From Thysanoteuthis rhombus (taxonomy: Eukaryota > Mollusca > Cephalopoda > Oegopsida > Thysanoteuthidae), in contig OY735237.1 in NCBI GenBank assembly GCA_963457665.1, positions 5,676,332 to 5,740,331 of the forward strand: 64,000 bases of DNA. Reading direction: 5' to 3'. Both the position numbers and the translations under genes were made by a program. Under the pieces are notes generated by a model that saw nothing but the letters and a program-made list of their open reading frames with translations, had not been told where the DNA came from and ran no database searches. Of this stretch, positions 1-64,000 are shown one piece after another. Positions within the stretch are counted from its first letter, which is position 1, and each line of letters begins with the position of its first letter.

Positions 1-2337
1 TGTGTGTGTGTGGGGGGCTAATTTTCAAGTGGGGGGGGGCAGGCCAGGAGAAAAAGAAAAGAAATAAAAATTCTCCCATCATTTTGTGAATTCTTTTAAC
101 AAGTGTTTGCATAATATCCTGATGAAGAGGATATATTGAAATCTATTTTTTCACATATTTGCGGTATCCATTAAAAACTAATCACTTGGTTGAAGATGCA
201 AGGGTGGGGCATGGGGGCACAATCCAACTACTAATGGGAGGAGGGGGGTAAAAGGTCATGAACCACAGTCTTAGATGTATGTTAATATTGATGTCTCTAG
301 ATTCTAATCATCAACTGTATACAAATCGTAATGGCAGTAGTATTTTGATCTTGGCAAATAGTTTTGATGGTACATGGCAAAGTTGCTGGATTTGGCCAGA
401 AGGGGAAATAATCCAAGCTTTTTCTTAGACACTTACCCAATACAGGCATTGTAATGGTGTGAAATTTGAATTTGAGGCTTGACTCAAGAGGCTGTCATTG
501 AACTCCTGCCTCCAGACTGGCTCGATTTTGAAATTTGATATTATTCCAATGCCTATACTGGGTAAGTCTCGGGGATGAAGCTATGTTTATCTCCCTTTTT
601 GGCCAGATTTGGCAACTCAGGTCTGTGGCTAATCAAGGAAGAAACATTTGACAAATCCCACTTACCCTGATTGGAGGTTTGAAAATATCAAGCACTGGTT
701 GAAGGAAACAGACGAGAGGATTTTGATGGCTGCTTCAAAACTATATTCAGCTGCTTTTTGCACGTGCGGATGGAAGGGAATTTTCAGATAATACTGTTTG
801 ATACCTGAGTTGAAAGAAGAAAAAACCTTTCAAAAAATATTCAATAATTGCGAAAAAGTAGCTCTCTATTTTGAAAACTTCACCAAAAGATTTCACATAT
901 TTTTTATGTTTGATACTTATCTATTCTATTTACCACAACTATATAAGTTCATATAACTACAGTTTCAAAAACAGAAGTAGTGCCTCCAATAAAGCTTTTA
1001 TCTGCTGATGACATTGTGGTCAGGCAAGGTTTTACAGTTAAAACATCACCACTAACCCAGGGCACCCAAGCAATACCTAACTATATCACCAAGATTTCTT
1101 TGTTTCCAGTCAAAGTGTGGGATGGCAAGGTCCATGCAAATGCAACCTCTACCTAACCTGGGACTTTATTTCTATTCTCTCTTTTCTGATGTAGTCATAC
1201 TGAGTTTAGGTATGTCAGAGTTCAGTTGACGATAAAACTTAACATCTCATTTCCATAGGAAATACATTCATTATCCAACCATGTCTCATTCATTTTTTCT
1301 TATATTTTGCAACAATAAGAAGGCCGAAGAATGCAGCAGTCAAAATGCTGCAACGAGAGCAATAAAGAAAAAGATACCAAGCCAAAAAATGTACAGAATG
1401 ACAACATTGAAGTTCAATTAAAGGCACGAAGTATAACTAGAAAACACTAAGAGAATGCATACATCTGCTAATGCCACACACTATTCTTAAATTCCTGAAC
1501 TGTTTTGAACTGCTCCAAATTACAGTGGATAGTATAGAAAATAATGGAACTTTTTTGTAAATATAATACTATAAAATTTAAATATTTTTACATGATAGTC
1601 TATAGGAAGTAACTTTGCAGATTTATGGTTTCCATGACAGCATGGAGAGTATTCGCGCTAAGTATGATTGTTGACACGGAGATTGAACAGAGTAAAGAAG
1701 ACACATACAAGTATTGTGACGAACAAATGAAACATACATTTAATGCATAACATTTATGACAGTAAAAGACTGAAAATGGAATTCATATAAGAAAACATTG
1801 ATACGATCAATTGTGTAAAGAAGAGAAGAAGCCTGTTTAGTTTAGAGGGTTATTCCCATACGTAAAAATGAAACATAGGAAAGAATAAGTATTCAAGGGA
1901 CATATGACATAACGGGTTTAATGTTGTTTAGTTTATCTATCAGATGGAGCCTGATTAATAGCTAAATAAAAAAAATCACCCAAAAATTTTCTTGAAATTT
2001 ATTGAGAACTTTCAGAGATATCGTTTTGACAGACCCGAAGGAAAAATGGAAAAATATCTCTCAATCAAAAAACAAACTCCTGGATTAACACCAAATTTTG
2101 ATTACTTCTTCTTTAAATCATGGTTCACCCTTCCACAGAATGATATTGAAATTCATTCAGAACTCTTAGAGATATTGTGTGGAGAGATAGACAGATGGAA
2201 AGAAAGACACAGGGTAATACCTTTTAGCAGAGGTAAACAAACTAAAAAGCGTCACAGAATTTTTCAACTGTTGATAAATAAAACTTTCCATTCATTATTA
2301 TCATGAAATCCAAAAATGAAAATCAAGTTATCCTTAC
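1..2337 (-). other. DDX20: DDX20 intron 5 (partial)
   Basis: No further DDX20 exon was recognised on the minus strand. It contains the left arm of the long inverted repeat (1484-1962). A short repeat with the GAAATTTATTGAGAACTTT..GAGATAT motif follows at 1992-2210 and recurs near 26.9, 27.05, 42.55, 43.0 and 43.15 kb. The rest (1-1480) is AT-rich with nothing recognisable. Confidence 0.6.
1484..1962 (+). repeat. Left arm of long inverted repeat flanking DDX20 exons 4-5
   Basis: About 480 bp whose reverse complement is found at 4366-4834 with roughly 90% identity by eye. The run from GAGTAAAGAAGACACATACA at 1689 to about 1800 (over 100 bases) is identical. It lies downstream of exon 5 in DDX20 intron 5. 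No coding sequence was recognised. It looks like two insertions of one repeat family in opposite orientation, or an inverted duplication. Confidence 0.85.
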
Positions 2338-2480
2338 CTAAAAGAGCAAGCTGTGTTACATCAAGTCGTATATAAGTTGGGTTTCGCATATAATTCAACA
2401 GATGCCTTGTCATGAATTCTGGGTAAGTGGCAGACAAGGCTAAAATTTGTTTGTTCTCTGGCAAAACAGAATAAATCCAG
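2338..2480 (-). CDS. DDX20: DDX20 exon 5, SAT motif (motif III); gene continues past the left edge
   Basis: This 143-nt exon has acceptor TCTCTTCAG before 2480 and a donor at 2337 (G|GTAAGG). It encodes Asn192 to Leu239 plus one base of codon 240. WIYSVLPENKQILALSATYP begins at residue 193, with the SAT motif at 208-210, followed by EFMTRHLLNYMRNPTYIRLD. SAT couples ATP hydrolysis to unwinding in this family. The next expected exon, which would start the second RecA domain, is not visible in 1-2337, so motifs IV-VI and the Gemin-binding C-terminus lie outside the window. The gene looks intact as far as it can be read. Confidence 0.93.
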
Positions 2481-2646
2481 CTGAAGAGAAAAGAAGAAAA
2501 AAATCAAATACTAAAATCAAAGGTTTTTTTATTACTACTAACATAGTTCACTTCATATAAATCATGACACAGTTTGAACAGAAACTTTTTTAAAAATAGA
2601 ATTCTCTGTAATTATAGGAGAATACCAGATCCATGTAAATGTACCT

Positions 2647-2649
<3 letters not shown>

Positions 2650-2729
<80 letters not shown>
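2650..2729. repeat. (TA)n microsatellite
   Basis: An uninterrupted TA dinucleotide run of about 75 bp in DDX20 intron 4. The apparent reading frame through it (alternating Ile-Tyr) is not coding. Confidence 0.97.
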
Positions 2730-2731
<2 letters not shown>

Positions 2732-2761
2732 TGGAAGTTTGTCCAACAGAATGTAGTAATC

Positions 2762-2953
2762 ATAAAGACAATTTATTTGGAAACATATTTAGTCTGGCAC
2801 CGGAATTAACCAAGTAGCAAATCATACAGCTGAGCACATCAATGAATAAAGACAGCTTATTTTTTTTTCTATTCAATTATATGATAAGCCGTTTTATTCA
2901 CTATTCAATTAATTCTGGTGCCAGACAAAATGTTTCCAAATAAATTGTCTCTA
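2762..2953. mobile_element. MITE-like element with about 42-bp terminal inverted repeats
   Basis: The left end (AGACAATTTATTTGGAAACA, then GTCTGGCACCGGAATTA) and the right end are reverse complements over about 42 bp with few mismatches. They enclose about 105 bp of unique sequence with no ORF. This is the structure of a non-autonomous DNA transposon or foldback element. It lies in DDX20 intron 4, immediately after the (TA)n tract. Family and target-site duplication are not established. Confidence 0.65.
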
Positions 2954-3315
2954 TAATCATCAAACACACACACATATCATACAATACAAATCACAGATGC
3001 AATATGATACAATATCTGATATATGATGGGTTCATCTCAAAGTGCTCAATACATTCAACTTTAAACATTAAGTTGGTTTAAAGTAGAGCTTAAAATAAAA
3101 TGGAATGAGGATTCACTACACAAACATGTTTATGTTTATGTCGTGTTTTATACATATATATATACACACACACACACAAACTAAGCTTAGCATAATCAGC
3201 CTCGAAACCACACAAGAGAGGGGGGGGGGAGTTCGCATTGCACAATGACCTGCTTAGTGGCACCTGCATAAAATATGTATCAAATATACAATTTATATAC
3301 ATATATATATATATA

Positions 3316-3475
3316 ATCATGTCATTCACAGACAGCTGTTTCGTTGTATTACAACTCTTCAATGTGGCTATAGGCTCGATATCCCTTCCAGTACTGCAAG
3401 GACCCAGAGGCAGATGCTCTACCCCCGCCCTACACAGAATAGACAGTCAGTATGACTGAATTAAGCGATATATTT

Positions 3476-3478
<3 letters not shown>
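3316..3478 (-). mobile_element. Hammerhead-bearing retroelement copy A (5'-truncated)
   Basis: This copy of about 160 bp has the same 3' end as copies B-D. Its 5' end stops just after the GCGATATATTTACTT block, where (TA)n begins at 3481. (TA)n also lies on the other side (3299-3315). Its shorter body with a constant 3' end fits 5' truncation. Confidence 0.6.
3326..3367 (-). ncRNA. Degenerate hammerhead ribozyme motif (copy A)
   Basis: Stem II (GUUGU-AAU-ACAAC), GAAA, stem III and the GUC cleavage triplet are all preserved. The first core residue is changed, so the core reads UUGAAGA instead of CUGAAGA, and the outer stem I pair is lost (UGUGA). Loss of the core C should abolish or strongly reduce cleavage. 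It sits in DDX20 intron 4 on the sense strand, between (TA)n tracts. Confidence 0.7.

Positions 3479-3480
<2 letters not shown>

Positions 3481-3517
<37 letters not shown>
3481..3517. repeat. (TA)n microsatellite at the border of hammerhead element copy A
   Basis: A TA run directly abutting the 5' side of the element. It is part of the recurring (TA)n association of this family. Confidence 0.95.
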
Positions 3518-3521
<4 letters not shown>

Positions 3522-3617
3522 GGAAGTAGTGGGTAGGCTGATTGCATAAACAGAAACATGTACATATTTTGGGCAAGAAAAAGATTTTTGAATCAAGAAG
3601 ATTCCTATTTTTCTTAC

Positions 3618-3729
3618 TTGATATCTGCCTGGAAACATTCATCAAGCAATTGGTCAGCTTCGTCAAGAACAAAAAGACGAATACTTTTCGTCTTCAGGTA
3701 ATTCTGCTCAATCAGAAATTTGATTCTAC
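3618..3729 (-). CDS. DDX20: DDX20 exon 4, DEAD box (motif II)
   Basis: This 112-nt exon has acceptor CTTTCAG before 3729 and donor AA|GTAAGA at 3617. It encodes Gly155 to Ile191 plus two bases of Asn192. [14 protein letters not shown] spans about 172-185, with the catalytic DEAD tetrad at 177-180. The preceding stretch is [16 protein letters not shown]. It starts two bases into a codon and ends two bases into the next, and fits exons 3 and 5 exactly. With exon 5 it is enclosed by a long inverted repeat (see the 1484-1962 and 4366-4834 entries). Confidence 0.93.
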
Positions 3730-3867
3730 CTGAAAGAAAGAAGTAGAAAAAATTAGCCACAAAATAATAATTCTTGACTAGTATTTCTTTAATCTGAATT
3801 TTGATTGCTTTCCAACACAGTAACTCAGACCATCATTTTAAGTAAACGACACAGATCAGGCATAAAG

Positions 3868-3956
3868 AGTAAGCTCTCAGCGAGACTTGAACTTGCACCC
3901 CTTGTATATTGGGAAGCCTACCTTACTGTGATACCTGCTTTAATTGATTGAGCTTC
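3868..3956 (-). repeat. tRNA-derived SINE-like sequence
   Basis: On the minus strand it shows a B-box-like GCAAGTTCAAGTCTC preceded by a degenerate A-box region (AGCTCAATCAATTAAAGC). It does not close a full cloverleaf by eye, so it is not called a tRNA gene. Similar B-box-bearing pieces recur at 4.9, 48.0, 48.3, 59.9, 60.6 and 61.8 kb. Confidence 0.4.
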
Positions 3957-4365
3957 AAGAGCTAACTGTTTGCAGAAGATCAAATCCAACCATATAAACT
4001 TATTCCTAGTTTTTATCCTTGATGCCACCATATTTAATATTATTGTTCTGTTCATGTACACTAGTAGTATTAGTAGTAATATTACCTTCAATGTGATGTA
4101 AAGCAACGGAAATTAGGATGAAAGAAATACTAGTCAAGAATTAATAATGGTTGACTGTGTTTCATTTAATGATAATGAAATTCAAGATGATTTTACAACT
4201 GATGATATTAGTGTGTGTAAACAAAATAACTCTTAAATTCATTAAAAAATTGTTATAAGGGGAATAACTTCTGATCACCCCTTTCAGCTCCTTCCACTTA
4301 ACCTGAACTGACCGCCTTTTGATAATCTAGCTCGGTCAGCTATACCACTCATTTTAACAGGCATT

Positions 4366-4834
4366 ACTAATCAGGCTCCATCCAATTGATAAACTAAACA
4401 ACATTAGACATGTAATGTCACATGTCCCCTAAATACTTATTCGTTCCTATATTTCATTTTTATATACAGGAATAACTAAACTAAACAGGCTTCTTCTCTC
4501 CTTTACACAATTGATCATATCAATGTTTTCTTATATGAATTCCATTTTCAGTCTTTTACTGTCATAAATGTTATGCATTAAATGTATGTTTCATTTGTTC
4601 GTCACAATACTTGTATGTGTCTTCTTTACTCTTTAATCTCTGCGTTCACAATCATACTTGGCGCAAATACTTTCCATGCTGTCATAGCAACCATAAATCT
4701 TCAAAGTTACCTCCTATAGACCATTATGTAAATATTTGAATATCATTGTATTATATTTACAAAAAAGTTCCATTATTTTCTATATCATCTACTGTAATTT
4801 GGAGCATTTCAAAACAGTTTGGAAAATTAAGAAT
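4366..4834 (-). repeat. Right arm of long inverted repeat flanking DDX20 exons 4-5
   Basis: This is the reverse-complement partner of 1484-1962, located in DDX20 intron 3. About 2.4 kb separate the arms, and that space contains exons 5 and 4 and intron 4. Small indels (for example in the TTTAGTTTAG/AGGG stretch) show the arms have diverged since they arose. Confidence 0.85.
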
Positions 4835-4887
4835 CAATATCACTACTTATCCCCGAAATGAGCTTCTCTACTGACATCTTTATTTGT

Positions 4888-5075
4888 ATATAGGAGTTGC
4901 TAGGGCGCCTGCTGTAGAGCAATGTTCGGCAACCACATCTCACATACTATTGCTAGTGAGTTCGATCCTAACTGGCTGCTTATTGTGGCTCTATAAAGTT
5001 ACACTTGATGAGAATCTACACCGAACGTCCGCTGTGGAGCAATGGCTGGCTAGCTTGCAGACTATTGTTTGATGA
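4888..5075 (+). repeat. tRNA-derived SINE-like sequence with partial tandem copy
   Basis: Contains GTAGAGCAATG near the start and a B-box-like GAGTTCGATCC at about 4960. The head (CGCCTGCTGTAGAGCAATG) recurs about 115 bp downstream as CGTCCGCTGTGGAGCAATG without a B box. Arrangement and B box suggest a tRNA-derived SINE, not a functional tRNA. Confidence 0.45.
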
Positions 5076-5794
5076 GACTTTTTTTCAACCTTTTGAGACT
5101 GAAGGACCCAGCAAAATAACTTTAATATTTCAAGGAAACCGTGCATTAAAATATCATACATACAGCTAATGACACATCAGCAAGTTCAAAAATTCATAAG
5201 TACAATTATCTAAAAGTAATAAGTATTTTTACAGTGTATAGGAATAAAGTTTTCTATAATTTTTTTCATTCTGATAAGATATTCTTTTTTCAGTCCCTTT
5301 TCACCAAAGGACATTAAATATAAAACATTGTGGTTGTTTAGGAATTTTTCTGAATGAAAACTGAAATTTATAAAAATTATAAAAAATGAAAGCCAATGGC
5401 TTTTTTCGGTTAGTAAAAATTCTAGGGCTTCCAGTATCAAATGTCATCATGACCGGAACCGTTACTCATTATATAAAAAAACCCAGGAGCTTTTTCCATG
5501 TATGAATACAATTTTCATAGAACACTTCCCAGTTGGAAAAGACTGATGTCAAGAGTTCAACTCTTATTGGGTGCTCAGCTACTGTGATACTAAGCCATGG
5601 TTAGTAATATCAATCATGGATGGTTCATTTTAGGGATTTCAACCAGAATATATATAACATGTGGGTGTCTGTTAAAAAGCAATGGTTGACAAACTAATTC
5701 TGCAAACCATTGCTAGTCTAATGAGTTTGGTCTTCACTGAGAGCTCAATGTAGTGTGACCTTGTGCCAGACTAGGCTTTGCTTTTCATTTACTC

Positions 5795-6155
5795 CTTCAG
5801 GCTCCTTGTGGAGCATGGGGCCACAACCATTCATCTGTAGTTTCAGTAGCTAGTAGGTTCTTATGGAGTGGAGTTATCAGCCCTATGCCCAACCTACCTC
5901 TTTTACCTGGGCTTGAGACCAGCTATGACAACTGCCAAGCCTAAGTTTTTTTTTTCTTTAAGAGTAACCTTTTCCTAGATGGACTGCCTTAAAGGGCTCC
6001 AACTGCCCTGCAATTTACCCATAGCTGAGAGGGAGGGTGTATTCATGCCTTTCCCAAGTGCATCTGTGTGAAAGGAACACAAACAGCCTCAGCCAAAAGT
6101 TTTAACTTAATCCGACGATTTCTGTAACGGTTACGCCACTACACATTGACCTAAA
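5795..6155 (-). repeat. SINE-like dispersed repeat (family with GCTGAG/GGCAT blocks)
   Basis: On the minus strand it begins GTAGTGGCGTAACCGTTAC (A-box-like). It then runs through TTTCACACAGATGCACTTG, GGCATGAATACACC, CAGCTATGGGTAAATTGCAG and CAGTCCATCTAGG. The same block order occurs at 21448-21860 (opposite orientation), 27180-27545 and, shorter, 59580-59735. It is a multi-copy, probably tRNA-headed SINE. Confidence 0.6.
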
Positions 6156-6374
6156 TATCTAAAACAGGGGTCACCAACATTTTTGCACCTCGGACATGTT
6201 TAATATTGACAATATTCTCGCAGATCAGCTGACAGGAGTTGGGGCTGTTACTTATGACTGGAATATAGGTGAGAGGTCAACTATAAGTCACTTAGAAGTG
6301 AATAATACACTCAATTTCGTTTCTAAAAAGATTTATCCAATTAATTTAATATTAAGAATATTTATACCCTGAAT

Positions 6375-6755
6375 AAGTGAAACACTGTAGCCCATGCATA
6401 TACCAGCACAAACTATCTAAAAAGATTATCTAAAATCATTTTTGAAAAATAAATCTTCTATCTAAAAATACCAGCACAAAATTTGGGCATTGTTAGTCCA
6501 AAATGACCAAAGTGACCCCCCCAAAAAACACTTTTTGGAAAGAAAGAAAAAAAAAATTGTTTCTGGATAGTGCCTCGTGTGTGTGTGTGCTACTCATGCA
6601 AATTTTAAAAGTTGCAGCCTAAAATATGTGACCAGGAATGCCTGGAGACACAGACGGATACACACACACACATACAAGCAAAGAGAAGAGAATCTGTAGA
6701 CTACTCGGCTAGTTGGTCAGGCAAACCAATTTGTGGGGTTACGGTGATTTGATAA
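6375..6755 (-). repeat. High-copy dispersed repeat (family with GGGGTC..GGTCATTTTGGAC), minus copy
   Basis: On the minus strand it has ATCACCGTAACCCC near the head, a (TG)n-rich segment and CCTGGTCACATATTTTAGGC. The later blocks are GGTCATTTTGGACTAACAAT and GGTATTTTTAGATAGAAG. At least seven further copies share this order (22.7, 27.9, 30.1, 31.9, 37.2, 43.8 and 53.1 kb). DDX20 intron 3. Confidence 0.65.
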
Positions 6756-6889
6756 TTGCCAGATCAAATCGTCTCCTCATGGCCTGATAGCACATACTTT
6801 GCAGCCAGGAGGTTGGAAACCACTGATCTTAAACAAGCCAACTGTTCTAATTCTCACTTTAAAAAAAGAAAATAAAGAGACATTACTAA

Positions 6890-7394
6890 CACAGGACTGG
6901 AAAAAAAAAGTAGCATTCCAAGGGAAATTATGAATCACCACCATGCTTCTATGCTATTTTTTACCATGTAAATTAAGCAGTGGTAAAATCAAGTCACTTT
7001 GATGAAAATACTACCAGTATGGTTTGAATCTTATTTATCATTCTAAAAATTAGGGGGTGAATACAAAGTAAGTGACCAATTTGGCATAAACTCTAATTGT
7101 AAATTGAACCCCCTAATATAAATCTATTTAAGAGTGGAATTCTCAAAAAAGACAGGAAAAAAAAAAAAAAAACATTTCCCCTACTAATAACCGTTCATAG
7201 TAGAAATTTTGCACACTCACCTCTCAGGAGTGTGTGTGCAAAATTTCTACCATGAACGGTTAGGATCGAGTACAATCTGGAAAGATAGATACATATAAAT
7301 GTTAGAACACATGAATAACCTAAACCCAGCAACAGTGATTAAACCGGTCTATTGTGGGTAACAGTGATTAAAAAAAAAAAAAAAAAAAAAAAAA
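6890..7394 (+). repeat. Dispersed repeat copy ending in poly-A
   Basis: It shares, in the same order, the blocks CCAAGGGAAA..TATGAATCA, GACCAATTT.GCATAAA and CAACAGTGATT..ACC.GTCT.TTGTGGGTA with 46955-47690. It ends in a run of about 25 A at 7370-7394. The 47 kb relative is split by hammerhead element D. The poly-A end suggests retrotransposition. No coding sequence is seen. Confidence 0.6.
7189..7261. repeat. Near-perfect 32-bp-arm hairpin
   Basis: The arms begin and end AACCGTTCAT...ATGAACGGTT and pair over 32 positions with two mismatches, around a loop of about 9 bases (CTCTCAGGA). It lies in DDX20 intron 3, within a dispersed repeat that continues to the poly-A at 7370. A related single-arm sequence (GTGTGCAAAATT) occurs near 47211, so the fold-back may be a local inverted duplication within a repeat copy. 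Confidence 0.8.
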
Positions 7395-7438
7395 CACTGG
7401 AAGAAAAAACATTTTGGCCAAATGTTGTATATTCATAC

Positions 7439-7607
7439 CTGGGGTCCCAACGGCAATGTGGCATTTTTTCAGGTTTTCTTTATCGTCTCCCACAGATATT
7501 CCCCCAATGAAGGTGGCACATGTAAGTCCCTCGATGCCACTACCAATACTCATGATAACTTGCCAAATCTGAAAAGCAATTTCTCTTGTGGGCGCCAACA
7601 CCAAAAC
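7439..7607 (-). CDS. DDX20: DDX20 exon 3, motifs Ia (PTRE), GG and start of TPGR
   Basis: This 169-nt exon has acceptor TTCTGCAG before 7607 and a donor at 7438 (G|GTATG). It encodes residues 99-154 plus one base of codon 155. LAPTRE falls at 102-107 (motif Ia), FIGG at about 131-134, and KKCHIAVGTP at 145-154. The first base of the next Gly completes TPG, and Arg156 comes from exon 4. KKCHIAVG is characteristic of DDX20 among DEAD-box proteins. The frame stays open a little beyond the donor into a poly-T tract; that part is intronic. Confidence 0.93.
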
Positions 7608-10600
7608 CTGCAGAAGAAACCAGACTGTTTAATCAAAAGACTAATAAGATTTTCTAAATAGATAATGACAGTACCGATTACTAAGGTACTATAATTACTA
7701 TGTGCTAGTGTGTGGGGGGGAGTGGAAGCCTATACTTTTAAAAATACAATGGGTACATCAAATACTGGTTTAAAAAACACACTTTAATTAATGGGTTTTT
7801 TACCTTTAAATTGCTCAGGAGAAAATAACACTGGAATTTTCCGCTTTTGTTTATAGAAACAGGTTAATATAAAAACATTTACATCTGACTTACCGATGTT
7901 CTTATAGAGTGTGTTTATTATGACAAATTACTGCCCACAGATCCATTAATGGTTTGTTCATACTTATGGTACATGTAATACTTTCTGAATAACTCTGAAA
8001 CACATCAACTATCGTTACAAACTAGTCCATACTTTAACAGCTATCATAAGTGTACAGCAGGCTGAGCTGATAACTGCTACTGATACTAGAAGTGTGATAG
8101 ACACATTAGAAAGGAAGAGAGGAGAAGAAAAAATAAGTTGTTCAATAAGAGTGTAGGAAAAAGAGGTATTTAATGAGGGTAGAAAAGGAGACGGGAGAAA
8201 AAGTTGTCAGGTAGTCTTGAAAGAGGGTAGGAAGGGAGAGAGGAGCAAAGCCATCTACATAGTTTGATACAAGGGTAGGAAGAAAAAAAGACTAATATTG
8301 CTACTGATACCAAAAATGCGATAGACAGGGCTCTTATATGATGATTACCTAGATAATCATTTACAAAAATGGTGCAAAGATAAAATAATTCATGTTAGCC
8401 AAAAAAACTCATCCATACTTTCGTAAAAACAGCAGAAAGTAAATACCCAATTTAGTATTATAGTGATTATAAATAGAAGACCCTCCCACCTTCCTCATAA
8501 AAACCTTGAAAAAAATTCTTTTATAAACAAAGGTTTTTCCAGATTGTTTGAGGGTCTAATGGATTAAAAGCATTTAAATTTGATAGGGAAAGAATTTTCT
8601 TCTAAAACAATTGTTCCCAACCTTCTCAAGGCCATTCCCTACCGTAAGATCACTAGTTTTCCCCCTCCTATTCAAGTAAGTAGAATAATTTCAAATAATT
8701 ATTTTAGTTTGTGTATAATGAGACAGCATTATAATAAGAATTATTTGAATTTTATAATTCTACAACTGCTGCTGTGTATTCGTTACTTCGAGAAAGCAAG
8801 CACAAATAATTCACAACATTCACCTCGACTAGTTTTCTTTATGTTTACCTAATAGCCTTATTCTCACCTTGGACTACTTATACATGCCCCGCCCCCGGGG
8901 TTGGGAACACTATTTTAGGAGAACTGGGTTGAACTGAAAAAACAAATCTTTATCCCATGGTAACTAATCTATCAAACTATTGCAGCAGTTGTAAGTTCAA
9001 TCTTCATTAGGCCACACCACACTTGTGACCTTTAAGCTTAATGAATATTAGATGTCTCAGTGAATTAGTTAACAAGTTACTCTTAAAGACCGTTCTTAGT
9101 ATTGGATTGTTCACCCACATTTACTGCCTTGTGCCAAACTAAGCCGAGCTTAGTAAATAACTCTGAAGTAGATACAAAAAGCACTATTACAGGAAAAACT
9201 GTTTATTGTGATCATTTTTGGACAGACTCTTTCAGATAACAATAACCAGCTGATAACATTGAGCAACAGATATATAGAGAGAGCCACTCATTGTGACTAG
9301 TTTAAATTAAATTGTTTGGGGCAGAAGCATACCTAATGATTTGGGGGGGTGCAGGCCTCCAATTTTTTCCGAAAAAGTGGGCATGCAAGCTGAATAAACA
9401 AAGAACTTTACCGACAGAAACAAAGTTTGGAGCATGTGCTCCCCGCACCCACCCCCCGAAACCCATCCTTCAGAACACACTTGGTATGGAACCAACCAAT
9501 TTTGATAACAATAACCGTTTGATAACATTATCTGTGATCACATTAAACGGCTCCCTGTCTATAAACAGGATTTTTGTTGCCAAAAATAAACTAAAGTCAT
9601 ATAAACAATCAATACTGATCAGAATTCATACGTAAAATTTGGGTCAACCCCAAAATTTGAAATATCAATGTTTGGTAACTGTTATTCCCTAACCCAGATA
9701 TACACCAATCAGAGATGAGCTTGTTCTGTACAGGTTATCAATGACAGCCTGCTCCCAGAAGACATCTTCTGAACGTAGATAGTTCAACAACTTGCCAAAG
9801 AAAGTACCTACATCAACCGAAATTTAACACCTGCTGGGCTGGGAAGGGCAAGTACCATATAATGAGTTGGTAGACATTCTTGATGTACATAGCTGCACAG
9901 GTAAATGAGGTGGAGTTGAACAGTGAACATATTTCAAAACTGGCCAAGTATGAGCTTCGAATCAAACAAGAGCTGGATTCTTAGTAACATGGGGGGATTA
10001 TTTTTACAATACACTCATAAATTATGAAACCTTAACAAGCTTTTACTATTCATTATCTATTTCTAATATATAATTTTCCGTGTGTATTTGTGTATATTTG
10101 TAAACCGTTGAATAATGAAGTTAATAACTGAGCCTTCAAAAATTGCTCACAAATCAAACTGATATCAATTAAAAACAGTGAAACCTTAATATATCCAATA
10201 GAACCTTGAAAATTATTCGAAAAATAAAATTTGTCTGTATTTTGTAAAGCCAATATAACGTGGAATTGTTTATAAAGGGATTTGAGTATTGATTCCAATT
10301 TCCGAAACGTTGAATTTGATTCTCAAAATAATATCTAAATACAAAAATAGAAAGACCGCCTCTGAATCAGGTGACACCAGCTGTAAAAAGGAACTGAATT
10401 AGATTTCAGAAGTCAATAAATGAAACTCACCACCCCTTTCCCTTTCAACTGTCATAAAGAAGATTAGCCTAAAATGTAATCTTCTAGTAAGGTGTCACAA
10501 TTTGAAATTTTTTTGAAGGTTAATATCTGTCTTCCTGCTGGGCTAGCCCCACCCTACTCTCACAGTTTTCTGTTCATTTCTGCATGAATTATGAAGGTAG

Positions 10601-11809
10601 ATCTTGAAGTGTGTGTGGGGGGGGTCTGGACCTGGTTAGTAAAAAGGGGAAATTTATTATATTGACTTACTGCGGTAGAAAATTATGAGCCCTGACTTCC
10701 ACGTTATAAGAGGTCTACAGTATACTATTATTCTGATTGTTTGTACGTGTGACTGTAACGCTTCACTGAGTAGGATCAGTCAGATCTTGGGCCATTCTGA
10801 AAAGCCATCAGTTGGACTTTCTGACTGAGAAACCTACATGAGAATATCAATCAAGAATGCATAGTGAAAAGCGAAGGACGGGAAGGGGGAAGAGGATGTA
10901 AAGGTAGGGGGTAAGAAAGCTAGAGAATAATGAAAAGAAAGCCAAGTGAAAGAAAAAAAATGAAGAGACAGAGCAAGGGGAAGGGAGGGGAACAAGAGAG
11001 AGAAAGGTCTGCTGGCTGGATATCAAGAAACAATGAAATATTGAAAGGCAGGTAAAGTTTGAAAGGTTTGAAAATTATAATACGTTAGAATTCTTTATGG
11101 AGAGATAAAGAAAAAAAAGATTCGAGTATCTTTCTCTTTTCTCAAAAAGATACAAATCCATGTTTGTACAATTCTAAGAAAAAAAACATAAATGGGCAAT
11201 GAAGATTAGAAAGGATACGGGAGAAAATAAAAATATACAAACAAAAGATGAAAAAGGGAAGAAGCATGAGATAATAGATAATCTTAATCGTCAACATCCG
11301 CAGAATTTCTAACAAGTATTCATAAAACAGACTGCATTCATAGACTTTGAGATAGGGTTATATTCTGCTGGGTTGATAAGTGCAGAACCTGCACTGACTC
11401 ACACCAAGGCATGTACCAGAAAAGGTTATTTGATTCATGAAGGAGATTCTCTCTTTCATTGAAAAAAAAAAACAATTAGAAACAATATTACAAACCCATA
11501 CCTGCCATCATTTCCAACATAACTACTAGACTAAGTATGAAGTGGCTGTGACCTTCCCGGTCGCTCAGTGTGAGTAACATTACTAGATCAAATAATTGGC
11601 ATCCATCGATGAATGATGGAATGATAGCGTTCACCCCAGCCTTGAAAATGCAATAGAATTCTTACATGGATCTAGAATCTGCCTCTATTGGACACAGATT
11701 ATATTATTCATCTTATTAAACAACTCTTCATAAAAGAAAATACTATGAACTACATGAGTAGCTAGTAAAGTCTTTATAAAGTGAAGCAAAGAAGACATTT
11801 TGGAATATT

Positions 11810-12420
11810 CATTTGAGATCATAAATGACCAAACTGGACAGAGTGTTAAAGAGATTGGAAAACTTGACCAAAGATGCCAAACCATGGACCTCTTTGATAC
11901 CTTGACTCAAGAGGAAAGCCTGTGGTCTCATTAAGATTCTCCATTGCTGTTGGAATTGGAAAACATGCAAGTCACTAGACCACTGCCCGACTGCAGTAAC
12001 AACACTTGAGATCGACAGCCCCACCCTCTAACAGAGGAATCACACTATTTGAGAGGTGTCATGCCATCTGTGTATGTGTCTGCTTGTTTATCTGTGACAC
12101 TATAAAAAGCATCTAAACATGGGTGCAGTCCAACCAAATTTGGCATGTATACATAATGGATATAGAAGAACATTTTAAATCAAAAAGTTTTCTTCAAGGA
12201 GACACTTTTTAAAAAGATTCAATGGGTGGTTTCTATTTACAATGTAAATAAAATGCAATGAGGTCATTTTCATAAACAACAAAGCGAGGGAAACTTCAGG
12301 GTTAAGTTTTGTATTAGATGCTCATTGTTAATTGGAATCCTCATTAATAGCCAATCCACTCACTCCTACTTGCATACAAACATAGGAAAATGTCAACATT
12401 ATAAGCTATGGGGAGGGTTC
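11810..12420 (+). repeat. Dispersed repeat copy, left arm of an inverted pair in DDX20 intron 2
   Basis: Key blocks (GTGTTAAAGAGATTG, AACTTGACCAAAGATG, GCATCTAAACATGGGTGCAG, CCAATCCACTCACTCCTACT, ACAAACATAGGAAAAT) recur in reverse complement at 14264-14560. Partial copies lie at 13660-13850 and 63900-64000. No ORF was recognised. Confidence 0.7.
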
Positions 12421-13931
12421 AAAATTATTTCACACGTTTTCTGAAAGTTTGATCCTTCAAGGTAGAAAAAGTCTCAAATGCTTTCAAGTTAAACTTTTTT
12501 GTTTCGTGCTCATTGTAAAAATTTCTTACATCTGATATATATTCATAAATATCAACAGGTTTATAATGCAAATGAAGCTTGAAGGGTGAACAATAGACTG
12601 TGCATAAACATGATGCAATCATGTAATATTCTTGTTTTTTAGTTGATATTTATTCAGACTCCCAAATGAAATATAAAGGATAAACAAAATGGACTTTTAT
12701 CTGTTCAAGGAGTTTTATAGATTTTTATTTTGAGATTACAATTCTTGTATATTTTTGTGTTTTGGTACCTTTCCATGCAAGCTTTGGTACTCTTTCAAAA
12801 AAAATTTGGCAGCCTTGGTCACACACCAGCATTTTTGTTCCTCCTTTGTCTTTTTTGCTTCCTTTCTCTTTTCTTTCCGTCCATTTTATTCACCTTTATT
12901 GAAACATCTCATATAGTGTCACTGTTTTCATTTTCCCCCTTGAATTCTTATTTAGCATTTTGTTACTGATTTAAAACTTTTGCAGTCAAAATTTTAATTT
13001 CAGAACTGACAATTTTCATGTTTCTTATTTTATTCCATTCGAAAAAAAATGTGATATTTCTTTAAATTCTATGGAAAAAATTCAAATGAAATTTTATAAA
13101 ATGTGGATATCTTAACTCAAGGAACAGAATGATTTTGAATACTCTTTCGTGTTTTCCCTTCTTCACACCATCAGTCAAAATATTTTTCGCAGATAACATT
13201 GAATGAAAAGTTGAATAATTGAATGAGTGAATTCTACCACAGAAAGTCTCAATAACCATTGTGAGTCATTATTTAGGAAAGCAAACATTTTCATTCACTA
13301 AAACAGGGCTTCCCACAGTGATAAATTGAATATAGTCGTTCATCAAGAAACAGCCTCAAAAGTTCTTGTGAAATTTGAATCAAGTTATATTATTCATCTC
13401 AAGCAAATTCTTGATAAAAGAAAATGATAAAAGATTTTAGAAAAAAGGGTCAATATTTGTTTTATCGAAATGATTGAATCTTCAAAAAAATTTTCTATGC
13501 AAAATGAACTGCTTTATCTGAATTTGACCGTAGTTTTTCTTACACTTTTTTAGTTTTTGTACAAAAATAACTTTCTTAAGAAACAAATCTTGACCAGAAA
13601 AGTTTCAATCAGTATCGAAATGCAAAATTTGTTTATGTGAGTATGATGCATTTTTTGTAATCCTAACATTCTCCTATGCTTTTGTCCAAGTAGAAGTGAG
13701 TGACTTGGCTCTGAAGTGGGGGTTCAATTTACAATGTGCGTCTGATGCAAAACTAATTTTCCTGCCATTTTTCAATAATTTTGGAATTTTGAAATCTTAA
13801 CCCTATCGGCAACAGGCTATTTTGAGAGCCAAAAAGCTATGGGGGGGGAGGTAAAAAATGCCACCCTTCCATTTCACTAACCAAAATAAATAAAAAGATG
13901 AAACTTTGTATTCCCATACCTAATTAACATA

Positions 13932-13934
<3 letters not shown>

Positions 13935-13963
<29 letters not shown>
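13935..13963. repeat. Poly-A tract
   Basis: About 29 consecutive A, possibly the tail of an old retrocopy. No parent element was identified. Confidence 0.9.
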
Positions 13964-13965
<2 letters not shown>

Positions 13966-14263
13966 AAAAAAATTCCTTTATGACACTTATGAATTTCCAT
14001 GTGATTTGAAATTATTTCTTGATGTTCTGTTCATAAGCATTACAAATGGAAGGAGAAGTAAAACAGAAGTAAGATGAATAAAATCAGAAATCAGGTTCCT
14101 CCTTTAACAAAATGCTCAAAAAATTGAAATTCATCACTGGAAATGATGAAACTTTCAGAAAACATGTGAAATAGATTAGAGCTAATTTAGAAAATATCTT
14201 GAAGTCTTGAGTTTTCTGAAATTTTTGGGGGAAAAAAATGACACCTCCCCGTAGCTTATGGGA

Positions 14264-14560
14264 TCAATATTTTCCTATGTTTGTATGAAAGTAGAAGTGA
14301 GTGGATTGGCTCTAATGTAGGGTTTCAATATAAGTCTGATACAAAACTTGAACCCTTATCTTTCTAGCTTTGTAGTTTATGAAAATTTAGAACTTTGTGT
14401 TTGCGTGCCAAAATTGGTTGGGCTGCACCCATGTTTAGATGCTTTTTATAGTGTGACAGACACACTAACACATGTGGGCTTCCCTCCTGATTTAAGGTGT
14501 CAAAGATGTCTTTGGTCAAGTTTTACAATCCCTTTAACACTGTCAGGTTGGTCCTGGAAT
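14264..14560 (-). repeat. Dispersed repeat copy, right arm of the inverted pair in DDX20 intron 2
   Basis: This is the reverse complement of blocks at 11826-12420, with an internal deletion relative to that copy. The two arms are about 1.8 kb apart. A third, more diverged copy in the same orientation lies at about 13660-13850. Confidence 0.7.
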
Positions 14561-14959
14561 TAGCCCTTCTGATTATTACTGGCATACCAGTTTACAGCCT
14601 CAGGGTGTTCTGTTGGTTATTGGCACATCAGTTTAAAGCCCTGTCTGTTATTGGCATACAAGTTTACAGCCTTAGGGTGTTCTATGGTTTTATTGAGATA
14701 ATTATGAAAGGGTGATTGGGTTGTTCTTAAAGTAAATTGACGTATAAAATAATAATGTTAATGGTGATGCTGCTTCTACTATTGTTGATAATAACGAGGG
14801 GAATATGATAGCTATGGTGGTTAATTTATGTATACCTTTTCCTAGGATGTTCAATAAAGGTTTTTAATAGAAATTTTGAGTGCTCTTCATTTTTTTTATT
14901 CAATAATTCTGCTTTATTTTTTTGTTCTATTGCCAAAGGTGAGTATTTCAAATTTAGTG

Positions 14960-14961
<2 letters not shown>

Positions 14962-15011
<50 letters not shown>
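14962..15011. repeat. (TA)n microsatellite
   Basis: About 50 bp of pure TA in DDX20 intron 2. Confidence 0.97.
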
Positions 15012-15013
<2 letters not shown>

Positions 15014-15384
15014 GATTCTACAAAGATGGCAAACAAATGTTTCCAAGTTTATGTTTTATAAACTACAGCACCCATACTAGCTGCAAATTTGTGTACAAAA
15101 GTAACTTGATCCCAGGGTGAAGAGAAGATAGGTGGCACTGACCTTTGGTGACCTGTAAAAAAATTTAGAGTCAGGTCAATTTTGTCATTTTCTGATCTAA
15201 GGGAGACAATTCACATTTTTAGCATTTTCAAGTCCAAGGGAGCCTGTGTAGCTGAATTTGAGATTTTTTTTGTGAGTGCAAGTCTGCAGGGACTGGGGGA
15301 CCAACGATTGTGGAAGTACATGAGTGTGAAGCCAAGTCTATATGAAAAAAGAAATGCAAACAGAAAAAAAGCTGTTCAAAATAC

Positions 15385-15479
15385 CTGGGTTGCCGAACTT
15401 TCCACCTGAAGACCTTCTAATGCCACAACAGTAAACACACACGTCTTTCCAGTCCCTGCTTTGGCTTGAACGATCAAAT
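15385..15479 (-). CDS. DDX20: DDX20 exon 2, Walker A (motif I)
   Basis: This 95-nt exon has acceptor TTTGCAG before 15479 and donor GTATTT from 15384. It completes Asp67 and encodes residues to Gln98. It reads [12 protein letters not shown] at 68-79, the ATP-binding Walker A of a DEAD-box helicase in the form used by DDX20, then [12 protein letters not shown] and ATQ before the boundary. It is too short to show as a long ORF and was found by reading the minus strand for the piece that must follow LGRCGL. It ends on a whole codon and joins exon 3 in frame. Recognition rests on residue-for-residue agreement with the DDX20 family as I know it. Confidence 0.92.
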
Positions 15480-15663
15480 CTGCAAAGACAAAGAAAAATT
15501 TACAACTATTGACCTCTTAATTTTTCGACATTTAGATGGCATTAGGAACATTTAGTTAGATCACAAAATTCACTTGTCATTTATTTTTCTTTTACTCAAC
15601 TGAATGAACTTCTTTGGGTAATCTAAAAAGTCTTCAAAAGACTGAAAATAGAAAGTATTTACT

Positions 15664-15863
15664 TATGGACAGCACGACTCACAACATGGATCCCCATAGA
15701 TCACACGCGGAACTGAGGCCGGCAGAATATTAGATGAAGAGACGAGCTCAACAAATTCAGAAAATACTGGCTCCACGACGCCCAGGACAGAGAATTGTTG
15801 TGAATCCTGGGGAGGGTCTATATTCAACAACGGACATTAAAAGACTGATGATGATGATGATGA
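15664..15863 (+). mobile_element. LINE 3' end fragment (family 1) with (GAT)n tail
   Basis: It is closely similar to 49160-49360: CACGACTCACAACATGGATC, GAGGCCGGCAGAATATTAGA, TACTGGCTCCACGACGCCCA. It ends in AAAAGACTGATGATGATGAT. It carries only the last part of the reverse-transcriptase ORF and is broken by stops and frame changes. Intron 2/exon 2 side of DDX20, antisense to that gene. Confidence 0.75.
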
Positions 15864-16760
15864 TATGAGATGAATGGTTCACAAAGGCGTAAGGGAACTA
15901 TCACTCACTGTAATTCATCCAAGCCCCATGACTGTCCATTTAGAGCATGTGTAGGGGTAGACAGCAAAGGGATTTGGGTTGGCCCGAAGGCAAATGTTGG
16001 CATTCTAAGCTTACATTTTGTTTTGAACATTCTATCTTTTCAACAGATTCAAAAGATGCCTAGATTGAATTAAATTGTGACAAAATTGACTTCTTTGATT
16101 ACTAATTGGCTTTTAAACACAAATGATGCTTTTGCATGTTTTATGCTGAATCGGTGGAATTTCAACTTCGGTTACACAAAAAAAAATAAATGCTTAGTTT
16201 TAATTTGATCAAAATAAGGATATAAAACAGCAACTATTTTTTTAAAGTTTATATGATTAAATGCAATCAAATTTTTCTTTAACAGAAAAATTAGTAAATT
16301 TTTTTTCAAATAAAATTTCACCAATTTGATGTTACGCACGTAACATTCATTGATTTGAAGCAAAATAAAACTATCTAAACAGACAACTCTCATATTTCCG
16401 AATTTCTATGGCATTAACCAGGCCCACCCTCCATCCATTAAGATGTGACCTGGCCCACAGAGGAAAAAAGATTGCTGACCACGACTTTGGTAGACAGTAC
16501 CCTAGTTATAATACCAGCTCTTTTCCAAACTAAAAGTCTGTCTTACATATTAGTATATGCAGTAGTTAGTATGAAAAACTTTATTGGACAATGAATGATA
16601 AATCTGGCTCAAGGCTAGATTCTTAGTGAGGAATTAATTCATTGACTGGGAAGCCAATGCAATTACCAGAAGGGATTTGTTAGACTAGGCTAATTTTAGA
16701 ACAAGACCACATTCAGAAGGAACCAAGAGAAACACATCGATAAGTATATAATAATTGATA

Positions 16761-17076
16761 ATTGTGTCATCCACAGACAGCTGTTTCGTTGTATTACAAC
16801 TCTTCAGTATGGCTGTAGACAATCCAGTATCTCTTCCAGTACCATTAGGTAGGGGCGAAACCTTCGCTACAGACCCAGAGGCAGTTGTTCTACCCCTGTC
16901 CTACGCAGAACTGGACAGTCAGTAGGACCGAATTAAGCGATATATTTACTGATGCATAATTCCCCATTTATCAGAGTGCTCTATTCTGGAGCTGGAAGAG
17001 CATTGTAGAGCAGCTTATAGTAGACGAGTGCCCTACCCAAGAGTGTTCAAAGCTAAAGAAGGGAGTGTTAATTATA
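16761..17076 (-). mobile_element. Hammerhead-bearing retroelement, longest copy (B)
   Basis: This is the longest copy, about 315 bp. On the minus strand it runs from a (TA)-rich border near 17076, through a body shared with the other copies (blocks around CAGAGTGCTCTATTC, GCGATATATTTACT and the AGACCCAGAGGCAG region on the plus strand), to the ribozyme and the 3' end GGATGACACAAT at 16761. No open reading frame of note is present, so it is non-autonomous or a 5'-truncated remnant. It lies in DDX20 intron 1, sense strand. Confidence 0.65.
16771..16812 (-). ncRNA. Type I hammerhead ribozyme motif, intact core (copy B)
   Basis: Read on the minus strand: stem I 5' arm CCAUA, core CUGAAGA, stem II GUUGU / loop AAU / ACAAC, core GAAA, very short stem III (AC, loop AGCU, GU), cleavage triplet GUC, stem I 3' arm UGUGG. 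All invariant core positions are present. Stem II is five Watson-Crick pairs; stem I is five pairs with one U-G. Predicted self-cleavage falls between 16776 and 16775. Further out, GUC and GAC can pair across an internal loop, as in type I hammerheads. It lies in DDX20 intron 1 in the sense orientation. Minimal stem III is typical of hammerheads in Penelope-like elements and retrozymes. Activity is inferred, not shown. Confidence 0.8.
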
Positions 17077-18480
17077 TATATAAATATATATCCACAAACA
17101 AATATACAAAACTGGGCAAAGCTTTTTTATAATTTTTTTTTGCAATTACTCTGTTATTCTAACAATTATAAGTGAATTATTCAATGATGTTATACAATAT
17201 TGCATGCAGTGTTTGCGCACAGAATATGTTCTACTGTAGGATAGCTTTTCCCTTGTTTTTTATTCAGAAAACTGATCCACTTCGGCAAAGAAGTTGGTAA
17301 CAGTGTGCTGCTTCAATGTTGTTCCGTCAATCTGTGGTCATTGCACACAAATTTCCTCCCAACCAGTTTGGCCTTGATATGGACCCATATGTTCTCTATG
17401 ATGTTAAGATCTTTTATATGATGGGGAGTGTTTGGTTCATTTTTTTTGTCTAGGAATACATGCACGTGCACACACACAAGCATACAGTCAAATCAAAATC
17501 AATTCACTTAATGGACCCAATCATAGATTTTGATGGAATTTCAGGAAGCGGCACTTTTTCTAGAGCGAATATAACCCAAGAAATTTCAACTTGATTCAAC
17601 AGATAATTCAGAAGTTATAAGAAATCAAAATCTGCTAAAAATATCTTCTTTTCAAAGTATAGAAAGTAACAGTCAATTGAAGAAAGGATTAAAATTTTGC
17701 TGAATTATAGTTCAATCTATCCTCTTCCATTCCAAAAAATTCAAAAACTCCTACTCATATCTAACTTGGCAGAACTGCTACAAAAAGTGCTACATTTCTG
17801 AGAATTCCAACCAAGCACCAAAGTTTCAATGAATTGAAGCACTGAAAGTGACAGAATCTATGTCAAAAGGCATCAAATCAAATGGATAACATTGTAGTAT
17901 GGACTACTGCAGGTCACTTATAGGAATCTCAACAAAATTGTCCCTTTGACTTGATGCCTTTTGACCTGGATTCTGTTACTTTCCAGGCTTAAAGAAAAAA
18001 TAAAATAAAATTTTGGGTATTTATTGTAATGATCCTGTTTTGCTAAACAGGAAAGTATTTAATGCTTTTAAAATCTGTGTTTCAATGTTTTATACAAGGC
18101 AATACATCAAATGAATATAATCCAATGGAAGTTTCATTTTACTGCCCTTAGTTTAGTTTCTATGACTGGCCAAAAATTTAGAATCCCCCCATCAAAAGCC
18201 ATTTTACCTCATTTTGAAGGACTTATAACTTCAAGGTTACCAAATTTCAGCTTGACATCTTCCTAAATAGCATATTTATGAAGTGCCAAATATGGCATAA
18301 TCATGATTAGAGCTTGCAGCAGAAAATTTGAGCAAATTTTAATTTGTTCAATCAAACTGAAATTTTCAGGGTGAATTTTTTCTAGAAAATGTATTAGTAA
18401 CTAAAATTACATAAAAATCGAAGATAGCACACATGAGGACTTGAGAAATATAAGGTGATCTGATATGGAATGACCCACAC

Positions 18481-18528
18481 ACATATATATATATATATTA
18501 TATATATATATATGTGTGTGTGTGTGTG
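18481..18528. repeat. (AT)n/(TG)n microsatellite, self-complementary
   Basis: CACACAC just upstream (from 18475), (TA)n with a central ATTAT, then (TG)n. Together they can form one long cruciform-prone hairpin. Confidence 0.9.
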
Positions 18529-20235
18529 ATTGTAAATCAGCAATTGCTCAAACATTGTTAGTTATCATTTGTCTGCAAATTGTAAGCACCCCAAAGGTCA
18601 TTGCTTTTTGATGCATTATCACATTATTGAGTTAGCCGAATCAAAATATGTCAAGTCTTCAGAAGGCAACTTCTGGGGGAATTGGTACAGCTGAGAAGAA
18701 AGGGGCAATGGACATAAAAACACATTGTGAAACAAAGGAACTGGAACAAGAAGGCAAACATGATGTATCAAAAAAATATCTCTTGCTTATTCTTTGTGTG
18801 GACCTAGAGCAGTGATAATGAACCTTTTTAGCACAATGTCGGAATTTTAATTTTTCGAATAATACCTACTTATATTGGAGTGTCACTTACATATATTGTA
18901 GTTTTAGGTAAATTCTTAAAGATAAGCAGCCTATCTTTCTAATATATTTATAAAAACTAGGAGTTTAATAAGTCATAACTTGAAATTTCAAAATATACTT
19001 ATGAATCTGAGATAATGAAATGAAATTTGAAGTCTTTTTCTTCTTCAAGGTCAATTAGGTGTCACCTAAAAACCTGACACAGGTGTCATAGATCCACCAT
19101 CGCAAGCTTAGTCTCACGTGAATCTATGACTCTCCTCTTCTCTGGTCTCCTTTCTCTCTCTCTCTCTCTTTAGGCTGGTTTTCCCTGATAAATGGCATCA
19201 CCCTTTCCTTCGTCTTGTCAGTCTCAATTTAGTCTTCTCATCCATTAGAGGCCAGGAATATACATACCCAAATATATTTGCCAAGACACAGCTTTGTATG
19301 TAGAAAAAAGTAGTAAGAAGTTTCAACATTAGGATGAAAAATGGCAGGCAAACAACATGTGTCACTGTAAGAAAAATAACCGATTCTGCAATAGGGGCTA
19401 CACTGTGACCAGCGCTGGTAAGTCGTTTGTTTTATTGCTTAGGCTAAAAGGAAATGACCTAAGAAGATGTGGGACTACTAGCGTATTTTATCTATGGGTG
19501 TATTTAGATCCATATTCTGTTTAGTGATGATTTTAGCTGAATGGAAGTGAGGTACTACAGATCTTTAATCAGAGATTATATGTAGAGATAATGAGGTATT
19601 CTAGCAGTTTCAATTATCGAATACAATGTGAGCATCGTTGATCCAAATGATCAAACTATCAGTTAATATCAAAGGAAACTGATTGTTACAAGTACAAGTT
19701 TCTTAACATGAGTGGAATTGTTTAGGAACATACAAGAAGAAATGTTTGAATTTTTTAATTATTATTCTGGGTGCGATATTATCACAATTTTAATTGAGGC
19801 TTAGTACTCCGAGTCAATAAAGTTAGTTGGTGTTATAAATGTGTTCAACAAAATTTTAAAAAAGATAATTTAACGTGAGAAACTGCAAGGGTTCTACAAC
19901 AACAACAAATGATAACTTCAGTCTGACATGAACAAGTGTTTTAACAGGTTGTGAAACTCCATGATTACACGAAGTGACATTGAAAGGGCTTTTTTTTATT
20001 TTATTCTAAATCGGAAAAAATACTTCATCAAAATAAAACAGAGCTGTCAGGATGAAGATAACTTCGTAAAAAGTTACACTTGACACTCTTAGAGGTTTCT
20101 GAACTTAGTTTGATTAAAAATTGAAAAATAAAAAGAGAAGAGAAGAAAACCATTTAAAGCGAAACAGATATCATTGTGCACCGAGACGATGATCATGCAA
20201 CTAAAAATGCCCACAAAGAGGGACTTGAACCTCAC

Positions 20236-20434
20236 CTAAGCCACATCGTCCCAGTGGAATAGATTTGAGTTGAATCGGTGAAGGTCTGAAAAAGCCGGCA
20301 TTTTTCAACCCTTTCAAAACATGTCGAGAGAGAAGCATGCCCTCAAAATCGACATTTTCGGAAATTTCAATGTCCTGGGTACGAATTATACTATCGTTAG
20401 AGATGTCATGGGCAACTTTCGCTGAAGAGTCCAT
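20236..20434 (-). CDS. DDX20: DDX20 (Gemin3) coding exon 1, start codon to Q motif
   Basis: This is the first coding exon of the DEAD-box RNA helicase DDX20/Gemin3, a subunit of the SMN complex that assembles spliceosomal snRNPs. It encodes residues 1-66 plus one base of codon 67. Residues 47-55 hold the Q motif (GF, then RPSPIQ ending at Gln55), followed by the DDX20-typical LGRCGL just before Walker A. The start is the only start codon in the open frame. The donor is a G followed by GTGAGG at 20235, and reading past it gives only intron. The leader before the Q motif is about 45 residues, shorter than my recollection of the vertebrate protein. The splice phase matches exon 2 exactly (G|AT gives Asp67). 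Confidence 0.93.
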
Positions 20435-20560
20435 ATTGAAAACAAATAAAAAGTATTGGGAAAAGAAATGGCCCTCGCGGACGGCGAGGAAACGATGTAT
20501 AACGAATCAGGTAAACAAAATATTAACAATCTAAGTTCAGGGCGGCCATGTGCTTTCATA
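20435..20560. promoter_or_regulatory. DDX20 start region, possible bidirectional promoter
   Basis: A short GC/CpG-rich patch (around CGCGGACGGCGAGG at 20476-20489) stands out from AT-rich surroundings directly upstream of the DDX20 start codon. It is the expected place for the DDX20 5' UTR and core promoter. No TATA box at a convincing distance is seen. The opposite strand also shows an ATG and a donor here (next entry), so the patch may drive transcription both ways. This is inferred from position and composition only. Confidence 0.5.
20468..20510 (+). CDS. Candidate short first coding exon of an unidentified divergent gene
   Basis: On the plus strand, 34 bases from the DDX20 start, an ATG in a good context (GAAATGG) opens a frame reading [14 protein letters not shown]. 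It is followed by G|GTAAAC, a usable donor. All of it lies in the GC-rich patch. I do not recognise the peptide and cannot find a matching second exon. Alternatively this is simply DDX20 5' UTR, and the reading frame and donor are coincidental. Two start codons this close would force the two 5' UTRs to overlap, which is possible but uncommon. Confidence 0.25.
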
Positions 20561-21447
20561 GCAGCAAAGCTGACGTTTTTAGTTTCGTATTAGAATTCAG
20601 AGTAAAAATGTAAGAATATTTTTATAAATTCGAATCAAATATTTAGATTAGTAATATATTTGTTTATTATTCTTATCTTATTTTCAAATCCCATGATTAA
20701 TACAGTCATCAATTAATAATCAACAATATAACTTAATTCTGAGACAATAAATGTCTTTCTGACTACGTGTTACGCGGAATCGGCAAAATTGCCTAATTAA
20801 CGAAGTTTCAATTTTTTTACAAAAAATAAATTGAAAACGTAGTTTCAATTTGATAAAAAGTTTGCTTTGTCCAAATAGGCATATAAAACAACTATCTTTC
20901 AATCAAAAGTTTATGCTATCAAAGTGATATTAATTATTTTTTTTACAAAAAATAAGTGAATATGTAGTTTTAATTATTTACCAAGTAAAATCTAACTAAG
21001 TACACAGTTTTAATCAAAGAGAAATCAAACGTTTGTTTATAAGAAAATAGATAAATTCTGACGATTTAGCGTTACATATGTACTGATTAAAAGTTGGACA
21101 TACCAAACACTAGTGGCTCAATGTCAGGGCAAGCCTGAGCACCCAACAGTTTTGCCCATACCTTGCCTGGGCTCTCAAAATTTAATCTTGTCTCATATTA
21201 TTGCGTGTTTAAAAAAAATTTGCCCATCCTCATAGTTTTCTGGTTGAACCTTACCTGAGCTGGTACAAAACACTGACACTGCCACTGGTACTGAGGGGTT
21301 TTTGAAGGGGTGCTGCATCCCCCATCTCAATGCTCTTTCCATTGGCAAATTTTTCCCCTTCTTCAACCTGCACATCCAGTGTGTTGGCAATTAAGAAGCC
21401 AGCATACCAAAAATAAGAGGCCTGGTCCCGCTCCTAAAAATCATCAT

Positions 21448-21860
21448 GCTTCTGATTGAGGGATGATGTAACAGAATCCGCTGAACCAAGGCTGTTGAAT
21501 GTTTACATACATTTTGCAGTAAGGCCTTTGGGAAAGGCATGAATCAACTCCACCCCACTCCCAGCTATGGGTAAATAGCAAAGCAAGACAGTTGAAGCCT
21601 TTCAACCCCGCAAGGTAGTCCATCAGAGAGAATATTACGCCGACAGAAAAAAAACCCCATCTCTTGGAAGTTTCCATAACTAGTCTCTAGCCAGGGTAAA
21701 GGAAGATGGTTGAACATCAGGCTAGCAACTCCATCCAGTAAAAACCTGCTTGTTACTGAAAATACAGCAGAGTGGTTGCAGCCATATGCTCCACAAGGTG
21801 ACTACAGGGATAAACTAAATAGTCTACTAATATAGAATAGTCCTTTTGGGTTTAAGGAGG
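21448..21860 (+). repeat. SINE-like dispersed repeat, same family as 5795-6155
   Basis: GGAAAGGCATGAATCAACTC, CAGCTATGGGTAAATAGCA, GGTAGTCCATCAGAG and TGCAGCCATATGCTCCACAA follow the family order on the plus strand. The ORF of 77 codons on the other strand within it is not coding. Confidence 0.6.
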
Positions 21861-22729
21861 CAGTGATGGTTGCTCTATTTTATGGGTGTAGGAAGGTCTG
21901 CATACTTTGAGATTGCTTAAGGAAAGCACATTACAAATAGCTGACTCCATGGTAAGAAATATCATCATATTAAAACAGGGCCCACATGTAAATCGGGATT
22001 TTGCAATTCACACGTTGCCTGGTTTGGAGAGTCAGGTTCAAAGAGCCAGCTGATTGTGAGCAGGCTCCTGGATTTCTGATTAGATGGCCAGGATATGTGA
22101 TGACACGAGAGGTTTGACTAGATACGCTTTAAATTAGTATTGGAGAGGCCTACTAATGGTAGATGAATGTTGTCCATCATTATTTTTTGTTTAATTTGTT
22201 TCAATATAATTTGTATCATTGTTTATTTTTGTAGAATTTGAATCACCACAATACTATCTTCTCTAAATTTGGAGAACACCACTTAACTTTTAAAGTAGAA
22301 TATATTTCTGTGTATTATTGAATCACTACACTGGTTTTCTGTTGCGAAAGTTTTGTTGTTTTTTCTCATTTTTATTTCATTACATTGATTTTTATTAAAT
22401 TTCAAACAACTCTTAAATAATAAATATGAACTGTTAATCATTGGCAATTTTTTTTCAGTAAATAAATCCACATATTCACAGTTACAAGCAGATGAATGAG
22501 ATTTGCACTCATTTCACTTTTTGCCGAAGGAAACCTGGTAAAGGCCCAGCAGCTCTTAACTGTTTGAGCAACGAGAATTCTACAGCTCGACAGAAGATCT
22601 AATCTTTAAATCTACTTCCATTCCAAATCTCTCCAATGCCACATTCACTTTTGTTTCTGTACTGGAAGTATCAGCAAAGTAATTATCTTTCATTATTTAC
22701 TATTTCTATTAGATTAAGTATTATACACC

Positions 22730-22925
22730 ATTGAATCACTGTAGCCCTCCAAATGGCCCACCCAACCAATCAGCCAAATGGGCTACATATTCTTCTCGCC
22801 TCACTTGTCTGTGTGTGTCTCCAGGCATATTTTATAGGCTATGACCATGAAATTTTGCATGAGTACACCACTTTTCATCACTAATGATAGTCAAAAATTG
22901 ATAATAATGGTTTAAAATATTTCAT
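22730..22925 (+). repeat. High-copy dispersed repeat, plus copy (truncated)
   Basis: It begins GAATCACTGTAGCCCTCCAA, then AATGGCCCACCCAACCAATC, a TGTGTGTGT segment, and CATGAGTACACCAC. It stops before the GGTCATTTTGGAC block. Confidence 0.6.
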
Positions 22926-23482
22926 TCAATAGAAAAAAATAATATAAGATAATCATTTGATATGTTCACAGGCATAGCTAGAGATTTGAGGGAAACTTGG
23001 CCCTTTCAGGAGCTCTCTCCTATTCTTAGTGAGATTCATCAATAGAAATTCACTAAATGAAGTACTATTTAAAAGCTTTTGAAGACCCCCCCCCCCATTG
23101 TGGGCCCTGGGGGTGTTTTCAAATAGAGCCACCTCACCCCCGCAGCAATGGCTCTGGGAATGTTAATGACTTTTCTCAAAATTATAGACAACACAAGAAT
23201 AGAATAGCAGTCTTGAATTACTTTGCAGGAGGAATGATAGAGAAACCAGACACTTCTGGAAAATCTCCTGGTATTTTCTGCCGACAGATTCTGATTTCTA
23301 GCCAAATGTCTCAGCAGTGGCATTGGATGCCAATATATTCCCTCCTCCCACTTGAATGCTTGGGTATCGATTCAAAGCCTTCTGTAATCTAATTTGAGTT
23401 CAATATAGAGAAAAGAGAGAACTGGATGAGTCATACGTCATGTTCCATAATTAGAAACAGATTGAGATTAGAGGATATGGAC

Positions 23483-23486
<4 letters not shown>

Positions 23487-23563
<77 letters not shown>
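23487..23563. repeat. (GA)n microsatellite
   Basis: 77 bp of GA. The Ser-Leu repeat ORF across it on the minus strand is not a gene. Confidence 0.97.
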
Positions 23564-23565
<2 letters not shown>

Positions 23566-23786
23566 GAATAGACTGAGATAAATGTGAATATATCAAGATT
23601 GATAGAAATGAAAAAAAAATAGATAAATAATGATGAATAGATGGATAGGTAAAAAATTTTGATATATACACAATAAATTGTGCAAGAGTGAAGCTCTACA
23701 AGAGTAATATATACAGATATCTAGAAAATGCCAAATGCATTTTTGAAAATCACTGAATCCTTACATCACAATAACATGGAAGTGTA

Positions 23787-24311
23787 CATAGTCTCTCAGG
23801 AAAATATCCAGCCATTTTTTTATTAATGAAAAAATAGCCTGCATAGAGCAATGGTGCCGCAGTTCCCATCAAAGTAACCCCCTTGAGACCTTGCATACTT
23901 ATCTAAAGATCCTTCTTATCTTTCAAAACAGTCTGCATAGTATTCTTTCAGCTGCCCATCACATTTTCCTTAATCTCGTCCACACTCAGAAATCTCTTTT
24001 CGGAAAGTCAGAAGTCAGAAATATGGACTGCAGGGGGTTTGACAGACATGGGTGATGTGATGCTTCGTCAAAAACAATACGCAATACACAGAGAATTGGC
24101 AGGCTCGGTCATCGTGAATGTAACAATCATAAAGTACATAATCTCACTCATAGCCTCCCTCTTCAGACTGAGTAACCCCCACAAGGAGGTGTTCATTGAT
24201 ACATATTCAGGAAGGTCTCCTCTGATTGTTGGCTAATTTAATTACACCAAGACTGCACAACCAGTTCTGGGAATATTCAAAATGGCTGAATACTTTCTGA
24301 ACAGACCTTGT
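23787..24311. mobile_element. Mariner/Tc1-like transposon relic
   Basis: The right end, read inward on the minus strand, is CAAGGTCTGTTCAGAAAGTA followed by TTCAGCCATTTTG. The left end is CATAGTCTCTCAGGAAAATA followed by TCCAGCCATTTTT. The two ends are imperfect terminal inverted repeats of about 35 bp, and CAAGGTCTGTTC resembles ends I associate with IS630-Tc1-mariner elements. The 525-bp span is far too short for an intact transposase gene, and no catalytic DDE residues were identified. It is a deleted, inactive copy. Confidence 0.5.
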
Positions 24312-25144
24312 AAATATAAACTTGTAGGTATTTATAAATAACAAAAGGATCAGCTCCCCAAATCAGATGACAATGAGACAAATATTTCATTTGTGCCAAT
24401 GCTTCTCAGTATAAACGTGTTGAGTGTTTGTGGATATAATTGCACCATAGACAGCTTTTGTTTACTCCCCGAAAGTAAAAAAAAGAAATTTACATATCTG
24501 AAGCCAATTCATATTGTAAAGTTGCTATGTTATAAATCTGAAATATTCTGAAGAGAATGTTGTTTAAAAGGATGGGAAAATAGAGAAAAAATTGTTTTTG
24601 AAAACGTATTGTTAATTGACACTTTTACATGTTATAATAATGCAAAGGAAAAAGTAAAAAGTGTTATTGTCATGAATAATATTCACCCACGCATAAATTC
24701 ATCTGAATATAATAGGGTTGCCATATCTGAACATTAAAAAATAGGATGTTCCCCAGTCACCGTCATTCAAAACAGAGGATGTTCCCGGTCATTATAATTC
24801 TAAAAAGAGGACATTACCTTTCAATGTCATTCAAATAAGAGGACGTTCCGGTCACTAACATAGTTGTCAACATATGTAAGTAATATAGTTACAGTTGCTA
24901 CATTATGGTCGAAAATTCCAAAAATTATTTAAATGCAGGGCAAGAAAAAAAAAAAAAAAATTAAATTAAACTCACCACTACAGTCAATAATTGAACAACC
25001 GTAGCATCAAAATTTGAAGTCATTTAAAAAAAATTCCATTGAAGAATAAATATGGTCAGAATAAACTCTATTTATGACATCACTGGCATTTTCCACAGGA
25101 AAATACCTAGAGTAAATAAACAAAAACATCTAGAAACATCCAGG

Positions 25145-25250
25145 AACATCTAGATTCCAAAGAATCTAGATGTTTCTTCCACTGGAGAACATCTAAAATA
25201 GAGTAAAATAAACATCTAGAAATATTTAGATTCTGGAGAATTTAGATGTT
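25145..25250. repeat. Two tandem hairpins built on AACATCTAGA
   Basis: At 25145-25174 two 13-base arms (AACATCTAGATTC and its complement) surround CAAA. A looser version (AACATCTAGAAATATTTAGA...TTTAGATGTT) follows at 25210-25250. It may be a remnant of a foldback element. Function unknown. Confidence 0.6.
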
Positions 25251-25439
25251 AATAATAAACCTGATAATATTTTTTCAAAAATGAAAAAAATAATTTAGAA
25301 GGGGTCTAGTAGAGTACTGATGCCAATTTTCAAGTCTGTAGACAAAACGGTGTGGCCAGGAGCATTGAAACATATAAACAAATACACAAACACATACACA
25401 TATAAAAAAAGGATAGAACCCTTTACCATCTTTGATGGC

Positions 25440-26060
25440 TAGGATTATTCAATTTGTTTTATGCAGGGGTTCTTTGAGACATGAATTTATTTCAAGGGTT
25501 CCTCCTGTTTAAAAAGGTTGAGAAAGGCGACAGCGAATTTTTTAGGTAACCTGCTTTTTCGCTGAGATCGTTGTTTATTTCCCACCTATGTAATTTTTTA
25601 TTTATTTATATAAAGAATATAAAAACTCAGAAGGCAATCATATTACAAAACAGGTCTGATTAGTCAATCAATAGAAACTGTCATGTAACCAATGTCTTTT
25701 GGCACCATGCTGTGTTGTGGGTGATCAATTAAAAATGTTGGAAAAAGGAGTGATCAATGGATTTTTGGAATTGATCACTAAAAAAGTCTGAATTTTGAAA
25801 AAACAAACGGACACAAAATAAGGGATCAATTTAGCAGAAACATATATTGCGAATTGGACGACCCCACAAAAAAAGGAATATTGAAAGAGCAATCCAGGCA
25901 TTTTTTTTCTAGACATAATTCGGGGTGAATGTTGAAATTTTCTGCTCTCTTGATCCAACAGTGTAGACTATATGCATCATACGTACATACATACAAAGCA
26001 AGCCAGCCAGACCTAATTGAAAACTGAATGAACTTATGTTGACGCCTTCTAATTATCAAA
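25440..26060 (-). repeat. Dispersed repeat (TTGATCACCC family), minus copy
   Basis: GGGTGATCAATTAAAAATGT, GAGTGATCAATGG, GACACAAAATAAGGGATCAA and AAGCCAGCCAGACC are the reverse complement of the order at 35750-36210 and 61320-61745. The family also contains the GACCAATTT.GCATAAA block seen at 7.0 and 47.1 kb, so it may be one long element in pieces. No coding sequence was recognised. Confidence 0.6.
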
Positions 26061-27179
26061 TAACTGATTCAATTTTTAGAAAAAACATAATTTTCCAAAG
26101 ATAGCATCTTGATTAATGGAAATGAAGTTTGGGAATTCACTAGTAACGTGAACAAAAATACAAGTCAACTCTAATTTACATATGAATTGTGAATCGTAGC
26201 CATTTAGTGTTAAACATGATTGTTTTCTGCTATACAAATGTTTGATTCTAGGTTAAACGCTGGTTAAACATGAATTTCAGCTCCCACCAAAATGAGTGCT
26301 TCTTTTCATGCACATATAAAATTTTCTCAGAGCCCCTAGAAAACACTAGCAGAACACTAGGGTTCCGTGAAACTCCAGTAGAAAAACAATAGTCTAAACT
26401 CTAAATGAGAAATGATTATCACCTAACAAAACTGATATAATTATATGTAAAAGTAATTAGTGAATCGAGAAAACCAGTTTCATACCAAATAGGGAAGTTT
26501 TATTTATAGTTATGGGCTTCCTGGGAAAAAACTGAGCAGACAAAAACAAAAAAAAAATTGTGCAGACATTGTATTGTTGTCCAGGAATAAGTTACCAATG
26601 TGATTTTCTATTGCATGTGAGTGTGTCAAATCATATATTTAGAACAATGTTGTTTGTTAGATAGTGTTAGGACTCTGGGAAGCTATTGAATATTTGCGAT
26701 CATCTTACCTATCTAATTTTGATACAATCAGTTTTGAGGTAAACTAGGAAGCACTCAGAGAGCGCAAACTTCTACTAAGAATGCCATTGTCAGGGGAAGT
26801 AATTGTCTGTTGACCTGTCCCAAAATTTAATCACTTCTTCAATGGCCCATTGTCCAACCTTTCACAAAATGTCATTGAAATTCATTGAGAACTTTTGGAG
26901 ATATTGTGTGGGCAGCAACGAGCATGTACGTAAATGTATGAAATAAAACAGAAAAATAATGCTCAATCAAAAAATTCTTGGATCTGCCTCCAAACCAATT
27001 TTTCTTTATCCCATGGCTAATCCTTCCTCAAAATTTCCTTTGAAATTTGTTGAATACTTTTGGAGATATCTTGTGGACAGACCAACAGATGGAAAGATGC
27101 GACCAAAAACATGTACCTCCCCAACTTTGTTGGCAGAGTTAATAAAGATAATTGGAAAACACTGAATTGTAATATTTTG

Positions 27180-27545
27180 TTGTGTATTCCTGTACACTCC
27201 ATGTGGAGCATAGGGCTGCAACCACTCTGTTGCTGTTTCAGTAGCAAGTATTTTTTTTATGTTGTGGTATTGCTAGCTCCTCCAATACGCGGGTTTGGGA
27301 CAAGTTACGACAACTGCTGGGATAGACGGGATTTTTTTTTCAGAGTAACTTTTAGATCGACTGCCTTACAGGGCTGAAATGCTCTGAGTGTCCTGTTATT
27401 TACCCATGGCTGAGGGAAGAAATGGATCTATGCCATTCTCAAAGGCATCAGTGTGAAGTGAATGTAAATAGCCTCGACTGAAACTCTAACCCACTCTACC
27501 TGTTCTATTTTTCAAGCTAATGATCATTATACCACTCTGCACCAT
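27180..27545 (-). repeat. SINE-like dispersed repeat, same family as 5795-6155
   Basis: The minus strand begins GTGCAGAGTGGTATAATG. It contains ACTTCACACTGATGCC, CAGCCATGGGTAAATAACAG, GGTTGCAGCCCTATGCTCC and ATGGAGTGTACAGG. Confidence 0.6.
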
Positions 27546-27844
27546 TATAATATTCAGGGGGTCCTTACTAATTTTTTCACTATCTCCTTTTCATCTTACT
27601 GCTTCTTATAATTTATCAAGTTTTGTGAAATACAAATAAAGAAACAGTTCCCAACAGGACTTGAATTCATTTCCCACACGAAACTCATCTTTTATTGATG
27701 ACTTAACAAGAGGAATATTTCTGTCTTCATACTCCAAACCTTCAGACCATATTGTTTATTAAATTCAATACATTGTCATGGTCTTAGAGTACATGAATTC
27801 TCAAATGAAGTATTTCATCTATCAATTTTTGCTTTATCTTTTTC

Positions 27845-28205
27845 ATCGTACCCCCACAAATGATCTGCCCAACCCACCAGCCGAATAGGCCCATGTGTGT
27901 GTTTGTCTATCTCTGTGTGTCTCTGGGCACTCCTGGTCACATATTTGGGGCTACAACCTTGAAAATTTACATGAGTACACCACTGAGTACCATCTAAAAA
28001 CGTTTTTTCATTGCTTTTTTTTTTTCTCAAGAGCTTTTTGGGGTCTCTATAGTCATTTTGGACCAACAATGCTTAAATCTTACACTGGTATATTTTTTAG
28101 GTAATTTTAGATAAATGATTTATTTTTTAGATAATTTTTTTTAGGTAATTAGTTCTGGTACACATGTGGGCTACGATGATTCATTTATGCGAGGTATGGA
28201 TACAT
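27845..28205 (+). repeat. High-copy dispersed repeat, near full-length plus copy
   Basis: It has GATCTGCCCAACCCACCAGC, CTCCTGGTCACATATTTGGG, CATGAGTACACCACTGAG and TCATTTTGGACCAACAATGC. It ends with ACGATGATTCATTTATGCGA; that end block also closes the copy near 53360. Confidence 0.65.
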
Positions 28206-28444
28206 TTATCTTATCGTTGCTGTTAATCACAACTTTCTTGGCAGCATACTCTTCAACCTTCAAAGTAAGTAGCATGAAGCAGCAATAAAGAAGCAGCTCT
28301 AAACAGGACTTGAACTCTTTTCCCATTTCCAAGGAGCTCATCTTTTACACTCCAACCAATTCAACCTTTGAAGCTGATGGCTTGACAGGGCACAAGTTAA
28401 CTGTCATTTTGCTGTCTGTCAACTCCAAATTTTCATGCCATATT

Positions 28445-28447
<3 letters not shown>

Positions 28448-28541
<94 letters not shown>

Positions 28542-28548
28542 TACATAC

Positions 28549-28579
<31 letters not shown>

Positions 28580-28654
28580 TATACATATACATATATATAC
28601 ATGTACACATATGTATGCAAATACATATACATTTATGTGCACAAATACATGCAT

Positions 28655-28697
<43 letters not shown>

Positions 28698-28849
28698 CAT
28701 ATGCATATACATATATCAGCATACATACATATATATATATACATATACATATAATTGTATACATATATATGTACACAAACATACACATATATATATATAT
28801 ATACATACACACACACATATATATATATATATAAACATATATGTATATG

Positions 28850-28885
<36 letters not shown>

Positions 28886-28893
28886 GATATATA
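28448..28893. repeat. Compound (TA)n/(CATA)n/(CA)n satellite block
   Basis: About 445 bp of interrupted TA, ATAC and CACA runs, the longest low-complexity block in the window. Six overlapping apparent reading frames of up to 174 codons, rich in Ile-Tyr-Thr-His, result only from the repeat. Confidence 0.97.
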
Positions 28894-29159
28894 TCTAATA
28901 CCTAGTAAACGTCTTATTTTCATTATTAATTTTTGGCCTGCCTTTTCTTAATCTTCTTGCTTTTTATCAATTTTTTGAGGTGAATATCCTCATATCATTC
29001 AAGTAAGTATTCTGAAGAAGGAATAAAGAAAGACAAGTCAAACATTAATGATATACTTGACTTATTGAAAAGAGTAATATGAAATGATTACCTTATTCTT
29101 TTGTAGTACCCCCTATACTTTTTGTTAGGAATTAAGTAGGAAACTCTTCTTTTAGCTAG

Positions 29160-29700
29160 ATATCCAAAATGTCACTTCCGACGACGACCCCTAAGAAAGC
29201 CTTGGACGCTCATAGTCCAATGCTCACTAGCTCCAGCACCACCAGCAGGTTACGCTTCTAGCCCCGGCCTCTGTATCCGGCTATTCTCTCTCTTTCCTTC
29301 TCCCTGGTCCAATGCTCATTGGCACCAGTATCTCTCTTTTTTTCTCCCTAAGATCGTTGTCATTTTGCTGACCCACTGGCCGATCTGATCTTAACCACCA
29401 TCCTCACTTCGGGAAACACGCATGGATAAAACTCCATGTTCAATGTCTTTCAGAGTCTGCTCGTCAAGAGTCTAACAGCATCAGAGAATAGCCCCTAAGT
29501 TAACTCACTTACTTGGCAGTAAGGCTCGCACACTGAACCCGGTTTCCACGTATTATCTTGGAGCTATCCAACCATACAGAATCCATGCATTCAGACAACT
29601 CTGCTCCAACTCCGATGCCAGTACTATCAAGACAAGAATGCTTCCACCTTTCACTATCTTTTCTCCTAGCGTTACTTCTCACGACCGATCGTATTATTGT
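29160..29700. other. Unassigned pyrimidine-rich, GC-richer block
   Basis: It differs from its surroundings in higher GC, many CG dinucleotides (for example CGACGACGACCCC at about 29179) and long C/T-rich stretches. A near-duplicate phrase (TCCAATGCTCA.T.GC.CCAG) occurs at 29217 and 29310. No intact ORF or recognised protein. It could be a solo LTR, an unrecognised promoter or an exon; none can be shown. Confidence 0.35.
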
Positions 29701-30027
29701 TAACCTTACATGTACCTCATCTTTATTCTTGTATTAAACGTACGTCTCTTGTCTAGCCATAATACTTGTATGTATTCATTCCTCTTTATTTCACTGCACG
29801 TCCAACTTCATACTTGGTGGGCATTCCATTCTCTTTGTACAGCTTCATTCCTTCCATATCTACAGGGCCAGCTCACTACACACCAAACCATGAGGAGATC
29901 AAATCTCCTTGTCTCTCCAACAACAATCCATCGCTGTTCGGATTCAACAAAAAACCCTACGCATGAAACTTTGAAAAAATAATAGAGAATATTACTGATA
30001 ACTAATTTATTATAACTATACATTATA

Positions 30028-30215
30028 TTGAATCCCTGTAATCCCACAAATTGCCCATCCAACCAGTCAAGAGGGCCACAGATTTTTCTCTCTTTGCTTG
30101 TGTGTATGTGTGTGTGTGTGTATATATTCGTGTCTGGCTGCCTCTGGTCACATTTTGGGGGCTATAACTTGTATGAGTATACCATTAGGCACCATTTGAA
30201 AACATTTTCTAGTTA
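30028..30215 (+). repeat. High-copy dispersed repeat, plus copy (truncated)
   Basis: It has GAATCCCTGTAATCCCACAA, GCCCATCCAACCAGTCAAG, a TG-rich stretch, GGTCACATTTTGGGGGC and GTATGAGTATACCATTAGG. A reading frame of 62 codons runs through it by chance. Confidence 0.6.
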
Positions 30216-31799
30216 AAAAAAAGTTAAAGGTAAAGCATCACATCTCTGAAGGGACAACTCCCAGTGGAGTATGACAGACGGTAACGATGCCCTGGTGTCT
30301 GTTGCATGCATCAGTTCAGTGATCCTCGCAAGTCTCAATTCTGGTTGAGATTAGGACTTTATATCTATAAGTTTATTGGTCAAGTTGGGGCTTGTATTAT
30401 GTATCTAGCCAAACCTGTCTAGTATTAATAGTCTTGAATTTCAAAAAAAGCCAAAACAAACCGAAAAGATGCCAAAAATGGCCCAAAATGGCCAGAATAT
30501 ACACGCATGCTTGCACTGATTCGGTGTTTTTTTGCACTGCCATAACAAGAAATATGCTGAATCTAGTGCAAAAATTGGTGAATTGGCAACACTGCTTTGT
30601 TTACTGAGTGTACCCAGCTAACAGTAATTAAACAGTATTTCCATTGTTTTAGCTCAGTGATTGAGGAGGCACTTGGCTCCCAGGGGAATAATTTCATGAA
30701 GGGAGGAATCCTATACAAGGGATAAATGGAGAGGAATTTAAGTCAGGGGAGGTATGTATAATGGGAAGTATAATGGTGAACAAATTACTGAATGACAACT
30801 TAAATTGGGGAGAGGAATTGAGGAAACCTGGGATCACGTGGGGAGGAATGTGACTGGGGAGGAATGTGAATCACAGTTTTAGATCCTTTTCTTGTATTGT
30901 TTTCTTTGGTCCTGACTCTTGTTGCCTTCTTTAATTGAGTTCCACACAGGGAATTTATGTGAACAATACACACACACACACACACTCACACACATGTACA
31001 TGTATATGTTCATACATACATATATACATTTCAAATAATGTATATTTTGGTAGTATTTTTCTTTCGAGCAAGTTTCATTAAACATGACAGATAATTTTTT
31101 ATTCATTTTTTTTTTCAAATAAGTTGTTTTTTCACTGGGTTACAAGAATGAAGAAACCATAGTACGAATTTCCAGCTCCTTCTTTCTTGTAACTCAGAAA
31201 GAAAAACAACTTATTCATGAACAAAAAAAAAATTAAATTGACAAAAAAAAATATGGGTGAACATCTGGAAGATGCATAGACAGGAGTGAGAGCAAAAAAT
31301 GATTCCATTTTTATACATACTCCCTGACTGGTTTCAACTGTTTGGTTATCCTCAGAGGGTAAATGAAAGGCTTGGTCATGGTCAACCCTATTTAAAATAT
31401 TTTTGTCTTTCTCTCTTCAGTAGACCTCTCATATTTCATCGGTCAGTGGGGCTCCATCCAATTCTTCTTTTATCAGTGGGGGCAAAGATTACTCTTTGGG
31501 GCAAAAAACAGTGCCCCAGGTGCAGTTTTGCTATATATTTGGGTAGAGTATAATTATTTAACAGGTATTATGTGATAGACGGAATTTTGTGCTCATTCAC
31601 ACCTGTGCCTTTGGGGGTTATTGCCCCCTCTTGCTATGCCACTGAATAATATCTATAGTTTTTTTCCTTATCTTAATAATGTCCAAGAGTATAGTCGAGA
31701 GCACTAAATCACAAACATTTGGATAACACTTATTACTAACATTCATACGATTCAGACTGTATTCTCTTGTATGTAAGCAAGAATAGTTAAATAAAAATC

Positions 31800-32148
31800 C
31801 ATAGCTCGCATAAATAAATCACCATAGCTAGAGAACGTACCAGAAGTAATTATCTGAAATTATCTTGAAAAATAGATATTTTATCAAAAATTATCTAAAA
31901 ATACCAGCACAAGATCCTTGGTCCAAAATAACCATAAAGACCCCAAAAAGCTCTGTTTTGAAGAGATAAAAGCAAACGTTACAAATTTTTAAGGTTGCAG
32001 GAGACCATGACCCCCCTGGAAGATACATGCATATAAACGCATGGGTTAATAGATGCACAGACATAGACACACACACATACACACAGAAGATTCTGCAGCC
32101 TACTTGGCTGGTTGGTCGGGCCATTTGTTGGGCTACTGTGATTCGAAA
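31800..32148 (-). repeat. High-copy dispersed repeat, near full-length minus copy
   Basis: The minus strand shows AATCACAGTAGCCCAACAAA, CCCGACCAACCAGCCAAGTA, a (TG)n segment, GGTCTTTATGGTTATTTTGG and, at the far end, TATGGTGATTTATTTATGCG. It ends about 150 bp before the twinfilin upstream region. Confidence 0.65.
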
Positions 32149-32299
32149 TTAGAAAAAAAATCCTAGTATACAGAATTTAATCAAACTTGTATTAATGAAG
32201 GAATAGTTCCTGTATAAGAACACTTAATTATTTTTTAAACCAATTCTGGCACAAGGCCATGGTATTTGAGATCCACCTTAATACATTAGTAATATTGGT

Positions 32300-32727
32300 C
32301 TGCGAGACTATCTCGCTCTACGGCAAGTGAGTGCTTGCACGTGCGCTTGTGTGTGAGAAAGTATTAAGTTGGACATGATGGGTAGCCGGCTGCTACCCGG
32401 CACGCACCTAGAATCATCATCATCATCACCACTATAATAATAATCATCATCAATTTGATGCAAGTACGACAACAGCGACCTCTGCAGGTTGAAGGACGAA
32501 GTAAGGAAAGATAACTCCATTGCCCGGTGGAACTCCTCAGTCGCTCCTTGGAGTCGAGCTTACGTGTTTTGTTGTCGGACGAGGTTTACATTTTTTTATA
32601 CTCAACTATTTTGCTCCACGATACAATAGTATATAAATATATATTATACGTACTTACATTCATACATATATATTTACATAACACAGGGATTCAGATCGGA
32701 CACTTGTTGGTTTAAACCCTTTTGGAT
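32300..32727 (+). promoter_or_regulatory. Twinfilin upstream/5' UTR region
   Basis: The 400 bases before the twinfilin ATG are richer in CG dinucleotides than the surroundings (for example 32310-32410 and 32520-32580). They contain a short imperfect CAT/AAT trinucleotide tract at 32413-32455 and no long repeat. This is the likely promoter and 5' UTR. Transcription start and any upstream non-coding exon cannot be placed from sequence alone. Confidence 0.4.
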
Positions 32728-32752
32728 ATGTCTCATCAGACAGGAATTACTG
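32728..32752 (+). CDS. Twinfilin, first coding exon (8 codons)
   Basis: The frame reads MSHQTGIT plus one base, followed directly by the perfect donor GTAAGT. MSHQTGI is the near-invariant start of animal twinfilins, the two-ADF-H-domain proteins that bind actin monomers and capping protein at barbed ends. In those genes a tiny first coding exon is followed by an intron after about codon 8, as seen here. The ATG has an unremarkable context (GATATGT). The single leftover G plus an expected C-starting exon would give Ala, as in the family. No second exon was recognised downstream to 64000. The call rests on seven residues plus the donor, so it is strong but not certain. Confidence 0.75.
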
Positions 32753-34944
32753 GTAAGTCTTAAGATGTTTATTTTCATTTATTGATTTTATATTAAAAAT
32801 TACTTGAATTCTTTTCAACCTGTCTCATATTGCAAAAGCACTTTTAAAACATATACCTTATCGTCGGGATCTTTGGGATTGAAGACAGGAATGACTATCC
32901 TGGTGATTTTTAATAACAGGAAATATAAAGATTAGATAGAATAATCAAAAAAAAGTTTGTTGAACTGGTTTCTTGTCTTCTGTGCGGTTTACGACAAAAG
33001 TGAAGTCAATAATAATCGCACCTGCCTGCTTAAAGACGAATTTCCTTTTTTTTTCTGTCTAGAAAATTAACAAAATAACTGATTTTGTTCTATTCTTCTT
33101 GAGAAAATTCGTCTTTGAGTAAGAGTTTTCTTTATTTTTTATGAATAAACATTTTTCTTGAGTAATTTTGTGCCTTCTATGATTATTTAAAGCCTTCGTT
33201 TCCTCCAGAAATTTGTTAGTAGTTTTTTTTTTTTGAGAAAAATGAATTTTTGAACTTCTTAAGGTTTTAGGGGGAGTTTTATTTTCATTTACTATGTAAA
33301 TCTTCCCTGTTTATGCTAATCGTTACAACCGAACGTGATCTTAAGGTAGAAGGAAAATGACAAAGTAATACTGCCAAAAGTTTTATAAAAAAAAGGTATA
33401 TTTGTAATATGAAACCCTGACTCTAGTAAAAAATCCTCTAATGTTTCATGAGAAATCATTTGTTTAAAAAAAATGCATCTAAACATAAAATGTCCAGTGT
33501 TATTTTAACGCCCACCTCAAAAGCCAATAATTGTCAGCTGAATAAAAAGTGCTGTAAGAGTGAATGATGAGACACGACTTTATTTTGTTGGTATTATTTA
33601 TTTGAAATTGGTTTTTAGAGGTTTTTATAGCATGAAAAAAAAGAAGAAATGAATAATTATTACCTGAAAAGTTAATTCAATCATTCAAGTGGTGTTTAGG
33701 CAGAATAAGAAGAGAATGTTCAGTGATCATTTTTAAAAGAACGGTATTTAATATATAAATATATATGTATGTATATATATATAAACACATGATGTGGACA
33801 AACCCCCTTTGATTACATAAAGATCAACTGAATTAAAAGAAACTTGGATTAGATAACATTGTTCTTGATTATTCATTAATATTTGTTCGTTTAAAAGTCT
33901 GACACTTTTTTAAATAGTGTTTTTTTGTTTTTTTTTCAAGATGCAGGTTTTGTTGATCGGATTTGCATAAAAAGCTAAGAAGCAAAATAAAATAAAATAA
34001 AAACGGAATAATCTCTTGCTTCAACATTTATTTAATTAATTAATGAAGGCTTCATTGAATAATGATTTGAAGGAAAAGTAAATGGTAATAATCAATGAAA
34101 AATCTGAGCTTTGATTCCCAAAGAGGATTTTAAAAAGCACGATTTTACATTTGACCTGATTTGATTTTTTTTGTGGACGGAAAACCTAGAAAAAGTGAAA
34201 AAAAAATTTGTCATTTAAAAAACTGATTTTAATTAAGAAATGGCTAGAATTTTGTAATTGTTGTGTTTTTTAGTTTTATCCACAAATGGTTCGTATTCGT
34301 TTCATAACTTGTTGGTTTGATGTTAACCAAAAAAAGAAAAAAAAAAGAAATAAAGATATGATTATATGTCAGTGGGGAAATCGAGGCAATTTCGAAAAAC
34401 CAGGCCTCGCCTCGAACTAGAGAGATATTTATTATCAAGAAGAAGCAAGAGGTGTGTCACTGGGAGACTTTCTCTCTCTTCCCACCTTTGTTATGTATCA
34501 TTTACACCTCTGTTTATTATTATTATTGTTATTATTATTAGTTATTTTGAAGAAGGAAAGTGAAGACCTAATAGTCTTTTATTCTATCTTTCTCTCCCTC
34601 TCTGTCGTTCTCTCTCTATCTCTCCCTCTCAATCGTTCTGTCTCTATCTCTATCTCTTTATCGTTGTCTCTCTTAGATTTTATTTTTACAGATGATCAAA
34701 ATGTCATCGGTTTTGGGTGTTACAGACAAAAAAATAAGTATGCCAATATACGTCTGTTGCATCATGTATTATAATAGATATTTTGAAAAATCTCCAATAA
34801 CTAGAAATATACATAATCAAATTGTTAATGATGATGCCTGCCATAGAGTGATGATCTGTAAAACCAGCTTATCTCACAGACCATTCCTAGTAGAGTGAAT
34901 CTGATCCGTTATGTATTCCCCACTGCTGAAGAGTTATGGTTTAC

Positions 34945-35141
34945 AACCTAGTCTTCATCTTAAACTCTACCCTTTCATTGTCTGTCGTTGGACATACACC
35001 TTCCCTAAGATTTGCCCTACCTTGATCATGGGTGTCCTGTAACCAATACTTTCTATATTTGTCTAGTTTGTCATGCCTTCTTATTTTTTGCATATGATCA
35101 TTTTTTGTGGGGTAGCCACTCTTCTTATCTAGTACCAACAT
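34945..35141 (-). mobile_element. LINE 3' end fragment (family 1), minus
   Basis: The minus strand encodes KLDKYRKYWLQDTHDQG and then PTTDNER, matching the DELDKFRKYWLRNAHDKE...PTTDVKR tail of the 49 kb copy. It is heavily degenerate and lies inside the presumed twinfilin intron. Confidence 0.65.
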
Positions 35142-35749
35142 GATTCTACACTATGGGGCATGTGGCAAGCTAATCTTCGAAAAAGATTAAATTCCCTCTC
35201 ATGATTTATATGTTAAGAAACTACAAACATCAGAAACTTGATTGAGAATCAATTGTCCTGGAAGATTTGTGGTCATGAGCTTCACCAGACTCTCTCTTAC
35301 AATGATCATTTTAGCAAGACTTACAATTTGTCTGATTATTTAGTACTTGTTTAAGCATTAAGAATTGTTAATATTTGCCTACCTCCAAGTTTTGAGTTTT
35401 GAAATGCAGAGGAAGCCGTTCATTGTAATCATGGAGAATGTTATCAAATAGTTATGATCAATATCAGTCAGTTCCAAACACCTTATCTAAAATTAATAAA
35501 AAATTATCCGCATACTATAATAAAAGTTCTGGGTATTGTTTCCCAAATCTTCTGGCAAATTGTATTTAAAAGTGAATGGCTATAGGCAACTATTATTGTT
35601 AATTTATAACCTTGGAAGTAAATTGTTCCCATTTTTAAATCCTTTGCTTTATGTTATCAGCCGGTTATTGTTATTACCTGCCTCAAAGTGATCATGAGTA
35701 GCAGTTTTCATTGTATAAGTTTTATTACAAACCATCAATCAAAACTGTC

Positions 35750-36210
35750 CCTAAAATTGTCAACATAGGTTTCTCTCAGTTTTCAAGCTGGCCTGGCTGA
35801 CTGGCTGTGTACGAATGTTTCACTTGTATAGACTACACCAATGAAGCTACAGTGATAAAAATTTAGATATTTACTCCTTATCATATCTATAGAAAATATT
35901 TGTTTTTTTGTTGTTGTTATTGTTTATTTACCCCCCCCCTCCAGGTTTCAACTTACAATGTGAGTTTTTGCTAAATTGATCCCTTATTTTGTGCCTACTT
36001 GATTCTTTGAAAATTCAGAATTTGTGGTCATTTTCTAAACAAAAGGTGATAGAATTAACTTATTCGTTGATCACCCCTTTTTCCAATTTTTCAATTGATC
36101 ACCCCCAACAAGGCAAGCTGCTGAAAGGCATTGATCACATGATGATTTCTATTGAGCGATTAGCCAGACCTGTCTTATTTTCAAATATTTTGTACTGGTA
36201 GAGAATGAAA
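35750..36210 (+). repeat. Dispersed repeat (TTGATCACCC family), plus copy
   Basis: GGCCTGGCTGACTGGCTGTG, CTAAATTGATCCCTTATTTT, TCGTTGATCACCCCTTTTTC and GGCATTGATCACATGATGAT occur in order. A frame of 70 codons inside it is not considered a gene. Confidence 0.6.
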
Positions 36211-37194
36211 CTTCCAAGTGATATTAGTACCACAAATCAACCACAATGAAATCGGTCCTTCCTGTTACCAGCAGTGATGGAGATGAGTTTATATGGTAAG
36301 ACTGTATCTAGGATTTATCCTCAGGGATCAGATAAGGGTCAATGCAGCTGGGGGTTCCGGGGGCACTCCAAGCCCCATAAGTAATTTTTTAAAAAATGGC
36401 CAATTTTTGGGCTGTTTCGAGACTATTCTACAGAAAAGTAGATTTACACAGTACTCACACTTAGCCCCACCACCGCCACCACCACTGGTTGACAGTCAGT
36501 CTAGTACTTATAAAGTTCAAGTAGAGAAAAGCCATTCAGTTAGAGCCCTGCAGACAAGGGCCATTCAGTTTTTTCCAGATACATTTCTTCTACTTAGTAC
36601 TATTTTGTTTCTCACTAACTATTGCCCAGATTTTTAAAAATATTGATATATTGCCACCTCTGCCTAAATATAAATTACCATAGCCAAGTTGCTTTAATTT
36701 TTTTCATAAACCCCCCTCTCTGTAAGCTCTTATCTCTCTCTCACCCAAGATTTTACTAACCCACCTACCTAATCCTGACTCTTTAAACAATGATACAAGC
36801 TTACAAATAGCAATAAATGATTTGCTGTGTTCAAAGACTCTAACCAACTGGAGTTGTCAGTTTCAAGGAAATGAGTGTAACAGAACTGGTAGGACAAAAA
36901 AGGATGTTTTATTTTCTAAAAATACAAATTTAACCATATCCACTATACTCTCTCCATCCTACTATCTCTATCATTCCAACCAAGCTTTTCCACAAATGCC
37001 TACACTGTAATAATGCTATGTTACACGGGTGGCAAAAAAATTGTGTCCATTTCATGAAGGATTATTATTGTAAATCAAGCACCTCCTGAAAACAAGTGGA
37101 GAAAAAAAGATGAATTTAAAAAAAAAAAATGAAAAATCTTCCTGGACTATATACATTTTTCAAAGCTCTATACTGAAAAATGTGACATGGAGCA

Positions 37195-37300
37195 CTGAAA
37201 AGGTGGCAGGGATGGATAGATGAGTGAAAAGAAGATAATGCCTCTAGCCTATGTTTTTTGTTGTTTGGTTGGGTAGGCGATTGTGACTATGGTGATTCAA
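37195..37300 (-). repeat. High-copy dispersed repeat, fragment
   Basis: Only the head is recognisable on the minus strand (GAATCACCATAGTCACAATC, then GCCTACCCAACC). It is the weakest of the copies. Confidence 0.35.
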
Positions 37301-37734
37301 TATTTTGTAGATGTGGATAATAATAACTATCTACGTTTATCAATAAATTCATTAATGATAAAAAAAGCATTTATTTCATGCAACAAGTATTTCAACATAA
37401 TCTTGATTCAGTAGTGAATATTAGTATCATAGATCAATTATTCTATAGTGAAAGTTTCTGATCAAATTCAGATAATATCTGTCAGAATATGGACATTCAT
37501 CCACCCCTACATATATATATATATACACACACGTGTTGAATATATAAAATAATATGAAATATTGAAACAGCATCTATATTTCACAAAAAATATTAATTTT
37601 GATCTTACTGTGTCAGAATATGGACTTATTGATCCACCCCTGTACATGTACGTGTATAGCTACATTAATATTTTATATTTTACTGTTTATTGAAAAAGCT
37701 TTTAATATTGCACCACAATTACAGAAAAGACTAA

Positions 37735-38310
37735 AATCTGATATTGATAACATAGATTTTAGTGTTGTCTGTATTTAACCAAAGGACCAGATTGAGACTT
37801 AGCTCATACTGTTCAAATAACTTGGGTTCAACCATGTAAAAAGAAATAGTATGAACACAAACCAGATTCTTCCTGGGAAGGAAAAAAAGAAAATACTCTG
37901 GGACTTTGACATCAAGACCAGCAAGAAAAAAAAAAACAGATTTGATGTAAACAAAGAAAAGAGGTATTTGCCAGATGAAAGTTGCGGCTTTAGCGGCAGA
38001 CCACAGGATGAAAATCAAAGAAAGTGAAACATTCTAAAAATGCCATGACCTTGTGTAGAAGCTGAGAAAAAAGTGTTGAATATAAAGATTAGGGTCATGC
38101 CTAGAATAGTTGGTGCACTTGGAGTCGTGCCCAAAACATTAGAGGCAATCTTGCATCAGTTTGCAATTTGAGGAAGAGTGGAGATTGTCCAGACCACAAA
38201 GGGTGCTGGAGTCAGGAAGTATACTAAGAAAAGGTGCTGAAGATTTGTTGAGACTTGCTGTCACTCAATTTCAAGTGATAACCAACACTGATGAATTGTG
38301 TGAATAGGCA
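37735..38310 (+). mobile_element. LINE reverse-transcriptase C-terminal fragment (family 2)
   Basis: Pieces of the frame resemble the LINE C-terminal block that typically reads ADHR.KIKE, then DLARELRKLW and VIPIVVGALG. The visible remains are CAGACCACAGGATGAAAATC, GACCTTGTGTAGAAGCTGAG, AATAGTTGGTGCACTTGGAG and GAGACTTGCTGTCACTCAAT. Many stops. Two related pieces follow at 40.1-40.9 kb. Confidence 0.6.
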
Positions 38311-40079
38311 TAGACATATAATGATACTATTAATATTGATAAAAGATTTCAGAATAGATTCTATTGTTTTTCTATATCTAACTAAAAAATCAGATTTAAT
38401 CTAGACACATATAATAATAAAAGAAGTATTTAAGAGAGATTCTAACCATTAATAAGCTATGTGTATGACTCCTGTACTGTTTGTGAAAGATTCAATATGA
38501 ATTCCCAGTGTTAACAGACCAGTATTGTCAGAACACAACTAACCCAATTTTTATCAACCAGGAAGTAAAATAATCATAGTAGGCTTGGCATATAATTATT
38601 GTTAATCAAATATTTTTAAGAGGAAAAAATCTTTTTTATTAAGTTATTAAAATTTTTGACATTCTATGTACCTGCATCAGTCAAATGAAAGTATTTCTAA
38701 ACCCCAACTAAATTCAAATGTCTAATACTAGAATGAAGCATTCAGTATATGAGCTCAAAAATGCTCTGAACAAATTTTAAAAAAAACTACGAGACCACCT
38801 GGCTATTCCAGTGTGTGTCGATGGCAGTTGCCTGTGACAACTCACTTTCCATAGTGACTGCGGGGAACTAACAGAAAGAAAAATGACATATTTTCCTCAC
38901 ATTTTTTTTTTTCAAAGGGGGAAGTTGAAGAAGGAAAGAATAACATCACCAAAAACTTATGCATGAGAAAACACTGCAGTGATAAGATTCATTTGTTACT
39001 CTTGGAGAACAAATAAAACACCTGGTGTTTCTAGTGTGAGGTAACCACACACAACACAAGATTGTATTATGGGTCATCTAGAAATTGCTTGATTTCTTCA
39101 GTCTCTATTCATCCAAGTACTATTGGAAGTATCGCCTGGGAAATGATTCACCAGGTTTAATTGTTATTGGCTTCTGTACCCCAAGGGTTGGTAAAATACA
39201 ACGATAATGATTAAAACGACTTTAGGTGAGGGTTTAGTCTATACCACACTCCTCCCCTTGTGATCCAAGTTTTTATTAATTCCTCCCCCATTTTGAATTG
39301 TCATCAAGTAATTTTTCTCTACTATACAAACCTCAAATTCTTACCAGGCTAAAATTCCTTCCTTTAGGAAATTCCTCCCCAGGGAGCCAAATGACCCAGC
39401 CACCTACCCCCAGTTGAGAATCACTGAGCTATTTATTTATTTATTTTTTTCTTCATATTGAAGAGAGATAGAAAGAAAGAGAATTTCTTCATGCAGTTTG
39501 GTGTGCTTAACACTTCTTTGTATAATTACATTCTGCTCTTATCATCACTTTGACAATAACAGCAACAGTCATGCAATCCTGGCCAGAACATCTGGTTAAT
39601 GATAGTGTACGAAGAAAAACCATGTCAGATAGTGGATGTAGCTGCAATATAATCTTGATTTTATTTTATTTTCATTTGATGAAGCATCGTCAACTATTAA
39701 TGATATTTGACTTGTATTTCTTCCATCTTAGTTTTGGTTGCTTTTCATTGCAAGCGCTCAGACTGTCAATCTGCAGCTGTAAGCGGTGTAAAAACAATAG
39801 CAATACGGTGCCAATAGATCTGTGGGAGGAGAAATGACGGGTAGGTTCAAAGGTTAGGTTCGATCTTCTGCAAAACCGTAGGGTTCTGTTCTCTGAGCTT
39901 AATCGGATATGCAGGCTTCAAATGGATCTGAATTCGTGTCTCATTGAGAGCTTATCCTTTGTTTCTGATCTTTACTGTTTACTAGCAACTGTAGACTGAT
40001 GTTCTCGGTGGTTGCAATGAATCATGGCTAAAATTACAATGAAATAAATAGGTGTAGTCAACAATGAATAATGGTGAAT

Positions 40080-40420
40080 ATAAACATTTTCGAAGAGGAT
40101 AAGGCTAGAAGAGATGATGATGATGATAAAATGATATCAAAACCTTGCATAACAACTCCAGAAGTTACAAAACATGAGAGTGAAGATAGTACCTTTGATC
40201 AATGGAGTACTCAAAAAGATCCCAAAAACCTTTGCACTAAGTCTTGGTGATTTGAAGATTTATGAAAGAATCAAAACAATACAGATGAAGACCGTACTGA
40301 AATCTGTATGAATATTGAAAAGATGGCTGAAAATTTGAAGAGGCTTGGTGTCACTTGATCCCCAGTGATGTCCATTTGAAATTCTTGGTTTGAAGATGCA
40401 TGATAATAATGACAACAATA
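40080..40420 (+). mobile_element. LINE fragment (family 2), second copy
   Basis: Shares ATCCCAAAAACCTTTGCACT (the KIPK block), GGCTTGGTGTCACTTGATCC and AGCACAAACCAGAATCTG with the 37.7 kb copy. The last block leads into the third copy. Degenerate. Confidence 0.5.
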
Positions 40421-40870
40421 TAAGCACAAACCAGAATCTGTTCCAGAGAATAGAATAGGTAAAAAATTCTTTGAGAACTTGAAATTCAAATGGGTTACCC
40501 AAGCCAGGCCTGAAGACCAGATCTATTTGTTGCCAATAAGAAAAAAAGATCTGTTAGATAATGGATATTGCTTTTCCAGAGTGAAAAAGTTGAAAAGAAG
40601 TATCTGGAATATGAAGGTAACAGCTTTATCTAGGATTATCAGCACACTGAAGAACTTGGCTAAAAGATTAGAATTCAATTCCTAAGAAAAATTGAAGATG
40701 ACTGCATTACTAAAATTAGCTAGAATATTGAGGAAAGTGTTGGTTCACTGGTGAGACTTGCTGTCACTCAATCTCTAGTGAAAGCCACCAGATACTGCTG
40801 TTGTGAAAACCTGAGAGCAAAAAAATTAAAAATTACGTCATCTTCATCATTGCTATTATTATCAATAATC
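40420..40870 (+). mobile_element. LINE fragment (family 2), third copy
   Basis: It begins with the CACAAACCAGAATCTGTTCC block also seen at 37858 and continues through GTGAAAAAGTTGAAAAGAAG. It ends with GTGAGACTTGCTGTCACTCA, the same end block as 38252. Degenerate. Confidence 0.5.
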
Positions 40871-41639
40871 GGGTGTGAAAAAGCATAGTACCACAGTAAT
40901 GCCACTACAGGAGGCACACCTACTTCTAGAGAGGCCAAAATGATCATAAACAGTGAATGATTAAGAAGTGAATTGATTTAAATCATAGGTTGCTGACTTT
41001 GATTGAGGCATTTGATTAATAGTTCTTTATTGGTTGATTGATTTGAAATTTCTGCTAAAAACAACGCAAAAAATTTGTACCATTAATAAAATTTTAGCAT
41101 CAGCTTTTGGGAGGCCCATTTGGTCAGAATTCTATGTTACGAAGCATAAAAATCAATTTATCACACCCTGTTAAATGATGATGATGATGATGAAGTGGTT
41201 GTATTCTGAATACAATAGATGGTCATAATACAATGGAAATAAACTTTGAAATGATTCCTCTAGGGTCTTCCAGAGAAGGATGCATTCACTTCATTTCTCA
41301 TCAAAGATAGAAAACTCAATATAGAGGAATGAATGATAGCTGACGAAAGAGTTTATTTGTCGAGTTTTTTTAATTTTCCCCCCCCCCCTTTTTTTTCCTC
41401 TGACTTCTTCTTTTTCTCGAGTATAAACAGAAGAAAATCTTTATAAAATAATCGTACAAAATATAAAAATGGACGATTATATTTGACTACTTATTACTAG
41501 GGTGGAGTAAAAATAAAGAGTAATGCTTAAATTGAAAAATGTCAAAATCGAGATTGAAATTAATTTTGGTTGGTTGCCACCTTTTCTGTTCTTGCAATAG
41601 ACCTGAACATGTCTGGTCTATTAGCAGTACTGGATACAA

Positions 41640-41995
41640 ACTAAGTGATCAATATAATTTAATAGCATAAACTTACATCATAAATCGAACCCATAGTTGC
41701 CAGGACAGAAATGGTGGCAACTACCCCCAATTTTTTTTTCTCAATTTCAACATATTTGTCAAGTTTTAAGAATGAATAGGTGAGTGGGTAATTCTGAAAA
41801 AACAAAAAAAATTTCTAAACGTAGTAACGATTAAATGTGTACAATTTTCAGCCCTCTAACTCCAATGGTGCAGCCTGTATGCATGATGTTTACAAATGTA
41901 CATACATACATACATACATACACAGTCAGACAGACCAACTTGAAAACTGAAAGAAACCTATGTTGACAGTTTTGGTTGACTATTTCTAATTAATA
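41640..41995 (-). repeat. Dispersed repeat (related to TTGATCACCC family), partial minus copy
   Basis: AAGTGATCAATATAATTTAA, GTGCAGCCTGTATGCATGAT, a (CATA)n stretch at 41900-41921, and GACAGACCAACTTGAAAACT match the end block at 25970-26040. Confidence 0.45.
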
Positions 41996-42637
41996 CAGAC
42001 AGAAACCAACAGTAAAATCGTACTATTCATTATATAGATATATTAACAGTTCAAGCTAGTAACAAATTATTTGTGGCATGTAAAGAAGAAAAGAATCTCT
42101 ACCGAGAGAAAGAAGTTATTTTTGTACCTGTGTGAGAGAAGAGTTATAAGCACCTGCATGGATGGGGGTGGGGGTGGAGCTGGGTGCCGTAGAACACTGG
42201 GAGAAATAAGAGGGAGGGAGGGACTGGGAAAACAGCTCCACCAAACTCTACTTTATTGATTGGTAGTTAATCTTCCAATTCTTACATTCTTTTATGGCTT
42301 AGAAACTGTTGGTGCAATGATAATTCTTTCATTGTTTTGTGGTAAAACTCTTCTCAAAACCTAGGATCATGAAAGCTGCCCCCCCCCACAACGTACATTC
42401 ACACAATAGGTGGGAATATGAGGAAGAGAACCAGGGTAATCGTTTTTTGTTGTTCTGTTAAGACTATTATTACCTCTGTCAATGAAGTTGGAGAGGTATG
42501 TGTATTCGGTCGTGTTTAGCTTTCTGCCTGTCCACACAACATCTCTTAAAGCACTGGATAGATTTCATTGAAATTTTTATTGAAGAGTAGGCAACAACGT
42601 TGAGGAAAAAGAGGTGAAATTTTGAGGTGTATCCAGG

Positions 42638-42639
<2 letters not shown>

Positions 42640-42681
<42 letters not shown>
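42640..42681. repeat. (TA)n microsatellite at the 3' border of hammerhead element C
   Basis: Pure TA run ending one base before the element's 3' end. A second run (42906-42941) borders its 5' side. Confidence 0.95.
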
Positions 42682-42682
<1 letters not shown>

Positions 42683-42687
<5 letters not shown>

Positions 42688-42908
42688 GTCATCCACAGAC
42701 AGCTGTTTCAATGTATTACATCTCTTCAGTGTGGCTATAGACTTTCCATTATCCCATCCAGTACTGCGAGGCAGAATTGTAACCTTCACTTCAGACCTGC
42801 ACTATGGAACTGGACAGGCAGTAAGGCTGAATTTAAGCATTATATTTAAATTACACAGAAATCCCTCATCCACCAGAGTGCTCAATTCCTACAGAAGAGC
42901 ATTGCATA
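42683..42908 (-). mobile_element. Hammerhead-bearing retroelement copy C
   Basis: This copy of about 225 bp is flanked on both sides by pure (TA)n (42640-42681 and 42906-42927). It shares the CCAGAGTGCTCAATTC and AAGAGCATTGCA blocks with copy D and ends 5' at the second (TA)n tract. It carries the best-preserved ribozyme stem I. Confidence 0.62.
42693..42734 (-). ncRNA. Type I hammerhead ribozyme motif, intact core with covarying stem II (copy C)
   Basis: It has the same 42-nt architecture as the 16.8 kb copy. Stem I is CCACA/UGUGG with all five pairs Watson-Crick, the cores are CUGAAGA and GAAA, stem III is AC-AGCU-GU and the cleavage triplet is GUC (cut between 42698 and 42697). Stem II reads GAUGU / AAU / ACAUU. 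Relative to GUUGU/ACAAC the second pair has switched from U-A to A-U on both strands, and the first pair is now G-U. Preserved pairing despite sequence change supports a real RNA structure. It lies inside the presumed twinfilin intron, antisense to that gene. Confidence 0.8.
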
Positions 42909-43441
42909 TATATATATATATATATATGAATATATATATAATTTTGTATACATTCATGTATACGATCATGTCTCCCTACATATCTCTGAAAATTCTCAAT
43001 GAATTTCAATGAAAGTTTGTGCAAGGATGTAAACTAGGCTACGAAAAAAGTGATTATACTTGGATGGATCCATTCACAATTACCTACATCATGGTTATAT
43101 ATCCATACAATATATCATCGTCAAAAGTTCATGTCTGTCCACATGATATATCCAAAAGTTCTCGATAGATTTCTATCGAATTTTGTGGAAGGGTGAGCAA
43201 TAAGCCATGGAGGAAGTGATTAAATTTTTAGATGGATCCATGCAAAATTACTTCCCCTGACAGTGGCGTTGAGTGCTTTCTAGTTGCCAAAAAGTGTTAC
43301 ATCCATTGAAAATAATTTTCACTATCCATGGTTGCAGTTAATTACTATTTGGTTCATCTCCTATCCCCAATGTGCTTTTTAAAACATTTTGACATTTTCT
43401 TGAGGATTTGTGCCTGTACGCCAAAGTGTAGGGGAAAATTC

Positions 43442-43466
43442 TTTTTTTTTTTTTTTTTTTTTTTTT
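43442..43466. repeat. Poly-T tract
   Basis: 25 consecutive T, possibly the tail of a minus-strand retrocopy. No body was identified to its left. Confidence 0.9.
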
Positions 43467-43654
43467 CACAGAAAGAGACTAAAAATGTAGATTCTTGAAC
43501 AGACTTATCTATGATGTGACCCACTTTTCTCTCCAGGATGTTAGTATTAGAAGTTTATATAAGAATTGAGTAAAATGGCTGACAGAAAATAGAATGTGTA
43601 ATTACCAATTAATTAAAAAGCCTCAATTGTGTAACCAGGAGCTGTAAATCAGTA

Positions 43655-43987
43655 GGTAGGAAAAAAAAAGAAAAGATACAGGTGTATTTGAACTAATTAT
43701 AAAAAAAATATATCTTTTATCTAGAATTACCCCCCCCTCCATACCTGTACAAGATTCTGGTATTGTTACTCCAAAGTGACCATGGAGACCCGAAAAAGCA
43801 TTCTTTTGCAAAAGCAAAAAAATGTTTCTAGATGGTGTTTAGTGGTGTACTCAGTGCAAATCTTCAAGGTTTTAGCCCCAAAAATGTGACTAGTCGCACC
43901 AGGAGACCCTCGCAGACAAGTAAATGGAGAAGGATTGGTCAGCGGTTGATTGATTGGACCATTTGTGGGACTAAGATGATTTGATGG
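43655..43987 (-). repeat. High-copy dispersed repeat, minus copy
   Basis: The minus strand has AATCATCTTAGTCCCACAAA, GGTCCAATCAATCAACC, TCACATTTTTGGGGC, GGTCTCCATGGTCACTTTGG and TTCTAGATAAAAG, in the family order. Confidence 0.6.
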
Positions 43988-46954
43988 ACACCTTGGTTTG
44001 TTGGAAGTATGATTTCCAAGGATTAAAGCACGGGATGAAAATTGTGCATTTTTAGAAATTATTTTCTACAATTACAGAATATGAGTAAAATAACTAATAT
44101 CCCTAAACCGAACTCTTGGAAATCATATTTTTGACAGACTTACAGGTATACACCTTTTTTTTCTTCTTTTGTATCAGGTCTGTTTCCATCTGCTTCATTT
44201 ACACAAGCAATTTATATCACTTTTTTCCCCATCATCTATTTTTTTTTTTCTTTCTTTTTCTTAATTATTTGTTGGCTCAATGAAATCCATTCCTGGCATA
44301 CTCACTAATGCACGGTACATTTAATTACCTATTTTTGAAGTGTCCATTTTCTACAATTTCACTAAAGAAGATGATTGGATTATTTTGTAGTAATCAAAGG
44401 CTTACTGGATTTTCTCTTGTATAAAAAGAAAAAAAAATTGCGAGTATGTTGTGGATGGAGCTAAATTTAGTTAGTATCTCTCTCGTGGTTTCTCACTGGA
44501 GCCTAACTTGGTAGCCAAGATAACTAAATTTCCCACGGGTACTAAAGGTTGGTGTTCAAGCACTCAAGTTCAGTCAAGATCTTTGAATGAAACAAAATAT
44601 ATAATTGCGAAGGTTTATTTGGAGTAATTATCTGGTCATCAGTTTTGTCTGTAGCCTCCTAATCTTGATTTTTTTTTTTTTTCTTTTATAGACATGTCCT
44701 CACTTTTCGGTTGGTTGGTTTGTCGGTTAGTTCCAATTACGTTATTCAACAGAAAGAGGGAGGAAGGAAGAAGTGTGATGTTGTTAAAAAGTGACATCAC
44801 TAAAAGGACATCTCTTCTGAACAATTTTTTTTTTTTACTAGTTGCTATGTTGTCATAATAGAATGTATGCATTTTCGTATTTCAAAAAAGTAAAAAAAGG
44901 CCCCTTATAATTTTTGAATATTACTTGCAGAATATTTCTGTACCACAATATTTCACAAGTATGAGAATCAATTGACTCAAAGGAAGACTTATTCCTCTTA
45001 CCAATTTCATGGATGTACATCAACTTGTCTTTGACGAAAAGGGCCAAGAAATGCGGTCCTTATTTTTTATAGTGTTCCCAATATTAAATCATAGAAGTTC
45101 TCAACAAAGAGAAAATTTTAGGGTTTCGGGTGGGGGATTATGACCATAGATTGTTGGATTGAAACTGTTGGAATATTGAAATTTTGGTGCTGCTAATGTT
45201 GCTAAATTACTTATCCTTTTAAAAAAAGTCCCCGTTTTAGGGGTCCATTATGATGATAGCTTCACAATTTGTAAAACAAAAGCAGTGCATGACATTTTTG
45301 ATTTGAGAGTGAGTAGGGTTTAGTCATTAAAAAGTCCCCGTATTAAAGGAAAAGTAAGAGATTTCTAACATAATATGCTTATTATTGAGTTGGACAATCT
45401 TTGAAATGGGGAATGACTTTCTAAAATATAGTCAAAAGGGTGCATTGGCAGAAAAGGTTGAGAACCACTGATCTATTGTATAGATGAATTTCAAGCTGTA
45501 ATTATCAATTTATCTTGAAATAATTTAACGCATTATGTACCAATGAGAAATGAAATGAGCAACAATATTGTCTAAAGTAGCACAGTGTGTTTGACAACAT
45601 TGTTAAAAGCACATGTGATGGATTGTTATCTATCACATGCATTACATTGAGGAATACATTGACGAATAATAAGACCTGTGCCACTTGAGAAATCTTTCGC
45701 ATGGTTGAAGTTGGCATAATACCAATATATGTCAGTTATTTTCATGGAAGTATGAGACGAGAAAATGAAGCAGCCAACAACTCTTCAATAAGCAATTATA
45801 AAGATATTTGTTGGAAGGACAGCACACCTTAATTTGTTTTTTGTAAGGGGCAACACTTCTTGTGACCCCCCCCCAAATTCAAACATAGATGAAAAAAATC
45901 TTCATAAAGGTTCATGAATGATCTGAGATGCCCCCCACTTTAACACACCCACCAAAAAAAAAGAATAGTCCTTAATGACTTCTGATTATAATTTTGGTTA
46001 TACAAGGAGGCACAATGCAAAAGATATCAACATCCATTTTGGGGGTCCATTATGATGATAGCTTCACAATTTGTAAAACAAAAGCAGTGCATGACATTTT
46101 TGATTTGAGAGTGGGTGGGGTTTTAGTCATTAATTGGCTCTCTGGGGAGCTTGTCACAAGGTGGTTTGTTACTAGAGAATTTGATTCTAACATTCGCCTG
46201 ACACTGATTAGAATAATCTATCAGATTCAACACCTTTTGGACCTTTTAACAAATATCATATCCAAATTAATTCTGGAAGCTTTATCTTTATTTGACCTCA
46301 TTTATAAGTGGATACTTAAATCCTGTTAGTCACTCTTGCTCTGTATTGGAGAGAAGCTTGAAAACTTTTAAAAAGAATTCTGAGTTTTTCCAGATAAATT
46401 TGAATGTCAGGTGTCTCAAAAATATTCAAAAGCATCTTACTTGGTTAATTTTCATATTTACTGATGAGACGGTGCTCAAGTAAAACATTTATTTTCCAAG
46501 TTGTTTGAAATTCTGTTGTACACAGGTTTATTCCTACTAATCTTCTCATCTTTTGATCACAGTAAGGAGAGTGCAGTGGCAAAAATAGTATATTTTTACA
46601 ATTTCTAAAAGATGAATATTTATCTGAATAAACCAATGCAATTTTAACTTCTAATTCATTCAAAATACTTTGTTTTCATTTATTTATTTTTTTTATCTGA
46701 ACTTAAGGATTTGAACAATTATTGTCTGAAGTTCTGACATAAAGTCTCTTCATTATTACTCTTTGAAAAAAAAATAGTATCCTCATCCTTTTGTTATGGC
46801 CAATGTAGTGTTTGTTCTTCAGAATGCATTGTTGGAATCCAGAATGAGGAAATACAGGAATACTTTGCTTTCTTGAACTAATAGTTTGAAGGAGAAAAAA
46901 TATGTATGAAATCTTTCAAATGCTATGTAAATAAAGAATGATAAAACAATGTTC

Positions 46955-47263
46955 AAACAAAAGAGTAAACTAGAATTCCAAGGGAAAGTATGAATCATAT
47001 TCTATGTTGGCGGTGATTAATGAATAAATTACTATGCGAGCTTTGGGCTATGAACACTAGAAAAACGCATGAATTTTCAAAAAACAAATAGGCACAAAGT
47101 AGTGACCAATTTAGCATAAAATTACATTCCATATTGAACCCCCACTAAAAACCTATTTTGAAGGGGAATTTTCAAAAAACAAAAAAAAAAATTCTCCCTA
47201 CTTACTGTGCGTGTGCAAAATTCCAAGTTTCTATTCTGAATGTTGAGGACAGGGAAAGGCCGG
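46955..47263 (+). repeat. Dispersed repeat, first part of the copy split by element D
   Basis: It matches about 6895-7260 in block order (CCAAGGGAAAGTATGAATCA, then GACCAATTTAGCATAAAATT, then GTGCAAAATT). It is interrupted at 47264 by (TA)n plus hammerhead element D; the rest resumes near 47590. Confidence 0.55.
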
Positions 47264-47264
47264 A

Positions 47265-47329
<65 letters not shown>
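47264..47329. repeat. (TA)n microsatellite at the 3' border of hammerhead element D
   Basis: About 65 bp of TA with a single CA interruption, separating the host repeat from element D. Confidence 0.95.
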
Positions 47330-47334
<5 letters not shown>

Positions 47335-47587
47335 GTCATCCACAATTGTTGTATTACAACTCTTCGATGTGGCTATAGACAATCTGTTATTCCATCCAGT
47401 ACTATGAGTCAGGATCAAAACCTTTCCTTCCACTGAGCCACGGAACTGGATGATCAGTGAGGCAGAATTCAAGCGATATATTCTATTTTTTGCTTAAATC
47501 CTCCATCCACCAGAGTGCTCTATTCCTATGGAAGAGCATTGCATAAGGCTTACAATGAACGAGTTTCCTCACTTAAAGAGTATTCAA
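47330..47587 (-). mobile_element. Hammerhead-bearing retroelement copy D, nested in another repeat
   Basis: This copy of about 255 bp has its 3' end at a (TA)n tract (47264-47329). It interrupts a longer dispersed repeat whose uninterrupted relative lies at about 6890-7375. The ribozyme is deleted (remnant at 47340-47372). Confidence 0.6.
47340..47372 (-). ncRNA. Broken hammerhead ribozyme remnant (copy D)
   Basis: Stem II GUUGU-AAU-ACAAC and stem I arm CCACA remain. A 9-base deletion removes stem III, the GUC triplet and part of the GAAA core, and the first core now reads UCGAAGA. It cannot be an active hammerhead. Together with copies A-C it shows that the family decays by ordinary mutation. 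Confidence 0.7.
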
Positions 47588-47589
47588 CC

Positions 47590-47690
47590 CTGAATACAGA
47601 TGTCAGAACTTAGCGACTTGAACCTGGCAACAGCCACAGTGATTGAACCTGTCTGTTGTGGGTAGCGGTGATTAAAAATTCCCATTATTG
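47590..47690 (+). repeat. Dispersed repeat, second part after element D
   Basis: Contains CAACAGCCACAGTGATTGAA and GTCTGTTGTGGGTAGCGGTG, matching 7327-7370. This continuation on the far side of element D supports a nested insertion. Confidence 0.55.
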
Positions 47691-48294
47691 GACTTCATCA
47701 CTCAAGTATGGAGATGGTTGTCTCATACATATACACACATTTCCTTTTTGTGTGCACAACATACGTAATCCTACACATCAGTACAAAGGCAAGTGAGAAC
47801 TTTCATTCTCTGTCAGCAGACTTTTATATACAAACTTGTAACAGTACTCTTCATTTGTGAGCCACTTTTTACTGTGTCCAAATTGAACAAAAATAAGATT
47901 TTATATGATTTCAATTAAGTTCTTAGATTTTATTTTAATATTTGTAAAGCTGGGACTTCGTGAAATAAGCTGAGACTTGAACTTGAATTCCTTGCCCTGG
48001 TAGCTAGCTACATCGTATATTGAATGAGCTTAGTCAAGAGCAACAAAAGACCAAATATGGTCTGTGAAGACGATCTTAGGTCAGTCTTTCAAGTGAGGAA
48101 GTCCTGCCTGAAAAATTAGCATTCAAAATCCTAGCTTTTATCTGGGCTTGAACACTGAGTAATATACAGCTACCTCAGCCAATAGGTAGGTTTAAGTATT
48201 CACTAATCTTAGCATAGTCTAGCTCAGGTTTAGTACATGGTGAGGACTAAACACCACTTTGCAGTGAGACACTCTAATAGTTACTAAGCTTGTC

Positions 48295-48400
48295 TTAGTT
48301 TGGCACAAGGCCACAAATATAGGGCCCCTTACGAGGATTGAACTCTATATAGTTTTAACAGTCTGCGAGGCCAGCTTAATGTTGTTCCCCAGCCAGGTGT
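48295..48400 (-). repeat. tRNA-derived SINE-like sequence
   Basis: The minus strand carries an A-box-like region (TTAAGCTGGCCTCGCAGAC) and a B-box-like GAGTTCAATCCTC. It continues into the CTTGTGCCAAACTAAG block that also occurs on the plus strand near 5760 and 9125, where it follows similar heads. Confidence 0.45.
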
Positions 48401-48956
48401 CCATCATTATTGTTTATTGTTAAAAACTTACTTCGTAGAAAGTGCACTCAGTCTGGAATGATATAGATAATGTTTTTATATCCGACTTGAGTTTTCTAAG
48501 GAGTGTTTTACCAACAACCATTGTCTTAACCAATAAATTTGCAATAACAATGTTATTAAGATTGCCTGGCATTGTGAATTCTAAAATTGCTTTTTGGCTC
48601 ATTATTTCTTTCTGTTGGGTAATTTTATTTAGTCAGATGTACTTTTAACATTATGGTTAGAAATGAAATAAAATGTTTTTTAGTTTAGATGTGTTTTTAT
48701 GTTATATACAATGATCGAAGTATCTCCATTAAGAACAACAAACTCATTTTCATCACGTGTGCCTTGTTCATATTTCTACCACAGACTAAAATAAAGATGG
48801 TTCGCAAGTACTTATTTACCTGTGCCTGCCCCTCTCCATGGACGCAAGGTTACTATCACTGGCCAGAGCTTGGGCTATAAATTTTTTCCTCTCGCATCCC
48901 ACACCCCCAGAATTTGATTCCTATAACCAAAGTTTAGAAACCTTGCATTTGTGTAA

Positions 48957-49397
48957 ATGAAAGTTTTATGGAAATTATTGCACTTTATTACCCGTAAATT
49001 GAGAATCATGCAACGTGCACATCAAAGAATAATGCTGGGCCTCACATGGAGAGACCACAAAACAGCACGGTACATCCGAGAAAAGACAAGAGTCAGGGAC
49101 ATCATAGAATCCATTAAAAATCTCAAATGGCGGTGGGCTGGTCATGTTGTAAGAATGGCAGACAACCAATGGACATCACGACTCACGACATGGATCCCCC
49201 GAGATCACATGCGCAACCGAGGCCGGCAGAATATTAGATGGAGAGACGAACTAGACAAGTTCAGGAAGTACTGGCTCCGCAACGCCCATGATAAAGAAGT
49301 ATGGCATATCCTGGGGAAGGTCTATCCAACGACGGACGTTAAAAGACTGATGATGATGATACTAGCTGTTCTTATAACTCGTGATATTGGTAGGTAG
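48957..49397 (+). mobile_element. LINE reverse-transcriptase C-terminal fragment (family 1), best copy
   Basis: This is the longest open frame of any mobile element here (146 codons). It reads RAHQRIMLGLTWRDHKTAR, then RVRDIIESIKNLKWRWAGHV, VRMADNQWTSRLTTWIPRDH, GRQNIRWRDELDKFRKYWL and KVYPTTDVKRLMMMI, and runs into a TGATGATGATG tail. This is the familiar C-terminal tail of animal LINE endonuclease/reverse-transcriptase proteins. The element is 5'-truncated: polymerase and endonuclease domains are missing. The first dozen codons before RAHQ may be flanking sequence. The clade cannot be fixed from this part. Confidence 0.85.
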
Positions 49398-50329
49398 GAT
49401 TTCTTGATTGCATTAAAATTTCATTCATTGTAATGATTACATATAGTGATTCAACAAAGTAAGGAAGTTAGCAGATATCAATTTTATAATACATTTAGCA
49501 TGTGAACTGATATAGCGAATATAATAGTAATGTTAAAAAGTTGAACATTTAATACTTATCTATGTTCTGCTAGAAAACAAATGTAAAACATTAACTCTTG
49601 AGGTGTCTTTAGAGTAGAAAGAATATTTTGAACACCCTCACATAAAAATTTGTCTTAGCCTACTCTTGATAAATGTTGGTCTTGGTGCAAGAAGGTAAAG
49701 GTCATTGAAAGAGTTATGAATAAATGAAAACAACTAACGTAACATTTTCTACATCCAACCAAAATTACGTCAAAATTGTGTTTCTATCTGCTCATGGTAT
49801 GTGTATTATGAGTGGGTCTGAAGTGTTTTGGTGAATTTTTACTGCATAATCTGACCCTGGAGTCAATGATTATGATCAGATTTTGCTATCTGTCTGAATA
49901 AGGAAGTTGAAAATTTGAGACATCATTATATTGTCTGATATTTTTTAGATTTTCATTACATTTATTTGAACTACCATTCTCTTTTTGGTGTTTTGGGTGT
50001 GCACCCTGTTCCCACTGTCAGGAATCTATTTTGTTCTTATTTTTGTTTACATTGCTAGTGGATATCTGTTGTTGCTTCATATATTGAGTAATCAGACAAA
50101 AATTATCTGAATAGTACAAATCTGATGTGATAACGAGTGTTGAACCATCTGACATCAGATTTAAGAAGATCTAAATTACACCACTTGTGTATTATTACTG
50201 TGGATAAAAGCATTGGTTAAAAGTGTTGCAGTTACTTGCTGGTCGTAATATATTGTGCTGCCTTGTGACCTCTCCATGAGCGATTGAGAAGTGAAGAATC
50301 ACTCTGGGATGGCAAGCCTTTGGCAGAAT

Positions 50330-50490
50330 CTTCAAGACTAAGAAAATCCCATTAGTCCTAAAAAGGAGAGTATACATCCAATGCAACCCCCCATTGTCAC
50401 TTATTGAGCTGAAACATGGAACCTAACCTAGAGACTGACCTGCAAACTGAAAACTATACAACGTGCACAGGAAAGAATATTGTTCAAATC
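50330..50490 (+). mobile_element. LINE fragment (family 1), segment upstream of the common tail
   Basis: AAAAGGAGAGTATACATCCA encodes the LKRRVYIQC-type block. GAGCTGAAACATGGAACCTA (the AETWNLT block) and ACAACGTGCACAGGAAAGAA follow. The last is the sequence that directly precedes the tail in the 49 kb copy. Frameshifts and stops are present. Confidence 0.65.
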
Positions 50491-52677
50491 AGTGCTTAGT
50501 AATCATTAATTGCTAAAACTAGAAAGTAGTCATCCTCTCTTTCTGATAGTTGCAGGCATATCTTCCACTTATGAGTGAATCAATAGACTTTATTTGCTTC
50601 TGCATATATTAAGAGAAATCAATTTTAGGAAAAAAATAAGAAATTTCTGGTGCTTCACTCAAACATCGATCTTGATCGTGATCATTTTCAATCAAAATAA
50701 AGTTTATTCCCCCAAATAATGAAACCTCATCATAGTCTGCAATACCACTGCAGTACCATTCTGGCTAAAATATGACCTTTTAACAAAGTCCATAGGAAGC
50801 ATTTATTTTCTCCCTTATTAGATAATTTAAGCTCTCACAAGTATTATCTTGAAATAATCTTGCTTGCTTTCATATGAAAATAAGGTTTATTCCCCCAAAT
50901 AAAGAAACCTCATCACAGCCCAGGCCTCTGCATTAACACTTGGTCTAGCCAAAATATAACTATTCAACAATGTGGAAAGAAAGCCTATATTCCCTGATTT
51001 GATTTCTGTATGTTTGTTTGTATGATGCAGCAAAAAAGCTCATCGAATCGAGATTTGTATCAGCCCAATACCGTAAAAATGCTCCAACTTGGTAAAAATA
51101 GCCAATTCCAGTCCAAATTGCATCATAATAATTATGTGGGGTCTGCATTCATAGTCACCATGATGATTTATGTTACAATGATCTGGTTTCTCAAGGGAGA
51201 GAGCTCCAGGTATATTGAATGATAATTATAGAGTAATTTCCTTTATTCATTTATTTGCAAATAATCTATCCATATAAAAGCCATACTTGCAAATTGGTAT
51301 GTTTAATTGTACGTATCTCTGTTTTGTCCAATTCCTGTTCTAACTTAAAAGTTATGATGGATTGGTCCATGTGAAATAGATTAACTATTTCTATTAAACT
51401 AATAAAACAATCAAAAACTTGATTTAAAATGAGATAGGCTGTTATGACATAAAAATGAAATATTACATCACAGAACTGCTGAACATTCGAAACTAAAAAA
51501 AAAACAGTGAATGTGTGAATGCTTTTTAAAAATGAAAGATTTGTCAAATTTGGCTGTATCTTTTTCTTATTTCTTTTTAATAAGATAATCAACTTTTTTG
51601 TAATGAAATCAGTTATGTTTTTAATAAAATAAGATTCTTCCTATGAATTTTTTTATACTGAACAATATTAGTGGTAATATTCTTACCTAATATTTTGTTT
51701 TGACACTTTGTCAGGTCATCTTTTAAAAATGCTTGAGTTGTGTTGAGAGGTAATTTTTTTCTTTTTGCATTGGTAGATTTGAACTTTAAAAATGAACTAT
51801 TTGATAAATTAATTTCAGGTTCCTTAGTGCCAATCCATACATAAATAATCCCACCATTTTTTTATGGGTATATGGTAGTTATAATGTAAATGTTAACATG
51901 AATTGACTTGACATCAAATAATAGCAGCCAAAGGTGGCCTTTCAGTGGAGTTTTAAAAAAAAATGATAATCATATTCAAACAACAATAAACAATCTTCGA
52001 TGACAGGTAGCAAAAAGAGTGCAATGGAGTAGAAAAAAAAATCAAAAAAACAAGGCATCATATCTCCTGCCTCATAACTGAATCATTTATATTCCCCACC
52101 AATGTGTCAGTGTCCACATCCAAATAAACACTAGAATTTGGAGGCTGAAAGCCACCCTCCCTTGATTGGAAAATTAGTGCAACAAAATTTTCCTAGTCCT
52201 ATTTTCCAAAAATGGCTTTGTAAGATACACTAAGGTAAGCTTAGTAATGATTTAAAATAAAACTTGAAAAACAGAAAGATTTGATATATACAAGGAATAA
52301 TTCCTGATTTTTTTCATTCAGTGTATGACTTGATATTGTGAATTGTGTGGAAAGAATTTCTAGTTCTAAAATCATTAAAAGACAAATTCCATATTTGGTC
52401 ATGGAATAAAAGTCTCAGATTTGGAATGGAAAAAAAAGGTTGTGTATTTAAAGAGGAAAAAACTAAACTGTTGGTTAACTGAATGGCCTTATTACTTATT
52501 GTTGCCAAAAAATACATCTCAAATTTTTTTTTTTTTAAGGCAGATGTGAATTTTTTAGAACCTTAGCGGAGGCTGCTGGAAACCTAAGATCTCTTTCCTA
52601 TCCTGCAAACGTACTAATTATCTCTGTTGTTTCAATGGACTGTTGAATGCTGTGGAGAGTAGTGAGATTGGGGGGGT

Positions 52678-52915
52678 TAATCATCATCATCATCATCATC
52701 CGTCTTTTTACGTCTGTCATTGGACATAGACCTTCAGTGGGATTCCCCACACTTCTCTATCATGGGCGTTGCGGAGCCAGTATTTTTTTAATTTGTTTAG
52801 TTCGTCTCTCCATCTAGTATTCCGCCAGCCTTGGTTGTGCATGTGATTTCTTGGGTTCCATGTTGTGAGTCGTAATATCCATCAGTTATCTACCATTCTT
52901 GCAAATAGAGGGAGA
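52678..52915 (-). mobile_element. LINE 3' end fragment (family 1) with (GAT)n tail, minus
   Basis: The plus strand begins (ATC)n at 52681-52700, and the minus strand of the body matches the family tail (CATGGAACCCAAGAAATCAC, GAGACGAACTAAACAAATT, TGGCTCCGCAACGCCCATGA). It is in the opposite orientation to the 49 and 59 kb copies. Confidence 0.75.
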
Positions 52916-52971
52916 TTGAGAAAGAAATTTCCTTCTATATCTTCTCAGATATACATACCATGCAGTGACAA

Positions 52972-53053
52972 AATAATCGAATCACCATAGCCCTGGAAAT
53001 GGCACGTCTGACCAACTAGCCAAATGAGCTACAGATTCTTCCCTCTTTGCTCA

Positions 53054-53102
<49 letters not shown>

Positions 53103-53370
53103 CCCTGGCGCTCCTGGTCACATTTTGGGGACTACAATCTTGTAAATTTGTATGAGTGAATCACTATGCACCATCTATCTATTTCTTTTGGGTTTTTTTT
53201 GTTTTTTTGTGGGGGGGTGTTTATCCTCATTTTGTACCAACAATGCCCAAATGTTGGTATTTTTAAAGAAAATTTTATATGATTTTTTCTTGTTTTTTAA
53301 AAGATAATTTTAAATTATGAGTTCTGATATATGTGTGGCGTAGGATGATTCATTTATGCGAGGTACAGAT
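52972..53370 (+). repeat. High-copy dispersed repeat, plus copy with expanded (TG)n
   Basis: It has GAATCACCATAGCCCTGGAA, then (TG)n at 53056-53101, then GCGCTCCTGGTCACATTTTG and CCTCATTTTGTACCAACAAT. It ends GATGATTCATTTATGCGAGG at about 53362. The internal TG tract of the family has expanded here to about 45 bp. Confidence 0.65.
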
Positions 53371-53505
53371 ATTCTAATGGTGTTTAACCCTTTCAGTGAC
53401 ACATTACATAATGTAGAAACAGCATATTTACTCTAGCTAAACATACTCCTCATTTTTTTTTTCAAAGGGTGCAAATCTCTCTATTTATCCCACTCTCACT
53501 CTCTG

Positions 53506-53519
<14 letters not shown>

Positions 53520-53600
<81 letters not shown>
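53520..53600. repeat. (CT)n then (TA)n microsatellite
   Basis: TA run of about 80 bp preceded by a short CT tract (from about 53501). It abuts the AGTAGAATGTAGATTTGCTA repeat at 53601. Confidence 0.95.
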
Positions 53601-53603
<3 letters not shown>

Positions 53604-53750
53604 TAGAATGTAGATTTGCTACACTAACATGTTTATGTTTCTGCCCTGTGTAGGCCTCTTCAGGCAAATGATGTATATTTTAGATTTCTGTTTGAGGAAT
53701 TCGGGGAAAGTCTTGTGGGTATTGCTGTGGTGGGAGGAGTTTTTATTTTT
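53601..53750 (-). repeat. Repeat with GAAAC hairpin motif next to (TA)n, copy 1
   Basis: The minus strand ends GCCTGAAGAGGCCTACACAG, GGCAGAAACATAAACATGTT, GTGTAGCAAATCTACATTC and then (TA)n. CTACAC and GTGTAG, and AACAT and ATGTT, can pair. Upstream it shares CCTCCCACCACAGCAA..CCCACAAGA with 57170-57230. Related to the copy at 57066-57337. Confidence 0.55.
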
Positions 53751-56700
53751 GTTTTATTGTTATTTAGTGGTGTGTATGTTTTGCTGGTAGTTATAATTTG
53801 CACGTCATGGCGTGGACTAGATATAAGAGTTATTTATAAGTGGATGCTGAATTGTGTTCCAACAGATGTTCGATCTTGACCTTGGTTTTTACATTAAATT
53901 TATTTCCTATGTTAGAAACTAGCTTGTTAACCATCACTCAATATATAGTACTATATAGTGTTAGTACAGCCGTAAATAAATTCTCGAAAGTGTACCATTT
54001 TTTTTTTTTTTCTAAAGCTTTTTTTACCCAATAGCATTTGTTTTTCTCATCTTGCGTTTAAGGTCTTTTTAACAATTTCCAACCATAATCAATGTTGCTG
54101 TATTCACTTGTATTGATAACTATGACAGTGACCGCGAACGTCTCCCCCCTTTTTTTTAACTAACAGTCACTAGTAATATCGTCATTTTTGAGTCACAGTG
54201 AATAGGAATGTCTTTTTTTTCAAATTTATAATTTTAAATGGCGGTTTCCAGTTATATCCTCCTTTTTTTGAGGAATAATAGTGATTCGGAGAACATAAAT
54301 TTATTTCTATATTCAGATATAGTTAGGGAACCTGCAATCTTTTCATTTCATTTCAAATTGAAGCAAAAGTTTCATTTTGAATATCAATTTGAAAGTAAGG
54401 GTTTATAGAATAAATTTAGTCCAACTGTCGAGCATTCACTAATTTCTTATTACTATTTTTTATCCAAAATGGCTGCCATGAAAATCGTAAGTTAGACATT
54501 TTTTTGAAACAGAGAGCTCATTATTCCCACATAATAACTACATAATATAATATTACTGTGTGAGGAATCATCTGGAATTCAAATTTTGATGTTTTGAATT
54601 TTCTGGTATGCCAAAAATCAAAGATGGCTGCCAGTTCCATGCCATTTTTGCATTACCCCTCCTAACTTCCCTCCTTGTATAGTAGAATTAGTCAGAATTT
54701 ATTCATGTACCTTGAATAAATTTGCATAAAGATGAGAATCGGTTCATAGTTAGACGATATGGTATTGAAGAACATAAAAAGTTCACTGAAATCCCAGAAT
54801 AGGTTTACAACTAAAACGACCAAACGTCATTAGTCTAATAGTCATTATAATGCAGAAGGGATATGCGTGTCTAAGGCAACATAAAACCTTAGGAGCGTAA
54901 GTAGGGATTTGGGGGTCTATGGGGGCTAGACCGCTTGTAGGACCTTCCCTTTCAACATTCAAAGCAGTGGTCCACAGACCTTTGATGGTTGTATAATGTA
55001 TAGTAGAAATTGCAGTGTGTAGATTCTGATACAGAAGAAGAAAAACTCCAGTGAAGTGGTCTTCATTCCATGCAGATTGATCAGATATTTTTGGACAACC
55101 AGAAATATTCCATGAAGCCCTCCTGCCACTTTCCTATAAGAAGGCAACATCACAACAAACTTGGGTGTGACAACATGCTAAGTCATGACCCTCTTCCATG
55201 CATTTACTGGATCAGACAATCTTTTTTTCAAGTTCAACGGTGAGTGTTACTGCTGCAAATTGATGAGTGAAGTGCCATCATTCATGGAGGAATTTGCAAA
55301 TATCATGGAAACTCCATTGTGAACATCACCAAGAAAGAAGTGGCAACGTGATTTGTTTGTAGGCTGTACTCCAGTGAGTCAAATGAGGACAATGATGTTG
55401 ATCTCATACAGATGAAGATGTTCTCACAGAAGACGAGAGGTTTGGAGTGAATTCTCCCGTAATGCTTTGGCTCAACATCTGAAAAGGAGTGCCTTACAAG
55501 TGAGTCGCCGGACGACAACTCAAATGTCCATGATGCCTGATAATGACTCCCCTAATCATTGCTGGAAGGAAAAGGATGGTAAGCTGCTTCCCATTTCAAC
55601 TCCACTGCCTCTTGCTTAGGGTGTTTCCCACTTAGATGGGAAATGCAGTTGCACAAATACCAGCTCTTAGTGCAATTGCATGAGGGCACACGTCTGTGTT
55701 TGGATATATTTATAGGCTTGCAAATGACATATGTATTGGAAAAACTGGAAAATCTTTTTTAGAAATACTCGATTTGCATTAATACTTATGATATCTGTTG
55801 ACACATTCGTGTGGAATGGAATACAATAGATGCTCCAATCAAGTAAATTTTATTATATCTAAATCATTTATACCTACATGAAAACCTGAGATAGAGACAC
55901 AAAAACCACCTTTCTAGGTTCAATAAGTTATAAGGCATAATACAAAAAAGCCCAGAATTGGTAGCCATCATTGATTTTCGGCAAACCAAAACTCATCAAT
56001 GTTTCAATTAAAGACAATTTCTTACAGTTATAGCTTCAAATGACTATAAATATCGTATTGTGTAGTAATTGTATGAAAATAATGAGCCTTTTGTTTCATA
56101 AATGTGTGAATCCTGATTTGATTTGATTTTTTTTCATGGTGCACATTTTGGAAAATTGAAAAAAAAGAGAAAAAAAAATATGTGCGTGCTAGATACCAGG
56201 ATGAAAATTGTTCTATATACCATTACTTTCAAAATGGTACTAAAAATTAAACTTTTGCCTCAATTTGAAATGACTGAGTGTCCAGGCCCCCACTAATAAG
56301 GAAATCCTGTTAAGAGCTAACTTGTCAGAGTACTACCTCTCCCTAAGTAGATTGAATAAAAGGTCCAATTTGAAATTCCTAGATGGTTTCTAAATATGAC
56401 GAGTACCTGAAGAAGTCCTGGGTGTATAACAGCTGAAACATTGTGACTATAAAAACCAAGGCAAGGGCACCGGTTTGAATAAATCGGTTAGTAATAACGA
56501 TAATTTTTTATCTCGGAAATCCAGTCAAAAAATCTCACTTGTTTTTTAAAAAAAAAAAAAAAAGAAAAAAGTGATCTAATTATATCTTTTGTTTCTCTTT
56601 TCAAGAACCACGGTTGAAATAGTTTGTCCCTCTAACTCGTGTATCATCCAGATTAATGTTCATGTCCACGTCTTCAATATGTGAAACCTTTCATTTAATG

Positions 56701-56965
56701 GTACCAACATGATGAGTAGTCGTAAGTGCTTGAGAGCAGGAACTTGCAATAACGGCTCTTAATTGAATAGGCACACTTCATACAGACTAAGTATCAGGTG
56801 TTGTTTACACAACTTGCTCTGCTTATACCATGCATACCATGCTCCCCCTGTTTGTGTGCATGGTATGGATCTTTCTTTGAAATTCCTTGGCTTCTTTCTA
56901 CTGGTATAAGTTTTCCACTCCTGGAATGAAAACAAACATCCAAGATTCTCTCAATGTGAGAGTGT

Positions 56966-56984
56966 ATGTACATGTATGTATGTA

Positions 56985-57065
<81 letters not shown>
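56966..57065. repeat. (TATG)n/(TG)n/(TA)n compound microsatellite
   Basis: About 100 bp. The 153-codon frame across it on the minus strand is a by-product of the repeat and the neighbouring element. Confidence 0.95.
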
Positions 57066-57073
<8 letters not shown>

Positions 57074-57337
57074 TAAATGATAGAATATGGATTCTTAGTA
57101 AAAAAAACACCCCTCAGAAAACTAAGCATCCTTTCGGAGAAGACCCCTAGACCTACTTCACATCCCTTGACAAAATGAATAACCCCTCCCACCCACAGCA
57201 ACACCCACAAGATTCTCACCAAAGTCTCCAAACTAGAATCCAAAAACATTGACAATCATTCGCTTGATGAGGCACAGAGAGGGCAGAAACATGAACTAAT
57301 TTGTGTAGCTAATCTACATTCTATTATTTATTTCCAG
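57066..57337 (+). mobile_element. Repeat with GAAAC motif and about 27-bp terminal inverted repeats, copy 2
   Basis: The left end (AATAAATGATAGAATATGG) and right end (reverse complement AATAAATAATAGAATGTAG) form imperfect inverted repeats, and a (TA)n tract abuts the left one. Inside are CCCTCCCACCCACAGCAAC and CTTGATGAGGCACAGAGAG, GGCAGAAACATGAAC, as in the 53.6 kb copy. No coding frame. It may be a MITE or a piece of a Penelope-like element. Confidence 0.5.
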
Positions 57338-59014
57338 CTCTTCTCTGAAACAACTTAACTTCCATGATATAAAGTTGAATGTATTGAGCGCTCTATGAAT
57401 TAAATCTATCACATATCAGACGTTGCTTTGTATTATTATATTATGCTATATTGTTGACCTGATCTGTACTATGTGTATTATGTATATATATATATATATG
57501 AGTGTAAAAAGTATCTGATACATTTCAATCACCTTGTTCATCTTGAAAATTGACAGAATTTGGACCAAAGATTAGAAAATATAAAAATTATCAAAATGCT
57601 GAAACAAAATTGAACATTGAAAAGTTATTTATAAAAATCAGAAATCTCAGGTCAAAATTATGTCAATTTTGAAGGTGTGTAAGTTCATCAAAATAAACAT
57701 TTTAATAAGTATTTTTTACACTCACTATATATGTGGATATCTACATACATGTGTTTGTGTGGGGGGATGTTTATGGGCTTGTTAAAAAAGCCTGAAGTGG
57801 ATTATAATGAATTGCTCAAGTGAAATAAAGGAAAATGAAAATAACGGATGGACAAAATAACCCGAACCATATCACTACCCCCTTCCCAGCACCTCAAGTA
57901 CAAGTGGAAGATGTAAAAATAAAAATAGATACCAGGAAATAGTCTGACCCTCATATTTAAGTGTTAGTGAGTACTTGGGCAGCAATCCTTCATTCAAACA
58001 TGTTTTGTTGAACAAAACAAAGTTTGTCAGTTCAATTTTTTTGAGCAATTCTTCCCGTTGGCGATTAAGTTACTTTTATGTTCAACCCTGGACATAGGCA
58101 AAATGTTTGCATGAAAACACTAAATCAGTTAATCACATCATATTTACCTTGTAAATGTAGTGCTCAATCAACAAATGAATTTCTCCAAGGTATACACTTT
58201 GATGAACCCACTAATCAAATTCTTGCTTCACTCCCCTATCAAAAACCTTTTTACAAATGTTCCTGTGAAAGATACTATTGACTGAAGTATACAAACACTC
58301 CCTGAAAATTAATCCTAATATTCTATGCAAACTTCCTTTAGCATGCACCACACAATTTCCTTTTTATGATCATAGAGGTACAGGAATACCTTGAATAGTG
58401 CGTTTTTTGATGCAGTAAAGTTATGGTCTTGCTGTACAAGTTAATGTAATTAAGTTTTAGCTGAATTCAAACACATTAAATTGAGACCTTGAACAGTACG
58501 GACAGTTTTGTAATGAATTGACTGCACCAAACAAGGTATGTCTGTTTATTAGCCAACAGGAATAACTATTCAAAAAATTGAATTCACAAACTTTGCCTGT
58601 TTTATTCAACAAAACATGTTTGAATTATGTAGGGGTGTTGTCCAGAGGATAAGTCCCTGGTTGCCTGGCAAAAAGTCTGTTTCTTAGCTGATATGATGGT
58701 CAACAAAAGGATACCTTTATCCAAACAAATCCATTTAAAGACAGTATTTGTTTGAAGGCTGCCTATCAGTTGTTTAAGATTCTGGAGATATTGACGATCA
58801 TGACAGCACAAAGGATTTAGCAAAAAGGAAAATATCTCTACCTCTTACATAATCTGTCCTTAGCTTCTAAGCGGATTATTTCTACTTGCGTGCCACAAAA
58901 TGTTGTTGATATTTATTTTTATATACCTTTTTTTTTTTCTACTTGTATTCAAGGTGTAGACGGTGGTCATGTTATTTTGTCCGTCCATTATTATTTTTGA
59001 ATAGATGGGTAAAC

Positions 59015-59400
59015 AACCAATGCCCAGTGATCCCATATGGAGCTGAAACATGGAACTTAACCACAAGGCTGGCTCTCAGACTAAGAGCCATGTAACATGT
59101 ACAAGAAAGGATCATACTTGACATCATATGGAAAGATCACAAGACAGCCCGATTTATTAGAGAAGAAACGGGTCAGAGATATCATAAAATCCAATAGAAA
59201 ACTCAAATGGCAATGGGCAAGCCAAGAATGTTTGACAAATGCTGGACATCACGACTCACAACATACATCTATGCTAAATTATAGTTGGCAAAAAATAAGT
59301 TTGCGTTACAATTCAAACGAGTTTAGGAGGTACTGACTCTGTGATGCTCTTGATCAAGAGGTCTGGGGTATCTAGGGTAAGATCCAACATTAAAAGCTGA
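59015..59400 (+). mobile_element. LINE 3' end fragment (family 1), degenerate
   Basis: GGAGCTGAAACATGGAACTT, CGGGTCAGAGATATCATAAA, ACTCAAATGGCAATGGGC and GAGTTTAGGAGGTACTGACT follow the family order. They end at GATCCAACATTAAAAGCTGA, with many stops. Confidence 0.7.
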
Positions 59401-59579
59401 TGATTTTTATTCTCGTTTATTTTACTTGTGCAATTGATAATGATCCACTTCAGGCTTGCTAGGCCTATCAAAACTTCACCAGAGCTTTGTTGACCATACA
59501 TTTTGGGGACTTGTTCCATACTGGATGAGGGTTTAGACAATCCCGGTTTGGATTCAGAATTGTCCGTCTCCTGAACTGA

Positions 59580-59735
59580 TTGCCAACCAAGATAGAAGAG
59601 CCCAGTCTTCCTTGCTATTTATTCATAGCTGGGAGAGAAGAGATGGATTTATGCTTTTCCGGAGGGCATCAGTGCAAAGTGAACACAATTCCATTTTCTG
59701 TGCTACTAACCACTAGGCCACCCGTATATAATGAC
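59580..59735 (-). repeat. SINE-like dispersed repeat, short copy
   Basis: The minus strand has GGGTGGCCTAGTGGTTAGTAG at the head (a clear tRNA A-box-like sequence) and then TTCACTTTGCACTGATGCC and CAGCTATGAATAAATAGCAA. It carries the best-preserved head of this family. Confidence 0.6.
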
Positions 59736-59904
59736 ACATTAAAAAAAAATGTGGCACGGGGCCAAAAGATGGTGCAGGTTAGGCTAGTCATCTTAATCTT
59801 ATTTAGTCACAAGATGATCCATGCAGACAAACATTTCTTCCAAGCCCCCGCCAAATTTGTTTCATCTGTTCTATTCTTGCCATTCACCACAATTCTACAT
59901 ATGG

Positions 59905-60012
59905 CAGAAGACCACAAGTATTTGTCACCCAGTGAGGATTGAACTCACTCCAGTAAAATTGGCCTACAATGCTAGCTTGCTAACCACTATTTCCCAGGGA
60001 AGTGTCTTCATC
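59905..60012 (-). repeat. tRNA-derived SINE-like sequence
   Basis: The minus strand reads AGTGGTTAGCAAGCTAGC (A-box-like), then GAGTTCAATCCTCACTGG (B-box-like). A diverged relative lies at 60540-60620 (GAGTTTGATCCTCACTG on the minus strand). Confidence 0.5.
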
Positions 60013-60095
60013 TAACTGTAATTGAAGAAGTCTGTGTGTATGTGTGTGTACTGAGATGACTCAATAGCTGGTCATTGTACTAAGTTTATATTCAT

Positions 60096-60096
<1 letters not shown>

Positions 60097-60131
<35 letters not shown>
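60097..60131. repeat. (CA)n/(TA)n microsatellite
   Basis: A CA run followed by TA, 35 bp. Confidence 0.95.
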
Positions 60132-60539
60132 AGTCAGCACTTCAGGCAGTGCAGTGTTAAGTTTGAAATTGTTTGGATTAGTTGTTCTCAAGAAATCTAA
60201 TGCACCAAGATTACTCAACAACTGGTCATGAAGTTGACATTCGCTAGATATATTAGCACAAAAGACAGTGATTGATTTGGAACAGTGGTTCTCAAGAAAT
60301 TTTTTTAAAATTCTTTAAAAAATTATAGATTATAGATCTAAATTTAGATATCAAATATCTAAATCGGCAACCGTAAAAAAGTATCTGCAATAATTTGAAG
60401 CTGTAGTTTTCTTTGATAGACAGAAGATATCAATTGTTGTAGTCTGCGCCTGACATTATCAAGTCAAACATACACCTTTGAATGAACACTAACCTAGTAT
60501 TTACTAATCTGATAATTGAGTGGCTCAATACTACAAATG

Positions 60540-60620
60540 TAGGATGCACAGTGAGGATCAAACTCACTCCAGTAGTAATAGAGTGCAAGACTAGCTTGAT
60601 GACCATTGCTTCATGTCGCA
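60540..60620 (-). repeat. tRNA-derived SINE-like sequence, diverged copy
   Basis: The minus strand has AATGGTCATCAAGCTAGTC, then GGAGTGAGTTTGATCCTCAC, matching the order seen at 59905-60012. Confidence 0.45.
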
Positions 60621-61319
60621 ACTTGACTCTTTTCCGCCATGTATCTCAACCTGTAAATTGTCTGTTGATATCTCAAAGGTTTTGTACCTAGAGGTGGGAA
60701 TTAACTCCCTATTAGAAATTTTCGGTAACCTTTGTAAATATTGCGCTATTTTTGTGAAACAATGGGGGGAGGTTAATCACACCAAACCACAAACTCAAGA
60801 GAGTATTTGACATTTTATGGCCAACAAACTGTCGGACTTCCTACTAAGGTTTACTGAGGCCATACCAAACAGAAATTAGTGGACTATGCCAGTTTTTACT
60901 TGAATTTAAACGCAACAGGCAAATTCTACCATTTTGCATAGTTCAAAGTAAAGCAATTGAATAATAAATGAATAATAAAGTTATTTCCAATAAGGAGTTT
61001 CTTTTCACCTACCTTGTCTCTGCCTTTCATTGTGTTTATAGTATTTACTCATGTATAATGTGAGAAATTCAATTCTAAAGAATCTGGGTCGAAATTGGGG
61101 ATAGCATTATAATAGGGTGTGAAAAAAATGATAGCATAGATATATTATTGATTTTTAGCTACAGATAGTGAGGGTCACATTATTATTGAGATCGCACTGT
61201 ACTTCAGAAAATATGGATTATCAGTCGATCTAACTCGCGTCAGTAGTAAAAAGTCTGCAAGAGACGAGAGCAGGTAGCTGTGTGAAAATAAGTATTCATC
61301 TATTGATTATTCATTAAAA

Positions 61320-61745
61320 AACGTCAACCAAAACAATCAAATTTTTGTTTCTTCAGTTTTCAAGTTGGTGTGGCTGGCTATGTATGTAGGTGCTTATTGC
61401 ATGTATAGGGTGCACCAAAGGATCTTGAGGGCTGTGATTTTGAGCATTTACTCTTTATTATGTCTATATGTTTTTAGATTCCCTGCTAAAAAGGTTTTTA
61501 GTGGAGGTGTTTCAGTTCACAATGTAGTTTTTTTAAAAATTGATCTCTTCATGTCCGGCAATGCTTGTGCTAGTTTTTTGAAAGTTTTGACTTTTTTAGT
61601 GATCACTGTACAACAGATGGTGAGAGAAGTGACTTATTCATTAATCATCCCTTTTAACAATTTTTTAATTGATCATCCCTGACACAGGATGTTGCTAAAA
61701 CAGGTTGATCACAAAATTGTTTCTGTTGGGTAACTAACAAGAGCT
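61320..61745 (+). repeat. Dispersed repeat (TTGATCACCC family), plus copy
   Basis: CAAGTTGGTGTGGCTGGCTA, CATGTATAGGGTGCACCAAA, TTAATTGATCATCCCTGACA and GGTTGATCACAAAATTG match 35780-36150 in order. Confidence 0.6.
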
Positions 61746-63899
61746 GTGTTGACTTTCATTTTTCTACTGTAACAATGAGAACAACCTCACCAAATTTGAC
61801 ATTCCCCTACTGTGATTTGAAATCATGACCAACTGATTGGTAGTCATGTCTCTTACAGATTGAGCTAAATTGACATGTCTTGCATATTCATGTTACAAAT
61901 ATATAAATAAATAAATACATTTATAAAATTGACATGTCTCCTATCATGATTTGGAATCATGATGAACTGATTAGAAAGCTAGTGTCTCACTGATTGAGCT
62001 GAACTGACAAGTCTTACATTTCTACAAACTTTATTTGACTAATACGTAAAAGCTTAGCAACACTTTAAAATCTATTTTTACTTTCCACATCCTGTACATG
62101 TAAACCTTTTTCTGATAAATTTCCTTTTAAAAGTGTTGAAAAAGCTTTGAGGAGTTATTTTAACTATAAAAACAAACTATTTGAACAAAAAAAAAATTTT
62201 TAACTTTTGCAACTTATCTATGCTTTTGCTGTGCATCTACTAATTAAGGCAGTGTTGAAATTTTGTACTACCAAAGTAAACTTTTCAATTACATTCATAC
62301 TAAAAAAAAACTTATATGTTTAATCACCACTACCCTCAACAGAACGGTTCAAACACTTTGCTAGTTTAGATTTTTTATGTGTACTGATATTTATATTTAT
62401 TTATGCAGACTTCGAATGCCCTGACCATTCACTATAGAAATTTGGAATTTTTGACTCGATGAGTAGAGAAAATGTTTTTTTTTTTTTCCTTTTTTTTTGT
62501 TGAAAATTACCCTTGTAATGGGGTTTTATTGGGGGTTCCAATTAACAATGAAAGCTTATGTCAAGTTGGTCCTTCAGTTTGTGTCCACATTTTTTAATTT
62601 AGTCATAAATTGATTCAAACCATCCTTGTAGTGTTTTCATGAAAGTTACTCTATTTTGCCGCCATCACCATCACTCTTTGATTTACGAGGTAAAAAGCTG
62701 CATATATGGGTGGCAGTGATTCATAGTTTCCCTTGGAATGCTATTTTTTTATTTTTTTTATTTATATACAATACAAAAGTTGCAGAAATCATCTTCAATT
62801 GGAACAGAAGTAGGGTTGGACTCTACCCTTGCAGCAGCCAGGCTTGTTTTACTTATCGATTTTTCTTCTCTGTTGGTTCCTCCTCATCTCTCCTTATGAA
62901 TCAATCACCTTTTATTGATCTGTAATCACAAAGATGAATTCACAACAGGTCAGTAGCCAAGCTGGCTGGAGAAAGAATTGGTCAGTGGTCACAGCTGCTC
63001 ATATCGATAGTAATTAACAATAATGTTTGTCTACAGCTGCATTGGCGTACTGACCCCCACCCTATCTTGTGGTCCGGGAGGAGCATTTGTAAACTGCGTA
63101 CACCCCTCCCAGAATCACTGATGGGGTTTGAATATGATCTTGTTGCTATCAATCAGGAATTATTGATATTGATTCAGTGCTGGCTATGCTTTCATTGTCT
63201 CCTTACCCCCGTCTCTTTCAGAGTTTATGTTCATAATGTTATCCAGCAGTGTTTTATCCTTACTATGAGAAATTGATGAGTACTCCCAAGTGCTTTAGTG
63301 CAAGACTTGCTATTTAATTGAATAAGCACTCTAAAATACAGATTTTTGTTTTTGTTTTTGTTTTTGTTTTATCTTAACTATAACTTGTGAAATTTCCATT
63401 TGTATGTGTGTGTGTGTGTACCAAGATCACTCGACAACTGGTATGAAGTTGATATCCAACAGATAATAGGTCCAAGCCCCAGAGATTCCAGTGTTGAATT
63501 TGAAGTTGTTTGGATTTATGGTTCTCAATATGAGGGTGCTCGATTTATAATAAAAGTTTATTTTGGAATGGATATAGTTTTTTGCCTGATTATATACTAC
63601 ATCACTCAGCATTCCTGAGCCTTGGTTTTATAGATAGATAACGTAACAGTATTTTTTAAAATTTAATTTTTGAAAGTGGAAAAGAGAGAATTTTTTTTTT
63701 TTGTTTCTTTTTACCAAATTTTTCTGTAAAACGAGAATGAATTGAATTATGATTTAGATGGTGTAACAGCAGTTTTTAACATTTCTGCTTTGATTGTTAT
63801 CATTATTGACAATAATATTTCTATTTTGATTGTTGCAATTAATGGCATTGTGAACAAAGAACAGTATCTCACAAACATGCACTTTCTGAACAGGCATAG

Positions 63900-64000
63900 C
63901 TTAGTTTATATAAAACAACTGTTTCTGTTAGTCTGTCTGTCAATCCCTTTAACATTGACACAGCTTGACCAAATTTAATGGGCATACATAGTGGACATAG
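63900..64000 (-). repeat. Partial copy of the intron-2 dispersed repeat, cut by the window end
   Basis: The blocks CCCTTTAACATTGACACAGC and TTGACCAAATTTAATGGGCA match the reverse complement of the 11.8-12.2 kb copy. The element continues past 64000. Confidence 0.5.

Follow-up and report, generated by a model that had tools for sequence, protein, structure and literature searches.

Does the minus strand of this locus encode a complete hammerhead ribozyme, and if so, what kind of repeat would carry it? The question is raised by positions 16771-16812 of the window, the whole stretch of 64,000 nucleotides that was analysed here. Read directly from 16812 to 16771, the minus strand gives CCATA CTGAAGA GTTGT AAT ACAAC GAAA CAGCTGTC TGTGG, in which the invariant core of a type I hammerhead is complete (CUGANGA, here CUGAAGA; GAAA; the A15.1-U16.1 pair; and the GUC triplet). 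Three helices surround this core, with stem I as the open end: stem I joins CCAUA to UGUGG with one G-U, stem II joins GUUGU to ACAAC over 5 bp under the loop AAU, and stem III consists of one A-U and one C-G pair only, closed by the loop AGCU. The initial annotation had described a complete type I hammerhead with a cut between 16776 and 16775 on the minus strand; the core and stems I, II and III were recovered by direct reading, by a descriptor scan and by the Rfam model RF00163, and the predicted cleavage site agrees with the hammerhead frame, in which it falls 3' of GUC at the C17 position. It had also called the ribozyme minimal, a label that is right in that the core is complete but incomplete in that stem I likely extends past an internal loop through UGUC/GACA, where 16821-16818 pairs with 16768-16765 outside the span originally given. 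With this outer stem I the hammerhead occupies 16765-16821 on the minus strand, and 86.7% of its cells were paired over 75 copies. Stem III and its loop together form the palindrome ACAGCUGU (16777-16784, minus strand), which, judged from its sequence, could give an 8-bp stem III between two copies and would suit a dimer modelled on the newt-type hammerhead.

A descriptor scan of both window strands detected intact hammerheads only at 16771-16812 and 42693-42734. When it was run on 100 Mb of simulated first-order Markov sequence and on 20 random stretches of 10 kb from this genome, it returned no hit in either set. The chance rate of the descriptor was accordingly below 3e-8 per base, and the 95% upper bound on the chance expectation was 0.0038 for the window and 2e-5 for the 333-nt family, both strands being counted in each case. 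A chance match, already judged very unlikely from the core and stems, was thus ruled out as the origin of the motif. In the whole-window Rfam search only Hammerhead_3 (RF00008) was listed at the motif (21.2 bits, gathering 48.5, E 7.3), and Hammerhead_1 (RF00163), run against 201 bases, aligned 16769-16814 over its full model length, 1-45, at 23.4 bits (E 0.0011), below its gathering score of 34. Among related loci, Hammerhead_3 reached 21.6-22.6 bits in 4 of 20, the best Hammerhead_1 copies (L071 and L084) scored 25.1 bits, and the two hammerheads of L089 scored 17.8 bits; no Rfam hammerhead match attained its gathering score in the window or in the related loci scanned. Of the two outcomes that were jointly to refute the initial annotation, one has therefore occurred, namely a missed gathering score, although RF00163 aligned over its full length. 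The gathering score is a curated cut-off and carries no structural requirement; since it was missed, we classify the motif as structurally hammerhead-like but not proven by its score.

The hammerhead lies near the 3' end of a full repeat unit of about 330 bp, which nhmmer with a unit profile placed at 16747-17075 on the minus strand (unit 2-331). The unit consensus, 333 columns with 44.7% GC in its first version, falls within the size and composition of retrozymes (about 170-400 bp, GC below 50%), and no ORF of at least 120 aa overlaps 16747-17075, in keeping with the non-coding character of retrozymes. The family consensus keeps an intact hammerhead core and a perfect 5-bp stem I. Three further copies were located in the window, all on the minus strand: the second (42670-42906, unit 71-330; descriptor scan and unit profile) contains the intact hammerhead at 42693-42734, the third (3303-3479, unit 127-330; unit profile) has a decayed hammerhead at 3312-3384 in which the first core C is changed to T, and the fourth (47317-47603, unit 11-330; unit profile) has a hammerhead at 47326-47392 without the stem III segment. 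Besides a G-U, stem II of the 42693-42734 hammerhead has one U-A pair replaced by A-U; being a single case, this swap was rejected as proof of covariation.

Beyond the window, a BLAST search of the 201 bases against their own genome (2.73 Gb in 514 contigs) gave 2164 first-look candidates, of which 41 matches were scored, with identities of 86-100%, the window itself included. The 42-nt consensus motif occurred 20,376 times genome-wide at no more than 3 mismatches and the exact 32-nt core 2,495 times, with reversed-pattern controls of 0 in both counts, so that the repeat is dispersed, as had been claimed from the window. An independent estimate came from a random sample of 20 stretches of 10 kb from the same genome, in which 3 model hits in 200 kb correspond to about 41,000 motifs (95% range 8,400-120,000); the four window hammerheads were left out of this figure because the window had been chosen for the finding.

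We then examined the architecture of the copies in loci with flanking sequence, comprising 20 BLAST matches, 18 more, 20 obtained by a whole-unit query, and one more, and in the 20 random 10-kb stretches; the unit profile delimited 68 elements (67 without L089). Since the loci were chosen for their resemblance to parts of the unit, the sample is partly a selected one and the spread of element starts is not unbiased. The elements took the form of 5'-truncated monomers, whole monomers, and one unit with part of a second, head to tail, and most loci fell short of two full units. Counting junctions within 15 nt, the 68 elements showed 21 that were head-to-tail and a single opposite-strand pair, a head-to-tail arrangement characteristic of retrozymes. 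In that one pair (L064, 4-531), the two elements meet tail to tail with 7 nt between them, in TA-rich sequence. The 3' ends were uniform, falling at unit 320-331 in 64 of the 68 elements and, in 57 of these, at 328-331, so that the fixed 3' end lies some 29 nt beyond the predicted hammerhead cut at unit 302/303. The 5' ends differed by class: 22 of 48 single-piece elements started at unit 2-11, with most others truncated further in, and 18 of 20 multi-piece elements started at 136-285 of the upstream unit, the exceptions being L053, whose locus was cut short, and L089. These 18 elements begin 46-195 nt into the upstream unit and have an exact junction. No profile-detected element among the 68 started at the cut (unit 298-308). 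At L025, a 28-nt upstream remnant starts at unit 303, exactly at the cut; it lies below the profile threshold and is anecdotal. An apparent recurrent 5' end at unit ~281 was discarded as an artefact of the padding of matches by about 50 bases, the fetched loci extending further upstream.

The flanks of the elements were enriched in TA. Runs of at least 6 nt were present in 48 of 65 3' flanks (40 nt) and 38 of 66 5' flanks, compared to 287 of 4980 control 40-mers, and the presence of TA on one flank did not predict its presence on the other (Fisher p = 0.42). One locus stood apart from the other tandem loci: L089 (783-1519) holds two complete units and an upstream piece starting at 246, 97-99% alike, with a similarity of 97.2% between the complete units and of 98.8% between the upstream piece and its neighbour, and it is probably a recent local duplication.

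Taken as one joint reading, the family is likely a non-autonomous, SINE-sized element of the metazoan non-LTR retrozyme kind, which would move by way of its ribozyme, an RNA circle and reverse transcription, in a mollusc host that is probably a cephalopod. The link to retrozymes suggested in the initial annotation is supported by the ~330-bp non-coding units, the head-to-tail junctions and the very high copy number. Under this reading, multimeric transcripts of source elements would cut themselves at the hammerhead, and dimers would do so more readily than monomers, given a stem III of two pairs with a loop that is part of the palindrome. The 330-nt pieces would be circularised by a host ligase. 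A reverse transcriptase encoded by some other element would then prime on the UA-rich segment of unit 320-331, starting from (TA)n target DNA that has been nicked. Copying one lap or slightly more round the circle would yield whole or overlapping units, the ends of which would thereby be permuted relative to the ribozyme cut; that circles are reverse-transcribed into cDNA exceeding unit length has been proposed before (PMC7761336). The offset of the 3' end from the cut, seen alongside the TA association, is consistent with priming on a circle or an uncut multimer, and a cut linear monomer would hardly produce it; this step is an inference. A more specific version is tentative: the circular RNA might be copied straight into (TA)n, with fixed UA-rich priming 29 nt past the seam, so that every insertion would be a circular permutation of the ribozyme-cut monomer and would record one lap or slightly more. 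If this version were true, the fixed but permuted end, along with the TA target, would offer a first clue to the enzyme by which animal retrozymes are mobilised; these elements are said to have no motif pointing to a helper enzyme (PMC7761336). The ribozyme motif by itself is unsurprising; what the ~20,000 motif copies, the offset 3' end and the TA association add is that the circular-template model becomes testable, and the adjacency to TA repeats may help show how retrozyme-like elements copy themselves.

The main rival to the circular-template reading is a plain SINE model, in which the family is a SINE-like retroposon whose linear transcripts run from unit ~1 to ~331, with the inherited hammerhead idle and the tandems arising from multi-unit read-through. 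We consider this model unlikely, though several observations speak for it. Many elements run from unit 2-11 to 320-331, for which no circle is needed, and a template cleaved by its ribozyme would no longer carry the 3' end that lies beyond the cut. Against it stands the complete hammerhead of the family consensus, for which chance does not account, and the 18 exact mid-unit upstream junctions require multi-unit templates or a circle. The unit also lacks the expected relation to tRNA: no RF00005 match was found within the element in 20 loci at E values up to 3, and ARAGORN on the tandem consensus reported 0 genes by default and poor candidates only in a relaxed run, leaving a tRNA origin of the unit unsupported by either method. 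By eye, an A-box-like TAGGACAGGGG and a B-box-like GGTTTCGCCC can be read inside the unit (16853-16903, minus strand), and the SINE model has these words only. At L017, a tRNA match of 36 bits (gathering 29) was observed at 287-368 on the plus strand, outside the element and near one on the opposite strand.

Predicted folding also bears on the SINE model, in whose favour an alternative hairpin would silence the ribozyme by pairing the core CUG with CAG of the stem III loop; the predicted preference for this hairpin also counts against an active hammerhead in the retrozyme reading. In secondary-structure energies, the isolated region of the consensus gave -8.9 kcal/mol for the hammerhead with its outer stem versus -18.0 kcal/mol for the alternative hairpin, and that of the window copy gave -7.0 versus -19.1 kcal/mol; dimers with the 8-bp ACAGCUGU stem III gave -33.7 versus -44.4 kcal/mol for the consensus and -29.9 versus -46.6 kcal/mol for the window copy. 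For the bare consensus 42-mer the energy gap was 5.1 kcal/mol, close to the median of 5.3 for random-stem frames with an equally tiny stem III, so a gap of this size is typical of such frames, and the hammerhead was the minimum fold in 1 of 2000 tiny-stem-III frames with random stems. The whole unit consensus, folded as a circle, was stable at -116.1 kcal/mol (z = -5.5 against 100 shuffles), which speaks for the retrozyme reading.

The decay of the copies gives the SINE model two further points, namely a core that decays at the same rate as the loops and units that show no excess similarity within loci. In a set of 78 copies that favours good preservation, the hammerhead core was kept in 33 and the core with stems in 31; a further 12 differed from the core only by G12A at a CpG, the change that CpG decay is expected to produce, and the ACAGCUGU palindrome was intact in 50. 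When the motif was counted across the genome with either the core or the loop positions unconstrained, the substituted fraction per site was 0.0585 in the core versus 0.0547 in the loop, and 52 aligned copies showed no extra core conservation (p = 0.81), with core and loops substituted alike; no selection on the hammerhead core was thus seen among the genomic copies. Covariation above shuffles was found neither for the hammerhead nor for the rival hairpin in 75 copies (3 of the 78 being omitted as short), and covariation was accordingly set aside as proof of either fold. Neighbouring units in one locus were 0.834 alike and units from different loci 0.822 alike (20 pairs including L089, p = 0.32), a comparison whose reach is limited by the old divergence of the copies. 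Private changes common to neighbouring units, the mark sought for a circular template, were absent except at L089. This lack of excess similarity within loci leaves a second lap of copying round one circle without direct support. The picture is one of a burst from similar sources followed by neutral decay, which is silent on the use of the ribozyme by those sources, and the window copy is one of this family of decaying insertions, old and slowly decaying.

Two other explanations fare far worse. Local tandem duplication, by unequal crossing-over in a satellite-like manner, would make the multi-unit loci with the hammerhead as a passenger; L089, with units 97.2% alike and an upstream piece at 98.8%, looks just so, but in the other tandem pairs the similarity of neighbours does not exceed that of unrelated copies, independent loci share one junction position and most loci do not reach two full units, and we regard this account as highly improbable. 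It is equally improbable that the hammerhead is fortuitous and that the kept feature is the imperfect hairpin UUGUCUAUAG/CUGUGGAUGA, ACA/UGU, CUG/CAG, GUUGU/ACAAC, which is the minimum-energy fold of the isolated region (z = -2.84) and has 91.3% of cells paired over 75 copies, equal to the hammerhead, but which leaves aside the absence of descriptor hits in 100 Mb and the full-length RF00163 alignment, draws on a 42-mer energy gap typical of tiny-stem-III frames, and is likewise without covariation.

Several other features were noted. Within the window, 7188-7262 forms a long near-perfect hairpin with a mir-147 match below gathering (44.2 vs 57 bits), perhaps a small inverted-repeat element; 5889-5952 on the minus strand has a Twister-P1 match far below gathering (27.8 vs 67.2 bits, E 0.087); 17834-17895 and 17932-17993 are the 62-nt arms, 81% complementary, of an inverted repeat; and 48957-49397 on the plus strand is an open frame of 146 aa that resembles, by eye, the end of a LINE reverse-transcriptase protein. 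In the genome as a whole, the molluscan haemocyanin domain PF14830 gave 52 matches, compared with none in 14 control genomes, which marks the host as a mollusc; one domain scored best against PDB 6r83, a squid protein (2567 bits, the next scores being 2071 and 2048), and the host is probably a decapodiform cephalopod. Nine equal-scoring haemocyanin domain matches were spaced by about 2.18 kb at G000:C25:56607734-56625492, reflecting either near-identical units in tandem or an effect of the assembly.

The preferred reading, that of a retrozyme-like element, can be set beside four known systems. A literature search on cephalopod hammerhead ribozymes found no papers, and one on hammerhead ribozymes with octopus and SINEs gave a single paper whose two relevant mentions stand in its reference list. 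The amphibian satellite 2 hammerhead (RF00163) is alike in its repeats of ~330 bp and in the alignment of model positions 1-45, and each has a palindromic helix III, ACGCGCGU in the model and ACAGCUGU here; it differs in that our motif scores below gathering, has other stem II and loop sequences and, in the loci read, occurs in dispersed copies rather than satellite arrays. The hammerhead element Sm-alpha of Schistosoma is SINE-like and its hammerhead is active. Likened by description, Sm-alpha (named in PMC6155905) also places a hammerhead inside a SINE-sized dispersed repeat, whereas the present unit has A- and B-box-like words by eye only and no tRNA-model match. Penelope-like elements, reported in coleoid cephalopods (PMC8967140), share a type I hammerhead with a very short helix III and tandem partial copies, while the unit here is ~330 bp and non-coding.

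The closest parallel is with the metazoan retrozymes of Mytilus, Acropora and Ambystoma, for which we draw on the available text of PMC7229834. That text describes animal non-LTR retrozymes as units of 170-400 nt with type I hammerheads, tandem copies, low GC and circular RNAs, present in about 5000 copies in mussel and as 126,247 motifs in axolotl, and reports that a weak helix III with a palindromic tetraloop works as a dimer (PMC7229834). By the same account, each unit carries one type I hammerhead and units stand head to tail, as here, and the unit of ~330 bp compares with 350-390 bp in mussel and 330/350 bp in axolotl (PMC7229834). A GC content below 50%, no coding capacity seen and very many copies are likewise common to both, as are a short helix III with a palindromic loop, found in HHR_Amex1, and a strongly folded unit RNA (PMC7229834). 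In contrast to the long arrays described there, the present family consists mostly of one unit, or of one and a partial second, and its fixed 3' end beside (TA)n is a trait that the available portion does not note for metazoan retrozymes (PMC7229834). The likeness is drawn here from genomic sequence, whereas circular RNA was reported for those retrozymes (PMC7229834). As far as our searches show, both the unit sequence and the host are new among retrozymes, the host list of which gains what is probably a cephalopod.
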